Shown here: one piece after another, positions 1 through 62,475 of the stretch | How the letters are laid out: each line of letters begins with the position of its first letter | Position numbering within the stretch: position 1 is the stretch's first letter | Source: Elusimicrobiota bacterium | GTDB lineage: Bacteria; Elusimicrobiota; UBA8919 | Length of the DNA stretch: 62,475 nucleotides | Direction: 5' to 3' | NCBI GenBank assembly: GCA_040757695.1 | Contig: JBFLWK010000008.1 | Location: forward strand, 1-62,475 | Notes under the pieces: generated by a model | The model's database searches: none | What the model saw: only the letters and a program-made list of their open reading frames with translations | Told to the model about the DNA's origin: nothing | Translations under genes and position numbers: made by a program

Positions 1-124
1 TGCCGAATATAAAATGTATTTTTTGTAAGCCTTTTGGCATTTGTCATAAGTGTATCATTTTTATACGGTTGTGTCAAGGGCATTTTATTATCGGTAAAAT
101 ATAAATTTATAGCCGTTTTTCAGG

Positions 125-146
125 TCGGCAATTAATTGCCGACTAC
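125..146 (-). repeat. REP-like palindrome with CTAC flank
   Basis: A perfect 18-bp palindrome (125-142) is followed by CTAC (143-146). Read on the minus strand it is GTAG followed by a palindrome, the layout of REP elements moved by RAYT transposases. It lies just upstream of the aconitase promoter. The rest of the first 193 bases is AT-rich with no gene that I can see. Confidence 0.65.
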
Positions 147-152
147 TTTTTA

Positions 153-182
153 TTGGCAATTTTGTGAAATTTTTTGTATAAT
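153..182 (+). promoter_or_regulatory. Sigma70-type promoter of aconitase gene
   Basis: TTGGCA (153-158) and TATAAT (177-182) are separated by 18 bp. The start codon at 194 is only 11 nt beyond the -10 box and has no Shine-Dalgarno, so the transcript would have a leader of about 5 nt or none. Confidence 0.6.
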
Positions 183-193
183 AATATCAAATT

Positions 194-2095
194 ATGAAAA
201 AAAATCTCACACAGAAAATTATTGAAAAACATTTAATTGAAGGCAAATTGCAATCTGGTGAAGAGATAGTTATCAGAATAGACCAGACGCTTACTCAGGA
301 TGCGACTGGCACACTTGCATATCTTGAGTTTGAGGCAATAAATACTAGCAAAATCAAAACCAAACTTTCCGTTTCATATATTGACCACAATACTTTACAG
401 ACGGGTTTTGAGAATGCGGATGACCATAAATACTTACAGTCAATCGCTGAAAAATATGGTTTGTATTTTTCACCAAATGGAAACGGTGTTTGCCATCAGG
501 TTCATTTGGAAAGATTTGCTAAACCCGGTGAAACACTTATTGGTTCGGATTCGCATACACCAACCGCAGGTGCGTTAGGGATGCTCGCAATTGGTGTTGG
601 TGGATTAGATGTCGCATATGCGCTTGCAACTGGTAGATTTTATTTCAAAATGCCAAAAGTTATCAATATAAAACTTTTTGGAAAATTGACTGGCTGGGCG
701 TCTGCAAAAGATATTATTTTAGAACTTTTGAGACGCTTAACTGTAAAAGGCGGTGTTGGTAAAATTTTTGAATACACAGGTGATGGACTAAAATATCTAA
801 CTATTCCTGAGCGAGCAACAATTACAAATATGGGTGCTGAACTGGGCTTGACAACTTCTATTTTTCCATCAGACGAACAGACAAAAAAAATTCTGAAATT
901 ACAAAAACGAGAAAAAGATTGGGAAGCAATTTCGGCTGATAAAGATGCTGTATATGACGAAATAATAGAAATTGATTTATCAAAAATTGTACCGCTTGTC
1001 GCCTGTCCGCATTCGCCTGATAATGTTAAACCGGTGAGCGAGGTAGCAGGTAAAAAAGTAGACCAAGTGATTATTGGTTCCTGTACGAATTCGTCATTAT
1101 ACGATTTACTACTGATTGCAAAAATACTGAAAGGTAAAAAGGTGAAAGTGCCGACAATCATTTCACCTGGCTCAAAACAGGTTCTTGTCAATTTGATAAA
1201 AATAGGTGCGTTATCTAATTTGCTGTCAAGTGGTGTTCGGATTCTGGAACCTGCGTGTGGGCCTTGTATCGGACTGGGTTGTGCACCTAATTCTGGCGGT
1301 GTATCACTGCGAACTTTTAACAGAAATTTTAGAGGCAGAAGCGGAACTGGCGATGCTTCAGTTTTTCTATCGTCGCCTGCGGTTGCTGCATTTTCTGCGT
1401 TGAACGGAAACATTACACTGCCATCGGGCAAAATACCAGTAATAAAATTACCCGAAAAAATAGAAACAGTTAGTAATTTAATAATTCCTCGTCGGCAAAG
1501 TATATCAAATGATATAGTTTACCGAGGGAAAAATATAAAGCCGATTGAAAAATTGCCAGAAATTGAGAACAGTATCACAGCCCAAGTTGTTGTTAAATTC
1601 AGAGACAATATAACAACTGACGATATACTGCCTGCCGGTAGTAAGATACTGCCACTTCGGTCAAATATACCTGCTATTTCAGAATACCTGTTTTCTAAAA
1701 TTGACCCTGATTTTGTTAAGCGACTGGAAGCAAAAAAAGAAGGTATAATTGTAGCAGGTGAGAATTACGGGCAGGGTTCTTCGCGGGAGCACGCGGCATT
1801 GTGTCCACGCTATCTCGGTGTAAAAGCGATTATTGCAAAATCATATGCGAGAATCCATAAATCAAACCTTGTCAATTTCGGTATAATGCCGTTGATTTTT
1901 GAGAACCCATCGGATTATGATAGAATTGAAATGTCTGATAAAATGAAATTGATGAATATCAGGGATTCGGTAGTTCAGAAAAATATTACAGTAAAAAACC
2001 TTACAAAAAATTTTGTATTCAAAACAAAACTTGATTTAACCGAAAGAGAATTAAAAATTCTTTTAGCCGGCGGGTTGTTGAACTACAGAGGTTGA
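194..2095 (+). CDS. Aconitate hydratase (aconitase)
   Basis: Interconverts citrate and isocitrate through cis-aconitate with a [4Fe-4S] cluster in the cytosol. The three cluster cysteines are visible: C297 in IGSCTNSS, and C355 and C358 in ACGPCIGLG. The substrate motif GSDSHTPTAG lies near residue 117, and the swivel-domain motif GQGSSREHA lies near residue 530. At 633 residues it matches the shorter aconitase form (the 'putative, Aquifex type' group) rather than the roughly 890-residue AcnA. The family also includes homoaconitase and isopropylmalate isomerase, but a large and a small domain in one chain favours aconitase. It is monocistronic, with a promoter at 153-182. The stop codon sits inside the loop of a REP-like hairpin, so the last residues are encoded by repeat sequence. 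Confidence 0.92.
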   Translation: MKKNLTQKIIEKHLIEGKLQSGEEIVIRIDQTLTQDATGTLAYLEFEAINTSKIKTKLSVSYIDHNTLQTGFENADDHKYLQSIAEKYGLYFSPNGNGVCHQVHLERFAKPGETLIGSDSHTPTAGALGMLAIGVGGLDVAYALATGRFYFKMPKVINIKLFGKLTGWASAKDIILELLRRLTVKGGVGKIFEYTGDGLKYLTIPERATITNMGAELGLTTSIFPSDEQTKKILKLQKREKDWEAISADKDAVYDEIIEIDLSKIVPLVACPHSPDNVKPVSEVAGKKVDQVIIGSCTNSSLYDLLLIAKILKGKKVKVPTIISPGSKQVLVNLIKIGALSNLLSSGVRILEPACGPCIGLGCAPNSGGVSLRTFNRNFRGRSGTGDASVFLSSPAVAAFSALNGNITLPSGKIPVIKLPEKIETVSNLIIPRRQSISNDIVYRGKNIKPIEKLPEIENSITAQVVVKFRDNITTDDILPAGSKILPLRSNIPAISEYLFSKIDPDFVKRLEAKKEGIIVAGENYGQGSSREHAALCPRYLGVKAIIAKSYARIHKSNLVNFGIMPLIFENPSDYDRIEMSDKMKLMNIRDSVVQKNITVKNLTKNFVFKTKLDLTERELKILLAGGLLNYRG

Positions 2096-2107
2096 AACCT
2101 CGGCTAC
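2083..2107 (-). repeat. REP-like hairpin overlapping the aconitase stop
   Basis: GAGGTT (2088-2093), a two-base loop and AACCTC (2096-2101) are followed by GGCTAC. The TGA stop of the aconitase gene is at 2093-2095, so the hairpin may also act as a 3' stabiliser. It carries the same CTAC flank as the other palindromes in the window. Confidence 0.6.
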
Positions 2108-2233
2108 AGATTTTTGTTTTTGTTGTTTGGCAAGTACCTTTTTCCTTTTCAGCCGTCTCAAATACCGCTGTCTGATTTGATGTCGTCTTGTCTGTTGTTT
2201 TCGTTTGCTCATAATTCTCCTTCGCTTCGCTCA

Positions 2234-2255
2234 CCCGAACTGAAGTTCGGGCTAC
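2234..2255 (-). repeat. REP-like palindrome with CTAC flank
   Basis: CCCGAACT (2234-2241), GA, AGTTCGGG (2244-2251), then CTAC (2252-2255). It lies in the 226-bp gap between the convergent aconitase and MEMO-AMMECR1 genes. A weaker palindrome (tggattgaaatcca) follows near 2286-2300. No gene is credible in the gap. Confidence 0.65.
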
Positions 2256-2321
2256 ATTATGGTGTGATGCTTCGGGTTTTGACAGATGGATTGAAATCCA
2301 CCTAAACCCTCGCATCTTTTT

Positions 2322-3827
2322 TTATTCTTTAAATGCAAAGACGGTAAATATATATAAATCCACATCGCCTTTTTTCCACGCACCCGGTTCAAGTCCCGCC
2401 TTCTGCCGGCATAATTCCGATAGAAACGCTTCTTTTTTAGAAAGTTCAGGATGTTCCCAAACCTGTGGTAAAAATAATCCAGACCGAAACCCCTTTCTGA
2501 CAACAACACCGTGTTTGCGTTCAACAATCTCGTCGGCTGAAGCAATTTTTTTTAGTGGTGACAATACCGAAATTTCAATTTCTATATCGTTCAATTCAGT
2601 TTTTGTGACAGGCGGGAACCTGTGATCTTCAGTTGCCGCTGCAATCGCAAGTTGCGAAACCGCCTGATATAACGGCATTCTTGCTTCTGTTGTGCCAATA
2701 CAACCACGCAATTGATGATTTTTTTCAAGTGTAACAAATACCGCACCATCGTTGAGAAGTTCTGGATTTTTTGTTGAAAATTTCGGAATTTTACCGTCAC
2801 TTAAATAACTCTCAATAGATTGCCTTGCAATGTTTAATAATTCTTTTTGTGATTCTTTCGTCAGTGAAAACTCTTTCGTTTCTAATTTTTGATTTTTGAT
2901 TTTTGATTTTTGATTTTGTTTCACAAACGCTACCGCTCCATATCCAACAACCCGACTTTCATCACCATATGGTGAGCCAGCGGAATTAGAATAATTTATT
3001 ACTACCGACTTCTCCGCACCTAAAAGTTTTGATGCCTCCATCACGGTCAACACGGCAGTAAGCCCGCAAAGTGTACAGTGCAGTTCCGTAATTCCTTTTG
3101 AGAGCCATTTTTCGTCTGCCTGTATCAATTCTGATGGATTAAATTTTTCTATTGTTTTCAGAATATCGGTATCAACCAGTTCTGCATCTTTTTTTCTCGG
3201 GTAATGCGTCATATCAGTAGATGCAACAAGCAGAATAGATTTTTTGCTTTCTTTCACTATTTTAGCAATTATTTCTGCTGTTTGCTTGTAGTCCTGAATC
3301 TCGTTTATAAGAATAACAACAAGTTTAAAATTTTTTAGAATCTGTTGTAAAAATGGAAGTTGAACTTCTAACGAATGTTCTGGAATATGGACATTGTTAT
3401 TGGCTATAATAATTTTTGATGTAAGAAGTTGTTTTATAATCTGTTCATCAATTTCTACATTTCCTAACGGAGTTGAAAAACTACCATCTGTCCAAACTGC
3501 TGCACCTCTTATATGATAATTATGACTTGGGCCAACCAGAATCACTGTGTCTATTTTTTCGCCTTCAATCTGTTTAAAACTCCAAGCTGCTGTCTGTCCT
3601 GAAAACACATAGCCAGCATGCGGTGAAATCAACCCAACAATTTTACCATCAAGATTTTGCTTTTTTGTTTTTGCTAAAAAATTATCTATCATTTTAGAAA
3701 GTTCGGTTTTATTCGCAGGATAGAACTGTCCTGCAACCGCAGGTTCGCGTACCATTTTCGCCTCCTTAGCTTCACAGCCAACAGAAATAAATACTGCTAA
3801 TAAAAAACACAAATAGATTCGCTTCAC
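2322..3827 (-). CDS. Secreted MEMO1-AMMECR1 fusion (AmmeMemoRadiSam B + A)
   Basis: Two families known as partners are fused in one 501-residue chain. Residues about 25-295 are MEMO1-like (EPAVAGQFYPAN, LISPHAGYVFSG, LVGPSHNYH). Residues about 320-501 are AMMECR1-like (LRGCIGTTEARMPLY). These are components B and A of the so-called AmmeMemoRadiSam system, whose function is unknown; the radical SAM partner is not in this window. The N-terminus is a lipoprotein-type signal ending ISVGC, placing the protein outside the cytoplasm, which is unexpected for the family. The linker (about 305-322) is encoded by four TTTTTGA heptamers (2886-2913). The start is GTG, directly downstream of a promoter with only 6 nt between. 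Confidence 0.87.
   Translation of the reverse strand: MKRIYLCFLLAVFISVGCEAKEAKMVREPAVAGQFYPANKTELSKMIDNFLAKTKKQNLDGKIVGLISPHAGYVFSGQTAAWSFKQIEGEKIDTVILVGPSHNYHIRGAAVWTDGSFSTPLGNVEIDEQIIKQLLTSKIIIANNNVHIPEHSLEVQLPFLQQILKNFKLVVILINEIQDYKQTAEIIAKIVKESKKSILLVASTDMTHYPRKKDAELVDTDILKTIEKFNPSELIQADEKWLSKGITELHCTLCGLTAVLTVMEASKLLGAEKSVVINYSNSAGSPYGDESRVVGYGAVAFVKQNQKSKIKNQKLETKEFSLTKESQKELLNIARQSIESYLSDGKIPKFSTKNPELLNDGAVFVTLEKNHQLRGCIGTTEARMPLYQAVSQLAIAAATEDHRFPPVTKTELNDIEIEISVLSPLKKIASADEIVERKHGVVVRKGFRSGLFLPQVWEHPELSKKEAFLSELCRQKAGLEPGAWKKGDVDLYIFTVFAFKE
2886..2913. repeat. TTTTTGA tandem heptamer, four units, inside a gene
   Basis: Four consecutive TTTTTGA units encode the lysine- and glutamine-rich linker between the MEMO1 and AMMECR1 domains. 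The reading frame is kept through the repeat. Confidence 0.85.
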
Positions 3828-3833
3828 AAAATT

Positions 3834-3862
3834 ATTTTACTATTTTTTAACAACAATGTCAA
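3834..3862 (-). promoter_or_regulatory. Promoter of MEMO1-AMMECR1 gene, leaderless
   Basis: On the minus strand TTGACA (3862-3857) and TAAAAT (3839-3834) are 17 bp apart. The GTG start at 3827-3825 follows after 6 nt, which is where transcription itself should begin. Confidence 0.65.
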
Positions 3863-3876
3863 GCCCCTATACCCAC

Positions 3877-3904
3877 TTGACTTTTTAGGAATTTATATTA
3901 TAAT
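3877..3904 (+). promoter_or_regulatory. Divergent promoter ahead of a decayed gene
   Basis: TTGACT (3877-3882) and TATAAT (3899-3904) are 16 bp apart. An ATG lies 12 nt downstream at 3917. The promoter looks intact although the gene behind it is broken. Confidence 0.55.
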
Positions 3905-3916
3905 TTATTTACAATT

Positions 3917-4133
3917 ATGGTGGATACTAAAAATAAGAATTATACACCTGTATTATTGAAGTCAAAACTCACTGAACTTTTTAAAAACTTGTGAACTTGG
4001 GAATAAAATTGCAGATATTCTTGGTGATGAATCTAAACGGGTAAAATATGAAACAAGTATTATGAATCAATATTTAGATTTTCAGTATTATGCCCAGCAG
4101 TACAATCAGAGTTTTAGTATGCGTAATAAATAA
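3917..4133 (+). pseudogene. Frameshifted remnant of a small unknown gene
   Basis: An ATG at 3917 opens a frame of 25 codons ending at a TGA near 3992-3994. A different frame then runs open to the TAA at 4131-4133 and reads like real protein (TCELGNKIADILGDESK, then YETSIMNQYLDFQYYAQQY). One frameshift joins the two parts into a protein of about 71 residues. I do not recognise the family. The intact-looking promoter before it and the AT-rich debris after it suggest recent decay. The 4134-4290 stretch holds no convincing gene. A sequencing or assembly error is the alternative. Confidence 0.4.
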
Positions 4134-4286
4134 TTATGGTAGAAAAAGAAGAACTTTAAAAATGGAGTATTTTGAAAAATTTGTCAAAGCAATAAGTGAA
4201 TACATATAATTAGTTCTTTGTAAAAACAATTTTTTACAGTCTTTCCTTAAAGTCATAGATTCGCCAGTTTTTTGGTGAACCAAAAT

Positions 4287-4359
4287 GGCTAACTTCCAAG
4301 TAAGGTGAGGACTGCCACATGGGGTGGCAGTTAATTATCGGATTTACTTGGAAGTTGCC
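4287..4359. repeat. 73-bp nested inverted repeat
   Basis: The outer arms AACTTCCAAGTAA (4291-4303) and TTACTTGGAAGTT (4344-4356) match perfectly over 13 bp, with GGC/GCC extending them by a one-base bulge. Inside is a second hairpin, ACTGCCAC (4311-4318) and GTGGCAGT (4324-4331). It looks like a MITE-sized insertion that has created the apparent start of the next reading frame. Confidence 0.7.
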
Positions 4360-4795
4360 GATAGTTGATATGCGCCACTTTTTGTTTGGTGTTGTTTTAT
4401 TTTTTGCTTGTTCGGTTATTTTATTTCAGATTAAGTACAAAAATGTAGATATAAAATACCACTTCTCACTCGCTGTTTTATCAATGATGATGTCTGTCCC
4501 ACTATTGAAAGGAGCTCACGAAGTAATGTTGTTTATACCAACGACTGTGATCCTTAGTTATTACTATTACACGGATAAAAAGACATTTTTTATTGTAAGT
4601 TTAGTATTAATTTTACTGACATTGTCAACATCACAAGAAATTGTCGGCAGAAAAAACAGTGAAAAGTTGTTAATCTATGGAGTTGAATCGTTGAAATATG
4701 TAATTTTGTTTGCATCAAATTTGTGTATAATCAGGCAAGGTGTGACAAAGTGTTGTGGCATGGTGCCTGACAAGGTGTCAGGTCTTGAAACTTGA
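4319..4795 (+). CDS. Small membrane protein of unknown function, possibly a remnant
   Basis: The frame has about four hydrophobic segments, including a stretch near residue 20 (HFLFGVVLFFACSVILF) and another near 95-110. I cannot place it in a family; it resembles the C-terminal part of a polytopic membrane protein. The first ATG lies inside the loop of the nested inverted repeat at 4287-4359, so a true start at the ATG near 4370 (MRHFLFG) is more plausible. The last residues are encoded by another hairpin (CCTGACA at 4766-4772, TGTCAGG at 4776-4782). Both ends are therefore repeat-derived, and the gene may be a truncated leftover rather than functional. Confidence 0.35.
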   Translation: MGWQLIIGFTWKLPIVDMRHFLFGVVLFFACSVILFQIKYKNVDIKYHFSLAVLSMMMSVPLLKGAHEVMLFIPTTVILSYYYYTDKKTFFIVSLVLILLTLSTSQEIVGRKNSEKLLIYGVESLKYVILFASNLCIIRQGVTKCCGMVPDKVSGLET

Positions 4796-4844
4796 AAGAT
4801 AAATAGATAAATATTACCCTGTGACAGAAGTTTCCGATAACAAA

Positions 4845-4891
4845 TGTCATTGCGAAGCCGATTTAAAATGTGCAAGATCCTCGCGATGACA
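4845..4891. repeat. Degenerate rptUR-type inverted repeat
   Basis: TGTCATTGCGA (4845-4855) pairs with TCGCGATGACA (4881-4891) with one G-U. The sequence GTCATTGCGA with GATCCTCGC is typical of a repeat widespread in environmental bacterial genomes. It sits in the 356-bp gap between 4796 and 5151, which otherwise holds repeats and one promoter. Confidence 0.55.
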
Positions 4892-4912
4892 GCATTAAAA
4901 ATTTCCACTAAA

Positions 4913-4936
4913 GTCGCATAGTAATGCGACTGCTAC
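4913..4936 (-). repeat. REP-like palindrome with CTAC flank
   Basis: GTCGCAT (4913-4919), loop AGTA, ATGCGAC (4924-4930), then CTAC at 4933-4936. It is another member of the CTAC-flanked palindrome family. Confidence 0.6.
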
Positions 4937-4960
4937 ATAATTAGGTGGGGATTTTTTTAT

Positions 4961-4988
4961 TTGCAATTTTTTGATTTTTTGGTATAAT
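4961..4988 (+). promoter_or_regulatory. Promoter of the DUF1015-cvpA-aminotransferase operon
   Basis: TTGCAA (4961-4966) and TATAAT (4983-4988) are 16 bp apart. The leader to the ATG at 5152 is about 155 nt and is mostly filled by the inverted repeat at 5008-5116. Confidence 0.5.
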
Positions 4989-5007
4989 AAAATCATTGAA
5001 AAACCCT

Positions 5008-5116
5008 ACCACAGAGACGCGGAGAACACAGAGAGAAAATCACAGGATTAAGAATTGAGAATTAAGAATTCTGTTTTTTCTGTGAACTTTGTGATTTTCT
5101 CTGTGCCTCTGCGGTA
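5008..5116. repeat. 109-bp CACAGAG inverted repeat
   Basis: The left arm (5008-5044) reads ACCACAGAGACGCGGAGAAC onward. The right arm (5080-5116) is its imperfect reverse complement, ending CTCTGCGGTA. The same ACCACAGAG element recurs at 14754-14832. It lies in the leader of the next gene and could fold into a long hairpin in the RNA. Confidence 0.75.
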
Positions 5117-5151
5117 AATTAACTTTTTCAACTGTATCATAATAAGTTATT

Positions 5152-6237
5152 ATGCCAAAAATTATTCCGTTTTGTGCGACAAGATATAGTAAAACAGATA
5201 TTTCTGATTTGATATGCCCGCCTTACGATATTATTTCAGATAGAGAGCGGCAACTGCTTCTGAAGAAAAGTCCGTATAATGCGGTACGGATTGAACTGCC
5301 AGAAAATTATAGCACAGCAAAGCAGGAATTTGATTTATGGAAATCAAAACAAATTTTGGTAAAAGATAAAAAACCAGCATTTTATTTTTACGAACAAAGC
5401 TTTAAGTTCAAAGGTAAAAGATATACAAGATGTGGTTTTTTTGCGCTTTTAAAGACCGAAAAATTTGGCAATAAGGGGGGTATTTTTCCACACGAAAAAA
5501 CATATACAGCACCTAAATTAGACCGCCTGAATCTTCTAAAAGCGACCAATATAAATACAAGCCCGATATTCTGTCTTTTTTCAAATACAAAAAGTGTTTT
5601 TAGGAAAATTAACGACAAAATAAAAAAATACGCACCATCAGCATTTACAAAATCCAGAGATATTTCGGAAAAAATGTGGGTTATTGACGACGACAAAACG
5701 ATTCTTCTGCTTAAAAATCTGCTGAAAAATAATAAAATACTGATTGCGGATGGACATCACAGGTATGAGACATTTTACGAATATACAGGCGGTGGCTATA
5801 TTTTAGTGTTTTTATGCCCATTTGAAGACAAAGGACTGTTAATACTTCCAACACATCGGCTTGTTAAAAAATGGACCGATAGAGATATCCGTGGTTTATT
5901 TCGTGTGTTCAAATTGAATAAAGAATGGAATTTCAAGTTTTACATTAAAAACCGATTTTTTTATATGAAAGCCCCGAATACAATTGTCGCAATGACAACA
6001 CCAATAGAATATCTGCATTCAACAATCTTAAAAGATAAAGAAATCAGTTATACAAAAAATGAACAAGAAGCCATAAAAAAAGTTAAGAGTGGCGAATTTG
6101 CCGCAGCGGTTATTGTGAAACCGTTAACAATTAAACACTTAAAATCTGTTGTAGATAGAAAAATTGTTTTACCTCAGAAATCCACTTATTTTTATCCAAA
6201 GGTATCAACAGGAGTTGTATTCAATGAATTGGGTTGA
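5152..6237 (+). CDS. DUF1015 family protein
   Basis: At 361 residues this matches the DUF1015 family. The family signature region is present: CPPYDII near residue 22, FPHEKTY near 115 and ILIADGHHRYET near 200. The biochemical role of the family is unresolved; some members lie near serine or phosphoglycerate genes. It is shorter than typical members (about 400-420), mainly in the C-terminal half. It opens a four-gene run with CvpA, a chorismate enzyme and a class IV aminotransferase; its 3' end overlaps cvpA by 14 nt. Confidence 0.78.
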   Translation: MPKIIPFCATRYSKTDISDLICPPYDIISDRERQLLLKKSPYNAVRIELPENYSTAKQEFDLWKSKQILVKDKKPAFYFYEQSFKFKGKRYTRCGFFALLKTEKFGNKGGIFPHEKTYTAPKLDRLNLLKATNINTSPIFCLFSNTKSVFRKINDKIKKYAPSAFTKSRDISEKMWVIDDDKTILLLKNLLKNNKILIADGHHRYETFYEYTGGGYILVFLCPFEDKGLLILPTHRLVKKWTDRDIRGLFRVFKLNKEWNFKFYIKNRFFYMKAPNTIVAMTTPIEYLHSTILKDKEISYTKNEQEAIKKVKSGEFAAAVIVKPLTIKHLKSVVDRKIVLPQKSTYFYPKVSTGVVFNELG

Positions 6238-6760
6238 TATTGCAATTTTTTTGATAATAGTAGTTTTTGCATGGATTGGCTCACGAATTGGGATTCTGAC
6301 GGCTATTTCAAGTATTCTTTCCGGGCTGGTTGGTTCAGTGGTTGCAAATTTATTTTATATAAAATTTGCTGTTTTTTTACCGCCCAAGCCGTCAAGTTTA
6401 ATAATAAGTTATTTTATGATATTTATTGTTGTATCGGTTGTTATTTTTTATCTCGGTCACGCGTTCTCAAAACTGGTTAATATCTTATTTTTTGGCTTGA
6501 TTGACAGATTATTAGGTGCGTTATTAGGGATAGTGCTTGGCGCTATTATCTGTGGTGCAATTTTAGTTATCGCGGTTCTTATCCCGCGTGGTGCAATTAA
6601 ATACTATGTGAAAAACTCTACACTTGCGCCTTTCGTAGTTGAAAAAATTATTGCACCTGTGATAAAGCCGTTTTCAAACAAAAATTACGAAGCAATAACA
6701 AAAGATATTACCAGCGATGTTATCAAAAGATTCAAATCACTGCCACCACCTCTCAGATGA
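6224..6760 (+). CDS. CvpA family membrane protein
   Basis: A 178-residue inner-membrane protein starting MNWVDIAIF, with four hydrophobic segments (about 4-25, 30-47, 64-85, 100-125). The opening WVD, the following G/S-rich first helices and the tail of about 50 polar residues fit the CvpA/colicin V production family, which in other bacteria is linked to envelope stress. I chose the ATG at 6224 because of the AGGAG at 6210-6214; longer readings begin inside DUF1015. It overlaps the next gene by 4 nt (ATGA). Confidence 0.75.
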   Translation: MNWVDIAIFLIIVVFAWIGSRIGILTAISSILSGLVGSVVANLFYIKFAVFLPPKPSSLIISYFMIFIVVSVVIFYLGHAFSKLVNILFFGLIDRLLGALLGIVLGAIICGAILVIAVLIPRGAIKYYVKNSTLAPFVVEKIIAPVIKPFSNKNYEAITKDITSDVIKRFKSLPPPLR

Positions 6761-8166
6761 CAAAACCATTCTTGTTTGAGTTTAATCCTGTTTTTGATAC
6801 TTTAGAAGTTTTTCGGAAGATTTCAGCAGTAGAAAAGTATTCGTTTTTTCTTGATAGTGTAGAAAAAGGTAAAAATGCTGAACATTCAATTATAGGTTTC
6901 AAACCAGATATAATTATCAAAAGTAAACAAGATAAAACAGTAATAATTAAAGATGAAAAAACCAAAAAACTTATAGGGAATCCAATCAAACACTTAAAAA
7001 CTATTTTTCAGAAACATCAGAACATAAGAACCCGTGAACAGATGAACGCCATTCCTTTTCCCGTCGGTGCTATTGGATATCTATCATATGATATGCGACA
7101 TTATTTTGAGAAATTACCTGCAACAACCACAGACGATATGAATTTACCCGATATGTATTTTGCTTTTTGTAAGAATTTTTTGATTACTGATAGCGGGACA
7201 CAAAGAACCAGGATTCTTATTCTATCAGAGACAGAAAAAGAGGCAAGAGGCGAATTAAAAATTATTTACGAAAAAATTGGCACGCCAATTTTTTATAAAA
7301 AAAGAAAAGAAAGAATAAAAATAAAATCCAATTTAACAAAGAACCAGTTTAAAAAAATGGTTATTAAAGCGAAAAAATATATCAGAGATGGCGATATTTT
7401 TCAGGCAAACCTTTCACAGCGGCTGGAGTGTGAATTTTTTAGCGACCCGTTTTTGCTGTATAAAAACTTAAGAATTATAAATCCATCGCCGTTTTCCTGT
7501 TTTCTTTCGTTTCCGGAATTAAAAATTTTTGGCTGCTCACCAGAACGGCTGCTTAAAATAGAGAATGGAAAAACAATCACAAGACCAATCGCAGGAACCT
7601 ATCCGAGAGGGCTTACAAATAAATACGACCGGAAATTATGTACAGAACTGTTACTTGATGCAAAAGAACGGGCAGAACATATAATGCTGGTTGATTTAGA
7701 ACGGAATGATTTAGGTCGTGTTTGTAAATATGGCAGTGTAAAAGTTAATGAGATGATGGTTACAGAAAAATACTCGCATGTGTTTCATATCGTTTCCAAT
7801 GTGGTCGGTATTCTAAAAAAAGATAAAGAGATGTTTGAGGTAATAGCATCAGTTTTTCCAGGCGGCACAATTACAGGCTGTCCGAAGATAAGATGTATGG
7901 AAATTATTGACGAGTTGGAGCCGACTGTGCGAGGGCCTTATACAGGGAGTTGTGGCTGGCTTGGCTATAACGGGAATTGCGACCTGAATATTTTAATTAG
8001 AACATTTGTTCTTACTGGTAAAAAACTATATTTCCAAGTTGGTGCCGGGATTGTTGCTGACTCTGTTCCTGAACGAGAGTATTACGAAACACTTCATAAA
8101 GCAGGTGCGTTAATAAAAGCGCTTAAAAAAACCTGTGGCGAGATTAAATATGATGGTATTTATTGA
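6757..8166 (+). CDS. Chorismate-binding enzyme (PabB/TrpE family)
   Basis: A 469-residue chorismate-utilising enzyme that makes either 4-amino-4-deoxychorismate (folate) or anthranilate (tryptophan). Seen: the N-terminal TrpE-type domain, then the chorismate core with QANLSQRLECEF, GCSPERLLKIENG, RPIAGTYPRG, LVDLERNDLGRVCKYG and FPGGTITGCPK. The motif PIAGT has Ala where E. coli PabB has the catalytic Lys (PIKGT), which argues for ammonia-dependent, TrpE-like chemistry. The neighbouring class IV aminotransferase gene instead suggests PabB plus PabC. No glutaminase subunit gene is nearby. The assignment between the two pathways is therefore open. Confidence 0.85.
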   Translation: MTKPFLFEFNPVFDTLEVFRKISAVEKYSFFLDSVEKGKNAEHSIIGFKPDIIIKSKQDKTVIIKDEKTKKLIGNPIKHLKTIFQKHQNIRTREQMNAIPFPVGAIGYLSYDMRHYFEKLPATTTDDMNLPDMYFAFCKNFLITDSGTQRTRILILSETEKEARGELKIIYEKIGTPIFYKKRKERIKIKSNLTKNQFKKMVIKAKKYIRDGDIFQANLSQRLECEFFSDPFLLYKNLRIINPSPFSCFLSFPELKIFGCSPERLLKIENGKTITRPIAGTYPRGLTNKYDRKLCTELLLDAKERAEHIMLVDLERNDLGRVCKYGSVKVNEMMVTEKYSHVFHIVSNVVGILKKDKEMFEVIASVFPGGTITGCPKIRCMEIIDELEPTVRGPYTGSCGWLGYNGNCDLNILIRTFVLTGKKLYFQVGAGIVADSVPEREYYETLHKAGALIKALKKTCGEIKYDGIY

Positions 8167-8980
8167 TGGTAGATTTTACGCTAAAAAAAATGCGAAAATT
8201 TCTGTGTTTGACCATGGATTTTTGTATGGCGACGGAATTTATGAAACAATGCGGTCGTATAATGGAATAGTTTTTAAGATTGAACAGCATATAAAACGAC
8301 TTTTCGAATCAGCGAAACTGATTTCGCTAAAATTACCATATTCAAAACAGGAAATAAAAAATAGTGTCTATAAAACAATAAAAACAAACAATTTTAAAAA
8401 TGCTTATATTCGGTTAAGTTTCTCAAGAGGTGTTGGTGAAATTGGTTTAGACACTGATTTGTGTAAAAAACCAACATTAGTAATAATAGCAAAAAGATTT
8501 AAGCCCTTTTCTGCAAAACTTTACAGAGAGGGTATAAAAATGATAATTGCAAAAACCAGAAGGAATCCTTCTGAAGCGATTAGTCCGGAGATAAAATCTA
8601 CAAATTTTTTGAATAATATACTTGCAAAAATAGAAGCAAAAAAGAAAGATGTGTTTGAAGCAATAATGTTAAATTTAGATGGTTTTGTGACGGAAGGCAC
8701 AGTTTCAAATATTTTTATAGTAAAAAATAACATATTAAAAACACCATCTAAAAAAGCTGGAATTCTTGTAGGTGTAACAAGAAACCATATTTTACAACTT
8801 GCTAAAAAGTTAGAGATAAAAACGGAAGAAACATTTCTAAAACCTGACGATTTATATACTGCAGATGAATGTTTTATCACGAATACTTCAGTTGAAATTA
8901 TGCCTGTTAGATTTGTGGACACTCAAAGAATTAGTGTAAATGGTGAAATTACCAGAAAATTGATTGAAAATTTTCGTTGA
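8150..8980 (+). CDS. Class IV aminotransferase (IlvE / PabC-like)
   Basis: A PLP-dependent fold-type IV enzyme of about 276 residues. Seen: DHGFLYGDGIYETMR near the N-terminus, the PLP-lysine region SPEIKSTNFLNN, and EGTVSNIFIV followed by GVTRNHIL. Candidates are branched-chain or D-amino acid aminotransferase, or 4-amino-4-deoxychorismate lyase (PabC). The adjacent chorismate enzyme supports PabC, while STNFLNNILAKIEA resembles aminotransferases. Two in-frame ATGs (8150 and 8153) are possible starts; it overlaps the preceding gene by 17 nt. Confidence 0.82.
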   Translation: MMVFIDGRFYAKKNAKISVFDHGFLYGDGIYETMRSYNGIVFKIEQHIKRLFESAKLISLKLPYSKQEIKNSVYKTIKTNNFKNAYIRLSFSRGVGEIGLDTDLCKKPTLVIIAKRFKPFSAKLYREGIKMIIAKTRRNPSEAISPEIKSTNFLNNILAKIEAKKKDVFEAIMLNLDGFVTEGTVSNIFIVKNNILKTPSKKAGILVGVTRNHILQLAKKLEIKTEETFLKPDDLYTADECFITNTSVEIMPVRFVDTQRISVNGEITRKLIENFR

Positions 8981-9005
8981 CTTTTTAAGAATATTCTAAT
9001 AAAAT
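8977..9005 (+). promoter_or_regulatory. Promoter at head of the sugar-nucleotide region
   Basis: TTGACT (8977-8982) overlaps the stop of the preceding gene and TAAAAT (9000-9005) follows after 17 bp. It would drive the GDP-mannose dehydratase-like gene at 9106 with a leader of about 90 nt. Confidence 0.5.
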
Positions 9006-9068
9006 AAATATCTATGACAGGTGGAGAGATGGAAAGACATTCTATAAAGAGTTAAGCGAAGGATGTTT

Positions 9069-9108
9069 GGGATTTGGAATTTGCCGTTATCTTAGAGGTG
9101 GATTTATG
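9069..9108 (+). repeat. GGGATTT element carrying a ribosome-binding site
   Basis: GGGATTTGGAATTTG is followed by CCGTTA, GAGGTG and the ATG. Nearly the same block, with the same distance to a start codon, occurs at 42880-42918. The repeat brings its own Shine-Dalgarno to both genes. Confidence 0.6.
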
Positions 9109-10062
9109 AAAATTCTTATTACTGGAATCACTGGTTTTGTAGGCAGTCATCTGGCGGAGTTGTTGCTTTCTAAAAATTGTGAAGTTCACGGGATTGAAAG
9201 ATGGCGAAGTAAAACGGATAATATTGTTTCGTTTATAGACAAGATTGTTCTGCATGAATGTGATATAAGGGATTATCACTCGGTAAGAAAGGTAATTGGA
9301 AAAGTAAAACCGGAAAAAATTTTTCATCTTGCTGCACAATCATTTGTTGTAACATCGTGGAATGCACCATCGGAAACGATTAGTACAAATGTAATAGGCG
9401 AACTGAACATTTTTGAAGCGGTTCGTGAGTTAAAAATCAATCCATGGATACAACTTGCCTGTTCGTCAGAAGAGTATGGAATGGTGTATGAAAACGAAGT
9501 GCCAATCAAAGAAACCAACCCACTACGACCATTATCGCCGTATGCGGTCTCAAAAGTAGCACAGGATTTGTTAGGCTACCAGTATTACCAATCATACAAA
9601 CTAAATATTGTTAGAACCCGTGCGTTTAATCACGAAGGACCTCGGCGTGGCGAGGTTTTTGTAACAAGTAATTTTGCCAAACAAATAGCAGAAATAGAAA
9701 AAGGGGGGGATAAAAAAGCGCCTGTGATATATGTAGGCAATTTAGAAGCCCGACGGGATTATACAGATGTGCGTGATACAGTTCGCGGATACTGGCTTGC
9801 AACTGAAAAATGTGTTGCAGGTGAGGTGTATAATATATGTTCAGGCAGGGATTGGAAAATCAGAGATATGCTTGACTATTTGTTAAAATTATCAAAAGTT
9901 AAAGTTGAAATAAAACAGGAGCCCTCAAGAATGAGACCTTCTGATGTTCCAATTTTGTTAGGTGATAATACAAAATTTGTAAAGCAAACTGGTTGGAAGC
10001 CGGAAATACCATTTGAAAAGACATTAGAAGATACATTAAATTATTGGAGGGAACGAGTATAG
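9106..10062 (+). CDS. GDP-mannose 4,6-dehydratase-like SDR
   Basis: A 318-residue extended short-chain dehydrogenase. The NAD(P) motif GITGFVGSHL is at the N-terminus, the catalytic Ser/Glu region reads SSEEYG and the YxxxK is in SPYAVSKVAQD. FNHEGPRRGEVFVTSNFAKQ and LEARRDYTDVRD match GDP-mannose 4,6-dehydratases and the related GDP-4-dehydro-6-deoxymannose reductases. The product would be a GDP-6-deoxyhexose for surface polysaccharide. The ATG at 9106 is preferred over an in-frame start at 9067 because of GAGGTG just upstream and because the Rossmann fold begins there. Confidence 0.82.
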   Translation: MKILITGITGFVGSHLAELLLSKNCEVHGIERWRSKTDNIVSFIDKIVLHECDIRDYHSVRKVIGKVKPEKIFHLAAQSFVVTSWNAPSETISTNVIGELNIFEAVRELKINPWIQLACSSEEYGMVYENEVPIKETNPLRPLSPYAVSKVAQDLLGYQYYQSYKLNIVRTRAFNHEGPRRGEVFVTSNFAKQIAEIEKGGDKKAPVIYVGNLEARRDYTDVRDTVRGYWLATEKCVAGEVYNICSGRDWKIRDMLDYLLKLSKVKVEIKQEPSRMRPSDVPILLGDNTKFVKQTGWKPEIPFEKTLEDTLNYWRERV

Positions 10063-10065
10063 AGG

Positions 10066-10168
10066 CAATTAAAAATTCAAAATTAAAAATGAAAAATTAT
10101 GGTGAATTATTTTATTAAAACTTTTTACATAAATTTTTAATTTTACATTTTACATTTTTAATTGGTGT
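10066..10168. repeat. AT-rich imperfect inverted repeat
   Basis: The left part repeats AAAATTAAAAAT-like units and the right part (10131-10161) has TTTTTAATTTTACAT-like units, so the two can pair imperfectly. It fills the gap between the dehydratase gene and rmlA. Confidence 0.5.
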
Positions 10169-10172
10169 AATT

Positions 10173-11231
10173 ATGAAAGCATTAGTTTTATCAGGCGGTA
10201 AAGGGACACGATTAAGACCGATTACGCATACTTCGGCAAAACAACTTGTACCGGTTGCAAACAAGCCAATCCTTTTTTACGGGCTTGAAGCGATTGCTGA
10301 ATGTGGGATAAAAGATGTTGGTATTATCGTCGGCGATACAAAAGACGAGATAATGTCAGCAGTCGGTGATGGGAACCAATTCGGGATAAAGGTTACATAT
10401 ATTCCACAGGAAGCACCATTAGGACTAGCACATGCTGTAAAAATTGCGCAAACTTTTCTAAAAGATGACGAGTTTGTAATGTATCTCGGCGATAATTTAA
10501 TCAGAGATGGTATCAAAACATTCGTAGATGAGTTTAGAAAGAAAAAACCGAATTCACAGATTCTTCTTGCAAAAGTTCCTAATCCACAACAATTTGGTGT
10601 TGCAGAACTAAAAGATGACAAAGTAATAAATCTGGTTGAAAAACCGAAACAGCCCAAAAGCGATTTGGCACTCGTCGGTGTTTATATGTTTGATAAAAAC
10701 ATTTTTGAAGCGGTAAACAGCATAAAACCCTCTTGGCGAGATGAATTGGAAATAACTGATGCAATTCAATACCTTGTAGACAAAAAGTTTAATGTTTTAC
10801 CGCATATAATTACCGGTTGGTGGAAGGACACCGGCAAATTAGAAGATATGCTTGAAGCGAATAGAATTATTTTAGATACACTTAAGAGCGAAAATTCAGG
10901 TATGATAGAAAATTCAAAAATAGAAGGGAAGGTTGTGGTCCAAAAAAATGCTGAGATAAAAAATTCAACAATAAGAGGACCTGCTATTATTGGTGAAAAT
11001 TGCAAAATTATTAATTCATATATTGGACCGTTTACATCAGTTTATTTTAATACTGTCATAGAAAACAGCGAAATAGAGCATTCAATAATACTGGAAAATT
11101 CTAAAATAAAAGATGTCAAACGTATTGCGGATTCATTAATAGGACAAAATGTAGAAATTCTGAAATCTGAAAAAAAACCGACTGCTTATAGAGTTATGGT
11201 CGGTGATTCTTCAAGAGTAGAAATTATATAA
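10173..11231 (+). CDS. rmlA: Glucose-1-phosphate thymidylyltransferase, long form
   Basis: Makes dTDP-glucose from dTTP and glucose 1-phosphate, the first step to dTDP-L-rhamnose. Seen: the nucleotidyltransferase signature LSGGKGTRLRPIT, the QLVPVANKPI motif and the ITGWWKDTGKLEDML region. From about residue 245 the chain continues as hexapeptide-like repeats (left-handed beta helix). At 352 residues it is the long form common in archaea and some bacteria, which lacks the dTTP allosteric architecture of the 290-residue RmlA. It starts the rml operon; the gap to the next gene is 11 nt. Confidence 0.92.
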   Translation: MKALVLSGGKGTRLRPITHTSAKQLVPVANKPILFYGLEAIAECGIKDVGIIVGDTKDEIMSAVGDGNQFGIKVTYIPQEAPLGLAHAVKIAQTFLKDDEFVMYLGDNLIRDGIKTFVDEFRKKKPNSQILLAKVPNPQQFGVAELKDDKVINLVEKPKQPKSDLALVGVYMFDKNIFEAVNSIKPSWRDELEITDAIQYLVDKKFNVLPHIITGWWKDTGKLEDMLEANRIILDTLKSENSGMIENSKIEGKVVVQKNAEIKNSTIRGPAIIGENCKIINSYIGPFTSVYFNTVIENSEIEHSIILENSKIKDVKRIADSLIGQNVEILKSEKKPTAYRVMVGDSSRVEII

Positions 11232-11242
11232 AAACATTATTT

Positions 11243-11689
11243 ATGATAAAAGGTGTTTTGTTGAAAGAATTAACGGTTCATAAAGACGAACGGGGTGCGC
11301 TGTTTGAAATTTTAAGAAGCGATTGGGAAATTTTCAAAAAATTCGGTCAAGCATATATTACCGTCTGCAAACCCGGCTGGGTCAAAGGCTGGCATTATCA
11401 TAAAATTCAAACAGACAGATTTTGCGTTGTCAAAGGCAAAGCGAAAATCGTTCTGGTGTCATCAGACAAAGAAGAGTTCATGGAGTTTGAACTTTCGGAT
11501 AAAAAACCTTCGCTATTGGTCATTCCGCCAGAAGTCATTCACGGATTTGAGTGTTTATCAAAAAAAGAGTGCTGGATTTTAAACATTCCAACAGAACTTT
11601 ACAAATATAAAAAACCTGATGAATACCGTATTTTGTTGAATGACCCGTCAATTCCATACAAACCGTGGAAAAAACGAAAAGGCTGGTAG
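11243..11689 (+). CDS. dTDP-4-dehydrorhamnose 3,5-epimerase-like cupin
   Basis: A 148-residue cupin in the RmlC superfamily. Seen: HKDERGALFEI near the N-terminus, GWHYHKIQTDRF, and IPPEVIHGFECLS. Between rmlA and rmlB/rmlD it most likely performs the 3,5-epimerisation. It is shorter than classical RmlC (about 180) and the usual RGLHYQ is replaced by KGWHYHK, so a 3,4-ketoisomerase of the FdtA type is an alternative. Its 3' end overlaps the first restriction-enzyme frame by 25 nt, marking the upstream edge of the inserted restriction-modification cassette. Confidence 0.75.
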   Translation: MIKGVLLKELTVHKDERGALFEILRSDWEIFKKFGQAYITVCKPGWVKGWHYHKIQTDRFCVVKGKAKIVLVSSDKEEFMEFELSDKKPSLLVIPPEVIHGFECLSKKECWILNIPTELYKYKKPDEYRILLNDPSIPYKPWKKRKGW

Positions 11690-11946
11690 TTAGAAAACTT
11701 AATCAAAAATTTAAGAAACCTAATAAGGAACTCGATCCTAAATTTGATGGTCAATATGATCTATGGCTTAACGGTGTAAAGGTAGAAGTAAAAGCCTGTA
11801 GAGCAATCAATACGAAAATACGAGGAAGTTTAACTGAGAAAGCGTTGATCTACGATTCAAACGAACCATTCTGGATGAACTTCCAGCAGATAAAAGCGGA
11901 TATGTGTGATGTGTTCATTTTTAAAAACGAAAAATATAAAATATAA
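11665..11946 (+). pseudogene. Truncated type II restriction endonuclease
   Basis: The 93 residues contain a PD-(D/E)xK-like nuclease core: GQYDLWLNGVKVEVKACRA, with the D and the ExK in KVEVKA, and PFWMNFQQIKADMCDVFIF. This resembles the C-terminal domain of some type II endonucleases, which normally go on for another 50 or more residues. Here the frame stops soon after the nuclease strand and its end overlaps the methyltransferase. There is no clear ribosome-binding site, and the first residues are encoded by rmlC sequence. I read it as a broken endonuclease left by a deletion. Confidence 0.6.
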
Positions 11947-12853
11947 GATAAAGGATAAATCTGAGTTAATTCGTGAAGAGTTAGGTGTAAATTATATACC
12001 AACAGTTGAATCCTTACCTGTAAAACTTAGAAAAAGCCAACATCCCAAAACTTCTAAATATAATGATATTGACCTGAATAATTGGAAAGATTATAGTGAT
12101 GTAATTACTGATAGTTTGTGGTTATTAGGTGCTCGTGATAAAAGTGGGGCACACAGTGGTGAACTTCATGGTAATTTTGTGCCACAAATTCCACATCAGG
12201 CAATGTTGAGATATACTAAAAGAGGCGAAATAGTGCTTGATACTTTTTTAGGAAGCGGAACGACTTTAATTGAGTGTAAAAGGTTAGGTAGAAATGGAAT
12301 TGGTATAGAACTTTTGCCCAATATGGTAAAAAGGGCAAAAGAACTTATATCACAAGAAAAAAACCTATATAATATAAAAACAGATATAATTGAAGGAAAT
12401 AGTGCTGTTCAGGAGACCATAGAAAAACTAAAAAAAACATTAAAACAAAGTTACAATGCTGAAAAAGTCCAACTTATAATAATGCATCCACCCTATCATG
12501 ACATTATAAAATTTAGTGATAATCCAGACGACTTATGTAATACAAAAACTACTGAGGAATTTTTGAATAAATTTTCACAAGTTGTGAAGAATACATATTC
12601 GTTGCTTGATGAAAAAAGATTTTTGGTGCTTGTTATTGGAGATAAATACAGCCAGAGTGAATGGGTACCTTTGAGTTTTTATACGATGCAAAATGTTTTA
12701 GAAAATGGATATAAACTTAAAAGTATTGTGATAAAAAATATCTCAGGCAATAGAGCAAAAAGAAATGCAGAGCAACTCTGGCGCCGTCGTGCTTTGGGTG
12801 GCGGATTTTATATTTTCAAACACGAATATATAATGTTTTTCCAAAAAAGGTAA
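11906..12853 (+). CDS. Type II DNA methyltransferase (N4-C or N6-A)
   Basis: A 315-residue amino-methyltransferase. The AdoMet motif DTFLGSGTTLIECKRLG near residue 110 precedes the catalytic motif MHPPYHD near 195. The order (AdoMet site, then PPY) differs from the beta class. The PPY motif has His at its first position, rather than Asn, Asp or Ser. The N-terminus (ELIREELGVNYIPTVESLP) is typical of methyltransferases linked to restriction enzymes. The start overlaps the broken endonuclease, so the exact start is uncertain. Expected role: protect the host from the partner nuclease at 12868. Confidence 0.85.
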   Translation: MMCSFLKTKNIKYKIKDKSELIREELGVNYIPTVESLPVKLRKSQHPKTSKYNDIDLNNWKDYSDVITDSLWLLGARDKSGAHSGELHGNFVPQIPHQAMLRYTKRGEIVLDTFLGSGTTLIECKRLGRNGIGIELLPNMVKRAKELISQEKNLYNIKTDIIEGNSAVQETIEKLKKTLKQSYNAEKVQLIIMHPPYHDIIKFSDNPDDLCNTKTTEEFLNKFSQVVKNTYSLLDEKRFLVLVIGDKYSQSEWVPLSFYTMQNVLENGYKLKSIVIKNISGNRAKRNAEQLWRRRALGGGFYIFKHEYIMFFQKR

Positions 12854-12867
12854 AAAACGGAATAACT

Positions 12868-13737
12868 ATGGAATATATAATTTCAAGATTATCAGAAGAT
12901 TTAGCAAAAAAGATTTTGTCTAATAAAGATAATGCTATAGAATATTTACAAGAAATTAATAAACAATTGAAACTAAAAGAATTGGAAAAAATCGATAAAA
13001 GTATTTCAACAGAAGATGTTTGGAAATTAGTTGTAAAGCATTGGAATTATGAAATCAGTAAAAATATATTAAGGAAGCTATTTAAAAAGTCAGAAAAATA
13101 CCAAAGAGGAAAAGAATCTGCTGATGCCATTGGGAGATTGCTTGATGAATGGAAAAAACTGAGCCTCGGTGAAATAGAATGGCCTTGTAGTCAAGGAGAT
13201 TTTAATGGTTTCGTTCAGAGAATTAACAGTTTGTCTGAAAATGGTTTAATAAAAGACGAAAAAGTAAAAATCGCAGCGGTAAAATATAGACGATTAAAAG
13301 AAATAAACACGGTGAGAAATGATTACCTTGAAACTTTAATCTTTGATAAGAATGAAAATATAGTCCCAACACTTGACAATAGAAGAGGTGTTGATTTTTT
13401 TATCAACGGAGTATCATTTGATCAAAAAGTCGCCAAAAGTCCTACTAAGCAGTTTATAAAAGATTTTGGCGAAACCTGGAAAGAAATTGCCAAAAACAAT
13501 CCGATAAAAGTTGCCGAATATCAATATCAGGATGAGGGTAGATTCGGAGCAGATCCTCGTCTTTATATAGTATATCTGGACGAAAATATTCCTGTCTTAG
13601 AATTAAAAAATAAGATTGATCAAATAGATATTTCCAAACCTCTTGAAGTTTCTTTTCAATATAAACATAAAGTTCTCGGGTTAAAACAATATAAAACAAA
13701 TTGTTTTGTCATATTATTGAGTAAAAATGAAAAATAA
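12868..13737 (+). CDS. Probable type II restriction endonuclease
   Basis: A 289-residue protein, 14 nt downstream of the methyltransferase. I do not recognise the exact family. A nuclease-like pattern is visible near residue 172: RRGVDFFINGVSFDQKVAKS, where D and DQK would fit a PD-(D/E)xK site with Asp in the second position. The N-terminal half is helical and may bind DNA. Its 3' end overlaps the rmlB start by 11 nt, the downstream edge of the inserted cassette. Confidence 0.6.
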   Translation: MEYIISRLSEDLAKKILSNKDNAIEYLQEINKQLKLKELEKIDKSISTEDVWKLVVKHWNYEISKNILRKLFKKSEKYQRGKESADAIGRLLDEWKKLSLGEIEWPCSQGDFNGFVQRINSLSENGLIKDEKVKIAAVKYRRLKEINTVRNDYLETLIFDKNENIVPTLDNRRGVDFFINGVSFDQKVAKSPTKQFIKDFGETWKEIAKNNPIKVAEYQYQDEGRFGADPRLYIVYLDENIPVLELKNKIDQIDISKPLEVSFQYKHKVLGLKQYKTNCFVILLSKNEK

Positions 13738-14773
13738 TGTCTCGCTAAAATTATTAGTTACAGGTGGTTGTGGGTTTATAGGCAGTAATTTTATTCTTTA
13801 TATTCTTAGAAAATATCCAAACTGCAGAATTATAAATCTGGATAAACTTACATATGCGGGAAACAAAAAGAATCTGTCATCAGTTGAAAACAATCCGAGA
13901 TATAAATTTGTGAAAGGCGATATCTGTGATAAAAAATTGGTTAATTCACTGATGAAAAAAGTTGATGCAGTTGTCCATTTTGCCGCAGAAAGCCATGTTG
14001 ATAGAAGCATCCTTCACGCAGACGATTTTGTGAAAACAAATGTGGTTGGAACGCAAGTGCTTTTGGATGCTGCGTTAAGATGTAGCAAAAAAAGATTCCA
14101 TCATATTTCTACTGATGAAGTTTTTGGAGAACTTGGTCCAACTGGCAAATTCAACGAAAACACACCTTACAATCCACGTTCACCATACTCTGCATCAAAA
14201 GCCGCTGCTGACCATCTTGTCCGTGCATATTTTCATACCTTTGGACTTCCTGTAACAATCTCTAACTGCTCAAATAATTATGGTCCATATCAATTTCCTG
14301 AAAAAATTATCCCGCTGTTTATTACCAATCTTATTGAAGGCAAAAAGGTACCTGTATATGGCAAAGGTGAAAATATCAGAGATTGGATACATGTTGACGA
14401 CCATAATGAAGGTGTTGACTTGATTTTACATAAAGGTGAAATCGGTGAGACATATTGTTTAGGTGGCAATTCTGAAATGAGAAACATAGATATTACAAAA
14501 CTGATACTTAAAGAATTTGGCAAAGGTACCGAGATGATAGAGTTTGTTGTAGACAGAAAAGGACACGATTTCAGGTATGCGATTGATTTCACAAAAATAA
14601 AAAATGAACTTGGCTGGTTACCAAAACATACTTTTGAACAGGGCTTAAAAGAGACAATAAACTGGTATAAACAAAATGAGAATTGGTGGCGACCGCTAAA
14701 AAAAAAGATAATCAAAAATATTACCTGCAAACAACAAAAAGAAAAGTCATTGAACCACAGAGGCACAGAGTAA
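13727..14773 (+). CDS. rmlB: dTDP-glucose 4,6-dehydratase
   Basis: Second step of dTDP-rhamnose synthesis. The NAD motif GGCGFIGSNF, the HFAAESHVDRS segment, the catalytic STDEVFGELG and the YSASKAAADH motif are all typical, as is GKGENIRDWIHVDDH. At 348 residues it is about 20 longer than usual. The extra tail ends NHRGTE, which is encoded by the left arm of the CACAGAG inverted repeat at 14754-14832, so the original stop was lost to a repeat. The start overlaps the restriction endonuclease gene. Confidence 0.93.
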   Translation: MKNNVSLKLLVTGGCGFIGSNFILYILRKYPNCRIINLDKLTYAGNKKNLSSVENNPRYKFVKGDICDKKLVNSLMKKVDAVVHFAAESHVDRSILHADDFVKTNVVGTQVLLDAALRCSKKRFHHISTDEVFGELGPTGKFNENTPYNPRSPYSASKAAADHLVRAYFHTFGLPVTISNCSNNYGPYQFPEKIIPLFITNLIEGKKVPVYGKGENIRDWIHVDDHNEGVDLILHKGEIGETYCLGGNSEMRNIDITKLILKEFGKGTEMIEFVVDRKGHDFRYAIDFTKIKNELGWLPKHTFEQGLKETINWYKQNENWWRPLKKKIIKNITCKQQKEKSLNHRGTE

Positions 14774-14832
14774 AAAGAAAGTTACACAGTAAAGTTCTCT
14801 GTGCTTTTTTGTGTTCTTAGTGACTCTGTGGT
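14754..14832. repeat. CACAGAG inverted repeat encoding the rmlB tail
   Basis: ACCACAGAG (14754-14762) pairs with CTCTGTGGT (14824-14832). It is the same family as 5008-5116. The left arm encodes the last residues and stop of rmlB, and the right arm ends 9 nt before the rmlD start. Confidence 0.75.
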
Positions 14833-14840
14833 AAGGTTTT

Positions 14841-15730
<890 letters not shown>

Positions 15731-15734
<4 letters not shown>

Positions 15735-17020
15735 AATTAACGATTATTGGGACTGGATATGTTGGGCTTACGACGGGCGTATGTCTTGCCGAGATTGGAC
15801 ATAGCGTTATATGTGTGGATAATGATTCAAAAAAAATTGCTCTGTTAAAAAAGAACAAAATTCCAATATATGAACCGGCTCTTGAAAAAATTCTAAAGAA
15901 AAATGTTAAAAATAAACATCTCTCATTTTCAGCGAATATAAAAGATGCCGTTAAAAAATCAGATGTGATATTTATGTGTGTAGGCACACCACCGAGAGAA
16001 GATGGCTCTGCAGATTTGTCGTGTATTGAGGATGTTGCATCAGAAATTGCCAGAAGCATGGATTCATACAAACTGATAGTTGATAAATCAACCGTTCCGG
16101 TAGAAACCGGTGAAAAGGTAGAGATGACAATCAAAAGAAATCTGAAAAAGAATATCCCGTTTGATGTCGCTTCAAATCCGGAATTTTTAAGAGAGGGCTC
16201 TGCGGTTTATGATACATTCCATCCCGATAGAATCGTTATCGGGGTCTCGTCTAAAAAAGCGGAAAATATCTTAAGAGAGATTTACAAGCCGTTAAAAACA
16301 AAACTGGTTGTTACCGATATAAAAAGTGCGGAAATTATCAAACATGCATCTAACTCGTTTCTTGCGACAAAAATTTCGTTCATAAATGCGGTTGCGAATA
16401 TCTGCGAGCGCTGTGGTGCGGATGTTGAAAAAGTGGCAGAAGGGATGGGGCTTGATAAAAGGATTGGCAGTGCATTTCTTAATGCCGGGATAGGTTTCGG
16501 CGGTTTTTGTTTCCCGAAAGATATTGAAGCTTTCTTATGGATTTCTAGAAAACTCGGATACGAGTTTGATTTACTGAAAAATGTGAAAGAGATAAACGAG
16601 AATCAGAAACGAGATTTTGTCAAAAAAATAGAGGATGCGCTCTGGGTTATCAAAGGAAAAACGATTGGTATTTTAGGGCTTGCATTCAAACCGAATACTG
16701 ATGATATGAGATTCGCTCCGTCCATTGATATAATAAACTTGCTTCAAAACGAAGGCGCTAAAATCAAAGCATATGACCCTCAGGCGACGGAAAAAGCAAA
16801 AGAAGTTTTAAAAAATGTGGTATATTGCAAAAATCCATACAAAGTTGCAGAAGATGCCGATTGCCTTGTTATCCTGACGGAATGGGATGAGATAAAAAAT
16901 GTTGATTTGAAAAAGATTAAAAAACTTCTGAAACATCCAATTATTATTGATGGCAGAAATATTTTTGAGCCGGCGAAAATGGCAAAATTGGACTTTTTGT
17001 ATAAAAGCATAGGAAGATGA
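15731..17020 (+). CDS. UDP-glucose 6-dehydrogenase
   Basis: Oxidises UDP-glucose to UDP-glucuronate with two NAD. Seen: the Rossmann motif [37 protein letters not shown], and the catalytic cysteine in [21 protein letters not shown]-type C-terminal features follow, including [12 protein letters not shown]. The length of 429 is normal for the family. It feeds the UDP-glucuronate decarboxylase encoded immediately downstream (4-nt overlap), giving a UDP-xylose branch. Confidence 0.93.
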
Positions 17021-17967
17021 AAAGAACAGAATTGAAAATTTTGATCACTGGTGGTGCTGGGTTTATTGGCAGTCATTTATGCGACAGATTTATTGCCGAT
17101 GGACATTATGTTATTTGTATGGACAACCTTGTCACTGGTTCACTCGGTAATATTACTCATTTGTATAATAGTAAAAAATTTAAGTTCATAAACCATAATG
17201 TTACACAGCATATAAAAATTGATGGCTCACTGGATGCGATTCTTCATTTTGCTTCACCAGCTTCACCGATTGATTACATAAAACTGCCGATACAGACATT
17301 AAAAGTCGGTTCGTTAGGCACACATAATGCATTAGGACTTGCAAAAGCGAAAAAATCAAAATTTTTGCTTGCGTCTACTTCAGAGGTCTATGGTGACCCG
17401 CTTGTTCATCCTCAAAATGAAAATTATCGGGGAAATGTTAACCCAATCGGTCCCCGTGGCGTTTACGATGAAGCAAAAAGATTTGCAGAAGCGCTCACAA
17501 TGGCGTATCACAGAATTCACAGTGTGGATACAAAAATTGCGCGAATTTTTAATACCTATGGCGAACGGATGCGACTCAACGATGGACGGGTCGTTCCAAA
17601 TTTTATTTCGCAGGCACTAAAAAATAAACAATTAACCGTTTATGGTAATGGACAACAGACAAGAAGTTTCTGTTATATTTCAGATATGGTTGATGGAATC
17701 GTAAAATTGTTAAACTCGCCAGTTAATGAACCGGTTAATATTGGAAACCCCGCCGAATACTCAATTTTGGAATTTGCGAAAATCATATTAAAACTGACAG
17801 GTTCAAAAAGCAAAATCGTTTTTAAGAAACTTCCGGTTGACGATCCCAAAGTCAGACAACCGGATATTACAAAAGCAAAAAAATTGTTAAACTGGACGCC
17901 GTGTGTTTCTGTTGAAAGCGGACTTAAAAAGACAACAGATTGGTTCAAGAAAATACAAATACAATAA
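17017..17967 (+). CDS. UDP-glucuronate decarboxylase (UDP-xylose synthase)
   Basis: A 316-residue extended SDR that converts UDP-glucuronate to UDP-xylose. Seen: [25 protein letters not shown] (a UXS hallmark), [14 protein letters not shown], and [16 protein letters not shown] with the catalytic Yxxx[19 protein letters not shown] is also typical. The stop codon is at 17965-17967 and a 24-bp palindrome begins at the next base. Confidence 0.92.
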
Positions 17968-17991
17968 TTTCGTGTTTGCGTAAACACAGAA
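17968..17991. promoter_or_regulatory. Palindromic operator candidate, upstream copy
   Basis: A 24-bp near-palindrome with half-sites TTTCGTGTTT and AAACACAGAA around a GCGT centre. A copy with only three differences lies at 18232-18255, on the other side of a small winged-helix gene. Confidence 0.65.
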
Positions 17992-18224
17992 TTATAAAAA
18001 TTATAAAGTTACTAATGCAAAATAAAAGAGGTTTAATTCCATCGGAAATATCTTCTGATTTAAAATTTCCATTAGCAACTACCGTCAGGAATTTGATGAT
18101 ATTGAGAAGAACTAAAATCCTGAAAAGCTATAGAATACGGAACAAGATGATATATGTTTTGAGTATTAATAAATTGAGAAAGTTTAATTCAATTTTTAGA
18201 TTATTAAAAGACATACAATTCTAA
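17976..18224 (+). CDS. Small winged-helix transcriptional regulator
   Basis: About 82 residues with a winged helix-turn-helix pattern: RIIKIIKLL as helix 1, LIPSEISSDLKF as helix 2, TTVRNLMILRRTKIL as the recognition helix, then a short wing with YRIRNKMIYVLS. It resembles ArsR/MarR-like wHTH proteins. The start is uncertain. The frame opens at a TTG at 17940 within the decarboxylase gene; a TTG at 17976 lies inside the palindrome; an ATG at 18015 would cut off helix 1. The gene is bracketed by two copies of the same palindrome, which suggests autoregulation and control of the downstream epimerase. Confidence 0.6.
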   Translation: MRKHRIIKIIKLLMQNKRGLIPSEISSDLKFPLATTVRNLMILRRTKILKSYRIRNKMIYVLSINKLRKFNSIFRLLKDIQF

Positions 18225-18231
18225 AAGATGT

Positions 18232-18255
18232 TTTCATGTTTGCGGAAACACGAAA
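18232..18255. promoter_or_regulatory. Palindromic operator candidate, downstream copy
   Basis: Half-sites TTTCATGTTT and AAACACGAAA around GCGG. It is 10 bp before the ATG of the epimerase at 18266 and 8 bp after the stop of the winged-helix gene. Confidence 0.65.
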
Positions 18256-18265
18256 TGAGGTTTTT

Positions 18266-19258
18266 ATGATTTTAGTAACTGGTGGGGCGGGATTTATTGG
18301 CTCGCATATTGTTGATGCGCTATTAAAAAGAGGATATTCCGTTACAGTTCTGGACAATTTTTGTACTGGCAAAAAGGAAAATTTAGAATTTGCTCAATCT
18401 CTCAATCTCTCAACCCCCACCCGATTAAAATCGGGTGCTACAAGTCGGGGGCTACAATCTCTGGAAGTAGTTAAAGGTGATATAAGAGATACAAAACTTG
18501 TTAAAAAAATTATGAAAGGTGTTGACTATGTGCTGCATCAGGCGGCACTGCGTTCTGTTCCGCGTTCTATAGACGACCCTGTTTCAACAAATGATGTCAA
18601 CATCACAGGTACACTTAATCTTTTAATTGCGGCAAAAAACGCAAAAGTCAAAAGGTTTATTTACGCATCCTCATCTTCTGTTTATGGTGATTCACCCGAA
18701 TTGCCGAAAACTGAAAACCAAATACCGAAACCTATATCGCCATATGCAGCTTCAAAACTTGCCGGCGAGTATTATTGCTATGTATTTTCAAAAACATTCG
18801 GGCTTGAAACGGTTTCATTACGATATTTTAATGTGTTTGGTCCGCGTCAGGACCCTAAATCCAAATATGCAGTTGTTGTACCAAAGTTTATCTATGCAGG
18901 TTTAAAAAACAAGCCGTTTGAAATTCACAGCGATGGCAAGCAATCCCGCGATTTCACATATATTGATAATGTAGTAAGTGCAAACCTTCTTGCAATGACA
19001 GCAAAAAATGTATCAGGAAAAGTTTTTAATATCGCCTGTAACGATAAACATTCTGTTTTGGAAATTGCCAGAACAGTTTCTAAAATCCTAAAAATCAAAC
19101 CGAGATTTGTCTATAAACCAAAGCGAGCCGGCGATGTCAGGCATACACTTGCGGATATAACGCTTGCCAAAAGATTCTTGGGCTATAAACCACTGGTCAA
19201 TTTTGAAGTCGGCATGAAAAAAACAATAAAGTATTTCAACGAATTTTATAGAATTTAA
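18266..19258 (+). CDS. NAD-dependent epimerase/dehydratase (UDP-sugar 4-epimerase type)
   Basis: A 330-residue extended SDR. Seen: [46 protein letters not shown], the YxxxK in SPYAASKLAGEYY, and RYFNVFGPRQDP. The features fit WbpP-like UDP-GlcNAc/GalNAc 4-epimerases. After about residue 43 there is an insertion of about 24 residues (SLNLSTPTRLKSGATSRGL), encoded by 8-mer repeats (18394-18413) and a REP-like palindrome (18414-18455). It sits where the family has a short loop after the second beta strand. The start at 18266 follows GAGG. Confidence 0.87.
   Translation: MILVTGGAGFIGSHIVDALLKRGYSVTVLDNFCTGKKENLEFAQSLNLSTPTRLKSGATSRGLQSLEVVKGDIRDTKLVKKIMKGVDYVLHQAALRSVPRSIDDPVSTNDVNITGTLNLLIAAKNAKVKRFIYASSSSVYGDSPELPKTENQIPKPISPYAASKLAGEYYCYVFSKTFGLETVSLRYFNVFGPRQDPKSKYAVVVPKFIYAGLKNKPFEIHSDGKQSRDFTYIDNVVSANLLAMTAKNVSGKVFNIACNDKHSVLEIARTVSKILKIKPRFVYKPKRAGDVRHTLADITLAKRFLGYKPLVNFEVGMKKTIKYFNEFYRI
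18394..18455 (-). repeat. CTCAATCT repeat plus nested REP palindrome inside a gene
   Basis: Two CTCAATCT units and a partial third are followed by CACCCGATT/AATCGGGTG (18418-18426, 18429-18437) with CTAC, then a second outer arm of GGGGG with CTAC (18452-18455). The whole block is read in frame by the epimerase gene. Confidence 0.75.
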
Positions 19259-19267
19259 CTTGCAATT

Positions 19268-19290
19268 CCCTGTGGCTTGCCACAGGGTAG
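19268..19290 (-). repeat. Palindrome with TAG flank
   Basis: CCCTGTGGC (19268-19276) and GCCACAGGG (19279-19287) are separated by TT and followed by TAG. It abuts the truncated receptor remnant and may mark the deletion joint. Confidence 0.55.
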
Positions 19291-19669
19291 TTCATTCGCA
19301 ATTCTTGATGGGAGTTATTCAATTTACAAAAGTAAAACTACTGGACTGATAAGTTATAACGAAATTGTTCCATATGCACCGAAAACAAAATTTAACATTT
19401 CGTTAAATCATCTCATTGGCAAATTCAGAACAACACTATCTGCAAATTATACAAGCAAGCAATATACGAGTTGGTATTATCTTTATTATCCAGAAAATTA
19501 CACACTTCTAGAAAAAACAGTTTGTAATCTTGGTTTAATCTATTCACCGAATATACATTTGGATATCTCTGTCAAGATAGAAAACTTATCTGATGAAAAA
19601 TACAAACAACCTTACGAATACCTAATTTCACCACGAACTATCAGTGCTGAAACAGTTTTCAGATTTTAG
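19277..19669 (+). pseudogene. C-terminal remnant of a TonB-dependent receptor
   Basis: The frame reads like the last strands of an outer-membrane beta barrel: alternating FNISLNHLIGKFRTTLSANY, LGLIYSPNIHLDISVKIENL, then [20 protein letters not shown] and a terminal aromatic (FRF). The NLSDEKY motif before the last strands is typical of BtuB-like receptors. The plug domain and most of the barrel are missing and there is no signal peptide. The first residues come from the palindrome at 19268-19290. It is a remnant, not a functional transporter. Confidence 0.7.
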
Positions 19670-19673
19670 CAAA

Positions 19674-21092
19674 ATGAAGAAGTTTATTGTTAGTCAGTTG
19701 AATTTTGTAATTCTTGGTTTGGTAATAGGTTTGGTTATTGGTTATCTTTCATATCGTGGTATTTTTGAGACACTGGAATTAAAGACAATTGATGCACGAT
19801 TTCTTGTTACCAGAAGTGTTTCCACTAAACTGCCTGACCCAAGAATTGTTATTGTCGCTATTGACGAAGAAACACGACAAAAAATCGTTCACCCGTGGCC
19901 ATTTCCAAGATCATATTACGTAGAAATAGTTAATTATCTCTCTCAAGCAAAAGTTATCGCGTTTGACTTACTCTTTATAAAACCAAGTTTACCGAAAGAC
20001 GATAATACTTTAATTGCAAGTGCCTTAAAATACAAAAATATAATCTGGCAGAGTTATTTTGGTTCTGAAAAAAAGCCAACCTTGCCAATTATACCGTCGG
20101 CGGATTATGGATTTGCTGATGTGCTAAAAGACGCAGATGGTTGTGTTCGTAGAATTCAAGTAACTAAAACAGACACTTCTGGTAAAACACATTTCTGCTT
20201 TGCGCAGGCAGTAGCTGCCAAGCATGTAGTCGGTGATTTTCAATCACCGTTTACGCCGATTGAAAATCGGCGGCTACAATGTCAGAGGGGCTTCAGCGTC
20301 GGTCCGGATGAACGTTCTACTACAAAAACTATACCATTAGATAGACAGAATGCTACATACATAAACTATACAGGTCCTGCAGGAAGTTTTCCTACGATAC
20401 CATTCTGGAAAGTTTTACAGAAAAAAGTTTCGCCTGATTTTTTCAACGGTAAAATCGTGCTTGTCGGGTATATCCCATCTGTTGGTGAAGAAACAGATGT
20501 TTTTTATACACCGTTTTTGACTGGCTTGGTTTCATTTGGAAAAAGAAAAATGAAGATGATGTCAGGAGTTGAACTTCACGCTAATGCTATCTCAACCTTG
20601 CTGAATAGCGATTATATTGTAGCACTATCTCAAACAAAAAATTTCACTATTTTATTTCTGTTAATCCTTGTCACTACAATTATTGTCCGTCGGCTAAACT
20701 GGTGGAAAGGGATAGTTTTTAGTTTTCTGTTGGTTTTTTGTTTTGTCTATGTATCGTATTATTTTTTTGGAGCTAAAAACTTGTTGCTTCAAATAACTCC
20801 GAATATATTTGGAATTTGTTTTGGTTATATCGGTATTGGTATAAACAGCGGTGAAGTTGTTGTTGGTAATATCGGTGCAAAAAGGCGGATGGATTATACT
20901 GTTATCGGTGATAATGTCAATATTGCTTCTCGTTTAGAATCATTAAATAAAAAATACAATACCAAAATCATAATCAGTGTGGATACTTACAAAAAAGTAA
21001 AAGATATAGTTACTGTTAAACCACTCGGTTTAGAATATCTTAAAGGCAAACTCCAGCCAATAGAAATTTACGAACTCACAGGATTATTGTAG
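19674..21092 (+). CDS. CHASE2 sensor with half a class III cyclase domain
   Basis: Residues about 30-330 form a CHASE2 extracellular sensor ([51 protein letters not shown]), followed by three TM helices (about 322-390). The chain then enters the second half of an adenylate/guanylate cyclase domain at [20 protein letters not shown], with [15 protein letters not shown]. The first half, which carries the metal-binding aspartates, is absent, with the frame intact. As it stands the protein should not make cyclic nucleotide alone. A REP pair (20226-20277) is also read through in the CHASE2 domain. The start at 19674 is taken from MKKFIVSQ before the first TM. Confidence 0.8.
20226..20277. repeat. 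BIME-like pair of REP palindromes inside a gene
   Basis: GTAG (20226-20229), CGGTGATT/AATCACCG (20231-20238, 20242-20249), a six-base spacer, GCCGATT/AATCGGC (20255-20261, 20265-20271), then CTAC (20274-20277). Two REP units face each other. The 52 bp, and some sequence after it, are translated in frame within the CHASE2 domain. Confidence 0.8.
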
Positions 21093-21126
21093 ACCTCTCG
21101 CCTTTTTTGTAATATGGATTTTTTTA

Positions 21127-21155
21127 TTTGACTTTTTTATTTTTTTTTGTATAAT
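21127..21155 (+). promoter_or_regulatory. Promoter of nucleotide-sugar dehydrogenase, leaderless
   Basis: TTGACT (about 21128-21133) and TATAAT (21150-21155) are 16 bp apart. The ATG at 21163 follows after 7 nt and has no Shine-Dalgarno. Confidence 0.65.
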
Positions 21156-21162
21156 TTTTTTT

Positions 21163-22455
21163 ATGAACCTGAAAGAAAAGATTGAGAGAAAAGAGGCGGT
21201 TGTTTGTGTTATTGGTTTAGGCTATGTAGGGCTTCCACTTGCGATACTGTTTGCTAAGAGTGGCTTCAAAACTATTGGGCTTGATATTGATAGCAAAAAA
21301 ATAACAGCACTTAAAAACAAAAAAAGTTATATCAAACATATTCCATCAGCATCTCTCAAAAATCTGAATACACTAAAACCGTCAACCGATTTCGCTGAAT
21401 TGAAAAACGCCGATTGTATTATTATCTGTGTGCCAACACCATTAACCGAGATGAAAGAGCCGGATATGAGTTTTGTGGTAAAAACTTCGGAAGTAATTGC
21501 AAAGTTTTTGCACAAAGACCAGTTAGTAATTCTTGAAAGCACCACATATCCTGGCACGACAGATGAGATTGTAAAGCCGATTTTAGAAAAAGGTGGTCTT
21601 AAGGCAGGTGTTAATTTTTATCTTGCGTTTTCGCCTGAACGCGAGGATCCGGGTAACAAAAATTTCACGACGACGACAATTCCAAAAGTTGTCGGTGGCA
21701 TAAATAAAATTTCAACTGAAATTGCATCACTGTTATATGGCAGTGTAATAAACAAAGTTGTTCCAGTTTCGTCTATGAAAGTTGCAGAAGCAACCAAAAT
21801 GTTAGAAAATACATTCAGGGCAGTTAACATTGCGATGATAAACGAACTGAAAATTCTGTTTGACAGAATGGGGTTTAATATTTGGGAAGTGATAGAAGCG
21901 AGCAAAACGAAACCCTTCGGATTTATGCCGTTTTATCCAGGACCCGGCTGGGGTGGGCATTGTATTCCAATAGACCCGTTTTATCTATCGTGGAAAGCGA
22001 AACAGTATAATTTTCAGACGAAATTTATAGAACTGGCTGGTGAGATAAACACTAAAATGCCTGAATATGTTGTTGAAAAATTGCAGGATGCACTTAACAA
22101 AAAAGGCATTCCACTCAAAAATTCAAAAGTGTTGATACTTGGGATGGCATACAAAAAAGACTCTGATGATATAAGGGAATCACCATCTTTGGAACTTATT
22201 GAAATTTTAGAAAGAAAAGGTGCGGTTGTTTCCTACAATGACCCGTATATTCTGAAAATACCAAAAATGCGTCGGCATCAAATAGAAAAAAAATCTGTTA
22301 CATTAACAAAAAATAACCTGAAACAATTTGATGCAGTATTGATTTCTACTGACCATTCCTGTTATGACTACAATTTTATCCTGAAAAATTCAAGGTTGAT
22401 TGTTGATACAAGGAATGCCATCAGCAAAAAAAGCAAAAAAATTGTTAAAGCGTGA
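21163..22455 (+). CDS. UDP-N-acetylglucosamine/mannosamine 6-dehydrogenase family
   Basis: A 430-residue nucleotide-sugar dehydrogenase of the WbpA/WecC group. Seen: VIGLGYVGLPLAILFAKSGF, CVPTPLTEMKEPDMSFV, ESTTYPGTTDE, FSPEREDPGN, and the catalytic region GPGWGGHCIPIDPFYLSWKA. The GGHCIPIDP motif and the EREDPGN segment separate it from UDP-glucose dehydrogenase. The product would be a uronic acid of an amino sugar for surface glycan. It overlaps comF by 4 nt (GTGA). Confidence 0.9.
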   Translation: MNLKEKIERKEAVVCVIGLGYVGLPLAILFAKSGFKTIGLDIDSKKITALKNKKSYIKHIPSASLKNLNTLKPSTDFAELKNADCIIICVPTPLTEMKEPDMSFVVKTSEVIAKFLHKDQLVILESTTYPGTTDEIVKPILEKGGLKAGVNFYLAFSPEREDPGNKNFTTTTIPKVVGGINKISTEIASLLYGSVINKVVPVSSMKVAEATKMLENTFRAVNIAMINELKILFDRMGFNIWEVIEASKTKPFGFMPFYPGPGWGGHCIPIDPFYLSWKAKQYNFQTKFIELAGEINTKMPEYVVEKLQDALNKKGIPLKNSKVLILGMAYKKDSDDIRESPSLELIEILERKGAVVSYNDPYILKIPKMRRHQIEKKSVTLTKNNLKQFDAVLISTDHSCYDYNFILKNSRLIVDTRNAISKKSKKIVKA

Positions 22456-23159
22456 ATATATCAAAGATAATAAATCCCGTCCTTAATTTTTTCTTTCCCA
22501 ATACCTGTATTATCTGTGGTGAAGATGTAGAACCTCCTGACCTGTCTGTTTGTAATAGATGTCTCAATAAAATTGAATACATAAAACCGCCATACTGTTT
22601 AACCTGTCATCAGCCGTTGCCTGATGGTGGTGCGCATTGCTGGCAATGCCGAAAAACAAAATATCATTTTGAAAAAATAATTACCGTCGGTAAATATACA
22701 GGTATTTTAAGAGAGTTGATACTAAAATTTAAGGAAGCAGAATTCTTAAAAATAACGCTTGGGAAACTTTTATTAGATACTACATTAAAAAAGGTTAATA
22801 CAGCTGATATTGATTTAATCACTGCTGTTCCGTTAAGCAAAAAAAGAGAGTTCAAACGCGGATACAACCAGTCACAACTTCTTGCCGAATTTTTAGGTAA
22901 GAATCTGAACAAACAGGTGATTTCAAATAATCTTGTAAGAGTAAAAGAAACCCGACCACAATTTGAACTTACCCGCGAAGAGCGCCTTGTCAATTTGAAA
23001 GATGCCTTTTCTGTAAAAGAGCCGTCAGTATTCAGAGGCAAAAATGTAGCGATAGTAGACGATATAACCACAACCTGTACGACTATTGAAGAATGTTCAA
23101 AAGTTTTAAGACATGCCGGCGCAAAAAAAATCTATGGCTTGATTCTCGCCAGAGATTAA
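22452..23159 (+). CDS. ComF family phosphoribosyltransferase-like protein
   Basis: A 235-residue ComF-like protein. The N-terminus has a zinc-ribbon pattern (CIICGEDVEP, CNRCL, CLTCHQPL, CWQCRKT). The C-terminal half has the phosphoribosyltransferase site VAIVDDITTTCTTIEECS. In naturally competent bacteria ComF acts with the DNA-uptake machinery, but it is also found in many non-competent species. The start is the GTG at 22452, which overlaps the stop of the preceding gene. Confidence 0.85.
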   Translation: MNISKIINPVLNFFFPNTCIICGEDVEPPDLSVCNRCLNKIEYIKPPYCLTCHQPLPDGGAHCWQCRKTKYHFEKIITVGKYTGILRELILKFKEAEFLKITLGKLLLDTTLKKVNTADIDLITAVPLSKKREFKRGYNQSQLLAEFLGKNLNKQVISNNLVRVKETRPQFELTREERLVNLKDAFSVKEPSVFRGKNVAIVDDITTTCTTIEECSKVLRHAGAKKIYGLILARD

Positions 23160-23179
23160 AAATTTTCAATTTTGTCCTG

Positions 23180-25465
23180 TTATTCTTCAAAGCCGGCGAT
23201 TAGGATTTCTACCCGTCGGTTTTTTGCTCTACCTTCTTCGGTCTCGTTTGAGACAAGTGGCTTGGATTTCCCGAAACCAGCAGTCCGAATTTTGTTTGCA
23301 GCAATCACGTTACCTACAAAATAATTTTTTACACTCTGTGCACGATTTAATGAAAGTTGCAGATTATACTCGTCAGTGCCAGTATTATCAGTATGTCCGT
23401 GTATCACTATATACGGCTTTTTTTTGGCTCGGATTTTATCAAGCAGTTCATTCAAAACAGGGAATGCATCAATGCGTATTTCAGCGCTATCTATTTCAAA
23501 ATTGATACTGCTCATTACTTTTTTGTCCTGCACCTTGCCTACCTCAAACAGCCCACCGCATATAATTTGACCGCCAGATTCACTGCTTATACCACCAGCG
23601 GTTGCAACTGATATTTTTTCGTTGTTGTTGATTGCGATAAATTTTGGTTTTGTTTTTTCTACTGATGCTGTCACGGCGCCTATTTCTAATCCATCATTGT
23701 AGTCCTTCCATATATCGCCTCTGTTGCGGGAAACAAACACACCTTTATCGGTAGCGACAAAAATGTTGCTTGAATTTTTAGGGTTGATTTTTACAGAATG
23801 AACTTTTAATGGTGGGATAGGTGTTGGCAATCCATAATTTTTGGCTCTGAACAGTTTGTCATCATCGCTAACCAGTATACCTTCATCACCTCGTGCAACA
23901 AACACTTTTGCAGTATCCGGGTCAACCGCTATTGAACGAACGGGCTTGGTCTCGTCTTCTTCCTTGATTAACAGATTCCAACTTTTACCGGCGTCATTTG
24001 ACAGAAACAAGCCGCCTTTTTTATTACCTGCATACAGTTTTTTAGGTTCTTTCGGACTGAAACAGAGCCGTTGGACTACCTCTTTTGAGACGGAATCCCA
24101 TTTTTTCTCTTTTTTATAGATACCATTAGCAGTTGCAACATATTTTTTATTAGTTTTTGGCTGAACTGTAATATCAAAAATTTCAGGATAGATACCTTTT
24201 GAAATTTCAAACAAGCCATCGTTATCTTCTTTCCAGGTAGCGCCTAAATCTTTCGTCTCAAAAATACCTTTGGTTTTAGTGCCGACATAAAGCGTTTTTT
24301 TCGCATCCATCTCAACAGATACAACCACATCGTTGATACCTTCATCAATTCGCTGCCAGTTAGTTTTACCATCGTCTGATTTTATAAGCCCTTTTTTTTC
24401 AGTTGCCAGAAATGTTCTATCCGTATCAGCTTCTTTCAGCATATCAAACAGTTCGCCAATATCGCCAATATCAATATTTAGCCATATATCCGAACCAATC
24501 TCAGGCACTTCTGACAGCCGCCGTTCCAGTTTATGAGAACATATAGTATTTGTATCACCTGCTGAAACCAGTTTATCAGACGGCGAGAATGCAACCTCTA
24601 ACAGTGTTTTATCGTAAGTAGAAAAAGTATTGATAACCTTTCGGGTTTCGGTATTATACACAATAACTGTACCATTAACTAACCCGCAGGCAAGTTTTTC
24701 TTCGTCTGCAGACAGCGAGATAGAGTTGACAAATTCAGACAATCGTGCAAAAACTGATGATGCTTTGAACCGCATATCCCATATCTGAATTGTCTTATCC
24801 CAACTTGACGAATAAATTTTATCACCCTGTTTGTTCCATTTTATACAGGAGACGGTTGAAAAATGGTCAAGGATAGTATACAGTATATTCTCGCCTTTTA
24901 CATTCCATACAATAATTGAATTATCTGCACAGGCGGATGCAAGCATATCGCCCCGTGGTGAAAAATCCAGCGAGGTTACAAGTGTTAGATGTTTAACATA
25001 GTTTCTTATTCGTTTACCAAAATGTACATCCCACAAAAAAATACAGCCACCCCAGTCGCCTGATGCAAGATATTTACTATTAGGCGAGAACGTCAGCGAT
25101 GTAACAACATTCGTATGTTCTTTGAGTGCTCTTAATTCTTTACTGAAATTGGTATCCCATAATTTTATAGAACCATCTGTATAGCCGATCGCGAGTATAT
25201 TTCCGTCGGGCGAGAATGCAAATGATTTAATCAAGTACTTATGGTTTTCAAAAGTTTTTAGTAACCGAAGTGTCTGTGCAGCCCGTAATTCAACCCAGTA
25301 GTTTGTAGCGACACCTAAATATCTGTTGTCAGGTGAGAACTTAATACTTGCGATTTGGTTTACCAGTTCGCCTTTAGAAAATATCTTAATTTTATCCTGT
25401 GGGTAAAGGCGGGTAAAAGGTAAAAGGTAAAAGGTAAAAGGTAAAAGGTAAAAAAACTTTTTCAT
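23180..25465 (-). CDS. Secreted WD40 / BNR-sortilin / OmpA fusion protein
   Basis: A 761-residue exported protein with three modules. Residues about 25-310 hold WD40 repeats (LRALKEHTNVVTSLTFSPNS, IQIWDMRF). About 330-625 hold BNR/sortilin-type beta-propeller repeats (GLFLSNDAGKSWNLL, GVFVSRNRGDIWKDY). About 650-761 hold an OmpA peptidoglycan-binding domain (IVIHGHTDNTGTDEYNLQLS, NRRVEI). It should be anchored to peptidoglycan in the periplasm or outer membrane. The signal peptide (FFYLLPFTFYLLPFT) is encoded by six GGTAAAA heptamers. It overlaps the sensor gene upstream by 4 nt. I have not met this combination as a standard architecture. Confidence 0.8.
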   Translation of the reverse strand: MKKFFYLLPFTFYLLPFTRLYPQDKIKIFSKGELVNQIASIKFSPDNRYLGVATNYWVELRAAQTLRLLKTFENHKYLIKSFAFSPDGNILAIGYTDGSIKLWDTNFSKELRALKEHTNVVTSLTFSPNSKYLASGDWGGCIFLWDVHFGKRIRNYVKHLTLVTSLDFSPRGDMLASACADNSIIVWNVKGENILYTILDHFSTVSCIKWNKQGDKIYSSSWDKTIQIWDMRFKASSVFARLSEFVNSISLSADEEKLACGLVNGTVIVYNTETRKVINTFSTYDKTLLEVAFSPSDKLVSAGDTNTICSHKLERRLSEVPEIGSDIWLNIDIGDIGELFDMLKEADTDRTFLATEKKGLIKSDDGKTNWQRIDEGINDVVVSVEMDAKKTLYVGTKTKGIFETKDLGATWKEDNDGLFEISKGIYPEIFDITVQPKTNKKYVATANGIYKKEKKWDSVSKEVVQRLCFSPKEPKKLYAGNKKGGLFLSNDAGKSWNLLIKEEDETKPVRSIAVDPDTAKVFVARGDEGILVSDDDKLFRAKNYGLPTPIPPLKVHSVKINPKNSSNIFVATDKGVFVSRNRGDIWKDYNDGLEIGAVTASVEKTKPKFIAINNNEKISVATAGGISSESGGQIICGGLFEVGKVQDKKVMSSINFEIDSAEIRIDAFPVLNELLDKIRAKKKPYIVIHGHTDNTGTDEYNLQLSLNRAQSVKNYFVGNVIAANKIRTAGFGKSKPLVSNETEEGRAKNRRVEILIAGFEE
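25412..25453. repeat. GGTAAAA tandem heptamer, six units, as signal peptide
   Basis: Six exact GGTAAAA units (minus-strand TTTTACC) encode the hydrophobic core of the signal peptide of the WD40/OmpA protein with a seven-residue period. Confidence 0.9.
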
Positions 25466-27180
25466 TTCGGAAGACGTTTCAGTCGGATAGTAAATGTTGT
25501 GCCTTCATTAACAGCGGAAGCAACTTCAATTGTGCCTTTATGTTCTGTTATTACTTTTTTTACAACTGCCAGCCCGATACCGGTTCCTTTTGTACCTTTT
25601 GTTGAAAAATCCAGCTCAAAAATATGCGGGAGATTATCTGCAGGTATCCCGGCGCCGTTATCAGTTACTTTCAAGACAAGCGAATCTGATGTAGTATCAA
25701 ACTCGGCTGAAACAATTATCTCGCCTTTGTTTTTTTCAACCGCATCTATCGCATTGGTAATAAGGTTCAAGACAGCACGTTCTATAGATTTTTTGTCAAG
25801 AAACATAGTCGGCAGTTGGTCTGCATACTGATATTTCAACTGGCTTTTTTTTTCATCTGCACGCGATTGAACGATTGTGATTATTTCATCTATAAATTTT
25901 TTTATATCCACTTCTTCTAAAGAAGGTTCGCGGTCTTTTGACAAACTGAGCATATCCAGTACCAAATCCGCAATTTTAGCCTTGCACCGTTTTACTGCAA
26001 TCCAGCCGTTTTCTATCCTGGACATCTCATGCTTTTTTATGCCCATCTCTACAACCATCGCACCCGCATCCAAGCCAAAAAGAATATTCTTTATATCATG
26101 CGATAGACATGCAACCGTCTGCCCGATTGCAGTCATTTTTGTTATTTTGATATTTTTTTCAACAAGCCGCGCATTTTGAATCGCAACACCGGCAACATCG
26201 CCAATCGCAGATAAAAGTTCAAGTTCATCCTGTGTAAATGTGCCTTTTGTACCTTTTGTATCAACATTTATTACGCCGATAATTTTATCTTGTGTTTTTA
26301 ATGGCACACACATAACAGATGAAATACCAAAACTTACTATTGACTGACCTGCTGTTCCCTCTTTTAAGAATCTATCATCAGTTGCAGCATCCGAGGTAAG
26401 TATTGACTCGCTATTTGATAAAACTCTGTTTATTATACTTCTTGAAACCGTCGGGATTTCTGTTCTGCCATCGTGGATTCGTTTCCTGTTGACAGGGATT
26501 TCCCATTCGCCTGTTTCTGAATTAACAAGCAGAATATACCCACGGTCTGCTTTTATAATACTGAATATCGTCTCCATAATTTTATTCAGCAGTTCGTTAA
26601 TCTCAAATATAGAACTGATAGCATTGTTTATTTCGTAGATTGTTTTAAGGTTCTGGAGTGCTTTCTGATATGCTTTTGTGTCCTGCTGCTGTGCACCTGC
26701 TGTCCGTATATCAGGAATAACTTGCTGTTTGGCGAACCGTATTATAGTTGCAGTTGGCGAAATTGTATCACCATCTTCTTTGATTTGGATATTTAGCCCT
26801 TTTGCGTTCTCAACAGTTCCGATTGTTGTAAATACCGCATGGGCTATTCCGAGTTTCTTTTCAGTTTCCGAAATCATAGTTGCTCGTAAAACAAAACTAC
26901 CTATTGATATAAAATCACCGTTATGTAATTCCTGCTCGGTAGAGGGCGATACTTTAAGATTATTAACGAATGTGCCGTTTGTTGAACCCAAATCTTTAAT
27001 AAAAAATTTATCAGCCCGTTGCTCAATTACAGAATGGTTTCGTGATACTTTCTCGTTATTAAGCACAATCGTATTGGTCAGATGCCTGCCAATACTCGTC
27101 TCTTTCTGCGTTAATTTGTAAACTGCGCCTTTATTTAGACCGCTTTCAACTATCAGTTCCATAAAATTCCAAACCCGCAT
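25462..27180 (-). CDS. FHA-GAF sensor histidine kinase
   Basis: FHA domain at the N-terminus (TSIGRHLTNTIVLNNEKVSRNH, written as two parts: TSIGRHL and VSRNHSVI), then GSTNGTFVNN. A GAF domain follows (about 190-345). A histidine kinase module comes last, with the phospho-acceptor region CLSHDIKNILFG and an ATPase with NLITNAIDAVEKN, DNGAGIPADNLP and GTKGTGIGLAVVKKV. FHA binds phosphothreonine, so input from a Ser/Thr kinase is likely; one is encoded at 55337. No response regulator is adjacent. The start is uncertain: the frame extends to a TTG at 27228, but an ATG at 27180 (or 27162) fits the FHA domain better. Confidence 0.82.
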   Translation of the reverse strand: MRVWNFMELIVESGLNKGAVYKLTQKETSIGRHLTNTIVLNNEKVSRNHSVIEQRADKFFIKDLGSTNGTFVNNLKVSPSTEQELHNGDFISIGSFVLRATMISETEKKLGIAHAVFTTIGTVENAKGLNIQIKEDGDTISPTATIIRFAKQQVIPDIRTAGAQQQDTKAYQKALQNLKTIYEINNAISSIFEINELLNKIMETIFSIIKADRGYILLVNSETGEWEIPVNRKRIHDGRTEIPTVSRSIINRVLSNSESILTSDAATDDRFLKEGTAGQSIVSFGISSVMCVPLKTQDKIIGVINVDTKGTKGTFTQDELELLSAIGDVAGVAIQNARLVEKNIKITKMTAIGQTVACLSHDIKNILFGLDAGAMVVEMGIKKHEMSRIENGWIAVKRCKAKIADLVLDMLSLSKDREPSLEEVDIKKFIDEIITIVQSRADEKKSQLKYQYADQLPTMFLDKKSIERAVLNLITNAIDAVEKNKGEIIVSAEFDTTSDSLVLKVTDNGAGIPADNLPHIFELDFSTKGTKGTGIGLAVVKKVITEHKGTIEVASAVNEGTTFTIRLKRLPK

Positions 27181-27194
27181 TGGAACAATATGCG

Positions 27195-28052
27195 TTATAC
27201 TGTCAATCTCTGAAAAATCATACTGCAACCTAATTGCTCACCTGATTTGTCATTAATAAGGATTGTAGTATAACCGATTCTTATCGTCTCGCCACTCATT
27301 TTGCTAAACTCTGTTTCTTGACGAGCAACTGTCTTTTTCTGTGATAATGTTTCAGCCAGTATTTTGCATATTGCTGGATACGATGTCAATACCTCCTTGA
27401 AGTTTTTACCAACCACTGTTGTTTTAGAAATACCAATTATGTTCTGTGCTGATGGGTTGAAATTTATTATCTTCATATCATTCCCAACTGATATAAATCC
27501 ACCGGACATATTCTCAATTATTGTCTCATAAAAATGACTGGTTTTACGCAAACTTTCTACTGTCTCCTCGTTTTCAATCGCAAGCACCATCAACGCACTG
27601 GCAGTATGTAACAATGCAGAGTCCGCTTCCGTGAACCCACCATCTTCATTGCCTTTTTTATTTACTGCTTCAATAATCCCGCGAAGTTTCTTCTTTACTT
27701 CAAGTGGTACACAAAGTATATTTCTCGTCACATAGCCCGTCATTATATCAAACTCTTTAGAAAATTTAGGATGACTATACGGGTCATTCACAATCACCGG
27801 TTTGCCAAGTTGTGCAGACCATCCAACAATACCCTGTCCTATCATTATTTTTAATTTCTTAAACGCCTCTTCAAGTTCTAAACTTTTAGGTCCCCTGACT
27901 ACCTTAGGGATAAGGGCTCGTTTCGTATCATCTAGATAAAACAAAGTTGCTGATTCAACTTCCAATATCTCAACAATCTGGCTGAGAATATAGGAAATCA
28001 GTTTGTCAGTTTTAATACCCAGATTGATCTGTGTTGCCAGTTCCGCAAGCAT
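27195..28052 (-). CDS. GAF-PAS sensory protein
   Basis: 285 residues: a GAF domain (about 1-165, with GQGIVGWSAQLGKPVIVND and NILCVPLEVKKKLRG) and a PAS domain (about 170-285, with YETIIENMSGGFISVGNDMK and NPSAQNIIGIS). There is no kinase or other output domain, so it probably signals to the FHA histidine kinase encoded directly downstream. It is divergently arranged from mlaE. Confidence 0.8.
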   Translation of the reverse strand: MLAELATQINLGIKTDKLISYILSQIVEILEVESATLFYLDDTKRALIPKVVRGPKSLELEEAFKKLKIMIGQGIVGWSAQLGKPVIVNDPYSHPKFSKEFDIMTGYVTRNILCVPLEVKKKLRGIIEAVNKKGNEDGGFTEADSALLHTASALMVLAIENEETVESLRKTSHFYETIIENMSGGFISVGNDMKIINFNPSAQNIIGISKTTVVGKNFKEVLTSYPAICKILAETLSQKKTVARQETEFSKMSGETIRIGYTTILINDKSGEQLGCSMIFQRLTV

Positions 28053-28137
28053 TCAGATGCTTGGTTTCTTTCTGATTCGGCTGATTATCCATTTCAGTTC
28101 CTCCAGTTTTAACGATAAATTGCTCATAATTGTAATC

Positions 28138-28154
28138 GGCGATTTTCAATCGCC
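28138..28154. repeat. REP-like hairpin between divergent operons
   Basis: GGCGATT (28138-28144), loop TTC, AATCGCC (28148-28154), preceded by GTAAT rather than GTAG. It lies between the GAF-PAS and mlaE genes. Confidence 0.5.
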
Positions 28155-28197
28155 ATTATAATATTAGTATACAAATTTTTTACCAATTGTCAATTAG

Positions 28198-28226
28198 TTG
28201 ACATAAAAGAATTTATTTGATATACT
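28198..28226 (+). promoter_or_regulatory. Promoter of the mla operon, near-leaderless
   Basis: TTGACA (28198-28203) and TATACT (28221-28226) are 17 bp apart. The ATG at 28237 follows after 10 nt with no Shine-Dalgarno. Confidence 0.7.
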
Positions 28227-28236
28227 ATTACTTAAT

Positions 28237-29028
28237 ATGCGAAAGTTTTTTGTGAACTATATTTTTTCGGTACTTGACTATTTTGCAGAAATTTCTACAC
28301 TGCTGATTTTTATTGTAAAAAATGTAGCAGGACTTTTTAGCCAGAAAAAAAAAGAACATAATAGAATAATATCCGGAATTACAAAAAAGCAGATTTATTT
28401 TACCGCTATTCAGGCATTATTTTTAGTCAGTTCAGTTGCGGTTCTGTTCGGTGCGGTGATTGTTATTCAAAGTATCACGCAACTGCCTAAATGGGGTGCT
28501 GAAAAGTATATCGGTAAAATTTTGGTATTGGTGATTATACGCGAACTCGGACCTATATTTACCGCACTGATTGTAATAGGCCGTTCTGCCAGCGCAATCG
28601 CAACCGAAATCGGCAATATGTCAGTCGCAAATGAAATAGAAGCGCTGGAGTCAATGGGTATTGACCCGCTGGAATATATTTTGATACCACGGCTTTTAGG
28701 GATGAGTATTTCAATAGTTTTATTAACATTTTATTTTAATATCGTCGGCATATTAGGTGGTTTTCTTGCTGCTAATATCACAGCCGACGCAGCATTCACT
28801 ATTTTATTTAATAATCTTATAAATGCGATTACTTTTGTTGATATAATAGTCGCATTTTTTAAGTCACTCGGATTCGGGATTATTATCTCAATAATTGCGG
28901 TTCATCAAGGTCTGAATGTAAAATTATCTCTGATAGAAGTACCGCGTGCAGCAACAAAATCAGTTGTGCATTCGCTATTGTTCTTATTTATTTTTAACGG
29001 CTTACTAACGGTGCTATTCTATGTTTGA
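28237..29028 (+). CDS. mlaE: MlaE-type ABC transporter permease
   Basis: A 263-residue permease of the MlaE/YrbE family, moving phospholipid between inner and outer membrane. Seen: about five TM segments, GAVIVIQSITQLP, RELGPIFTALIVIGRSASAIATEIG (shown as RELGPIFTALIV and GRSASAIATEIG), and MEALESMGIDPLEYILIPRL-like text reading ALESMGIDPLEYILIPRL. It is first in an EFD operon, overlapping mlaF by 8 nt. No mlaC or mlaB gene is present. Confidence 0.9.
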   Translation: MRKFFVNYIFSVLDYFAEISTLLIFIVKNVAGLFSQKKKEHNRIISGITKKQIYFTAIQALFLVSSVAVLFGAVIVIQSITQLPKWGAEKYIGKILVLVIIRELGPIFTALIVIGRSASAIATEIGNMSVANEIEALESMGIDPLEYILIPRLLGMSISIVLLTFYFNIVGILGGFLAANITADAAFTILFNNLINAITFVDIIVAFFKSLGFGIIISIIAVHQGLNVKLSLIEVPRAATKSVVHSLLFLFIFNGLLTVLFYV

Positions 29029-29752
29029 AATAAACAATGTTAGTTATACAATATCTGATACAGGCAAAAAGATATTTGAAGGATTAAATCTAACAGTTCC
29101 AGCGAATGAAACAGTAACAATTATCGGGCTTTCAGGTTCCGGGAAGACGACATTCCTTAAAATTGCGGCAGGGTTGACTGAGCCAACGACAGGCAGTGTG
29201 AACATAGACGGGTTCAATTTTACAAAAGCCAATAAAAACCAGAAATACAAAATCAGGCAACGAATGGGTTTTATGTTTCAGGATATTGCATTAATCAGTA
29301 ATTTGAATGTGTATGATAACATTGCGCTTCCGTTACGGTATCACACAGGGTTGTCAGAAAAGGAAATATTTGATAAAATAGATAATTGGATTAATATGGC
29401 AGATTTACAAAAAAATATCTATTGTTTGCCACCGGAATTGAATATCAGCCAGAAAAAAATTGTTGCGCTTATACGGGCTATTATTTATTCGCCAAAATAT
29501 CTGTTTCTGGACGAGCCAACGAGCAATTTAGATTTTTATCATAAAGATATTATAAAACAAATCCTTGAACAAATTAAAAATAATAAAACTACTATTGTAA
29601 TGACAACAAATAATTTAAAATGGGCGACAGAACTAACAGACAGATTTGTGGTACTTGCAGACGGTAAAATTGCAGTTTGCGGAAAGTATGAGAATATCTG
29701 TTTGGCGCCAAATGCAAAAGAAATCATAAAAAATATTGGCGGAGGTGAATAA
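29021..29752 (+). CDS. mlaF: MlaF-type ABC ATPase with degenerate signature
   Basis: The ATP-binding partner of MlaE. Walker A is GLSGSGKTTFL, the Q-loop is FMFQDIALI, Walker B is YLFLDEPTSNLD, and the H-loop position has an Asn (MTTNNL). The ABC signature, normally LSGGQ, reads PPELNISQKK here, so it is strongly altered. With the switch His also lost, ATP hydrolysis may be unusual or weak. At 243 residues the length is normal. Confidence 0.85.
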   Translation: MFEINNVSYTISDTGKKIFEGLNLTVPANETVTIIGLSGSGKTTFLKIAAGLTEPTTGSVNIDGFNFTKANKNQKYKIRQRMGFMFQDIALISNLNVYDNIALPLRYHTGLSEKEIFDKIDNWINMADLQKNIYCLPPELNISQKKIVALIRAIIYSPKYLFLDEPTSNLDFYHKDIIKQILEQIKNNKTTIVMTTNNLKWATELTDRFVVLADGKIAVCGKYENICLAPNAKEIIKNIGGGE

Positions 29753-29755
29753 AAA

Positions 29756-30523
29756 ATGCCTGAGAAATTTAAGAAATTTGAAAAAACGGTAAATGCATTT
29801 ATTATATTAGGTATAATTCTAATACTGGTAAGTTTGGTCTTGATTGCGCGTGGTAAAAGGATATTCAGCCGGAAATACTATTTCTATTCAATTTGTAAAT
29901 CAGCAGATGGATTAAATAAAGGTATGGCGATTAATATGAACGGGTTCCCAATCGGCACGTTAGAAAGTATGAAGTTGGATGGGAACAACAATATCGCAAT
30001 AAAAATAGCCGTCTATGAAGAACATTCAAGACGAATCCGAAAAGGTTCTGTATTACGATTGATCTCGCCGATATTAGGTTCTAAAACACTTGAGATAATT
30101 CCTGGCGATATCAATGCAACACCAATTGCGAACAATGGCTACATTATTTCATATGACTCAGATGAAGGCAAAAAAATACTATCCGAAAAAATGGCTGTAA
30201 TGCCTCAATCAGTAACGGATAGTATTCTCGTGAATGTATCTGAATTAGTAAAACGGTTAAACGATCCTGCAGGCCCGCTATTCGCGAATTTAGAAAATTT
30301 TCAGGTTATATCTAAAAATGTAGGTCTGTTAAGCGAAAAAATCTTGACTAAAGAAGGAAAACTTGACAGTATATTTAAGCATGCGGAAGAAACTACTGCG
30401 AACATGAGTACCATCTCAAGGTCAATAATGCAATCACAGTTTTTTAAGGACAAAAGTGCTAAACAGGAAAAATCAGCATCAATTGATTTGAGTGAATCAT
30501 ATAATCCGTATCAAAAGAAATGA
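29756..30523 (+). CDS. mlaD: MlaD/MCE domain substrate-binding protein
   Basis: A 255-residue periplasmic protein anchored by one N-terminal TM segment (about 12-32). The MCE domain follows, with SADGLNKGMAINMNGFPIGTL (shown as SADGLNKGMAIN and GFPIGTL) and LGSKTLEIIPGD. The C-terminal half is helical and coiled. It completes the EFD operon. The stop is followed after 1 nt by the start of the TPR lipoprotein gene. Confidence 0.87.
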   Translation: MPEKFKKFEKTVNAFIILGIILILVSLVLIARGKRIFSRKYYFYSICKSADGLNKGMAINMNGFPIGTLESMKLDGNNNIAIKIAVYEEHSRRIRKGSVLRLISPILGSKTLEIIPGDINATPIANNGYIISYDSDEGKKILSEKMAVMPQSVTDSILVNVSELVKRLNDPAGPLFANLENFQVISKNVGLLSEKILTKEGKLDSIFKHAEETTANMSTISRSIMQSQFFKDKSAKQEKSASIDLSESYNPYQKK

Positions 30524-30524
30524 T

Positions 30525-31493
30525 ATGAAGAACACAAAACAGACGCAGAATAAGACGCAGAACAGACGCAGAACTTGGAAGTTTTTTTACCTTTTACCTT
30601 TTACCTTTTACCTTCTACCTGCCTTTTCCGGCTGTGTGCCTAAGATAGAAATCAAAGAAACCAGCAAGAATCAGGATGTTATTGAACTAAATGAAAAAGG
30701 TACAAATTTGTTTCGTAATGGCGACTACACTAATGCGATTGTTTTCTTCCAGAAAGCGTTAGAGATAAACCAGTTACTTGATAATCAGGCAGGGATCGCA
30801 ATATCATATAACAACATCGGCACAGTATATCTTATAATAGGAAAGATGAATGAAGCAGAAGAAAAATTTTTGCAGGCGTTAGAAATAAACCGCAAACATA
30901 ATTTATCATCAGAAATTATTACAAATCTGAACAATCTCGGTCGGCTTTACAGCGAAAAAGCGGACTACAATAAAGCGAAAGAAATGTATAACGAGGCGTT
31001 GAAATTGGGCGAGAAACAAAAAGATATGATGCGGTGTGCACTTATCAACAACAATTTGGGAATGTGTGAGATGGACTTAAACAATTTTGAGGAAGCACAA
31101 AAGTATTTTGAAAATGCAGAAAAACTAAATCGTAGTGAATCTAACCTGTCAGGTGTTGCTGTGAATCTCTTGAATTTAGGTAACCTTTTACAAAAACAGA
31201 ATAAATCCGAAGAAGCATTAAAATTATTTGAAGCGGTATTAAAAATACATAAACAATTGGAAGATTCCTATAATATCGCAATGGCTTTAAGTACTATCGG
31301 GCTTACACTAGAAAACTTAAAACGATATGAAGAAGCATTGCAGTATTTTCAGCGAGCGTTTGATATAAACCAGAAACTTGACTTAAAAGACCGAATGAAA
31401 AAAGACCTTTCAGATATTATCCGCATCGCTACATTCCTGAACCAAAAAGAACTTATCAAAAGTTCCAACGAAAAACTAAAATCATTACCCTGA
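30525..31493 (+). CDS. TPR-repeat lipoprotein
   Basis: 322 residues with an unusual N-terminus: about 20 polar residues (KNTKQTQNKTQNRRRTWK) encoded by ACGCAGAAC-type repeats, then a hydrophobic core (FFYLLPFTFYLLPAFSGC) encoded by TTTTACC heptamers and ending in a lipobox-like FSGC. Then come at least six TPR units of the 40-residue type (ISYNNIGTVYLIIGKMNEAE, LNNLGRLYSEKADYNKA). It is likely a scaffold at a membrane. It is in the mla operon. The LolA-like gene at 46034 has a similar opening (KNAEQTQNKVQNNHRTW). Confidence 0.82.
   Translation: MKNTKQTQNKTQNRRRTWKFFYLLPFTFYLLPAFSGCVPKIEIKETSKNQDVIELNEKGTNLFRNGDYTNAIVFFQKALEINQLLDNQAGIAISYNNIGTVYLIIGKMNEAEEKFLQALEINRKHNLSSEIITNLNNLGRLYSEKADYNKAKEMYNEALKLGEKQKDMMRCALINNNLGMCEMDLNNFEEAQKYFENAEKLNRSESNLSGVAVNLLNLGNLLQKQNKSEEALKLFEAVLKIHKQLEDSYNIAMALSTIGLTLENLKRYEEALQYFQRAFDINQKLDLKDRMKKDLSDIIRIATFLNQKELIKSSNEKLKSLP
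30585..30619. repeat. TTTTACC tandem heptamer as signal peptide
   Basis: Four exact TTTTACC units and one variant encode the hydrophobic core of the TPR lipoprotein signal. It is the same heptamer as at 25412-25453 (GGTAAAA read on the other strand), here on the coding strand. Confidence 0.9.
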
Positions 31494-31556
31494 AAGTATA
31501 AAATTTTCTTGTCACTGATTACTGAAACTGATAACCGATTACCAGTTCCTAAACAG

Positions 31557-31631
31557 GGTGAGCGACGGGATTTGAACCCGCAACCTCATGGGCCACAGCC
31601 AAGCGCTCTAACCAGTTGAGCTACGCCCACC
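31557..31631 (-). tRNA. tRNA-His (GTG)
   Basis: Cloverleaf on the minus strand: acceptor GTGGGCG/CGCTCAC, D-arm GCTC/GAGC, anticodon loop CTGTGGC with anticodon GTG, and a T-arm GCGGG/CCCGT with TTCAAAT. The extra 5' G (31631) and discriminator C (31557) are the tRNA-His identity pair. CCA is not encoded. Confidence 0.93.
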
Positions 31632-31688
31632 ATTAACTACAATTAAAAATTGAAAATGCAAAATTAAAAATTTATTGTAGTTTTTATG

Positions 31689-31762
31689 CGTCCCTGGGGC
31701 GATTCGAACGCCCGACCCTCTGCTTAGAAGGCAGATGCTCTATCCTGCTGAGCTACAGGGAC
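31689..31762 (-). tRNA. tRNA-Arg (TCT)
   Basis: Acceptor GTCCCTG/CAGGGAC, anticodon stem TCTGC/GCAGA around CTTCTAA (anticodon TCT, reads AGA/AGG), and a T-arm with GTTCGAAT. CCA is not encoded. Confidence 0.94.
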
Positions 31763-31825
31763 ACTAACAAACAAAAGTAAAAAGTTAAAGGTAAAAAGTT
31801 AAAATTTTATTATATTATATTTATT

Positions 31826-31901
31826 ATCGGGGCGGTCGGATTTGAACCGACGACCTCTTGCTCCCAAAGCAAGCGCGCTAAACCGACTGCGCCACGCCCC
31901 G
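31826..31901 (-). tRNA. tRNA-Pro (TGG)
   Basis: Acceptor CGGGGCG/CGCCCCG, anticodon stem CTTGC/GCAAG around TTTGGGA (anticodon TGG), and a T-arm with GTTCAAAT. It is the last of the three-tRNA cluster; the stretches between hold only AT-rich spacer. Confidence 0.94.
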
Positions 31902-31942
31902 AAAACCAATTATTAAAATTATAAATTATAAATTATGAATTG

Positions 31943-32305
31943 TCAATAGATGCCGAATTTTTCAAGTTCTGTAAAATTACCTTTGCGGATATTATCAACT
32001 ATTCTTTCCAGTTTTTCCTTTTCTAAAGGCGTGCATTGAAATTGTATCCCAGCAAGCCATTTTTGTTCAGCAGTGATTTCTTTTATATGACTGGCTACAC
32101 CATAAAAAGAAAATTTATATCTATCCTTAATCTCAAACTTAAAAGTATAAATATGATTTTTTTCTATCGGCTTGTCGCTTTTTAACAATGCGCCACCAGC
32201 ACTTAAATCAACGAACCGTCCACGAGTAATAAGTTCGTTTGTTGACGGTTCTATCACCTCAGCAAGTAGCAAAATATTTATCCGTATATGTTTTCTTTGA
32301 AGCAT
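31943..32305 (-). CDS. PilZ domain protein
   Basis: 120 residues with the PilZ fold: RKHIRINILLLAEV at the start, where the usual RxxxR c-di-GMP motif would lie (RKHIR), then GRFVDLSAGGALL matching the D/NxSxxG motif. It is likely a cyclic di-GMP receptor acting on motility, adhesion or polysaccharide synthesis. The start overlaps the end of rdgB by 28 nt. Confidence 0.8.
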   Translation of the reverse strand: MLQRKHIRINILLLAEVIEPSTNELITRGRFVDLSAGGALLKSDKPIEKNHIYTFKFEIKDRYKFSFYGVASHIKEITAEQKWLAGIQFQCTPLEKEKLERIVDNIRKGNFTELEKFGIY

Positions 32306-32889
32306 TTTTGTATTAGTTCCTTTGCGTTTCTGAATGCGATTGCTCTGTGGCTCACTTTGTTTTTTTGTTCAGTTGTAAGTTGTGCGAATGTCTTTTTTAG
32401 TTTTGGATAATAGAAAACCGGGTCATAACCGAAACCATTTGAACCTTTGGGCTCTTTTGTAATATAACCTGAAACGGTGCCTTCAACAGTTTTCAATTTA
32501 CCATCCGGAAAAATCATTGCAACAACGGTTCTGAATTGCGCTTTTCGTTTTTTGTACGGAACATTTGCTAAAAGTTTTAGAAGTTTATTATAGTTATCAG
32601 CATAACTACAATTTTTTCCAGCAAATCTTGCGGAATATACACCGGGTTTACCATCAAGTGCTTCAATTTCTAATCCTGTATCGTCAGCAAGCGTTAACTT
32701 ATTAATTAATTCATTAATTTGTTTACACTTCTTTACTGCATTTTCTTTAAGTGTTTTTCCGTTTTCTATTATTTTTGGAAATTTTTTTAATTTGATGATT
32801 TCAAACCGTTTGCCGAGAATTTTCTTGATTTCCCTGATTTTATCCTTGTTCTGTGTAGCGAGTGCTATCTTATATTTTTTTAATGACAT
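32278..32889 (-). CDS. rdgB: RdgB/HAM1 non-canonical purine NTP pyrophosphatase
   Basis: 203 residues. Hydrolyses dITP, XTP and similar non-canonical purine nucleotides. Seen: LATQNKDKIREIKKIL at the N-terminus, ADDTGLEIEALDGKPGVYSARFAG (shown as ADDTGLEIEALDG and PGVYSARFAG), GSNGFGYDPVFYYP and the C-terminal KVSHRAIAFRNA. All are family signatures. It overlaps rph by 20 nt, a pairing seen in many bacteria. Confidence 0.93.
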   Translation of the reverse strand: MSLKKYKIALATQNKDKIREIKKILGKRFEIIKLKKFPKIIENGKTLKENAVKKCKQINELINKLTLADDTGLEIEALDGKPGVYSARFAGKNCSYADNYNKLLKLLANVPYKKRKAQFRTVVAMIFPDGKLKTVEGTVSGYITKEPKGSNGFGYDPVFYYPKLKKTFAQLTTEQKNKVSHRAIAFRNAKELIQKCFKENIYG

Positions 32890-33583
32890 TTTTTTGTATT
32901 TTTACAATTTCTAAAATTCCCTTTTTAGCAAGTTTCAACATTTTTTCAAGGTCATTGTTTGAAAAAGTTGCTTCTTCACCAGTGCCCTGTATCTCAACAA
33001 ATCTGCCATCTTCCGTCATTACTATATTCATATCAACATCCGCGTCATTATCTTCTTTTGCACATAAATCTAAAAGAATTTTTTTTTCAACAATTCCAAC
33101 TGAAACCGCAGCAACATATTTTTTTAGCGGTATTTTTTCTATAAGTTGCTGATTTTTCATTTTGTTTAACGTATCGTGCAGTGTGATAAATGCGCCGTTT
33201 ATCGCGGTTGTTCTTGTGCCACCGTCCGCCTGTATCACATCACAGTCAATCAAGACAGAATTTTCACCCATAGATGGCAAATCCGTAACCGCACGGAGAC
33301 ATCTACCTATCAGCCGCTGAATTTCCTGAGTTCGTCCAGCTGAAATTGAACGTTGCCGTGATGTTCTCTGATCGCCTGCTCTCGGTAGCAGTGCATATTC
33401 TGCTGAAATCCAGCCTGTGCCTGTATCTTTCAAATGTGGTGGTACTGTTTTTTGAATCGTCGCTGCACATAATACTTTTGTATTCCCGCATTCAATCAGA
33501 CACGAAGCATCTGCAAACTTCTGATAGTTTCTTATGATTTTGATTTTTCGTAATTCATCGTTTCTTCTTCCATCAATTCTCAT
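32870..33583 (-). CDS. rph: Ribonuclease PH
   Basis: 237 residues. A phosphorolytic 3' exoribonuclease that trims tRNA 3' ends. Seen: MRIDGRRNDELRKIKI, GTGWISAEYALLPRAGDQRTSRQ (shown as WISAEYALLPRAG), GRTQEIQRLIGRCLR, IDCDVIQADGGTRTTAINGA (shown as DCDVIQADGGTRT), and IQGTGEEATF. It overlaps valS by 4 nt. Confidence 0.95.
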   Translation of the reverse strand: MRIDGRRNDELRKIKIIRNYQKFADASCLIECGNTKVLCAATIQKTVPPHLKDTGTGWISAEYALLPRAGDQRTSRQRSISAGRTQEIQRLIGRCLRAVTDLPSMGENSVLIDCDVIQADGGTRTTAINGAFITLHDTLNKMKNQQLIEKIPLKKYVAAVSVGIVEKKILLDLCAKEDNDADVDMNIVMTEDGRFVEIQGTGEEATFSNNDLEKMLKLAKKGILEIVKIQKNVIKKI

Positions 33584-36426
33584 TTTTGTTCTCCAAGATT
33601 ATCAAGCAGTTGCTCAATTTTAGTTTTTTTCTCGTTTGTTTCCTGATATTTTTGTTTTATCCGTTCTACTTCTATTGGATTTGCTTTTTCTAAAAAGTTG
33701 CGATTAGCAATTTTGTTTTCGTAAGTTTTTAATTCTTGATTCATTTTTGTTAGATATGTGTTAAGCCGTTTTTTTTCTTTCTCAAAATCAATTTTATCTT
33801 CTAAAAGAACAAAAATTTCAATATCGTCAACGATTGCTGAAGCGGAATGTTTTGGTTTTTGTGAGCTTTTTGTGAAATCAATTTTACCAACTTTTGCCAG
33901 TGAGTTTATATAATGTTTGTTTTCAGTAATAATTTTTTCTGATGCATCTAATGTTTTTATGAGTATATCAACTATATCAGCGGGTTTTATATTCATTACA
34001 GAACGAATATTTCTTACAGATGTAATTGTTTCTATAATTTTCTGAATTTTAGTCTGAGCAATTAAGTCAAAAAAAGTTTCCTGTTTCGGGTATTCAGAAA
34101 CCATAATACAGATTACAGATTGCAGATTTTGATAGATCTCTTCTGTTATAAATGGCATTATTGGATGCAGAAGTTTTAGTATGTTTTCAAGAACTTTAAG
34201 ATGAACCTTCTGTGCTGTCAGTTTAGATTTTTCGTCGGTTCCATAGAGCCGCGTTTTTGAAAACTCAACATACCAGTCACAGTATTTAGACCAGATAAAA
34301 TCATAGAGTAGACGACATGCTTCAGATGGATTATAATTTTCCATAGTATCATTTATGTTTTTTACAGTAAAATTTAGTTCCGATAGAATCCATCTATCCG
34401 TCAATTCCAAATCTGCGTAATCTGCGTTTTCTATCTGCGTAATCTGTGTTCCTAAATTCATCAAAACAAACCTTGATACATTCCAGAGTTTATTACAGAA
34501 ATTCCGCGCCATTATAAAATTGTCGTCTGAAATTTGCATATCTCTACCTGGAACCGCCTGATATGCCAGTGCAAACCTTAAAGCATCTGTACCGTATTTT
34601 TCCATAATAGTTAACGGGTCAATAACATTCCCAAGCGATTTTGACATTTTTTTGCCTTTTGAGTCGCGAACAATCCCGTGAATATAAACACTACTATAAG
34701 GCACCTGATTTTTGAACTCCAGTCCCATCATTACCATTCTTGCAACCCATAGATACAGGATCTCGTGACCGGTTACAAGCACTGATGTAGGATAGTAATA
34801 TGATAAGTCAGATTGGAGATTGGAAATTGGAGATTGGAGATAAAGTTTTTTACTCGTATCTCCCATCTCATATCTCCTATCTGTATTTTCAGGCCAGCCG
34901 AAAACAGATAGAGGCCAGAGTGCCGACGAGAACCATGTATCCAGCACATCAGTATCCTGGACGAAATCTGATTTTCCGCAAACTGAACATCTGTTCGGTT
35001 TTGTTTCAGATGCATACACACCATTTGTATCCGGTGTAATATCCTCGATTTTTTTAACGCAGTTTTTGCAATACCACAGCGGTATTCTATGTCCCCACCA
35101 TATCTGACGGGAAATACACCAGTCCTTAAGATTTTCAAGCCACATTAAATACGGTTTCAACCATTTATCAGGAAAAAATTTTATCTCGTCTTTTTTTGCC
35201 GCCTCAACTGCCATTTTAGCCATTCTAGCCATTTTCAGAAACCACTGTTTTGAGATTAAAGGTTCTGTTGGTGTTTCACATCTGTAACATCTCGTGATTG
35301 GCAGCATATAATTTTCTTCTTTTTCTAACAGATTTTTTTCGTTCAACTTTTCTAAAATTATTTTTCTTGCTTCATACCTATCCTTACCGATTACTTCTGG
35401 TATATCAAAATTTGCAATAATTTTTTTAGACAAATCATTTTTTATTTCAGATGTTATTTTTGCTTCCTTGTTAATTGCATGAATAAAAACCAGATTATGT
35501 CTTTTTGCAATTTCAGCATCATTTTTATCATGTGCAGGTGTCACCTTTACTGCACCGGTGCCAAATTTTGGGTCAACAATTTCATCAGCAATTACAGGAA
35601 TTATTCTATTAACAAGTGGCAAAACAACATTTTGCCCGATATAATTTTTATATCGTTCGTCTGCTGGATTTACAGCAACTGCAGTATCACCGAGCATAGT
35701 TTCAGGTCTGGTTGTTGCCACCGTTATATAGTCAGGCGATTTAGCGATTTGGCGATTTGGCGATTGGGTTTCACTTAATTGCTGATTGCTTAATCGCTTA
35801 ATTGCTGCCTCTAAGGGATATTTTATATACCACAATTTACCTTTTTCATCTTCCTGTTCTACTTCGCTTTCGTTGAGTGCAGTCCCGCAACGAGGACACC
35901 AGTCCACAATCCGTTCTCCACGGTAAATTAGTCCCTTATTGAAAAATTCTATAAATGCGTAATTTACCGCACGAGACCGTTTCTCATCCATAGTAAAACA
36001 TAACCTATCCCAATCACAAGAGCAGCCCAGTTTTTTTAATTGTGATATGATTGTATTTCCTGTTTCTATTGCCCAACTTTGCATAATATTTACAAACTGG
36101 TCTCTTGTAAAATCGTCACGATTTTTGTCTTCTTTTTTCAGTTCCTTTTCCATTATATTTTGGGTAGCGATACCGCCGTGGTCAGTGCCGGGAACCCAGC
36201 AGACATTAAAACCATGCATCCTTTTGAACCGAATAATTATATCCTGTAGCAGATTGTTAAGTGCGTGTCCCATATGGAGCGAACCGGTTACATTCGGCGG
36301 TGGAATTACAATAGTGAATGGTTTTTTATTGTTGTCTGGTTCAGAGTGATAGAGTTTATTTTTTTCCCAGATATTCAACCATTTTTTTTCAACTTCTTTA
36401 GGTTCATACACTTTTGAGATTTCCAT
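33580..36426 (-). CDS. valS: Valyl-tRNA synthetase with repeat-encoded inserts
   Basis: 948 residues. The HIGH-type motif is GSLHMGHALNN, the editing domain has ATTRPETMLGD, and the KMSKS motif is KKMSKSLGN. A zinc-binding Cys set (CYRCETP, WYCKNC, CSVCGKSD) and a C-terminal coiled coil are also present. At least three stretches are encoded by short repeats in frame: about 35735-35766 (8-mer GGCGATTT), 34810-34837 (heptamer AGATTGG) and about 34410-34455 (TCTGCGTAA-type). The ATG at 36426 is chosen because its promoter ends 8 nt away; a frame 18 nt longer exists but would start upstream of the transcript. Confidence 0.95.
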   Translation of the reverse strand: MEISKVYEPKEVEKKWLNIWEKNKLYHSEPDNNKKPFTIVIPPPNVTGSLHMGHALNNLLQDIIIRFKRMHGFNVCWVPGTDHGGIATQNIMEKELKKEDKNRDDFTRDQFVNIMQSWAIETGNTIISQLKKLGCSCDWDRLCFTMDEKRSRAVNYAFIEFFNKGLIYRGERIVDWCPRCGTALNESEVEQEDEKGKLWYIKYPLEAAIKRLSNQQLSETQSPNRQIAKSPDYITVATTRPETMLGDTAVAVNPADERYKNYIGQNVVLPLVNRIIPVIADEIVDPKFGTGAVKVTPAHDKNDAEIAKRHNLVFIHAINKEAKITSEIKNDLSKKIIANFDIPEVIGKDRYEARKIILEKLNEKNLLEKEENYMLPITRCYRCETPTEPLISKQWFLKMARMAKMAVEAAKKDEIKFFPDKWLKPYLMWLENLKDWCISRQIWWGHRIPLWYCKNCVKKIEDITPDTNGVYASETKPNRCSVCGKSDFVQDTDVLDTWFSSALWPLSVFGWPENTDRRYEMGDTSKKLYLQSPISNLQSDLSYYYPTSVLVTGHEILYLWVARMVMMGLEFKNQVPYSSVYIHGIVRDSKGKKMSKSLGNVIDPLTIMEKYGTDALRFALAYQAVPGRDMQISDDNFIMARNFCNKLWNVSRFVLMNLGTQITQIENADYADLELTDRWILSELNFTVKNINDTMENYNPSEACRLLYDFIWSKYCDWYVEFSKTRLYGTDEKSKLTAQKVHLKVLENILKLLHPIMPFITEEIYQNLQSVICIMVSEYPKQETFFDLIAQTKIQKIIETITSVRNIRSVMNIKPADIVDILIKTLDASEKIITENKHYINSLAKVGKIDFTKSSQKPKHSASAIVDDIEIFVLLEDKIDFEKEKKRLNTYLTKMNQELKTYENKIANRNFLEKANPIEVERIKQKYQETNEKKTKIEQLLDNLGEQK
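34810..34837. repeat. AGATTGG tandem heptamer, four units, in valS
   Basis: Three exact units and one variant encode LQSPISNLQSD in the synthetase, a seven-residue period, with no frame break. Confidence 0.85.
35735..35766. repeat. GGCGATTT 8-mer tandem repeat in valS
   Basis: Four units (two exact, two with one change) encode QSPNRQIAKSPDY, inserted just before the editing-domain motif ATTRPETMLG. The neighbouring TTAATTGC/TTAATCGC stretch (35774-35803) is also repetitive. Confidence 0.85.
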
Positions 36427-36434
36427 ATTTAATA

Positions 36435-36463
36435 AGTATATCAAATTTTTTTAGTAAAATCAA
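36435..36463 (-). promoter_or_regulatory. Promoter of the valS-rph-rdgB operon, leaderless
   Basis: On the minus strand TTGATT (36463-36458) and TATACT (36440-36435) are 17 bp apart. The ATG at 36426-36424 follows after 8 nt. No Shine-Dalgarno is present. Confidence 0.65.
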
Positions 36464-36472
36464 TAAATTTTC

Positions 36473-36501
36473 TTGACAAAAATACAAATTTTCGTTATAC
36501 T
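36473..36501 (+). promoter_or_regulatory. Promoter of the M23 peptidase operon
   Basis: TTGACA (36473-36478) and TATACT (36496-36501) are 17 bp apart, close to consensus. The leader to the ATG at 36783 is about 275 nt and is filled by palindromes. Confidence 0.7.
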
Positions 36502-36570
36502 AATATCGTAAATAGAGACAACAAATAGAGGCGAACATCAGGTCGGTAACAGGTAAGTTTTGCTATTGCT

Positions 36571-36684
36571 CGGTTTTAACCGAAACTAAAGTTTCGTAGA
36601 ATATGTAGTCGGTAATCCCCACATTTGTGAGGACAGGTTTTTAATCACCGTGATGGAACGTGGATTGAAAATTCACGGCTACAA
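36571..36684. repeat. Cluster of REP-like palindromes in a long leader
   Basis: CGGTT/AACCG (36571-36582), GAAAC/GTTTC (36582-36595) followed by GTAG, GTAGTCGGTAAT with a distant partner near AATCACCG, and a stem CGTG...CACG (about 36659-36677) followed by GGCTAC. It fills most of the 356-bp gap between valS and the peptidase gene; no gene is visible there. Confidence 0.6.
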
Positions 36685-36782
36685 GTTCACGCCTACAAAT
36701 TTCAGCAAAACTGAACTGTTCAATATTCATAATGCACGCCTGACCAGTCGGGCAGGTGTTATTCATACTAACGGGAGATATT

Positions 36783-37694
36783 ATGAAAATGAAAAAACCA
36801 AAACACAAAATGCTTACAGTAATGATTGTTCCACACTCAACATCTAAGCCGATTACACTTGATATTTCCAAAGAGTTCATTGTAACGATTTTTCTTATTT
36901 TCGTCGGATTTATCGGCTGGGCAGGGCTTATCATTCACAAACAGATTGACTACTGGGCGATGAAAACGGAAAACAAAATTCTTGCAAAAGAGACGGAATA
37001 TTTTGCAAAAGAGATGCTTCAAGCACGGCAGATGGCTGATAATTTGAGAGAAATGGACAGGGAACTGAAAAAGATACTAAAACTTAAAACCAAAAAAGCA
37101 ATCATTCAATCAGGCGGGCCTACCGTTACAGAACTTGAAAGAATTACTATGTATCTTGCAGAAAAAAAACTTGCTATTACACCGCAAGAATTTAACCAGC
37201 ACATAGCTGCGTTCAAATCAGAATCACAAGAACTTGAAAAAAGTTTTAACGAATCTGTTGACTTTATTAAAAATGAAAAAGTCAGATGGTGTGCAACACC
37301 TTGCATCTGGCCTGTCTATGGAAGAATAACCTCCGGTTTCGGTCCCAGAATCCACCCAGTAAAAAAATATAGAGAGATACATCTTGCTATTGATATCGCT
37401 GCAGAAAGAGGTACGCCGATAAAAGCACCTGCGGATGGAAAAGTGATATTAGTAGATTGGCAGCCTGGTTACGGGAAATTGATAGTGCTTAATCATAACT
37501 ATGGATTTATGACGAGATACGGGCATTGTTATAAAATTCTTGTCAAACAAGGACAAAAAGTAAAAAGAGGTCAGACGATTGCACTTGTCGGTTCTACGGG
37601 TATTGCAACCGCTCCACATCTTCACTATGAGGTCTGGAAAAACGGTATAGCAGTCAATCCAAAAAGATATTTGACAGAAGCAATTTTAAGATGA
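36783..37694 (+). CDS. M23 family metallopeptidase (LytM domain)
   Basis: 303 residues. A short cytoplasmic N-terminus and one TM helix (about 25-45) are followed by a coiled coil (about 55-170) and a LytM domain. The zinc ligands are visible: H in RIHPVKKYREIHLAIDIAAE (shown as REIHLAIDIA) with D, then HLHYEVWKNG. It should cut cross-linked peptidoglycan or regulate amidases in the periplasm. I start at 36783 because GGGAGA precedes it. It overlaps the L,D-transpeptidase gene by 4 nt. Confidence 0.88.
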   Translation: MKMKKPKHKMLTVMIVPHSTSKPITLDISKEFIVTIFLIFVGFIGWAGLIIHKQIDYWAMKTENKILAKETEYFAKEMLQARQMADNLREMDRELKKILKLKTKKAIIQSGGPTVTELERITMYLAEKKLAITPQEFNQHIAAFKSESQELEKSFNESVDFIKNEKVRWCATPCIWPVYGRITSGFGPRIHPVKKYREIHLAIDIAAERGTPIKAPADGKVILVDWQPGYGKLIVLNHNYGFMTRYGHCYKILVKQGQKVKRGQTIALVGSTGIATAPHLHYEVWKNGIAVNPKRYLTEAILR

Positions 37695-38470
37695 AACTGG
37701 TTTTTGTTCTGATTTTTTTGTCCTGTTGTAATTTTTTATTAAATTCAACAGAAACTACTTTAGTAGATGAAAACAAACTTTTAGAAAAACTGCCCGGTGT
37801 AGTTGTCCTTACTGAAAAAGAAGATAACCAGTTAAACGAAATAAACCGGCTTGTAGTCAATATCCCTTCATATGAACTTTTTGCCTGTAAAGATATAGAA
37901 ATAATTAAGAAATATAAAATAAGTGTCGGATGCCGCGGACTTCCTACTGTTGAGGGTATATTTACAATTGATTGGAAAATGAAAAATGCTCCATACAGAC
38001 CCATAGACGGTTCCCCGTATAAAAAAATTGCCGATTCTTTTCCGTCTGGCGAAAACAATCCAATGGGAACGAGGAAGATGCATTTCTGGGGTCCGATTTG
38101 TATTCACGGATTATCGCAGGAGAAAAGAAAACTTATTGGAGGCACACGCCGAGGGAGTTGTATCGCATTACTTAAAGAGGATATAGAAGAACTTTATGAT
38201 TATATCAGAGGTGGAACCAAACTGGAAATATATTACAAAGTGAATAAAATCATAAAAAAAAACGCTACGGTTGAATTCAAAAAATATCCCGATTTGTATA
38301 ACGGTTACCGAAGAATAATAGACAATCCGGAACTTCAAAAATATCCGCATATAATTAAAAAAGTTCCCGTATATTTCTTAGACATACCTGTCTTAAAAAA
38401 TATGCCGGTAAACGACTGGAATATTGATAAAAAAATAGTCAACGATACCCTGTTAATAATTGAGAAGTAA
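37691..38470 (+). CDS. L,D-transpeptidase (YkuD family)
   Basis: 259 residues with an N-terminal signal peptide. The YkuD site is present as CIHGLSQEKRKLIGG and GTRRGSCIALLKEDIEELY, with His and the nucleophilic Cys in the family's HG...S-x-G-C-like pattern (here RGSC). It makes 3-3 cross-links in peptidoglycan or attaches proteins to it. It pairs with the M23 peptidase in one operon. The SHGC part is altered, so activity is likely but not certain. Confidence 0.8.
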   Translation: MKLVFVLIFLSCCNFLLNSTETTLVDENKLLEKLPGVVVLTEKEDNQLNEINRLVVNIPSYELFACKDIEIIKKYKISVGCRGLPTVEGIFTIDWKMKNAPYRPIDGSPYKKIADSFPSGENNPMGTRKMHFWGPICIHGLSQEKRKLIGGTRRGSCIALLKEDIEELYDYIRGGTKLEIYYKVNKIIKKNATVEFKKYPDLYNGYRRIIDNPELQKYPHIIKKVPVYFLDIPVLKNMPVNDWNIDKKIVNDTLLIIEK

Positions 38471-38497
38471 CTTGATAGTCTAGGAATTTCCTTTTTT

Positions 38498-38575
38498 GGA
38501 CGCAGATGTACGCAGATTACGAAGATTATAAAAATATAAATTTTAAATCTGTTTTTTCTGCGAAAATCTGCGTCC
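38498..38575. repeat. CGCAGAT inverted repeat
   Basis: GGACGCAGAT (38498-38507) pairs with ATCTGCGTCC (38566-38575), with further partial pairing inside. It lies 20 bp before the bactofilin start and its Shine-Dalgarno. Related CGCAGAT repeats occur at 46740-46826. Confidence 0.75.
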
Positions 38576-38595
38576 TATTAACTAGGAGGTAAAAA

Positions 38596-38967
38596 ATGTT
38601 TTGGAAAAAAGAAACAATAGGAAAAATTGAAACGATTATTGCGGAAGGTGCGACAGTGAAAGGCGACATTTCATCCGAAGGTACTATTCGGCTTGATGGG
38701 GTTATTGAAGGCCATATATTAGAGGCTGAAGGTGTGGTTATCGGCAAAACAGGAAAGGTTAAAGGTGATTTAACAGCCGAGTCAGTAGTTGTCGGCGGTG
38801 AGATTTCAGGTAATGTCGTTGCATCAAACAATCTGGAACTTCTTTCAACTGCGAAGGTGTTTGGCGATATACAAGCCCAAACACTTTCCATACATGAGGG
38901 TGCAGTTTTTGAAGGTAAATGTACAATGTCTAAAAAGGAAACAAATATCAATACTGAAAAAGTATGA
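38596..38967 (+). CDS. Bactofilin
   Basis: 123 residues of the polymer-forming cytoskeletal family. The central beta-helix region shows short repeats (GDISSEGTIRLDGVIEGHI, GKVKGDLTAESVVVGGEISG). Bactofilins form filaments at the membrane and guide peptidoglycan enzymes; M23 peptidase genes are common neighbours, as here. A strong Shine-Dalgarno (AGGAGGT) precedes the ATG. It overlaps the next gene by 4 nt. Confidence 0.88.
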   Translation: MFWKKETIGKIETIIAEGATVKGDISSEGTIRLDGVIEGHILEAEGVVIGKTGKVKGDLTAESVVVGGEISGNVVASNNLELLSTAKVFGDIQAQTLSIHEGAVFEGKCTMSKKETNINTEKV

Positions 38968-39932
38968 GTTTTATTTGGGGATTCAACTGGGTTAGAAAAT
39001 TTTTTCTAACGGGATTTGTATGTAGTTATCTGTGGTTAGTATTATTTAATATCTCAGAACTTATTGCTAAACCAATCTACCAAAAACAAATCAATAAGGG
39101 CAATCAAGAAATTGAATTAGAACTTGATGCATATTATACATCGTTTGATTACTATCTATCCCTAACAAAAACACCGATACCTTATCTCTCAGAAACAAAC
39201 GAACTTAATATCTACAAAAAACTGTTTGCTACACCAAAGCTGTGCTTTTTAGTATTTGAGTTAAGCACTTACCCGATGCCTTGTGCTGGTGTATTTATAA
39301 AAAAACAGTTTCTGGATTTTTACGAGAAAATGACTCTTACAAAAAGTATAAATATTATCAAAAGTGTAACAGCAGGTTTTGAAGAGCCATATGCTGTTTC
39401 AGTATTTTTAGGTAATGTTGTAAGTTTTAAGCCGGCATCTGCAAAAAATACAGACGGTAAAGGATATGTCGGAGCACTTGTAAGTGGCGGCAATTATCAT
39501 ATCAAAGACAATGAACTTATAACCGATAACTGGCTGGAAACAGAACTAAAAGTAAAAGGCGAACGAATAACTCCTGGAAAAAAAATGGACTGGAGTTTCA
39601 GAATCGGCACAAAACTACACAATAATAGCTACATTAAAGATGTCCTGTATTTTTCTGTCCGACGCAGTAGAACCGATAGAGGCACTACTAAACAATCTGT
39701 ATTCACAAACAGTAATTTTGAATATATTTTTGATGCTGATGTAAAAAATGGTGGCATCATCAGACACTATTTTTTGGTTGGCAAAAAATATCCATTAAAA
39801 AAACCAAAAATAGTCGTTTGTCTAAATGCCGGTTTTCTGTGGGAAGGCACAGAAAAATATATAGGGCCATTAAAAAGAACATCAGATACAGAAAATTTTC
39901 AAATCCTGTTTAGACCGAATATAGAGTTTTAG
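38964..39932 (+). CDS. Secreted protein of unknown function
   Basis: 322 residues. I do not recognise a family. The N-terminus has a hydrophobic segment (FFLTGFVCSYLWLVLFNI) fitting a signal or anchor. The rest is rich in beta strands with aromatic residues and ends in F (RPNIEF), which is compatible with an outer-membrane beta barrel, but no motif confirms it. It is co-transcribed with bactofilin (4-nt overlap). Confidence 0.6.
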   Translation: MSFIWGFNWVRKFFLTGFVCSYLWLVLFNISELIAKPIYQKQINKGNQEIELELDAYYTSFDYYLSLTKTPIPYLSETNELNIYKKLFATPKLCFLVFELSTYPMPCAGVFIKKQFLDFYEKMTLTKSINIIKSVTAGFEEPYAVSVFLGNVVSFKPASAKNTDGKGYVGALVSGGNYHIKDNELITDNWLETELKVKGERITPGKKMDWSFRIGTKLHNNSYIKDVLYFSVRRSRTDRGTTKQSVFTNSNFEYIFDADVKNGGIIRHYFLVGKKYPLKKPKIVVCLNAGFLWEGTEKYIGPLKRTSDTENFQILFRPNIEF

Positions 39933-39952
39933 ATTGTTAGAATTTTTTTTAC

Positions 39953-39980
39953 TTGTTTTTTATTTTTTTATTAGTATAAT
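39953..39980 (+). promoter_or_regulatory. Promoter of rpsO-pnp-accB
   Basis: TTGTTT (39953-39958) and TATAAT (39975-39980) are 16 bp apart. GGAGGT (40000-40005) precedes the rpsO ATG, so this leader, unlike several others here, carries a Shine-Dalgarno. Confidence 0.55.
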
Positions 39981-40011
39981 ATTATAAGTCAATGAATGCG
40001 GAGGTAAAACA

Positions 40012-40281
40012 ATGATTACTAAAACAGAAAAGAAGAAGATTATTGAAAGTTATGGACTGCATTCTACAGATACTGGTTCTCCAAATGTTCAGGTTGCATT
40101 GATGACAGAACGAATCAATCAACTTACAGAAGGACATTTCAAAAAATATCCAAAAGACCATGCATCCCGCAGAGGACTTTTGATGCTTGTCAGTAAACGA
40201 AGACAACTCTTAAACTACTTAAAAAAAATAAATCCAAAAGGTTACACAGAACTTATTGAAAAACTGGACATCCGAAAATGA
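40012..40281 (+). CDS. rpsO: Ribosomal protein S15
   Basis: 89 residues, the standard length. Seen: [20 protein letters not shown], and [21 protein letters not shown] (shown as [19 protein letters not shown]). It binds 16S rRNA and is commonly paired with pnp, as here (4-nt overlap). Confidence 0.97.
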
Positions 40282-42356
40282 TTGATACTAAAATTGATAT
40301 TGATAGTAAAACGCTCATTCTGAAAACAGGCGAATTAGCAAAACAATCTTCAGCCGCAGTAACAGTTCAATGTGGCGATACTGTGATTTTAGCGACGGTA
40401 AATGCGACTTCACCAAGAGAAGAAAATGATTTCCTGCCTTTAACAGTTGATTACCGAGAACGAACATATGCTGCGGGCAAAATTCCCGGCGGATTTTTTA
40501 AACGAGAAGGCAGACCACGTGAAAAAGAAATACTTATATCCCGTATCGTTGATAGAACCATAAGACCGCTATTCCCCGACGGCTATAACTGCGAAACACA
40601 GGTTACTATTACATTGCTATCGTGTGATTTAGAAAACGATTCGGATGTTTTATCAGTTATCGGCGCCGCCGCAGCACTTTTGCAATCTGATGTGCCGTTT
40701 ATAACGCCTGTTGCAGCGGTAAAAGTTGGCAGAATAAACAGCAATTTTGTAATCAACCCAACCTGTTCCCAGATGAATTTCTCGGATATTGATTTACTTA
40801 TATCAGCAACTGAAAAAGGTGTTGTGATGTTAGAAGGAGGTCCGAATGAAATAGATGAAGCAACACTTATTTCAGCAATCAATTTCGGTCTTAAATATAT
40901 TCCATCGTTGATAGAGAAACAAAAAGTATTCTTAAACTCACAGAAAAAAAATTTTGAACCAGTAAAACCTGACAAAACACTCAAACCAGAAATCATAAAA
41001 GAATATAAAGAAACAATTGATACGATAGTTAGAATCCACGACAAAAAAGAGCGTGAAAAAAAATTAGACGAGTTAAAAACAGAGTTGAACTCAAAAATTG
41101 CTGAGCCTGAAAAAGAAAACGATGCTGAAAAGATTATTGAAGAACTGATAGAAAAATCGGCACGGTTTATGATAGTATCGCAAGGGATACGGTCAGATGG
41201 CAGACAACCGGATGAAATAAGACCGATTGACTGTAAAATTGACGTGCTGCCGAGAACACACGGTTCGGCAATTTTTACCCGTGGACAGACACAGGCACTT
41301 GCAACCGTCACACTAGGTACCCCGCATGATATGCAGATAATGGATGAATTAGAAGGTGAATACAAAAAAAGATTTATGCTGCATTACAATTTCCCATCAT
41401 TTGCCGTCGGCGAAGTCAAGCCGGAAAGAGGTCCCGGTAGAAGAGAAATTGGACATGGTGCGCTTGCTGAAAAATCGTTAGAAAAGATTTTACCATCAGA
41501 AGAAGCTTTTCCATATGCAATCAGAATCGTTTCAGATATTCTGGAATCAAATGGTTCGTCGTCAATGGCAACTGTCTGTGGTGGCTCACTTGCATTGATG
41601 GATGCCGGTATCCCAGTCAAAGAAGCGGTTGCTGGTATAGCAATGGGGCTTATGACCGATACCGAGGAAAGAAATAAATATGTAATCCTGACTGATATTC
41701 AAGGGCTTGAAGACCATTACGGCGATATGGACTTAAAAGTTGCAGGAACACGAAACGGGATTACCGGTATTCAGATGGATATTAAAATTGAAGCAATCGG
41801 TCTGAAGATTCTTGAAGAGGCACTTTATAAAGCAAAAACTGCCCGGTTGAAAATTATTAATATTATGAATAAAGTGATTTCTCAACCCAGAAACGAACTA
41901 TCCGACTATGCGCCTAAAATGACGATGCTTACAATCAATATCTCAAAAATAAAAGATGTGATAGGCACAGGCGGAAAAACTATCCGAAAAATTATCCAGG
42001 AAACCGGTGCCGAAATAGATGTTGAAGATGATGGTAGAATCTTTATCTCGGCTGAAACTGAAAAGGCACTGAATCTTGCTAAACAGATGATAGAGTATTT
42101 TACCGCTGATGTAGAGGTAGGCAAAATTTATAAAGGGAAGGTTGTGTCAACCACCAACTTTGGTGCATTTGTAGAAATACTGCCCGGCAAGGATGGACTT
42201 GTTCATATCTCACAATTAAACGAACAACGAATTGAAAAAGTGGAAGATGTAGTCAATGTAGGTGACGAAATATGGGTGAAAGTAATGGAAATAGACAAAC
42301 AAAACAGAATCAATCTCTCTCGGAAACAGGCATTACGCGAAATGGCAAGAAAATAA
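40278..42356 (+). CDS. pnp: Polyribonucleotide nucleotidyltransferase (PNPase)
   Basis: 692 residues. Two RNase PH-like domains ([20 protein letters not shown] shown as [16 protein letters not shown], and [20 protein letters not shown] as [15 protein letters not shown]) flank a helical domain. A KH domain ([19 protein letters not shown]) and an S1 domain ([19 protein letters not shown]) follow. It degrades mRNA from the 3' end. The end overlaps the accB frame by 85 nt. Confidence 0.96.
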
Positions 42357-42781
42357 AACAGATACAAGAAATAGACGAAATCCTTTCTGCATATCAGTTT
42401 ATGAAAGCGGAAGGGCTTGCAGAGATTGATTTTGAAGTTAATAGTACCAGATTTCATATAAAGCGAAAAACTGAACCAACTCTACCAGCACCGAAGATAA
42501 AACCAGCAAGGGCTGAAAGTGCGGTAGAATTAGCAGATACTATCAGTATAAAATCACCGCTATCAGGTACTTTTTATTTATCCAGTAAGCATGGCGCACC
42601 CCCTTTCGTTGCCGTCGGTGATATTGTTGAAGAAGGCGCAACAATCTGTATAATTGAGGCAATGAAAGTGATGAATGAAATCAAATCGGATGCAAAATAT
42701 AGGATTGTAAAGATACTTACAACAAACGGAAAAATTGTATCAGTAAACGAAGCACTTTTTCTGGTAAAACCTGAAGAATAA
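42272..42781 (+). CDS. accB: Biotin carboxyl carrier protein of acetyl-CoA carboxylase
   Basis: The C-terminal biotinyl domain has the attachment lysine in IEAMKVMNEIKSD and ends in NEALFLVKPEE. The N-terminal part (EIDEILSAYQFMKAEGLAEI) is typical of AccB. The frame's ATG at 42272 is 85 nt inside pnp and codes about 30 unlikely residues; the next ATG (42401) cuts off helix 1. A non-ATG start between them is possible. No accC follows. Confidence 0.85.
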   Translation: MGESNGNRQTKQNQSLSETGITRNGKKIKQIQEIDEILSAYQFMKAEGLAEIDFEVNSTRFHIKRKTEPTLPAPKIKPARAESAVELADTISIKSPLSGTFYLSSKHGAPPFVAVGDIVEEGATICIIEAMKVMNEIKSDAKYRIVKILTTNGKIVSVNEALFLVKPEE

Positions 42782-42782
42782 A

Positions 42783-42804
42783 TGTAAGCAAATGCTTACA
42801 TTTT
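42783..42804 (+). terminator. Hairpin with T-run after accB
   Basis: TGTAAGC (42783-42789), loop AAAT, GCTTACA (42794-42800), then TTTT. It starts immediately after the accB stop. The stem is short and not GC-rich, so termination would be partial. Confidence 0.5.
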
Positions 42805-42830
42805 GAGTTTGCTCGTCGGTAAATTTTGGT

Positions 42831-42862
42831 TTTTCAATTAGAGCAAATGGTCTAATTGAAAA
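42831..42862. repeat. Perfect 12-bp hairpin
   Basis: TTTTCAATTAGA (42831-42842), loop of 8, TCTAATTGAAAA (42851-42862). The arms match perfectly. It sits directly before a GGGATTT heptamer run. Confidence 0.6.
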
Positions 42863-42865
42863 TTT

Positions 42866-42918
42866 AGGATTTGGGATTTGGGATTTGGAATTTGTCGTTA
42901 AGGGAGGTGAATTTTATG
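42866..42918 (+). repeat. GGGATTT heptamers with ribosome-binding site
   Basis: Three GGGATTT-type units are followed by GGAATTTG, TCGTTA, GGGAGGTG and the ATG at 42916. It is a close copy of the block at 9069-9108, upstream of an unrelated gene. Confidence 0.65.
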
Positions 42919-43116
42919 ACACATGAAATTGGCGTAATAGCAGGCAAGATTTGGCATTATCTTGACAAAAACGGTGAAGTGACCGCGTTGAAACTAAAAT
43001 CAGCGCTTGGCGTTACCAATACAACACTGTATATGGGTATCGGCTGGCTTGCTCGTGAAAACAAAGTCAATATTGTTGAATATGCTAAAGGCTACAAATT
43101 ATCGCTGAAAAAATAA
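42916..43116 (+). CDS. Winged-helix protein, DUF2582 type
   Basis: 66 residues with a compact winged helix: IGVIAGKIWHYLDKNGEVTALKLKSALG (helices, shown as IGVIAGKIWHYLDKNGE), then TNTTLYMGIGWLARENKVN and a wing. It fits the DUF2582 family of small wHTH proteins of unknown target. The start at 42916 follows GGGAGGTG; a longer frame from 42871 would read into the repeat. It is 6 nt upstream of uppP. Confidence 0.78.
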   Translation: MTHEIGVIAGKIWHYLDKNGEVTALKLKSALGVTNTTLYMGIGWLARENKVNIVEYAKGYKLSLKK

Positions 43117-43122
43117 GATATA

Positions 43123-43890
43123 ATGACATTTTTTGAATCAGGTTTACTCGGGTTCCTTCAGGGACTTACCGAATTTCTTCCTGTATCTTCCAGCGGACAT
43201 CTTGTAGTATTCCAGAAACTGCTAAAGGTAAGCGAACAAATAGAATTTGATATATTTTTGCATTTTGCGACGCTTCTCGCAGTTCTGGTTTTTTTTAGAA
43301 CCGATGTTACAGAAGTCATAAAAGGTATCTTTAGAAAAAGTTCAGGCGGTAGAAAAGTTTTTGTCGGAATTTTAATTGGCTCTATCCCAACTGCAATTAT
43401 TGGTTTGGTATTCAAAGATTTTTTTGAGAAACAATTCTCACAGCCCAGAACTGTATCGGTAATGTGGCTTGTATCCGCTTTTGTTATTTGGCTGGCATCA
43501 AAATTTTCTAAATCGGATGTTTTTGATAAAAGTTGCGATTCAACTAAAATAACCGATTTTTTTATTATCGGAACAGTTCAAGGGCTGGCTATAATGCCCG
43601 GTATTTCACGCTCGGGAATGACAATCGCAGCAGCGCTTTTGCTTGGCTTCAACCGACTTTGGGCGTTCAGATATTCAATGCTTTTGTCAATCCCCGCAAT
43701 TCTCGGCGCAGGACTACTTGAACTTAAAAGTATTGATATTAATATAAACATCTTTACAGGCGGATTCATCGCTATGTTTTCAGGCCTTTTAGCGCTTTAT
43801 ATATTAGCAAAAACTTTAACTGTCAGGAAATTCCATATTTTTTCATATTATCTCTTGATAGTTGGAATCCTGGGTTTGATATTTTTATGA
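43123..43890 (+). CDS. uppP: Undecaprenyl-diphosphatase
   Basis: 255 residues and about eight TM helices. Recycles the lipid carrier for cell-wall and polysaccharide synthesis. Seen: GLTEFLPVSSSGHLVVFQ with the conserved SSSGH, and GISRSGMTIAAALLLG with the second catalytic region. Overlaps ftsK by 4 nt. Confidence 0.94.
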   Translation: MTFFESGLLGFLQGLTEFLPVSSSGHLVVFQKLLKVSEQIEFDIFLHFATLLAVLVFFRTDVTEVIKGIFRKSSGGRKVFVGILIGSIPTAIIGLVFKDFFEKQFSQPRTVSVMWLVSAFVIWLASKFSKSDVFDKSCDSTKITDFFIIGTVQGLAIMPGISRSGMTIAAALLLGFNRLWAFRYSMLLSIPAILGAGLLELKSIDININIFTGGFIAMFSGLLALYILAKTLTVRKFHIFSYYLLIVGILGLIFL

Positions 43891-46037
43891 AACGAAAAGA
43901 TATTATCGGATTGATATTGATAATTTTGAGTATACTTTTTATCTGGTTTCTGTTTTTTCCACAGCAATCCGGAGTTGTAGGCCCGTTTGTAAAAAAATAT
44001 CTGCTTATCATTTTCGGGAAAGCATCTTATATTTTTCCGCTGGTTGTTATATGGCTTGGAATAAAATTGACATTTAACAAAAAACTCCAATTCGTATATT
44101 CTAAACTCGTGCCTGATATTCTAATAATCTGGGCAATATGCACGATTCTTTCGTTTGCAACTGGCGATAAGCCAACTGAAAACTTTGGCGGATTTATCGG
44201 AAAATATTCGGAAATCGGTATAAAAAAAATCATCGGCGATTTTGGTGGATTGGTGGTCACAATAGGGATTTTTGTTGTATCAATGCTTCTTACAACTGGT
44301 ATTTCATTTGAGGATTTGGTTAACTTTTTTGCTAAACTTATCAAGCCAAGAAAAAAGAAAAAAAGGGAGGGAGGGGAAAGAGGGGAAGTATTATCAGAAG
44401 TTGAAGAAAAACCGCAGGAATTACCCAAAGTCATTGTTCCTAAACCACCAGTAATAATAGAAGCGACGGAAAAAAAAGAGGTAAAACAACCCCCGATAAA
44501 AGATGTTCTGATAAAACCGATACCAAAAGATAAAAAAACTGGAATCCCGAAATTACAAATACCTGCAACTCCCGCACCTAAACCAGCCCAGTATGAACTG
44601 CCATCATATGAACTTTTAGACGAGCCGGAAAAAGTTGAAACCCAGATTGCAGAAAACAACCTGCGAAGTTGTGCTGATAAACTTATAAAAACACTTGCTG
44701 ATTTTGATATCTCGGCAAAAATTGAATCCATAAACCCGGGTCCTGTAATCACAAGATACGATATTGAACTTGCACCCGGGACAAAAGTCAACTCAATAGA
44801 AAATCTTTCTAAAGATATTTCGCTCGCAATGAAAGCAGAATCAATACGGGTTTTGGCGCCTATACCTGGAAAATCTGCCGTCGGTATAGAAATCCCGAAT
44901 CCTAATCAAGCAATTGTCGGATTGAAAGATGTTATTACTTCTCAAAAATTTAGGAATTCAAAATCACTTCTAACATTTGCACTTGGTAAAACAACTGCAG
45001 GCGAGCCGTTCGTAGATGACCTATCGCCAATGCCACATATTTTAATCGCAGGTGCAACCGGCAGTGGGAAATCGGTTTGCCTTAATTCAATTGTAATGTC
45101 GTTACTGTTCAAAGCAAAACCTGACGAACTAAAACTTTTGCTGATTGACCCGAAACGGCTTGAACTGCCCGTCTATGATGGTATCCCGCATATTTATGAG
45201 CCCGGTAAAAAAGCGGATAAAGCATCCGTAATTACCGACGCAAAAGAAGCAGCAAAATCGCTTGGACTATTAGTAAAAGTGATGGATTTCAGATACAAAG
45301 AGTTTGCTAAAAAAACAGTACGGGATATTGACGGCTATAACAAACGAATTGAAAAAGAAGGTGTCGGGAAGAAAACATATTATATCGTCGTTGTGATTGA
45401 TGAACTGGCTGATTTAATGCTTGTAGCATCACGCGAGGTTGAAGAGAATATTCAGCGACTTGCACAGATGGGTCGGGCTGTTGGGATTCATCTGGTGCTT
45501 GCAACACAGCGACCGTCAGTAGATGTTATCACCGGCGTAATCAAGGCAAATCTGCCTGCTCGGATTGCATTCCAGGTGCTTTCACAAACCGATTCTCGCG
45601 TGATACTTGATATCAAAGGTGCTGAGGATTTACTCGGACGCGGTGATATGCTTTACCTACCTGTAGCCAGTCCAAAACCTACCCGACTACAGGGTTGTTT
45701 TGTCTCTCTGAAAGAAGTAGAAAGAGTTGTAAAATTTGTCAAAAAACAAACGAAACCGGATTACGAGGATATTTTTGAAGTAATAGAAGCGTCTGAAAAA
45801 AAAGAAATGTCCGACGAATCTATGAATGATTTATTACGGGCATTAAAATTTATTCTGGAAAGAAAACGGGTCTCATATGAGTTACTAAAAGAAGGTGCAA
45901 ATTTTGGTAATAAAGCCGCAGATATTTTAAGCCGTTTAGAAGTTGGTGGCTTCATAAGAAAACCGGAAGGTGCAAAAAGTTGGGAAATTCTTACCGACAA
46001 AATAGAAGAATTTTTCAGCAAAGAAGGCAAGTTATGA
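43887..46037 (+). CDS. ftsK: DNA translocase FtsK/SpoIIIE
   Basis: 716 residues. Four N-terminal TM helices (about 5-25, 38-58, 70-90, 108-135), then a polar linker (about 150-235) rich in Lys and Pro. The motor domain follows, with GATGSGKSVCLNSIVMSL (Walker A) and VVVIDELADLMLV (Walker B). The C-terminal gamma domain (LILERKRVSYELL-type) recognises KOPS sites. It moves chromosome dimers toward the recombination site; an Xer-type recombinase gene lies at 49019. Confidence 0.95.
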   Translation: MKRKDIIGLILIILSILFIWFLFFPQQSGVVGPFVKKYLLIIFGKASYIFPLVVIWLGIKLTFNKKLQFVYSKLVPDILIIWAICTILSFATGDKPTENFGGFIGKYSEIGIKKIIGDFGGLVVTIGIFVVSMLLTTGISFEDLVNFFAKLIKPRKKKKREGGERGEVLSEVEEKPQELPKVIVPKPPVIIEATEKKEVKQPPIKDVLIKPIPKDKKTGIPKLQIPATPAPKPAQYELPSYELLDEPEKVETQIAENNLRSCADKLIKTLADFDISAKIESINPGPVITRYDIELAPGTKVNSIENLSKDISLAMKAESIRVLAPIPGKSAVGIEIPNPNQAIVGLKDVITSQKFRNSKSLLTFALGKTTAGEPFVDDLSPMPHILIAGATGSGKSVCLNSIVMSLLFKAKPDELKLLLIDPKRLELPVYDGIPHIYEPGKKADKASVITDAKEAAKSLGLLVKVMDFRYKEFAKKTVRDIDGYNKRIEKEGVGKKTYYIVVVIDELADLMLVASREVEENIQRLAQMGRAVGIHLVLATQRPSVDVITGVIKANLPARIAFQVLSQTDSRVILDIKGAEDLLGRGDMLYLPVASPKPTRLQGCFVSLKEVERVVKFVKKQTKPDYEDIFEVIEASEKKEMSDESMNDLLRALKFILERKRVSYELLKEGANFGNKAADILSRLEVGGFIRKPEGAKSWEILTDKIEEFFSKEGKL

Positions 46038-46735
46038 AAAACGCGGAACAAACACAGAACAAAGTGCAAAACAACCACAGAACTTGGCAATTGGTTTTAC
46101 TTATTACCGTATTACCTTATTACTTTATTTCCTGTCTTTACTCTGCTATGTTTGACGAAATACTAAAAAAAATGGATGAAGCGGACTCAAAAATTGCTGA
46201 TGTTTCGTTTTCGTTCATACAAGAAATTCTGGTAACAATAACTCAGGAGAAATCAGCCATTACAGGCACAGCAGTATTTAAGAAACCGGATATGTTCAAA
46301 ATTGAGCACTCAAAACCGGAAAAACAAGTTGTAATATCCGACGGCAAAAAAGTATTTTTTTACCAGAAAGAATTTAATCAGGTTATAATTGATGATTGGG
46401 AATCGTTATCTGAGACTGGCAACTTTCCCAAAGGTATCTTTAATTTCTCGTCAACTATAACAGGGCTTACAAAAAATTATAACATTTCACTTTTGGATGA
46501 CGAAGAGAAGTATTATGTACTTGTTCTGGAACTCAAAGAAAAACAATTGCAAAACACAAAAATCCAACTCTGGATTTCTAAAGAAACATATCTATGCGAA
46601 AAAACGGAAATCAAGACGGATACGGTTGTATCAACTGTAACAATATCTGATGTTAAAATAAATAAAAATATCAAAGATTCTATTTTCAAATTCAAAATTC
46701 CTAAAGGAACACAAATAATCACATTTCCATTCTGA
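46034..46735 (+). CDS. LolA-like outer-membrane lipoprotein carrier
   Basis: 233 residues. The mature part fits LolA: SFSFIQEILVTITQEKSAITG, GTAVFKKPDMFKIEHS, and WISKETYLCEKTEI. The N-terminus (KNAEQTQNKVQNNHRTW, then VLLITVLPYYFISC) is built like that of the TPR lipoprotein at 30525: a polar extension encoded by GAACACAGAAC-type repeats, then a hydrophobic core. The FISC could be a lipobox, although LolA itself is normally soluble. The start ATG overlaps the ftsK stop (ATGA). Confidence 0.78.
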   Translation: MKNAEQTQNKVQNNHRTWQLVLLITVLPYYFISCLYSAMFDEILKKMDEADSKIADVSFSFIQEILVTITQEKSAITGTAVFKKPDMFKIEHSKPEKQVVISDGKKVFFYQKEFNQVIIDDWESLSETGNFPKGIFNFSSTITGLTKNYNISLLDDEEKYYVLVLELKEKQLQNTKIQLWISKETYLCEKTEIKTDTVVSTVTISDVKINKNIKDSIFKFKIPKGTQIITFPF

Positions 46736-46739
46736 AAAA

Positions 46740-46826
46740 ACGCAGATGACCGCAGATAAAAAGCACAGATGAACACAGATAACATCAGCGGTAATCAGCG
46801 TTGTAAATCAGTGGTAATCAGCGTGT
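46740..46826. repeat. CGCAGAT / CAGCG repeat region
   Basis: Irregular copies of CGCAGAT, CACAGAT and GGTAATCAGCG fill the gap between the LolA-like and RodZ-like genes. Related to the inverted repeat at 38498-38575. Confidence 0.6.
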
Positions 46827-46830
46827 ATTT

Positions 46831-47475
46831 ATGGATATAGGCGCTAAACTCCGAGAGAAACGACAGGATTTGGGTTTATCTGTTGAAGATATATCTGCAA
46901 AGACATTGATTAGTATAAAATATCTTCAGGCACTTGAAGAAAATAGATTTTCTGATATCCCAACAGAAGTTATGATAACTGGTTTTTTAAGAAATTATTC
47001 CAGTATTTTAGAGCTTAAACCTGACGAACTTGTTGCTGAATATAAAAAATCTAATACTAAAAAAATACCAGTACCAATCACAACTATAAAGATAAAAGAT
47101 GCACCTTCCCGTAAAATTTTTAAGATAAAAATTGTGCCTGCTGTAATTACGATATGTTCAATTATGCTGATGTTTGGTATTATCAAAATTATTTCGGTGT
47201 TTATAAAGTCACCAAAAACCGAAGTAACAGCACAACAGCCAGTCAAAAAAAATCTGCTGGAAATCCAGACTACTGAAAATGTATGGATTAGAATAAAAGA
47301 AGGCGAAAATCCAATTTTTGAAGGGATATTGCCACCGAATACAGTAAAAACTTTTGAGTCAACCGAACAATTTAGTCTCCGAATAGGGAATTTGTCTGGA
47401 TTGACTGTATCACTAAATGGAATGCCTGTAGAACTTCCAAAAGGCAAACTTGTCGGCGAGATAAAACTACCATGA
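46831..47475 (+). CDS. RodZ-like helix-turn-helix membrane protein
   Basis: 214 residues. A Cro-type HTH at the N-terminus (GAKLREKRQDLGLSVEDIS, ALEENRFSDIP), one TM segment (about 108-130) and a beta-rich C-terminal domain (IQTTENVWIRIKEGENPIFE). This is the RodZ architecture, which links MreB filaments to the envelope and sets rod shape. It overlaps pgsA by 4 nt. Confidence 0.85.
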   Translation: MDIGAKLREKRQDLGLSVEDISAKTLISIKYLQALEENRFSDIPTEVMITGFLRNYSSILELKPDELVAEYKKSNTKKIPVPITTIKIKDAPSRKIFKIKIVPAVITICSIMLMFGIIKIISVFIKSPKTEVTAQQPVKKNLLEIQTTENVWIRIKEGENPIFEGILPPNTVKTFESTEQFSLRIGNLSGLTVSLNGMPVELPKGKLVGEIKLP

Positions 47476-48056
47476 ATATCGCAAACAGAATTACATTTGT
47501 AAGAATTTCACTTGTGCCTGTCTTTATCTTATTTATGATGAGTGAAAGTTTTTATGCACGGTTGATTTCACTAATAATTTTTATAGTTGCTTCAATTACT
47601 GATACAGTTGATGGATACCTTGCAAGAAAATACAAAACAGTAACCGATTTTGGCAAATTTATGGACCCACTTGCTGATAAATTACTTGTTTTAGCCGCTT
47701 TCATCTCGTTTGTAGAAATCAAGGACTTATCAATCCCGCCATGGATGGTAATTGCAATAATTTCAAGAGAGTTTATAATAACCGGTTTGCGTTTACTTGC
47801 TGCAACAAAAAATATAGTTATCTCGGCTGCACTCCCAGGTAAGTTCAAAACAACTTCGCAAATGATAACAATTATTGTAATTCTGGTTATTATATGTATC
47901 AATTCGTTGTTAAAGGATTTCTTCCACATAGACCCACATACAATTCCTATTCTTAAACTTATGCCTTTTGTACTGATGTTTATCACAACTATACTCACAC
48001 TGATTTCAGGATTAAGTTATATCTTTAAGTATAAATATCTTTTTTCTGAAAAATAA
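47472..48056 (+). CDS. pgsA: CDP-diacylglycerol-glycerol-3-phosphate 3-phosphatidyltransferase
   Basis: 194 residues. The CDP-alcohol phosphotransferase motif is complete: DTVDGYLARKYKTVTDFGKF with the trailing DPLAD. Makes phosphatidylglycerol phosphate in the inner membrane. The phosphatase PgpA is encoded next, 1 nt away. Confidence 0.93.
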   Translation: MNIANRITFVRISLVPVFILFMMSESFYARLISLIIFIVASITDTVDGYLARKYKTVTDFGKFMDPLADKLLVLAAFISFVEIKDLSIPPWMVIAIISREFIITGLRLLAATKNIVISAALPGKFKTTSQMITIIVILVIICINSLLKDFFHIDPHTIPILKLMPFVLMFITTILTLISGLSYIFKYKYLFSEK

Positions 48057-48057
48057 T

Positions 48058-48519
48058 ATGAACTTTTTAATAAAATTTTTGGCAACTGGTTTTTTTACTG
48101 GATACATTCCAAAAGCGCCGGGAACTTTTGCAACACTCTTTGCATCCGCAATTTGGTGGTATGCAAAGCCATCAAAAATTTTTTATTTTGTCAGTTTTTT
48201 TATAGTCATAATAGCATTTTTAGTATGTGGTAAAGCGGAAAAAATATTCAACATAAAAGATGACCAAAGAATAGTTATTGATGAAATGGTTGGTTATTTT
48301 TTTGCGGTTGCGATTTTGCCAAAAACAATTTTAACTCTAATTTCAGGCATAATTCTGTTCAGGTTTTTTGATATAAGAAAACCATTTTTTATAAAATCTT
48401 TCCAGAAATATCCTGGTAGTTTTGGAATACTTGCCGATGATATTACTTGCGGTATTATTACAAATATAATCTTGCAACTTTTTTATGAAATTAATAAAAC
48501 TTATAGTTGGTTGTCTTGA
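48058..48519 (+). CDS. pgpA: Phosphatidylglycerophosphatase A
   Basis: 153 residues. Removes the terminal phosphate from the PgsA product. Seen: ATGFFTGYIPKAPGTFATL, IVIDEMVGYFFAV, FRFFDIRKPFFIK and GSFGILADDITCGI. The order pgsA-pgpA makes this a two-step phosphatidylglycerol module. The 3' end overlaps the next gene by 35 nt. Confidence 0.9.
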   Translation: MNFLIKFLATGFFTGYIPKAPGTFATLFASAIWWYAKPSKIFYFVSFFIVIIAFLVCGKAEKIFNIKDDQRIVIDEMVGYFFAVAILPKTILTLISGIILFRFFDIRKPFFIKSFQKYPGSFGILADDITCGIITNIILQLFYEINKTYSWLS

Positions 48520-49015
48520 AACAAACTGTTATATTGTTTTTGACGACAAAACAAGAGATGCTGTAATTATTGACCCAGGCGATGAAGCAGAAAAAATTTT
48601 AGCAGTAATTGAGAAAACAAAATTAAACCCATTGAAAATAATAAATACGCATAGCCACCCAGACCATACAGGCGCTAACGAAAAGACTAAAGAAAAACTA
48701 AGAATAGAAACCTTTTATCCTGAAAAAGAAGGTGAAACAAAAAAAATTGGGACACTTAAATTAAAATTCTTTTTTACACCCGGACATACACAGGACAGTA
48801 TCTGTATTCTTATTGAGAATCATCTGTTTTCGGGTGATACGATTTTTGCTTCGTCAATCGGACGAACCGATTTAGGTGGTGGAAATTTAGAACAACTTTT
48901 AAACTCAATTAAAACCAAAATTCTGGTACTGCCAAAAGCGACGCAGATTCATCCAGGACATGGGCTTGATACTACAGTGGACAACGAACTAAAATTTAAT
49001 CCATTTTTGCAGTAA
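48485..49015 (+). CDS. Metallo-beta-lactamase fold hydrolase
   Basis: 176 residues, glyoxalase II-like. Metal ligands are in THSHPDHTGAN (HxHxDH), FTPGHTQDS, FSGDTIFASSIGRTDL and IHPGHG. The substrate is unknown; small proteins of this type hydrolyse thioesters or act on other metabolites. The start overlaps pgpA. Confidence 0.85.
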   Translation: MKLIKLIVGCLETNCYIVFDDKTRDAVIIDPGDEAEKILAVIEKTKLNPLKIINTHSHPDHTGANEKTKEKLRIETFYPEKEGETKKIGTLKLKFFFTPGHTQDSICILIENHLFSGDTIFASSIGRTDLGGGNLEQLLNSIKTKILVLPKATQIHPGHGLDTTVDNELKFNPFLQ

Positions 49016-49018
49016 TCT

Positions 49019-49894
49019 ATGAACCCCCCAAGGCTTCTTAATGATTTTTTATCGTATCTGTCAGTTGAAAAAGGACTTGCTAAAAATACAATACTTGCCT
49101 ATAAACGGGATATTGAGAATTATTTTGCGTATCTTGAAAAACATTTCTTATCAATTTTAACTGTTACAGAAGAAGAAATAATGGATTATCTATGGGAACA
49201 GAAACTTTCTAAAAAATCAACATCAACAATTTTTCGTGAACAGGAAGCAATCAAAGGTTTTTATAAATTTTTGTTTACCGAAGAACACATTAAACAAAAT
49301 CCTGCCGCACAGTTAAAATCGCCAAAATTAGAAAAATATCTGCCAGATACTTTAACAATTGAAGAAACAGAAAAATTAGTTGAAGCACCGAATTTAACAA
49401 AAATAAAAGGAATCCGCGATAAAGCAATTTTAGAAACATTGTATGCAACAGGAATGCGTGTGTCGGAACTGACCGAACTGAAAACGTCGGATGTAAATCT
49501 GGATGTCGGATTTGTAAAATGCCTCGGCAAGGGTTCAAAAGAACGAATTGTGCCTGTTGGTTCTAAAGCAGTTATGGCATTAAAAAATTATCTTGCAATC
49601 CGGCAAAAAACCGGTGGCGATTTCCTTTTTCTGAATCCATCCGGAAAAAAAATCTCAAGAATCGCTGTTTGGAAAATAATAAAAAAATATGCACAAAAAG
49701 TTGGTATCATAAAAAAAATTTCACCACATATATTAAGACATTCTTTTGCTTCACATATTTTAGAAAGAGGCGCTGATCTGCGAACAATACAGGAAATGCT
49801 TGGTCATTCATCAATTTCAACAACACAGATTTATACACATATTGATAAAAAGTTCCTGAAACAGCAACATAAAAAATATCATCCCAGAGGATAA
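49019..49894 (+). CDS. Tyrosine recombinase XerC/XerD
   Basis: 291 residues. An N-terminal SAM-like domain (NDFLSYLSVEKGLAKNT) precedes the catalytic domain. The catalytic residues are in ATGMRVSELTELK (Arg), SPHILRHSFASHI (HxxR), LGHSSISTTQIYTHI (His and Tyr). It resolves chromosome dimers with FtsK (encoded at 43887). It is closer to XerD than to integrases because of its length and the nearby housekeeping genes. Confidence 0.92.
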   Translation: MNPPRLLNDFLSYLSVEKGLAKNTILAYKRDIENYFAYLEKHFLSILTVTEEEIMDYLWEQKLSKKSTSTIFREQEAIKGFYKFLFTEEHIKQNPAAQLKSPKLEKYLPDTLTIEETEKLVEAPNLTKIKGIRDKAILETLYATGMRVSELTELKTSDVNLDVGFVKCLGKGSKERIVPVGSKAVMALKNYLAIRQKTGGDFLFLNPSGKKISRIAVWKIIKKYAQKVGIIKKISPHILRHSFASHILERGADLRTIQEMLGHSSISTTQIYTHIDKKFLKQQHKKYHPRG

Positions 49895-49947
49895 TAGATT
49901 TCAAAATTAGAAAATTAAGTATACTGATTTACAGGAGATATAAAAAA

Positions 49948-50766
49948 ATGAGAAAGCCAAAACTTACTAAAGATGCGTTAGCGCAAATTGACCAGTATTC
50001 ACGAGACCGTGTTGGATTAAGCACATTGGAACGCTACACGGGCAGTTTAGCAAGCGAATTTCAGCCGTATATTCTGCTTACAAATTTTAAGTTATATGTG
50101 GACATCTTTGCCCAAAAGTTCAAAGTATCAATCCAACAGGGTTCTGTGATGAGAGCATGCCATTGTAAAAAAGAGAAAATTTCAATCATTGACTACAGCG
50201 TTGGCTCGCCAACCGCAGCGTTGATTGTAGAATTGTTGTCATTCACAAAACCCAAAGCGGTGCTGATGTTAGGACTATGTGGTGGCTTGAGAACAGAATA
50301 CAAGGTTGGCGATTTCTTTAATCCGGTAGCCGCAATACGAGGTGAGGGAACTTCGGACGCGTATATGCCCAAACGGTGTCCATCGTTAAGTTCTTTTGTG
50401 GTTCAAAGATTTATCTGTGAGGAGTTGGAAAAAAGAGGGATAAAATACCATACAGGCGTTATTCATACAACGAATGTTCGGTTCTGGGAATTTAACGAGG
50501 CGTTCAAAAAAATTTTGGCAGATGAACGAGCACAGGCAATTGATATGGAGTGCGCAACACTTTTTACCGTCGGGTTTTCTAAATATGTACCTATAGGCGC
50601 TTTGATGCTAATATCAGACCTGCCGCTTAAAAAGGGTGGTATAAAAACAAAAAAAACTGCAAAAGAAGTATTTGAAAAATATACAGGTTCACATATTGAG
50701 ATTGGAATTGCAGTTCTGAAAAATATGCAAAGAAAAGAAAAAGAAGGTCTGGATTACCGGTTTTGA
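49948..50766 (+). CDS. AMP nucleosidase-like purine nucleosidase/phosphorylase
   Basis: 272 residues of the nucleoside phosphorylase fold. Seen: SPTAALIVELLSFTKPKAVLMLGLCGGL (shown as PKAVLMLGLCGGL), IRGEGTSDAY, and IDMECATLFTVGF. The set fits the short AMP nucleosidases found in Bacteroidetes-type bacteria, which cleave AMP to adenine and ribose 5-phosphate. It could instead be a purine nucleoside phosphorylase. Confidence 0.82.
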   Translation: MRKPKLTKDALAQIDQYSRDRVGLSTLERYTGSLASEFQPYILLTNFKLYVDIFAQKFKVSIQQGSVMRACHCKKEKISIIDYSVGSPTAALIVELLSFTKPKAVLMLGLCGGLRTEYKVGDFFNPVAAIRGEGTSDAYMPKRCPSLSSFVVQRFICEELEKRGIKYHTGVIHTTNVRFWEFNEAFKKILADERAQAIDMECATLFTVGFSKYVPIGALMLISDLPLKKGGIKTKKTAKEVFEKYTGSHIEIGIAVLKNMQRKEKEGLDYRF

Positions 50767-50822
50767 AATTATCCTGTTTGTTTTACTCTGAAAATAAAAA
50801 ATTTCTATAACTGATTTTTTAC

Positions 50823-50850
50823 TTGACAACAATTTTTTTTTGTGTATAAT
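50823..50850 (+). promoter_or_regulatory. Promoter of smc
   Basis: TTGACA (50823-50828) and TATAAT (50845-50850) are 16 bp apart. AAGGAAGGTG lies before the ATG at 50914. Confidence 0.65.
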
Positions 50851-50913
50851 ATTAAAAGATGGTAAAAAAATATGTTAATTTGGTAAAATTAAACAAAATA
50901 AGGAAGGTGAAAA

Positions 50914-53900
50914 ATGCAGTTAAAATCAGTAGAATTGTATGGTTTTAAATCATTCGCAGACAAAACATCACTTGAATTTGGCGATGGGATTACCGCGATT
51001 GTTGGACCGAATGGTTGTGGTAAAACGAATATCGTTGACGCAATGAAATGGGTACTCGGCGAGCAGTCGTCAAAATCGTTACGCGGTACCAAAATGGAAG
51101 ATGTAATATTTAATGGCACCACTGCACGGAAAGCAACATCAGTCTCGGAAATAACGCTGAATTTTGATAATTCTAAAAATGTTTTGCCAATTGATTATTC
51201 CGAAATCAGCGTTACTCGGCGGCTGTTTCGTACTGGTGAGTCAGAGTATCTTTTGAACAAAACACCAGTTCGCCTGAGAGATATAAAAGACCTGTTTTTA
51301 GATACCGGCATCGGAACAGAATCATACTCAATAATGGAGCAGAATAAAATAGATTTTATCTTACAATCAAAACCTGAAGAACGCAGATTTTTGTTTGAAG
51401 AAGTAGCAGGAGTTTCCAAATACAAAGCCAAACGAGAAGAAGCACTTAAAAAATTAGAAAAGGTTGGACAGGATTTATTGCGGCTTAACGATATTTTAAC
51501 TGAACTTGAAAGCCAGAAAAGCAAACTTGACTCGCAGGCACGAAAAGCAAGACAATACCAAAAATATCTTGCAGAATTAAAAAATTATGAGATCAATTCA
51601 CTCGTAAAAAAATATCTTGAAATCAAAGAAACGAACCTGACAAAACAAAAAGAACTGGAAATAATTAATGAAAAGCAATCACAACTTTCAATTGAAATAG
51701 ATAAACTGGAAGCAAAATATTCCGAATTAAAACTTGCTTTAACATCTAAGGAAGATGAACTCATCTCAAAACGGACTGAAGCAAGCAAAATTGATTCAGC
51801 AATACAGATATTAAAAGAACGAATACAAACAGCAGAAACAGGAAAATCGGATTTGCTTAACCGCAATATAGAAGCAGAAACAGAAATTCAACAAGGACAG
51901 GATGCGCTTAACAGTTATTCAACCGAAGACAAAAATACAAAAAGAAAATTGGAAGAATCTGAAAAAATTATTCCAACATTAGCGGAAACAGTTGCTCAAA
52001 AAACAGCCGAAAAAAACAAACTGGAAACAGAAATTACACAGATAACAAACGAGATAGAAACCGTAAGGCAGGAAATTTTTAATACTGCAAAAGAACTGGC
52101 GGAATCCCATAATAAGAACATTTCAGACGAAACATTCCTGAAAGATGTAAATCAGCGCATTACAAAATTAGAAAACCAAAGAAAAGAAACAATCTCACAA
52201 AAATCTGACAAAGAAAAACTTGTTAATGAATTAATTAAAAAGTTAACGCTGCTTAACTCAAAAATAGACGAAAAAAGAAAAATCGTAGAAACCGAAACAT
52301 TAAAACTAAACAAAATTAGGATAGAAATTGAAAAAAAACAAACTGAACTTTTGACAAAAAAAGAACTACTGGCACAACTGAACGCACAGTTAGAAATACT
52401 CATCAGCAATTCAAACCATGCACTATATTCAAAAATAAAAGAATTATTCAAAGACAAAATACTTGGAACTGTCAGTGAAATTGTCTCTGTCTCTGCTGAA
52501 AACATACATATCATTCAGTCAGCATTAGGTGAGAAAAGCAACTACATTATCGTAGATACCGTAGAAACAGCAGAAGAAATAATCAATTGGCTTAGAAAAG
52601 AAAATTTAGGCTGGGCGACATTTTTAATACTTTCAGAAATCAGTAAAATGCAATTTACTCAACAGTCTGTCTTTTCTGGCAAAAAAATATCCGACCTCGT
52701 CCATTGCGATGAAAAGTTTAAAAAAGTAGTTGAGTTTCTGCTGGATAATGCAATACTTAAAAATGGGAGTATTTACAACCGCGGTTTGATTCAAGGTGGA
52801 GGAAACAGAAAAAAGAGTGGGAAGGATATCAAAAAAACACTGGGAACATTTTCTGAAATTGGACATTTCCAAAAGGAAATCAAAGATCTTAATAGCGAAA
52901 TTGAAAAAATGGAAGCATTAATAAAAAACTATCAAAACGAAATTGCTACAACCGAGACAAACTTAAAAAAAGATTCTGATAAAATAGAAACAAACCGGAA
53001 TGAATTAATGCCTTTAAAAACAGAACTCATATCTGCTGAAGAATCACTAAAAACAGCTGAAAGTTTTATTGCTGTTTTGTTAGCCGAATATGAAGAACTT
53101 GAGAAACAGAGGAAAAAAATAGAAAGTACTATCATCGCAAATAGCCATCAGATAACTTCCCAAAAGGAAAAGGAAACTGCGCTTAATAATAAATTGACCG
53201 CGATGCTGGATAAACTTCGCCAGCAGCAACAGAATCTTGATAAAATTAACCATAACATAACAGACAGTACTATTGATTTTTCGGTAAAAAGTAAAGAGGT
53301 TGAACACTTAAAAGAAAAAATAAAAAATATCTTGCCAAATATAACATCAATATCTGTAAAAATTGAAAAGGCAAAAAAACGGATAACTGAGTCAACAATA
53401 AAAATTGATGAATACGAAAAGATAATTAAGAATTCAGCCGACGAAATCAACAAAATTATTGTATCAAAAGACGAAATAGACGATATATTAAAAACTATAG
53501 AATATCAAAGAAATGAAATCAAAAATACAATGTTGGATGTTGACAGTAACTTAAGAAATTTGAAAAGCCAGTTGCAAAAAACGAATGATGAAATACGAAC
53601 TTTAGAACGAGCCGTTTCAGGAACCTCATCGGAAATCAAACAAATAGCGAACCGCTTAAAAGAAGAGAAACAGGTTTCTATTGAAGATGCCATGAATAAT
53701 TATCAGGAAACTACCATTTCTGATGAGGACATATCTAAACTTAAAAATAAAATTGAAACACTTGGTGCGGTAAATCTGGCAGCACCTGAAGAATATGAGC
53801 AACTTGAACAACGATACAATTTTTTAATCAAACAGAAACAAGACCTTGAAAAAGCGCGTGAAGATTTATATAACGCAATCAATAAAATAAATATGACTAC

Positions 53901-54378
53901 CCGTCAGAATTTTCAGAAAACATTCGTAACCGTTCGTGAGAATTTTAGAAAAATATTTACACAGCTTTTTGAAGGTGGTGAAGCAGATTTGTTATTTACC
54001 GATGAAAGTAACCTGCTTGAATCAGGAATTGATATCATCGCACAGCCACCCGGGAAAAAACTTCAGCATATATCATTGCTTTCAGGCGGTGAACGTGCAC
54101 TTACCGCAATTGCGATTCTGTTCGCAATATATCTTATAAAACCAGCACCATTCTGTGTACTTGACGAGATTGATGGTCAACTTGATGAAGCGAATATTTT
54201 AAGATTTACTCGGCTGCTAAAAGAATTTGCACAAACTTCCCAATTTCTTGTAATCACACATAATAAACGCACAATGGAAGTCGCAAATGTACTCTACGGT
54301 ATAACAATGGAAGAACTCGGCATCTCCAAAATCATATCTGTTCGTATGGAACTTGAAAAAGTACCCGCCACCGCTTAA
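50914..54378 (+). CDS. smc: Chromosome segregation protein SMC
   Basis: 1154 residues. The Walker A head is GPNGCGKTNIVDAMKWVLG, coiled-coil arms run about 165-500 and 660-1000, the hinge lies between (about 505-640, with ALGEKSNYIIVDTVETA), and the C-terminal head has LLSGGERALTAIAIL and FCVLDEIDGQLDEANI. The family's usual DEVDAALD is DEIDGQLD here. No scpA or scpB gene is in the window. Confidence 0.95.
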   Translation: MQLKSVELYGFKSFADKTSLEFGDGITAIVGPNGCGKTNIVDAMKWVLGEQSSKSLRGTKMEDVIFNGTTARKATSVSEITLNFDNSKNVLPIDYSEISVTRRLFRTGESEYLLNKTPVRLRDIKDLFLDTGIGTESYSIMEQNKIDFILQSKPEERRFLFEEVAGVSKYKAKREEALKKLEKVGQDLLRLNDILTELESQKSKLDSQARKARQYQKYLAELKNYEINSLVKKYLEIKETNLTKQKELEIINEKQSQLSIEIDKLEAKYSELKLALTSKEDELISKRTEASKIDSAIQILKERIQTAETGKSDLLNRNIEAETEIQQGQDALNSYSTEDKNTKRKLEESEKIIPTLAETVAQKTAEKNKLETEITQITNEIETVRQEIFNTAKELAESHNKNISDETFLKDVNQRITKLENQRKETISQKSDKEKLVNELIKKLTLLNSKIDEKRKIVETETLKLNKIRIEIEKKQTELLTKKELLAQLNAQLEILISNSNHALYSKIKELFKDKILGTVSEIVSVSAENIHIIQSALGEKSNYIIVDTVETAEEIINWLRKENLGWATFLILSEISKMQFTQQSVFSGKKISDLVHCDEKFKKVVEFLLDNAILKNGSIYNRGLIQGGGNRKKSGKDIKKTLGTFSEIGHFQKEIKDLNSEIEKMEALIKNYQNEIATTETNLKKDSDKIETNRNELMPLKTELISAEESLKTAESFIAVLLAEYEELEKQRKKIESTIIANSHQITSQKEKETALNNKLTAMLDKLRQQQQNLDKINHNITDSTIDFSVKSKEVEHLKEKIKNILPNITSISVKIEKAKKRITESTIKIDEYEKIIKNSADEINKIIVSKDEIDDILKTIEYQRNEIKNTMLDVDSNLRNLKSQLQKTNDEIRTLERAVSGTSSEIKQIANRLKEEKQVSIEDAMNNYQETTISDEDISKLKNKIETLGAVNLAAPEEYEQLEQRYNFLIKQKQDLEKAREDLYNAINKINMTTRQNFQKTFVTVRENFRKIFTQLFEGGEADLLFTDESNLLESGIDIIAQPPGKKLQHISLLSGGERALTAIAILFAIYLIKPAPFCVLDEIDGQLDEANILRFTRLLKEFAQTSQFLVITHNKRTMEVANVLYGITMEELGISKIISVRMELEKVPATA

Positions 54379-54418
54379 TAAAAAAAGTCCTCCAATCCGC
54401 GTGCAACCTCCAATTCGC

Positions 54419-54447
54419 TTTACAAATCCATCAAAATTATGTATAAT
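54419..54447 (+). promoter_or_regulatory. Promoter of wecG/tagA-family gene, leaderless
   Basis: TTTACA (54419-54424) and TATAAT (54442-54447) are 17 bp apart. The ATG at 54455 follows after 7 nt with no Shine-Dalgarno. Confidence 0.6.
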
Positions 54448-54454
54448 AATATCA

Positions 54455-55192
54455 ATGCGTGATTCTATAAAAATACTGTCAACACGAATTGACAATATCA
54501 CTTTGAATGATGCGGTATCTATCATTAGCGGATTCCTAACTGATAGTAATAGCCCACACCAGATTATAACTGCAAACTCACTTATGGTTTTGCAGGCACA
54601 AAAAGATGAAGAACTTAAAAAAATTTTTGAGACCGCTTCTGTTATTATTCCTGAAAGTAGCGGTATCTGCTGGGCTTCTAAATTTTTAGGCACACCACTT
54701 AAACAAAAAATTCCAGGGATTGATTTTATGATGCGACTGCTTGATTATGCGCAGAATCATAACCATTCAGTTTTTTTTCTTGGCGCGAAAGAAAAAATTA
54801 TACAAACCGCTGTTGAAAAAATTAAAAAAAAATTACCAAATTTAAAAATCACAGGATTCCATAATGGCTATTTCTTTCAGAATGAACCAAAAATAATTTC
54901 AGAAATAAAAACAACCCAATCTGATATACTTTTCGTCGGCTTGAATATCCCGTTTCAGGAAAAATGGATACATAAAAATCTTGAACAATTAGGTGTAAAA
55001 ATCGCTATAGGTATTGGCGGCAGTTTTGATGTTTTATCCGGAAAATTAAAACGGGCACCGCGCTGGATGATAAACACAGGTACAGAATGGCTTTTTCGTA
55101 CCATTCAGCAACCTTGGAGAGTCGTGCGAATTCTAAAACTTTTGTTATTCGTATCAAAAATTTTTAAGGCACGCTTGAAAAGTAACTACTGA
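54455..55192 (+). CDS. WecG/TagA/CpsF family glycosyltransferase
   Basis: 245 residues. Adds a sugar (ManNAc-type in known members) to a lipid-linked glycan at the inner face of the membrane. Seen: VFFLGAKEKIIQTAVEKI, LFVGLNIPFQEKWIHKN, GIGGSFDVLSGKLKRAPRW. The family's conserved Asp segment (P-D-G or P-D-S) reads PESSGICWASK, so Glu replaces Asp. The longer frame from 54353 begins in smc and lacks a signal. I chose 54455 because its promoter ends 7 nt away. Confidence 0.88.
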   Translation: MRDSIKILSTRIDNITLNDAVSIISGFLTDSNSPHQIITANSLMVLQAQKDEELKKIFETASVIIPESSGICWASKFLGTPLKQKIPGIDFMMRLLDYAQNHNHSVFFLGAKEKIIQTAVEKIKKKLPNLKITGFHNGYFFQNEPKIISEIKTTQSDILFVGLNIPFQEKWIHKNLEQLGVKIAIGIGGSFDVLSGKLKRAPRWMINTGTEWLFRTIQQPWRVVRILKLLLFVSKIFKARLKSNY

Positions 55193-55272
55193 TAAAAATC
55201 AGAAGTTAAAATCCTGTTAAGCCCGTCAAAAGAAGTTTCAGTGTCTTCTGTGACTTCAGTGGTTTATCTGGT

Positions 55273-55319
55273 CCTCAACAAGTTGAGGATTCCATATTTG
55301 AGTCCCGAACTTGTTCGGG
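55273..55319. repeat. Two palindromes before the kinase gene
   Basis: CCTCAAC/GTTGAGG (55273-55288) and CCCGAAC/GTTCGGG (55304-55319). The second matches the core of the REP-like element at 2234-2255 but lacks the CTAC flank. They end 17 bp before the ATG at 55337. Confidence 0.6.
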
Positions 55320-55336
55320 TTAATTTGTAATCTTTT

Positions 55337-56908
55337 ATGTATATAAAATGCCCTTACTGCGGAACACAAAATGATATTCCAGATTTTAGCATCGGGCAAA
55401 AAGCCAGATGCAAAAAATGCGGCGCTAATTTTGAGACAACAACTGTTTTGCTATCCCAACAGCAAGCAATATCATCACAGCAAACAGACCAACAGAAAAC
55501 AGTTATCGCATCACTCAAACCGAGACACAATGTTCCCGGCTACCAAATAGTCGCAGAAATTGGACACGGTGGAATGGGATATATATATAAAGCAATTCAA
55601 ATCTCACTTAAAAGAACCGTAGCAATCAAAGTTTTACCAGAAGGACTTTCACAAGATGAAAATTTTTTGCAGCGATTTGACAAGGAAGCACTCATTCTAG
55701 CAGGACTTAAACATCCTAATATCACTGCTGTCTTTGATAAAGGCCATTTTGAGCATACCTACTACTTTATAATGGAGTTTGTTGAAGGATATGATTTACG
55801 AAAAGAATTAAATACCGGCAAATTACCATTACAGGAAATATTGAGAATCATTACCACTACCTGCAATGCGTTAGAATATGCCCATCAAAAAAATATCGTT
55901 CACAGAGACCTGAAACCGGAAAATATCTTGATTGACCTTGATAAAAATATAAAAATTGTTGATTTCGGATTGGCTGGACTTGTTGGTATCGCACCGCACT
56001 TAAATATCACCGGTGCCAATGTTGTGATGGGAACATATAACTATATGTCACCTGAACAACGTATATCCGCAAATGTTGACCATCGCTCAGATATCTATTC
56101 TTTAGGCGTGATTTTTTATGAGATGCTAACAGGACAGCTGCCCGTCGGTAAGTTTGCAATGCCGTCAGAAATAGTTCCGCAACTTGATAAGCGGTTTGAT
56201 AGAATTATTGAAAACATGCTGCAAACAGATATTAGATTGAGATACCAGAATATAAAAAATGTAATCACTGACCTTTCTGTAATTACCCAGAAACCTGAAC
56301 TCCAAAAAATAGTATTGAAAAAACCAAAAAATAAAATTTCTGTCAAACCGTTTGTAATTTCAATTACAATTCTAGTTTTAATCATTGCAGTTGGTTTTGG
56401 TATAAAAAAATTGAAAAAATCTGCTGATGACCTGCTGAACTATGCAACTCAACTTAACCAGCCGGAAGAAAAAATCAAACTGCTACAGAAACTGCGTGAA
56501 AAATTTCCTGCTGATAAATTGAACTGCGCCAAATCGCTTATCTACGAAGCCAATACATATGCTACACTTGGTAAAAATTCAGAAGCACTCTTAAAATATG
56601 AAGAAGTAATCACAAAATATCAGGAGTTTGACACGCAGACAGGATTTGCTCAAATAGGTGGTGCAACCGTATTACATAAAATGGGCGATGTTTCAAACGC
56701 ACTAACATTGTTAAAAAATTGTATAGAAACACACCCTAATAATTCTGAAATTCAGGCACTCGCATACCTTACAGTCGGCGATATCCAATTAGAAATCGGC
56801 GATACCGATAAAGCAATACTCGCATACCAGAAAGTTATTCGGAATTATCCATCTGAAACAAAATTAGTTTCACTCGCCAAAGAAAAAATTGAAAAAATAA
56901 AGAAGTAA
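55337..56908 (+). CDS. Ser/Thr protein kinase with zinc ribbon and TPR tail
   Basis: 523 residues. An N-terminal zinc ribbon (CPYCGTQND, CKKCGANFE) is followed by a kinase domain (about 67-325): GHGGMGYIY, catalytic Lys near 98 (VAIKVLPE), HRDLKPENIL, DFGLAG, and SPEQR. One TM helix (about 336-356) then leads to an extracytoplasmic part with TPR-like repeats. A PASTA domain is absent. It could supply phosphothreonine for the FHA histidine kinase at 25462, an inference only. Confidence 0.9.
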   Translation: MYIKCPYCGTQNDIPDFSIGQKARCKKCGANFETTTVLLSQQQAISSQQTDQQKTVIASLKPRHNVPGYQIVAEIGHGGMGYIYKAIQISLKRTVAIKVLPEGLSQDENFLQRFDKEALILAGLKHPNITAVFDKGHFEHTYYFIMEFVEGYDLRKELNTGKLPLQEILRIITTTCNALEYAHQKNIVHRDLKPENILIDLDKNIKIVDFGLAGLVGIAPHLNITGANVVMGTYNYMSPEQRISANVDHRSDIYSLGVIFYEMLTGQLPVGKFAMPSEIVPQLDKRFDRIIENMLQTDIRLRYQNIKNVITDLSVITQKPELQKIVLKKPKNKISVKPFVISITILVLIIAVGFGIKKLKKSADDLLNYATQLNQPEEKIKLLQKLREKFPADKLNCAKSLIYEANTYATLGKNSEALLKYEEVITKYQEFDTQTGFAQIGGATVLHKMGDVSNALTLLKNCIETHPNNSEIQALAYLTVGDIQLEIGDTDKAILAYQKVIRNYPSETKLVSLAKEKIEKIKK

Positions 56909-56925
56909 AAAAATACATACTTCAC

Positions 56926-56953
56926 TTGATTTATCCTGTTAAATAAGTATAAT
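56926..56953 (+). promoter_or_regulatory. Candidate promoter of the ECF sigma leader
   Basis: TTGATT (56926-56931) and TATAAT (56948-56953) are 16 bp apart. Transcription would start near 56961, giving a leader of about 306 nt before the sigma factor gene. Confidence 0.5.
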
Positions 56954-57050
56954 TTTAATCAGATAATGTTTTTTTAAGCTGGACTATTTTGATAACTTTT
57001 TTGTGAGGTGCGAATAGAGAAAAAAAATTAAATACATATAAATAGGTAGT

Positions 57051-57256
57051 AGAAGCAAACTTCGTAAGTTCCGATAACAGTCGGAGCAGAGCTTCTCTAA
57101 GTAATCAGAGGGCACATTTCAGTACGAAGGGATGCTGTTACTCGTCCGTTAGGATGGGGTGGCAGTCGTTCTGGGTTACTGAAATGGCTCAGAATGGATT
57201 GTTCACCCCTTTTGTTTTTGGGGCGAATTATCCAAACTTGGAGAATAATTTCCAAG
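57051..57256 (+). ncRNA. Structured RNA of unknown class upstream of ECF sigma factor
   Basis: The 358-bp gap before the sigma factor gene holds several helices in sequence. AGAAGC (57051-57056) and GCTTCT (57091-57096) close a junction with hairpins AACTT/AAGTT (about 57058-57070) and TCCGA/TCGGA (57070-57085). CATTTCAGTA (about 57115-57124) and TACTGAAATG (57177-57186) form a perfect 10-bp stem enclosing CTCGTCC/GGATGGG with a GTTA loop. A C4/G4 hairpin follows (about 57205-57223). Last, CTTGGA (57237-57242) pairs with TCCAAG (57251-57256), overlapping the ribosome-binding site AAGAGG (57254-57259). It could be a cis-acting leader or a separate RNA. I matched it to no known class. Confidence 0.5.
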
Positions 57257-57266
57257 AGGTCTTAAG

Positions 57267-57806
57267 ATGAAAGGTAGCCCTGAAAATATAGAAGAAATAA
57301 TCATTAAATATGAAAAGAAAATATATAACCTTTTTTATTCACTATCTAAGAATGTTGATGAAACAAAAGACCTGACACAAGAAACATTCATCAAAGCATA
57401 TAAGAAACTCAATACCTTTCGGAAAGAATCAAAGATATTCAGTTGGCTTTATCGTATCGCACTAAACTGCTGGAAAAATAAAGTCAGATATGACAAAAGG
57501 CACGGAAGAACACAGGAATTATCTTTAGAAACTTCTGCTGAAAACTGTAGCGAAACGATTACACAAAAACAAGATGACAAAACACTTACACCCGAGCAAA
57601 ACACTATACAAACTGATACCCAGAAATGGATAGAAAAAGAAATCCAGCAACTTCCTGATAAATATAAAATTGCACTCTCATTACATATAAAAAACTTGAG
57701 TTATGAAGAAATAGCAGAAATACTGAAATGCCGTATCGCTACTGCAAGAATACTCGTATCACGTGCGAAGAAGAAACTCAAAGAAAAAATATTACCGTAT
57801 TTATAA
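57267..57806 (+). CDS. ECF-type RNA polymerase sigma factor
   Basis: 179 residues. Region 2 contains DLTQETFIKAYKKLNTFR and SWLYRIALNCWKNKVR; region 4 contains LPDKYKIALSLHIKNLSYEEI and AEILKCRIATARILVSRAKKKL. It should direct transcription of an envelope regulon and be held by the anti-sigma factor encoded 50 bp downstream. Its ribosome-binding site is partly paired in the leader hairpin at 57237-57256. Confidence 0.93.
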   Translation: MKGSPENIEEIIIKYEKKIYNLFYSLSKNVDETKDLTQETFIKAYKKLNTFRKESKIFSWLYRIALNCWKNKVRYDKRHGRTQELSLETSAENCSETITQKQDDKTLTPEQNTIQTDTQKWIEKEIQQLPDKYKIALSLHIKNLSYEEIAEILKCRIATARILVSRAKKKLKEKILPYL

Positions 57807-57855
57807 TGTTGTTGTAACAAATTCTAAAAAACGGTGTCTTATTAAGGGGATTAAC

Positions 57856-58323
57856 ATGAACTATTGTAAGCACATCAAGGGATTATTTCAGGATTATTTG
57901 GCAGATAACCTGCTACATAAAACCAAGAATGAAGTAGAGGAACATTTAAGAAACTGTCAAAATTGCAAGAAAGAATTTACTGCAATAAAATTAGTGGAAG
58001 ATACAATAAAAGGTTTGCAGGTATCTGCCGATAAAAAAGTTCCTGCTGGTTTAAGAACACGGATATTGGCAAATATAAAAATACTTACCGAAAAACATAG
58101 ACCATTTTTCTATATCCCATCTTTTGTCCGTATTTTGTGTTTCTCTGCTGTTTTTGTTGTATTGGTTGTGTCAACAGTACATTTTTGTCCTCGGCGTACC
58201 ACTACAAAATGTACAGCAAATAACTTTATTGCACAAGCAATAGCCCAGGCAAGAGAAGATTATGAATCCGAATTTCTGGCTCAAAAGACAACCAGGGTTC
58301 TTGGTGAAGGAGGCCAGAGATGA
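57856..58323 (+). CDS. Zinc-finger anti-sigma factor
   Basis: 155 residues. The N-terminal zf-HC2 type domain has C-x-x-H (YCKHIKG) and EEHLRNCQNCKKEF (H-x3-C-x2-C). One TM segment (about 93-115) would place the C-terminus outside the cytoplasm. It fits the membrane-bound anti-sigma of the preceding ECF factor. The ATG at 57856 follows GGGGA. The end overlaps the next gene by 4 nt. Confidence 0.87.
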   Translation: MNYCKHIKGLFQDYLADNLLHKTKNEVEEHLRNCQNCKKEFTAIKLVEDTIKGLQVSADKKVPAGLRTRILANIKILTEKHRPFFYIPSFVRILCFSAVFVVLVVSTVHFCPRRTTTKCTANNFIAQAIAQAREDYESEFLAQKTTRVLGEGGQR

Positions 58324-59039
58324 AACCAATAAAAAAAACATTTAGATTTTTGGGCTGTAACTTATCTCTTATCTCTTTTCTCTTATCTCTGTCATTCTGC
58401 CAGGACATCGTTTTTGTTCAACCGAAATCTTTGAAAGTTACTTCATCCCCAGTAACAATAAAAGGTTCGGTTATGGATTTTGATACTACAGAAATTGATA
58501 TGGCGGTTGTCAACCTGATTGACCTATTAAAACAGGGGAAGAACACTCCCAAAAGTAAAAAAGAAAAGAGACCTTGGTGGGAAACACTGAAATATGAAAC
58601 TATTCCAGTAAGGAATGGTTTTTTCCAAAAAAGTATTGATATAAAAGAAGGGATAAACTCTGTAATCGCAAAACCTGCAAATGTTCAACCAACTTCCCAA
58701 AACACTGAAACAAAAGTTATAGTTTTAGACAAAGTATCAGCTAAACTGATATTAACTGACCCAGTAAGTGATAGAATACCATACTTGAAAAAGATTGCTG
58801 GTATTTGCAAAGTAAAACCGCGTCCAAAAAGTGTAAAAGTAACAATAGAAGCATTTGTATCAAAAGATATTGACGGTGAAAAAAAATATAAATTGGAAAA
58901 ATTGATGGAAGTTACAGTGCCAGTAAAAAGTAAAAAATTTTTTGTTCCTGTATCACTTACTGAAATGCTGACCGGTGAAGAAATCCTCATAATAACAATT
59001 TCTACGGATGACATAGAAATAACAAAAACATTATTCTAA
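58320..59039 (+). CDS. Secreted protein of unknown function in the sigma operon
   Basis: 239 residues. No family recognised. The signal peptide (GCNLSLISFLLSLSFCQ) is encoded by TTATCTC heptamers (58362-58389). The mature part is beta-rich, with KVTSSPVTIKGSVMDFDTTE resembling an Ig-like bacterial domain. It is co-transcribed with the sigma and anti-sigma genes, so it may be a sensor or target of that circuit. Confidence 0.65.
   Translation: MKPIKKTFRFLGCNLSLISFLLSLSFCQDIVFVQPKSLKVTSSPVTIKGSVMDFDTTEIDMAVVNLIDLLKQGKNTPKSKKEKRPWWETLKYETIPVRNGFFQKSIDIKEGINSVIAKPANVQPTSQNTETKVIVLDKVSAKLILTDPVSDRIPYLKKIAGICKVKPRPKSVKVTIEAFVSKDIDGEKKYKLEKLMEVTVPVKSKKFFVPVSLTEMLTGEEILIITISTDDIEITKTLF
58362..58389. 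repeat. TTATCTC tandem heptamer as signal peptide
   Basis: Four TTATCTC units (third one TTTTCTC) encode the hydrophobic core of the preceding secreted protein. Confidence 0.85.
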
Positions 59040-59104
59040 ACGGGGAGGTGGTGAAGAGATAATTTTAGAGGTTGGAAAAAAATTTTGTGAAAAAAGGAGG
59101 GTGT

Positions 59105-59752
59105 ATGAAGTATTATGGATTGCTGTTGGCAGTGTTTGCTGGAATGTTGGCGGGTTGTGCGACTACTCAAGAGGCAATAAAACCAGCGCCTTCTGTGGAT
59201 GAAAAAATGATATGGTCATCACATCCACAAAGACCTGGTTGGACTGTATCAGAGCCGGCAATGGAAGACGATAAATTGACATTTGTAGGTTTATCTGCGG
59301 AAAGAGTAGCCACAGAAAAAGATGCCAGAGATGAGGCACACAATAATGCAATCAACTATGTGGTTAAATATATCGGAACATTTGTAGACAGCAAAATAGA
59401 AAAAATTGCTACAACATATGGTTTGTCAGCAGATATAGTTAATCCTACAGAAGCCAAGCGTAGTAGGTCAGAACAATTATCCACTGCATTAACGACTCGG
59501 GTGAAGTCGGCGGAATGGTATCTAGAAAAATATCGGAATAAAATGGAAGAAGTTTATTACAAAGCATTTGTAAAGGCATCCGTTCCGAAAACCGCAATAG
59601 ATGAAGCGTATAAGGACATAATGGATAGCAACATTGACGATATGAAAAAGAAACGCGATGCTGCCAGCGACGAAAAAGCAAAATCACAATTTCAGAATGC
59701 TATGAACGCATTTGAAGATGCCAAAAACAAAGGCTTTACATTAGAAAAATAA
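59105..59752 (+). CDS. LPP20-like lipoprotein
   Basis: 215 residues with a standard signal and lipobox (AVFAGMLAGCATT). The mature part has WSSHPQRPGWTVSEP, TFVGLSAERVATEKDARDEA, and a helical C-terminus. The FVGLS-type segment followed by EAxxxA helices resembles the LPP20/LPP-like group of unknown function. It has a clear paralogue downstream. The start at 59105 follows AAAGGAGGG. Confidence 0.75.
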   Translation: MKYYGLLLAVFAGMLAGCATTQEAIKPAPSVDEKMIWSSHPQRPGWTVSEPAMEDDKLTFVGLSAERVATEKDARDEAHNNAINYVVKYIGTFVDSKIEKIATTYGLSADIVNPTEAKRSRSEQLSTALTTRVKSAEWYLEKYRNKMEEVYYKAFVKASVPKTAIDEAYKDIMDSNIDDMKKKRDAASDEKAKSQFQNAMNAFEDAKNKGFTLEK

Positions 59753-59780
59753 AGAACAAATGCTAAATAGGGAATAGCCA

Positions 59781-61064
59781 ATGCGACTATCCCCTAAAAT
59801 CTATTTTATGAATTTTGAAATATTGATATTGATATTTTTATTTTGTATTTGTTCTTGTGCTACAAAAAGAGATATAAAAATTGGTGAGGAAGGATTTCAA
59901 GAGAGGGGCAAAGTTAAAAATGAAAGAGTAATATGGAGTTCACACAATAAGAGACCTGAATGGACAATAAAAGAACCATATGAAAAAAATACAGATTTGT
60001 TATTTGTTGGAATATCAAATAAATTTGCAACAGAAAAAGAAGCACGGGATGATGCACAAAATACAGCTATAAAAACAGTTGTGAAATATATTGGCGTTGA
60101 TGTAAAGAATCAGTTTCAACAAATACGGACATCATATGGATTGAGTTCTGATATAGTAGACCCAACAATAGCCACAAGAGAAATAGAACAGCAGTTGTCA
60201 CAAGCAGTTGCTAGAAAAGTGAAAGCAGTAGAATGGTATATAGAAAAAATAAAGGTTGAATATGAAAAACAGGATAAACAATATTATTCGGTATTTTTAC
60301 TTGCTAAAATTCCCAAAAATGAGATAGATGACGCAATTAAAAAACAAATTGAAGAACAAAAAGAAAAACATGCCAAAATAAAGGAAGTAAAGAATTTAGT
60401 TAATAATGCACAAAACTTGATTATTGATGCCAAGCAAGTAATACAAACAAAACCAGGAAAAGCAAGAAATATCTTTAACGAAGCAATAAAAATTTTAGAA
60501 CAGGTAAAAATACAAATATCTGAGTTTCCAGAAGCACAGGATTTATTAAAACAAATTGCATCTTGTGTTCTAGAAGCCAAAGCAAATATTAATAAGGCAG
60601 AAAAAATATTGGAGACTAAAATAATTGTGTGTATGAAGACAAATGATTTAGCATTATTAAAATATATAAAAATGATTGAAACAGAAATATCTAATACCCT
60701 CAATCAATCAATGAGTAAAAAAGATATAGTATTATCTTCAACAATAGAAGAAAATGAAAAAAACATTGACTTTAAAGAAATAGCAGGCACATTAATTTCT
60801 GGAGATTTTTCTTGTGAATATATGGACGATAAAGTGTTAATCCCTGGCGGAAGTGAAGTGGCAGGTATGCCTTGTTCTAAAGCGGAAATGAGTATACAAA
60901 TTATAGATGTAATAAACAACAAAACAATTTCAGATTTTAATGTATCGGGAAAAGGATTTGGCAGAACAAAAGAAGAATCACAATTGAAAGCATTAAAAGA
61001 AGTAGCAATCAATGCCACAAAAAATATTTCAACGAAAATTATAGAAGATAATTTAAAAAAATAA
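59781..61064 (+). CDS. Large LPP20-like paralogue with added domain
   Basis: 427 residues (or 418 from the ATG at 59808). Lipobox-like FCICSCATK. Residues about 50-190 are homologous to the preceding lipoprotein (WSSHNKRPEWTIKEP, ATEKEARDDAQNTA, TSYGLSSDIVDPT). The remainder adds a long helical region and a C-terminal domain (GTLISGDFSCEYMDDKVLI). The pair suggests a tandem duplication followed by growth of one copy. Confidence 0.75.
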   Translation: MRLSPKIYFMNFEILILIFLFCICSCATKRDIKIGEEGFQERGKVKNERVIWSSHNKRPEWTIKEPYEKNTDLLFVGISNKFATEKEARDDAQNTAIKTVVKYIGVDVKNQFQQIRTSYGLSSDIVDPTIATREIEQQLSQAVARKVKAVEWYIEKIKVEYEKQDKQYYSVFLLAKIPKNEIDDAIKKQIEEQKEKHAKIKEVKNLVNNAQNLIIDAKQVIQTKPGKARNIFNEAIKILEQVKIQISEFPEAQDLLKQIASCVLEAKANINKAEKILETKIIVCMKTNDLALLKYIKMIETEISNTLNQSMSKKDIVLSSTIEENEKNIDFKEIAGTLISGDFSCEYMDDKVLIPGGSEVAGMPCSKAEMSIQIIDVINNKTISDFNVSGKGFGRTKEESQLKALKEVAINATKNISTKIIEDNLKK

Positions 61065-61086
61065 AAAGAAGAATCAAAAAATTAGA

Positions 61087-62475
61087 ATGAAAAAACTACG
61101 GATTATTGTTTTTTATGTATTTTTAGGAATAATCACTCCCCTTCCCATTTTTGCAAGTTTAGGAGATGCTGTAGATAATACATCATTAAGCTGGACAACA
61201 GGAGGGAATGCAAACTGGTTCGGGCAGAGTTCAGAATACTACTATGGTGGAGATGCATCAGAAAGTGGTGATATTTCTGATAGTCAAAGTTCATATATTC
61301 AAACAGCAGTTGTGGGACCGGGAACACTTAAATTTTATTGGAAAGTGTCATCTGAGAGTGGTTGGGACCATCTCAGGTTTTATATAGATACAACAAAGCA
61401 AGATGAAATTAGTGGGACAGTAAATTGGGGACAAAAAACATATACAATTTATTCTGGTAATCATACACTCAAATGGAGTTATGAAAAAGATACCATCTAT
61501 AGTAATGGCTCTGATTGTGGCTGGTTAGATAAGGTTGAATGGACAGGAACAGCCGGAAGTCAACAGAACGATGCAGACAGCGGTGGAGATGCTGGAAATA
61601 CTTTGGATTCTGCTACGGCAATTACTCCAGAAATAACTTACACCGCATATCTAGATTCAAATGATAGTGCCGATTATTACAAATTCTATGTTACTTCTGG
61701 TCAGACTATTTCCATAAGTGCTACTTTCCCATCAGGAACAGATTTTTGGGGTGAAGTATATGACCCTAATGGCAGTCAAAAATCTTCAACGACCGGATAC
61801 AGTATTGTTGCTGATTCAACTGGATATTGGAGATGGGCTGCGAAACGAACTTATGGAGAGGGGCAGTATTCATTTAAGATTTCTGTCTACTCACAAAACG
61901 ATGCAAACAGCGGAGGAGATGCAGGTAACAGTGTCAGTTCTGCTACAACTCTTGGTTATTGGGGATATTTTGGGGGTTGTAGTGACGAAGAAGGATACAT
62001 AGATTCTGATGATACAGAAGATTATTATAAATTTCCTGCACCAGCGGATAATGAAATAAAAGCGACAATATCTTCCTCGTCAACATTAACAGCGAATGTA
62101 TATTTACTGGACTCTTACGGGAATATACTTATTTCTGGCCAACTTGCATCAACAATAACTCTTTCATATTTTACATATAAAAGTGATGACTATTATCTTG
62201 AAGTAGAACAGAATTATGGTTCCGGGATATATACATTCTCTATAGATTTCACTCCTGACCAATACTGTGTAATTCCCTACCCAAATCCATTTAATATATC
62301 CAAAGGACATACGAAAATAACATTTGCAGGGTCAGGAGTTCCATATGGAAAAATTAGAATATACACAATTGACGGAAAACATATAAAAACCTTAGAAGAA
62401 ACAAACGGAAATAAGAGCATAGAATTATACCCAATACAAGAAAATATCCCGAGTGGAATATATTTGTATGGTACA
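61087..62475 (+). CDS. Secreted multi-domain surface protein, cut by window end
   Basis: The frame runs 463 codons from the ATG to the last base with no stop. Signal peptide (IIVFYVFLGIITPLPIFA), then a beta-sandwich domain (about 25-155, with FYWKVSSESGWDHLRFYID and CGWLDKVEW), two PPC-like domains opening with the repeated QNDADSGGDAGN and QNDANSGGDAGN, and a C-terminal sorting-type domain beginning IPYPNPFNISKGHTKITF. That last element is the FlgD-like/type-9 sorting domain, which marks proteins for the cell surface. Confidence 0.85.
   Translation, partial: MKKLRIIVFYVFLGIITPLPIFASLGDAVDNTSLSWTTGGNANWFGQSSEYYYGGDASESGDISDSQSSYIQTAVVGPGTLKFYWKVSSESGWDHLRFYIDTTKQDEISGTVNWGQKTYTIYSGNHTLKWSYEKDTIYSNGSDCGWLDKVEWTGTAGSQQNDADSGGDAGNTLDSATAITPEITYTAYLDSNDSADYYKFYVTSGQTISISATFPSGTDFWGEVYDPNGSQKSSTTGYSIVADSTGYWRWAAKRTYGEGQYSFKISVYSQNDANSGGDAGNSVSSATTLGYWGYFGGCSDEEGYIDSDDTEDYYKFPAPADNEIKATISSSSTLTANVYLLDSYGNILISGQLASTITLSYFTYKSDDYYLEVEQNYGSGIYTFSIDFTPDQYCVIPYPNPFNISKGHTKITFAGSGVPYGKIRIYTIDGKHIKTLEETNGNKSIELYPIQENIPSGIYLYGT

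What the first reader, a model, noticed from the sequence alone, without database searches (positions are those of the whole stretch)
57051..57256. Structured RNA in the leader of an ECF sigma operon
A promoter-like sequence about 300 nt upstream precedes a region of at least six helices, including a three-way junction, a perfect 10-bp stem and a final hairpin overlapping the sigma-factor ribosome-binding site. It does not match the riboswitch motifs, 6S, SRP, RNase P or tmRNA features that I checked by eye. It could control sigma translation or be an independent RNA.
Basis: partly seen in the sequence, partly recalled or inferred. Interest (0 to 1): 0.72.

Follow-up and report, generated by a model that had tools for sequence, protein, structure and literature searches.

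The report
New Elusimicrobiota RNA switch controlling genes
The leader in front of this sigma-factor gene is one copy of a previously uncatalogued RNA family found about 139 times across the bacterial phylum Elusimicrobiota, and it looks like an RNA switch that decides whether transcription stops before pili, surface, DNA-modification and regulatory genes; what it senses is unknown.

Summary
The leader folds far better than shuffles (z -7.2) and matches no Rfam 15 family. It is not specific to the sigma gene. A covariance model grown from the window and one distant homologue finds about 139 copies (E<=1e-5) in 86 of 341 Elusimicrobiota genomes, and no credible copy in 465 genomes of other groups.

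The RNA has two competing folds. One is a three-way junction (closing helix PA, hairpins P1 and P2) with an intrinsic terminator. The other is P3 plus antiterminator helix P4, which hides the terminator's 5' arm. Of 93 copies, 87 have the terminator arm plus a U-tract (window: 57156-57209, U-tract 57210-57219). The downstream gene is co-oriented in 81 of 88 decidable copies; upstream genes are not (31 vs 40).

I read it as a cis-acting transcription attenuator and probable orphan riboswitch. Its genes include about 26 type IV pilins among 93, plus restriction/methylase, surface, lipoprotein and regulator genes. c-di-GMP as sole ligand is disfavoured: a genus without GGDEF proteins keeps the RNA. 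Ligand and switching direction are inferred, not shown.

The parts
56926..56953 (+). promoter-like site TTGATT-16-TATAAT
   Evidence: consensus scan; prediction only
57005..57031 (+). Shine-Dalgarno-like GAGGT followed by AUA-GAG-AAA-AAA-AAU-UAA; possible 5' motif of the family, role unknown
   Evidence: SD-like runs of >=5 nt in -100..-30 of 48 of 95 copies against a shuffled mean of 17.5, maximum 26
57048..57066 (+). PA 5' strand (closing helix of the three-way junction)
   Evidence: pairs with 57123-57142 in the terminator state; conserved core covaries; 94-copy duplex mean -13.6 vs -7.1 kcal/mol for shuffled strand
57068..57087 (+). hairpin P1 (57068-57075/57080-57087)
   Evidence: 6 of 6 counted pairs compensatory, 98.9% of cells paired in 96 copies
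57091..57113 (+). hairpin P2 (57091-57098/57107-57113), conserved GC...GGCA base
   Evidence: 97.2% of cells paired in 96 copies for its three basal pairs
57115..57124 (+). P3 5' strand, hypervariable
   Evidence: 8 of 8 counted pairs compensatory, 99.0% of cells paired in 96 copies
57123..57142 (+). PA 3' strand; overlaps the P4 5' strand
   Evidence: shared middle strand between PA and P4 in 94 of 94 copies
57135..57165 (+). P4 antiterminator (57135-57143/57157-57165), capped by 57144-57147/57152-57155
   Evidence: fold; P4 duplex mean -20.1 kcal/mol over 94 copies
57156..57209 (+). intrinsic terminator hairpin, 23 bp with 6-nt loop, -30.9 kcal/mol for 57153-57219
   Evidence: covariation of its stems in 20 homologues; stem >=6 bp plus >=4 U in 9 nt in 87 of 93 copies
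57177..57186 (+). P3 3' strand, inside the apical part of the terminator hairpin
57210..57219 (+). U-tract UUUUGUUUUU
   Evidence: sequence
57237..57256 (+). hairpin touching the sigma-gene ribosome-binding site; not part of the conserved RNA
   Evidence: fold of the window only
57267..57806 (+). ECF sigma factor gene
   Evidence: Sigma70_r2 and Sigma70_r4_2; NCBIfam sigma70-ECF
57856..58323 (+). anti-sigma factor gene (zf-HC2)

Best explanation
The leader is one copy of a new Elusimicrobiota RNA family that works as a cis-acting transcription attenuator, most likely an orphan riboswitch. Fold 1: PA closes a three-way junction with hairpins P1 and P2. The P4 5' strand is then occupied, so GGGGUGGCAGUC at 57156-57167 is free to form a terminator followed by UUUUGUUUUU. 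Fold 2: the long-range helix P3 and the antiterminator P4 form, the terminator's 5' arm is buried, and RNA polymerase reads on into the gene. Shown by comparison and computation: the family, P1, P2, P3 and PA as conserved pairings, the conserved terminator with U-tract, the mutual exclusion, and the linkage to a downstream gene on the same strand. Inferred: that a small molecule binding the conserved three-way junction selects fold 1 (an OFF switch), and that the sigma/anti-sigma operon is controlled this way.
For: About 139 copies at E<=1e-5 in 86 of 341 phylum genomes (counted by hand). Covariation: 22 pairs in 20 sequences, 95.4% of cells paired, 0/500 shuffles; 96 distinct sequences, 551 cells changed on both sides against 153 in shuffles. 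The terminator-state pairs also covary. 87 of 93 copies have stem plus U-tract. Downstream same strand 81, opposite 7; upstream 31 and 40. PA and P4 share a strand in 94 of 94 copies. As the window RNA lengthens in silico, the best fold is P3/P4 at 57186-57202 and switches to PA plus terminator once 57210 is reached, -67.5 against -63.9 kcal/mol.
Against: No expression, termination or binding data. The regulated genes do not point to one pathway, so a ligand is a guess. Energies were computed without pseudoknots or kinetics; PA and P3 could partly coexist as a pseudoknot, which would change the account of direction. The pair counts come from an alignment fitted to the model, which leans towards it (A5, used, was a free MAFFT alignment). 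Downstream genes were called with a simple ORF and RBS rule. The window's own family has the RNA in only one of eight genomes, with no sigma orthologue carrying it.
Confidence: 0.75

Rival explanations
1. It is an independent small RNA with its own intrinsic terminator; the downstream gene is a neighbour only.
For: A discrete unit with promoter-like sequence upstream and a strong terminator.
Against: Downstream genes are co-oriented 81:7 while upstream genes are 31:40; the median start codon is 71 nt from the model end; P3/P4 covariation requires a fold that excludes the terminator.
Confidence: 0.12
2. It is a new class of cyclic-dinucleotide (c-di-GMP or GGDEF-made cGAMP) riboswitch.
For: Type IV pilins, surface and secreted genes dominate, like the known regulons of c-di-GMP-I/II and cGAMP riboswitches; GGDEF proteins are in 67 of 70 genomes.
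Against: Both genomes of genus g43 (G093, 90% complete; G335, 63%) have no GGDEF match yet carry the RNA (1 and 5 copies). No resemblance to the Rfam GEMM models.
Confidence: 0.15
3. It is an antitermination site for a dedicated NusG paralogue (LoaP or RfaH type).
For: Diverse long-operon and surface genes behind one leader.
Against: 61 of 64 genomes, with or without the RNA, have exactly one NusG domain match and the other three none. ANTAR proteins were not searched.
Confidence: 0.04
4. Ribosome-coupled attenuation: a short upstream reading frame on the SD-like motif decides the fold.
For: SD-like motifs are enriched upstream (48 of 95 against 17.5 in shuffles), some with start-stop frames such as AUG-UAA.
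Against: Absent in many copies, including pilin leaders whose promoter-like TATAAT lies directly upstream; no conserved peptide; the start codon after the SD is mostly not AUG and often too close.
Confidence: 0.12
5. It controls translation of the sigma factor through the RBS hairpin.
For: Hairpin 57237-57256 touches the RBS in the window's fold.
Against: This hairpin is outside the conserved element, and most copies have a terminator with U-tract.
Confidence: 0.07

Closest known systems
Purine riboswitch (Rfam RF00167), transcriptional OFF type
   Same: Works alike in plan: a three-way-junction domain whose closing-helix 3' strand is shared with an antiterminator, followed by an intrinsic terminator (own knowledge).
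   Different: No Rfam match; different conserved nucleotides; a long-range hypervariable helix P3 added; unrelated genes.
c-di-GMP-I/II and cGAMP riboswitches (GEMM)
   Same: Similar gene classes: pilins, surface and secreted proteins; transcription control is common.
   Different: No sequence or model match; present in a genus without GGDEF proteins.
LoaP/RfaH-dependent leader elements
   Same: One leader element in front of diverse surface or long operons.
   Different: No second NusG-family protein in the genomes tested; here the RNA itself encodes terminator and antiterminator.
Orphan riboswitch candidates of the Breaker/Weinberg discovery pipelines (e.g. PMC6429828, PMC8632094, PMC11109978)
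   Same: A covariation-supported, multi-copy leader RNA with unknown ligand.
   Different: The 2019, 2021 and 2024 reports showed no occurrence of 'Elusimicrob' in the library search; their motif lists were not compared one by one.

Membership tests
Any Rfam 15 family | covariance-model score above the curated gathering threshold | tested here: not met
   window gathering scan, permissive scan, 16 homologue loci at E<=2: only tRNAs and chance hits
Riboswitch (general) | structured leader upstream of and co-oriented with the regulated gene | tested here: met
   81 same strand vs 7 opposite
Riboswitch (general) | conserved junction/aptamer core nucleotides | tested here: met
   G6 97%, A9 91%, P1-loop G24 99%, P2-base GC 99/95% and GGCA 81-97% in 96 copies
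Riboswitch (general) | expression platform with mutually exclusive folds | tested here: met
Riboswitch (general) | direct binding of a small molecule or ion | not testable with these tools
   needs in-line probing or ITC
c-di-GMP/cGAMP riboswitch | match to a known GEMM model | tested here: not met
c-di-GMP/cGAMP riboswitch | ligand synthase (GGDEF) present wherever the RNA is | tested here: not met
   G093 and G335 have the RNA and no GGDEF match; both genomes are incomplete
LoaP/RfaH-type antitermination | a second NusG-family protein | tested here: not met
   never more than one NusG match per genome
Independent sRNA | no orientation bias towards the downstream gene | tested here: not met
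   81:7 downstream against 31:40 upstream
ANTAR-protein leader | two hexaloop hairpins, the second overlapping the terminator | tested here: inconclusive
   P1 and P2 loops vary in length and sequence; ANTAR proteins were not searched

The most novel reading that the evidence does not exclude
A phylum-wide regulon built on an unknown signal: one riboswitch class sets pili, surface chemistry, restriction/methylation and regulators together in Elusimicrobiota, using a ligand not seen in any known class. A bolder version: the hypervariable, almost purely Watson-Crick P3 strands, different in every copy within each of the 19 multi-copy genomes compared, act as private address codes that let a terminated leader act back on its own gene in trans.
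Probability: 0.3. Interest if true: 0.87.

Novelty: new variant of a known kind. Interest (0 to 1): 0.74.

Why it matters
A strongly supported RNA family, with a covariation record as good as many accepted riboswitch classes, appears to have gone unrecorded in a whole phylum. It gives a handle on gene regulation in bacteria that are mostly uncultured, and a set of about 139 leaders and linked genes from which a ligand can be sought. The gene set (pilins, lipopolysaccharide and LicD-type enzymes, DNA methylases, restriction subunits) is of the kind other bacteria phase-vary, so the signal could be one that governs exposure to hosts, surfaces or phages.

Tried and rejected
Independent sRNA: rejected on orientation bias. 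c-di-GMP as sole ligand: disfavoured by a genus without GGDEF. NusG-paralogue antitermination: no second NusG in 64 genomes. Search by sigma orthologues: no match above 39% identity, so leaders could not be compared at orthologous sigma genes. Plain DNA search found one convincing homologue, G040. DNA pattern scans of virus contigs: none; one pattern gave five viral stretches that the model did not confirm. The same pattern in GTDB contigs gave 23 stretches, of which only four, all Elusimicrobiota, were confirmed. Other groups: 0 of 19 mixed genomes, 0 of 149 Planctomycetota and 0 of 297 from the group of a deltaproteobacterial record gave more than chance-level matches. L080 and the weakest R1 matches were dropped as false. 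Reading P3 as an invertible DNA segment was considered and rejected: the interior keeps one orientation in the copies compared.

Full report
CHECK OF THE OBSERVATION. The leader between the TPR-kinase gene (ends 56908) and the ECF sigma gene (57267-57806) folds at -87.7 kcal/mol against -58.9 for dinucleotide shuffles, z -7.16. The gene calls hold: sigma factor, zf-HC2 anti-sigma factor. Rfam 15 gives no match at gathering scores or permissively.

FINDING HOMOLOGUES. The window genome has no second copy. A DNA search of 150 related genomes gave one convincing match, G040 contig 7, 71% identical over 158 nt, E 2e-10. It is not beside a sigma gene but in front of a nuclease-like gene. The first comparison already showed four compensatory changes in the long stem (CAUUUCAGUA/UACUGAAAUG against CAUACGAAUA/UAUUCGUAUG). 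A covariance model from these two sequences found further copies in the phylum, which contig titles identify as Elusimicrobiota. None of 16 homologue loci gave an RNA-family match at the site. A second model from 20 sequences matched 92 of 341 genomes at E<=0.1. E-values there are per genome, so I use a stricter count made by hand from the listing: 86 genomes and 139 copies at E<=1e-5. Outside the phylum I found nothing beyond chance in 19 mixed genomes (best E 0.096), 149 Planctomycetota (0.058) and 297 genomes from the group of a deltaproteobacterial record (0.0057). The window's own family has it only in the window genome among eight, so its presence is patchy.

STRUCTURE. In a free MAFFT alignment of 20 copies, 22 pairs of state A (PA core, P1, P2, P3) pair in 95.4% of cells, with 120 cells changed on both sides against 38 in shuffles (0/500), and sliding the partners destroys it. 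The long stem P3 pairs in 20 of 20 sequences at all 8 positions with compensatory change at every position. In 96 distinct copies the figure is 99.0% for P3 (this alignment was fitted to the model). The alternative state B (terminator stem plus inner hairpin, sharing the 3' half) also covaries: 92.9% of cells, 75 double changes against 24.5, 0/500. P3's 3' strand lies in the apical part of the terminator hairpin, and P4's 3' strand is the terminator's 5' arm, so the two states exclude each other.

THE SWITCH. In 93 copies with a complete core, 92 have a stem of at least 6 bp between the P4 3' strand region and a downstream arm, and 87 of these also have at least 4 U in the next 9 nt. The PA 5' strand and the P4 3' strand compete for one middle strand in 94 of 94 copies; mean PA duplex energy is -13.6 kcal/mol against -7.1 with a shuffled 5' strand, and P4 is -20.1. 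For the window RNA growing in silico, P3/P4 is the best fold when the 3' end is at 57186-57202, PA plus terminator (23 bp, -30.9 kcal/mol) when it reaches 57210-57226, and P3/P4 again once the sequence beyond the U-tract is made. These energies ignore pseudoknots and kinetics.

CIS OR TRANS. The longest open frame downstream is on the RNA's strand in 81 copies and opposite in 7; upstream it is 31 and 40. The median distance from model end to start codon is 71 nt, with 73 of 93 within 130 nt. This is the pattern of a leader, not of a free RNA.

WHAT IT CONTROLS. 24 of 93 downstream genes carry the type IV prepilin motif; two more (L185, L193) look like partial pilins. Others are restriction subunits and DNA methylases (L130, L150, L156, L182, L198), surface enzymes (LicD L072, GT8 L169, UbiA L126), CsgG-like and other lipoproteins, response regulators (L081, L194), GTPases (L143, L175) and ankyrin repeats (L065). 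I did not measure the genomic background of pilins, so enrichment is an impression, though a strong one. The window's ECF sigma is one of the regulatory genes.

LIGAND. GGDEF proteins are nearly universal in the phylum (67 of 70), so they do not discriminate. Genus g43 (G093 90% complete, G335 63%) has none, yet carries the RNA. That disfavours c-di-GMP or GGDEF-made cGAMP as the only ligand. Each of 64 genomes has at most one NusG domain, against a LoaP/RfaH mechanism. The direction (binding to the junction gives OFF) is by analogy with other riboswitches and is inferred.

ADDITIONAL LEADS. (1) An SD-like motif with a very short reading frame lies upstream of about half the copies (48 of 95, shuffled mean 17.5, maximum 26); in the window it is GAGGUGCGA-AUA-GAG-AAA-AAA-AAU-UAA at 57005-57031. 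It is missing in many pilin leaders. (2) P3 is almost free of G-U pairs: 1 of 757 paired cells against 40 of 562 in P1, with 63 distinct 8-mers in 96 copies and no sharing within the 19 multi-copy genomes compared. Given the diversity of 8-mers, that lack of sharing may be chance; the lack of G-U is not explained.

LITERATURE. Library searches for Elusimicrobia/Endomicrobia with riboswitch, noncoding RNA or Rfam found no report of such an RNA. The library lacks most subscription papers, so a prior description cannot be excluded.

VERDICT. A real, apparently new RNA family with strong covariation support; cis-acting transcription attenuation is the best mechanism (0.75); a small-molecule ligand is likely but unidentified.

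Noticed in passing
window 57005-57031; -100..-30 of many copies: SD-like motif followed by AUN and a very short reading frame, sometimes start-stop (AUG-UAA); enriched over shuffles but absent in many pilin leaders.
   Followed up: partly
P3 of 96 copies (alignment A7): P3 is hypervariable yet almost purely Watson-Crick: 1 G-U in 757 paired cells, against 40 in 562 in P1. All copies within each of 19 multi-copy genomes compared differ.
   Followed up: partly
L081 1499-1617 and 1782-1932 (-): Two tandem copies in G251, the downstream one with a shortened P1/P2 region, in front of a response regulator gene.
   Followed up: no
L067 1501-1628; L070 1503-1642: Copies whose 3' half breaks off after P3 begins or midway through the core; degenerate copies or assembly joins.
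   Followed up: no
downstream of the terminator in L073, L133, L139, L143, L149, L152, L155, L175, L179: A second conserved hairpin (CGACA...UGUCG) soon after the terminator in one subgroup, in several followed by a small protein of about 80 residues (e.g. MSQMIxxGKE...).
   Followed up: no
upstream and downstream of L075, L076, L077, L084: Conserved GUUGGC...GCCAAC hairpin before the RNA, and in three of these a second terminator-like hairpin (CCCCCUACGGUGAAG...GGGGG or similar) after it, shared between dispersed copies.
   Followed up: no
window 58320-62475: The sigma/anti-sigma genes are followed by secreted or lipoprotein-like genes (59105-59752 and 59781-61064 resemble each other, no convincing Pfam or NCBIfam family) and a gene with a weak Por secretion tail match.
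   Followed up: partly
window 31557-31901 (-): Cluster of three tRNA genes.
   Followed up: no
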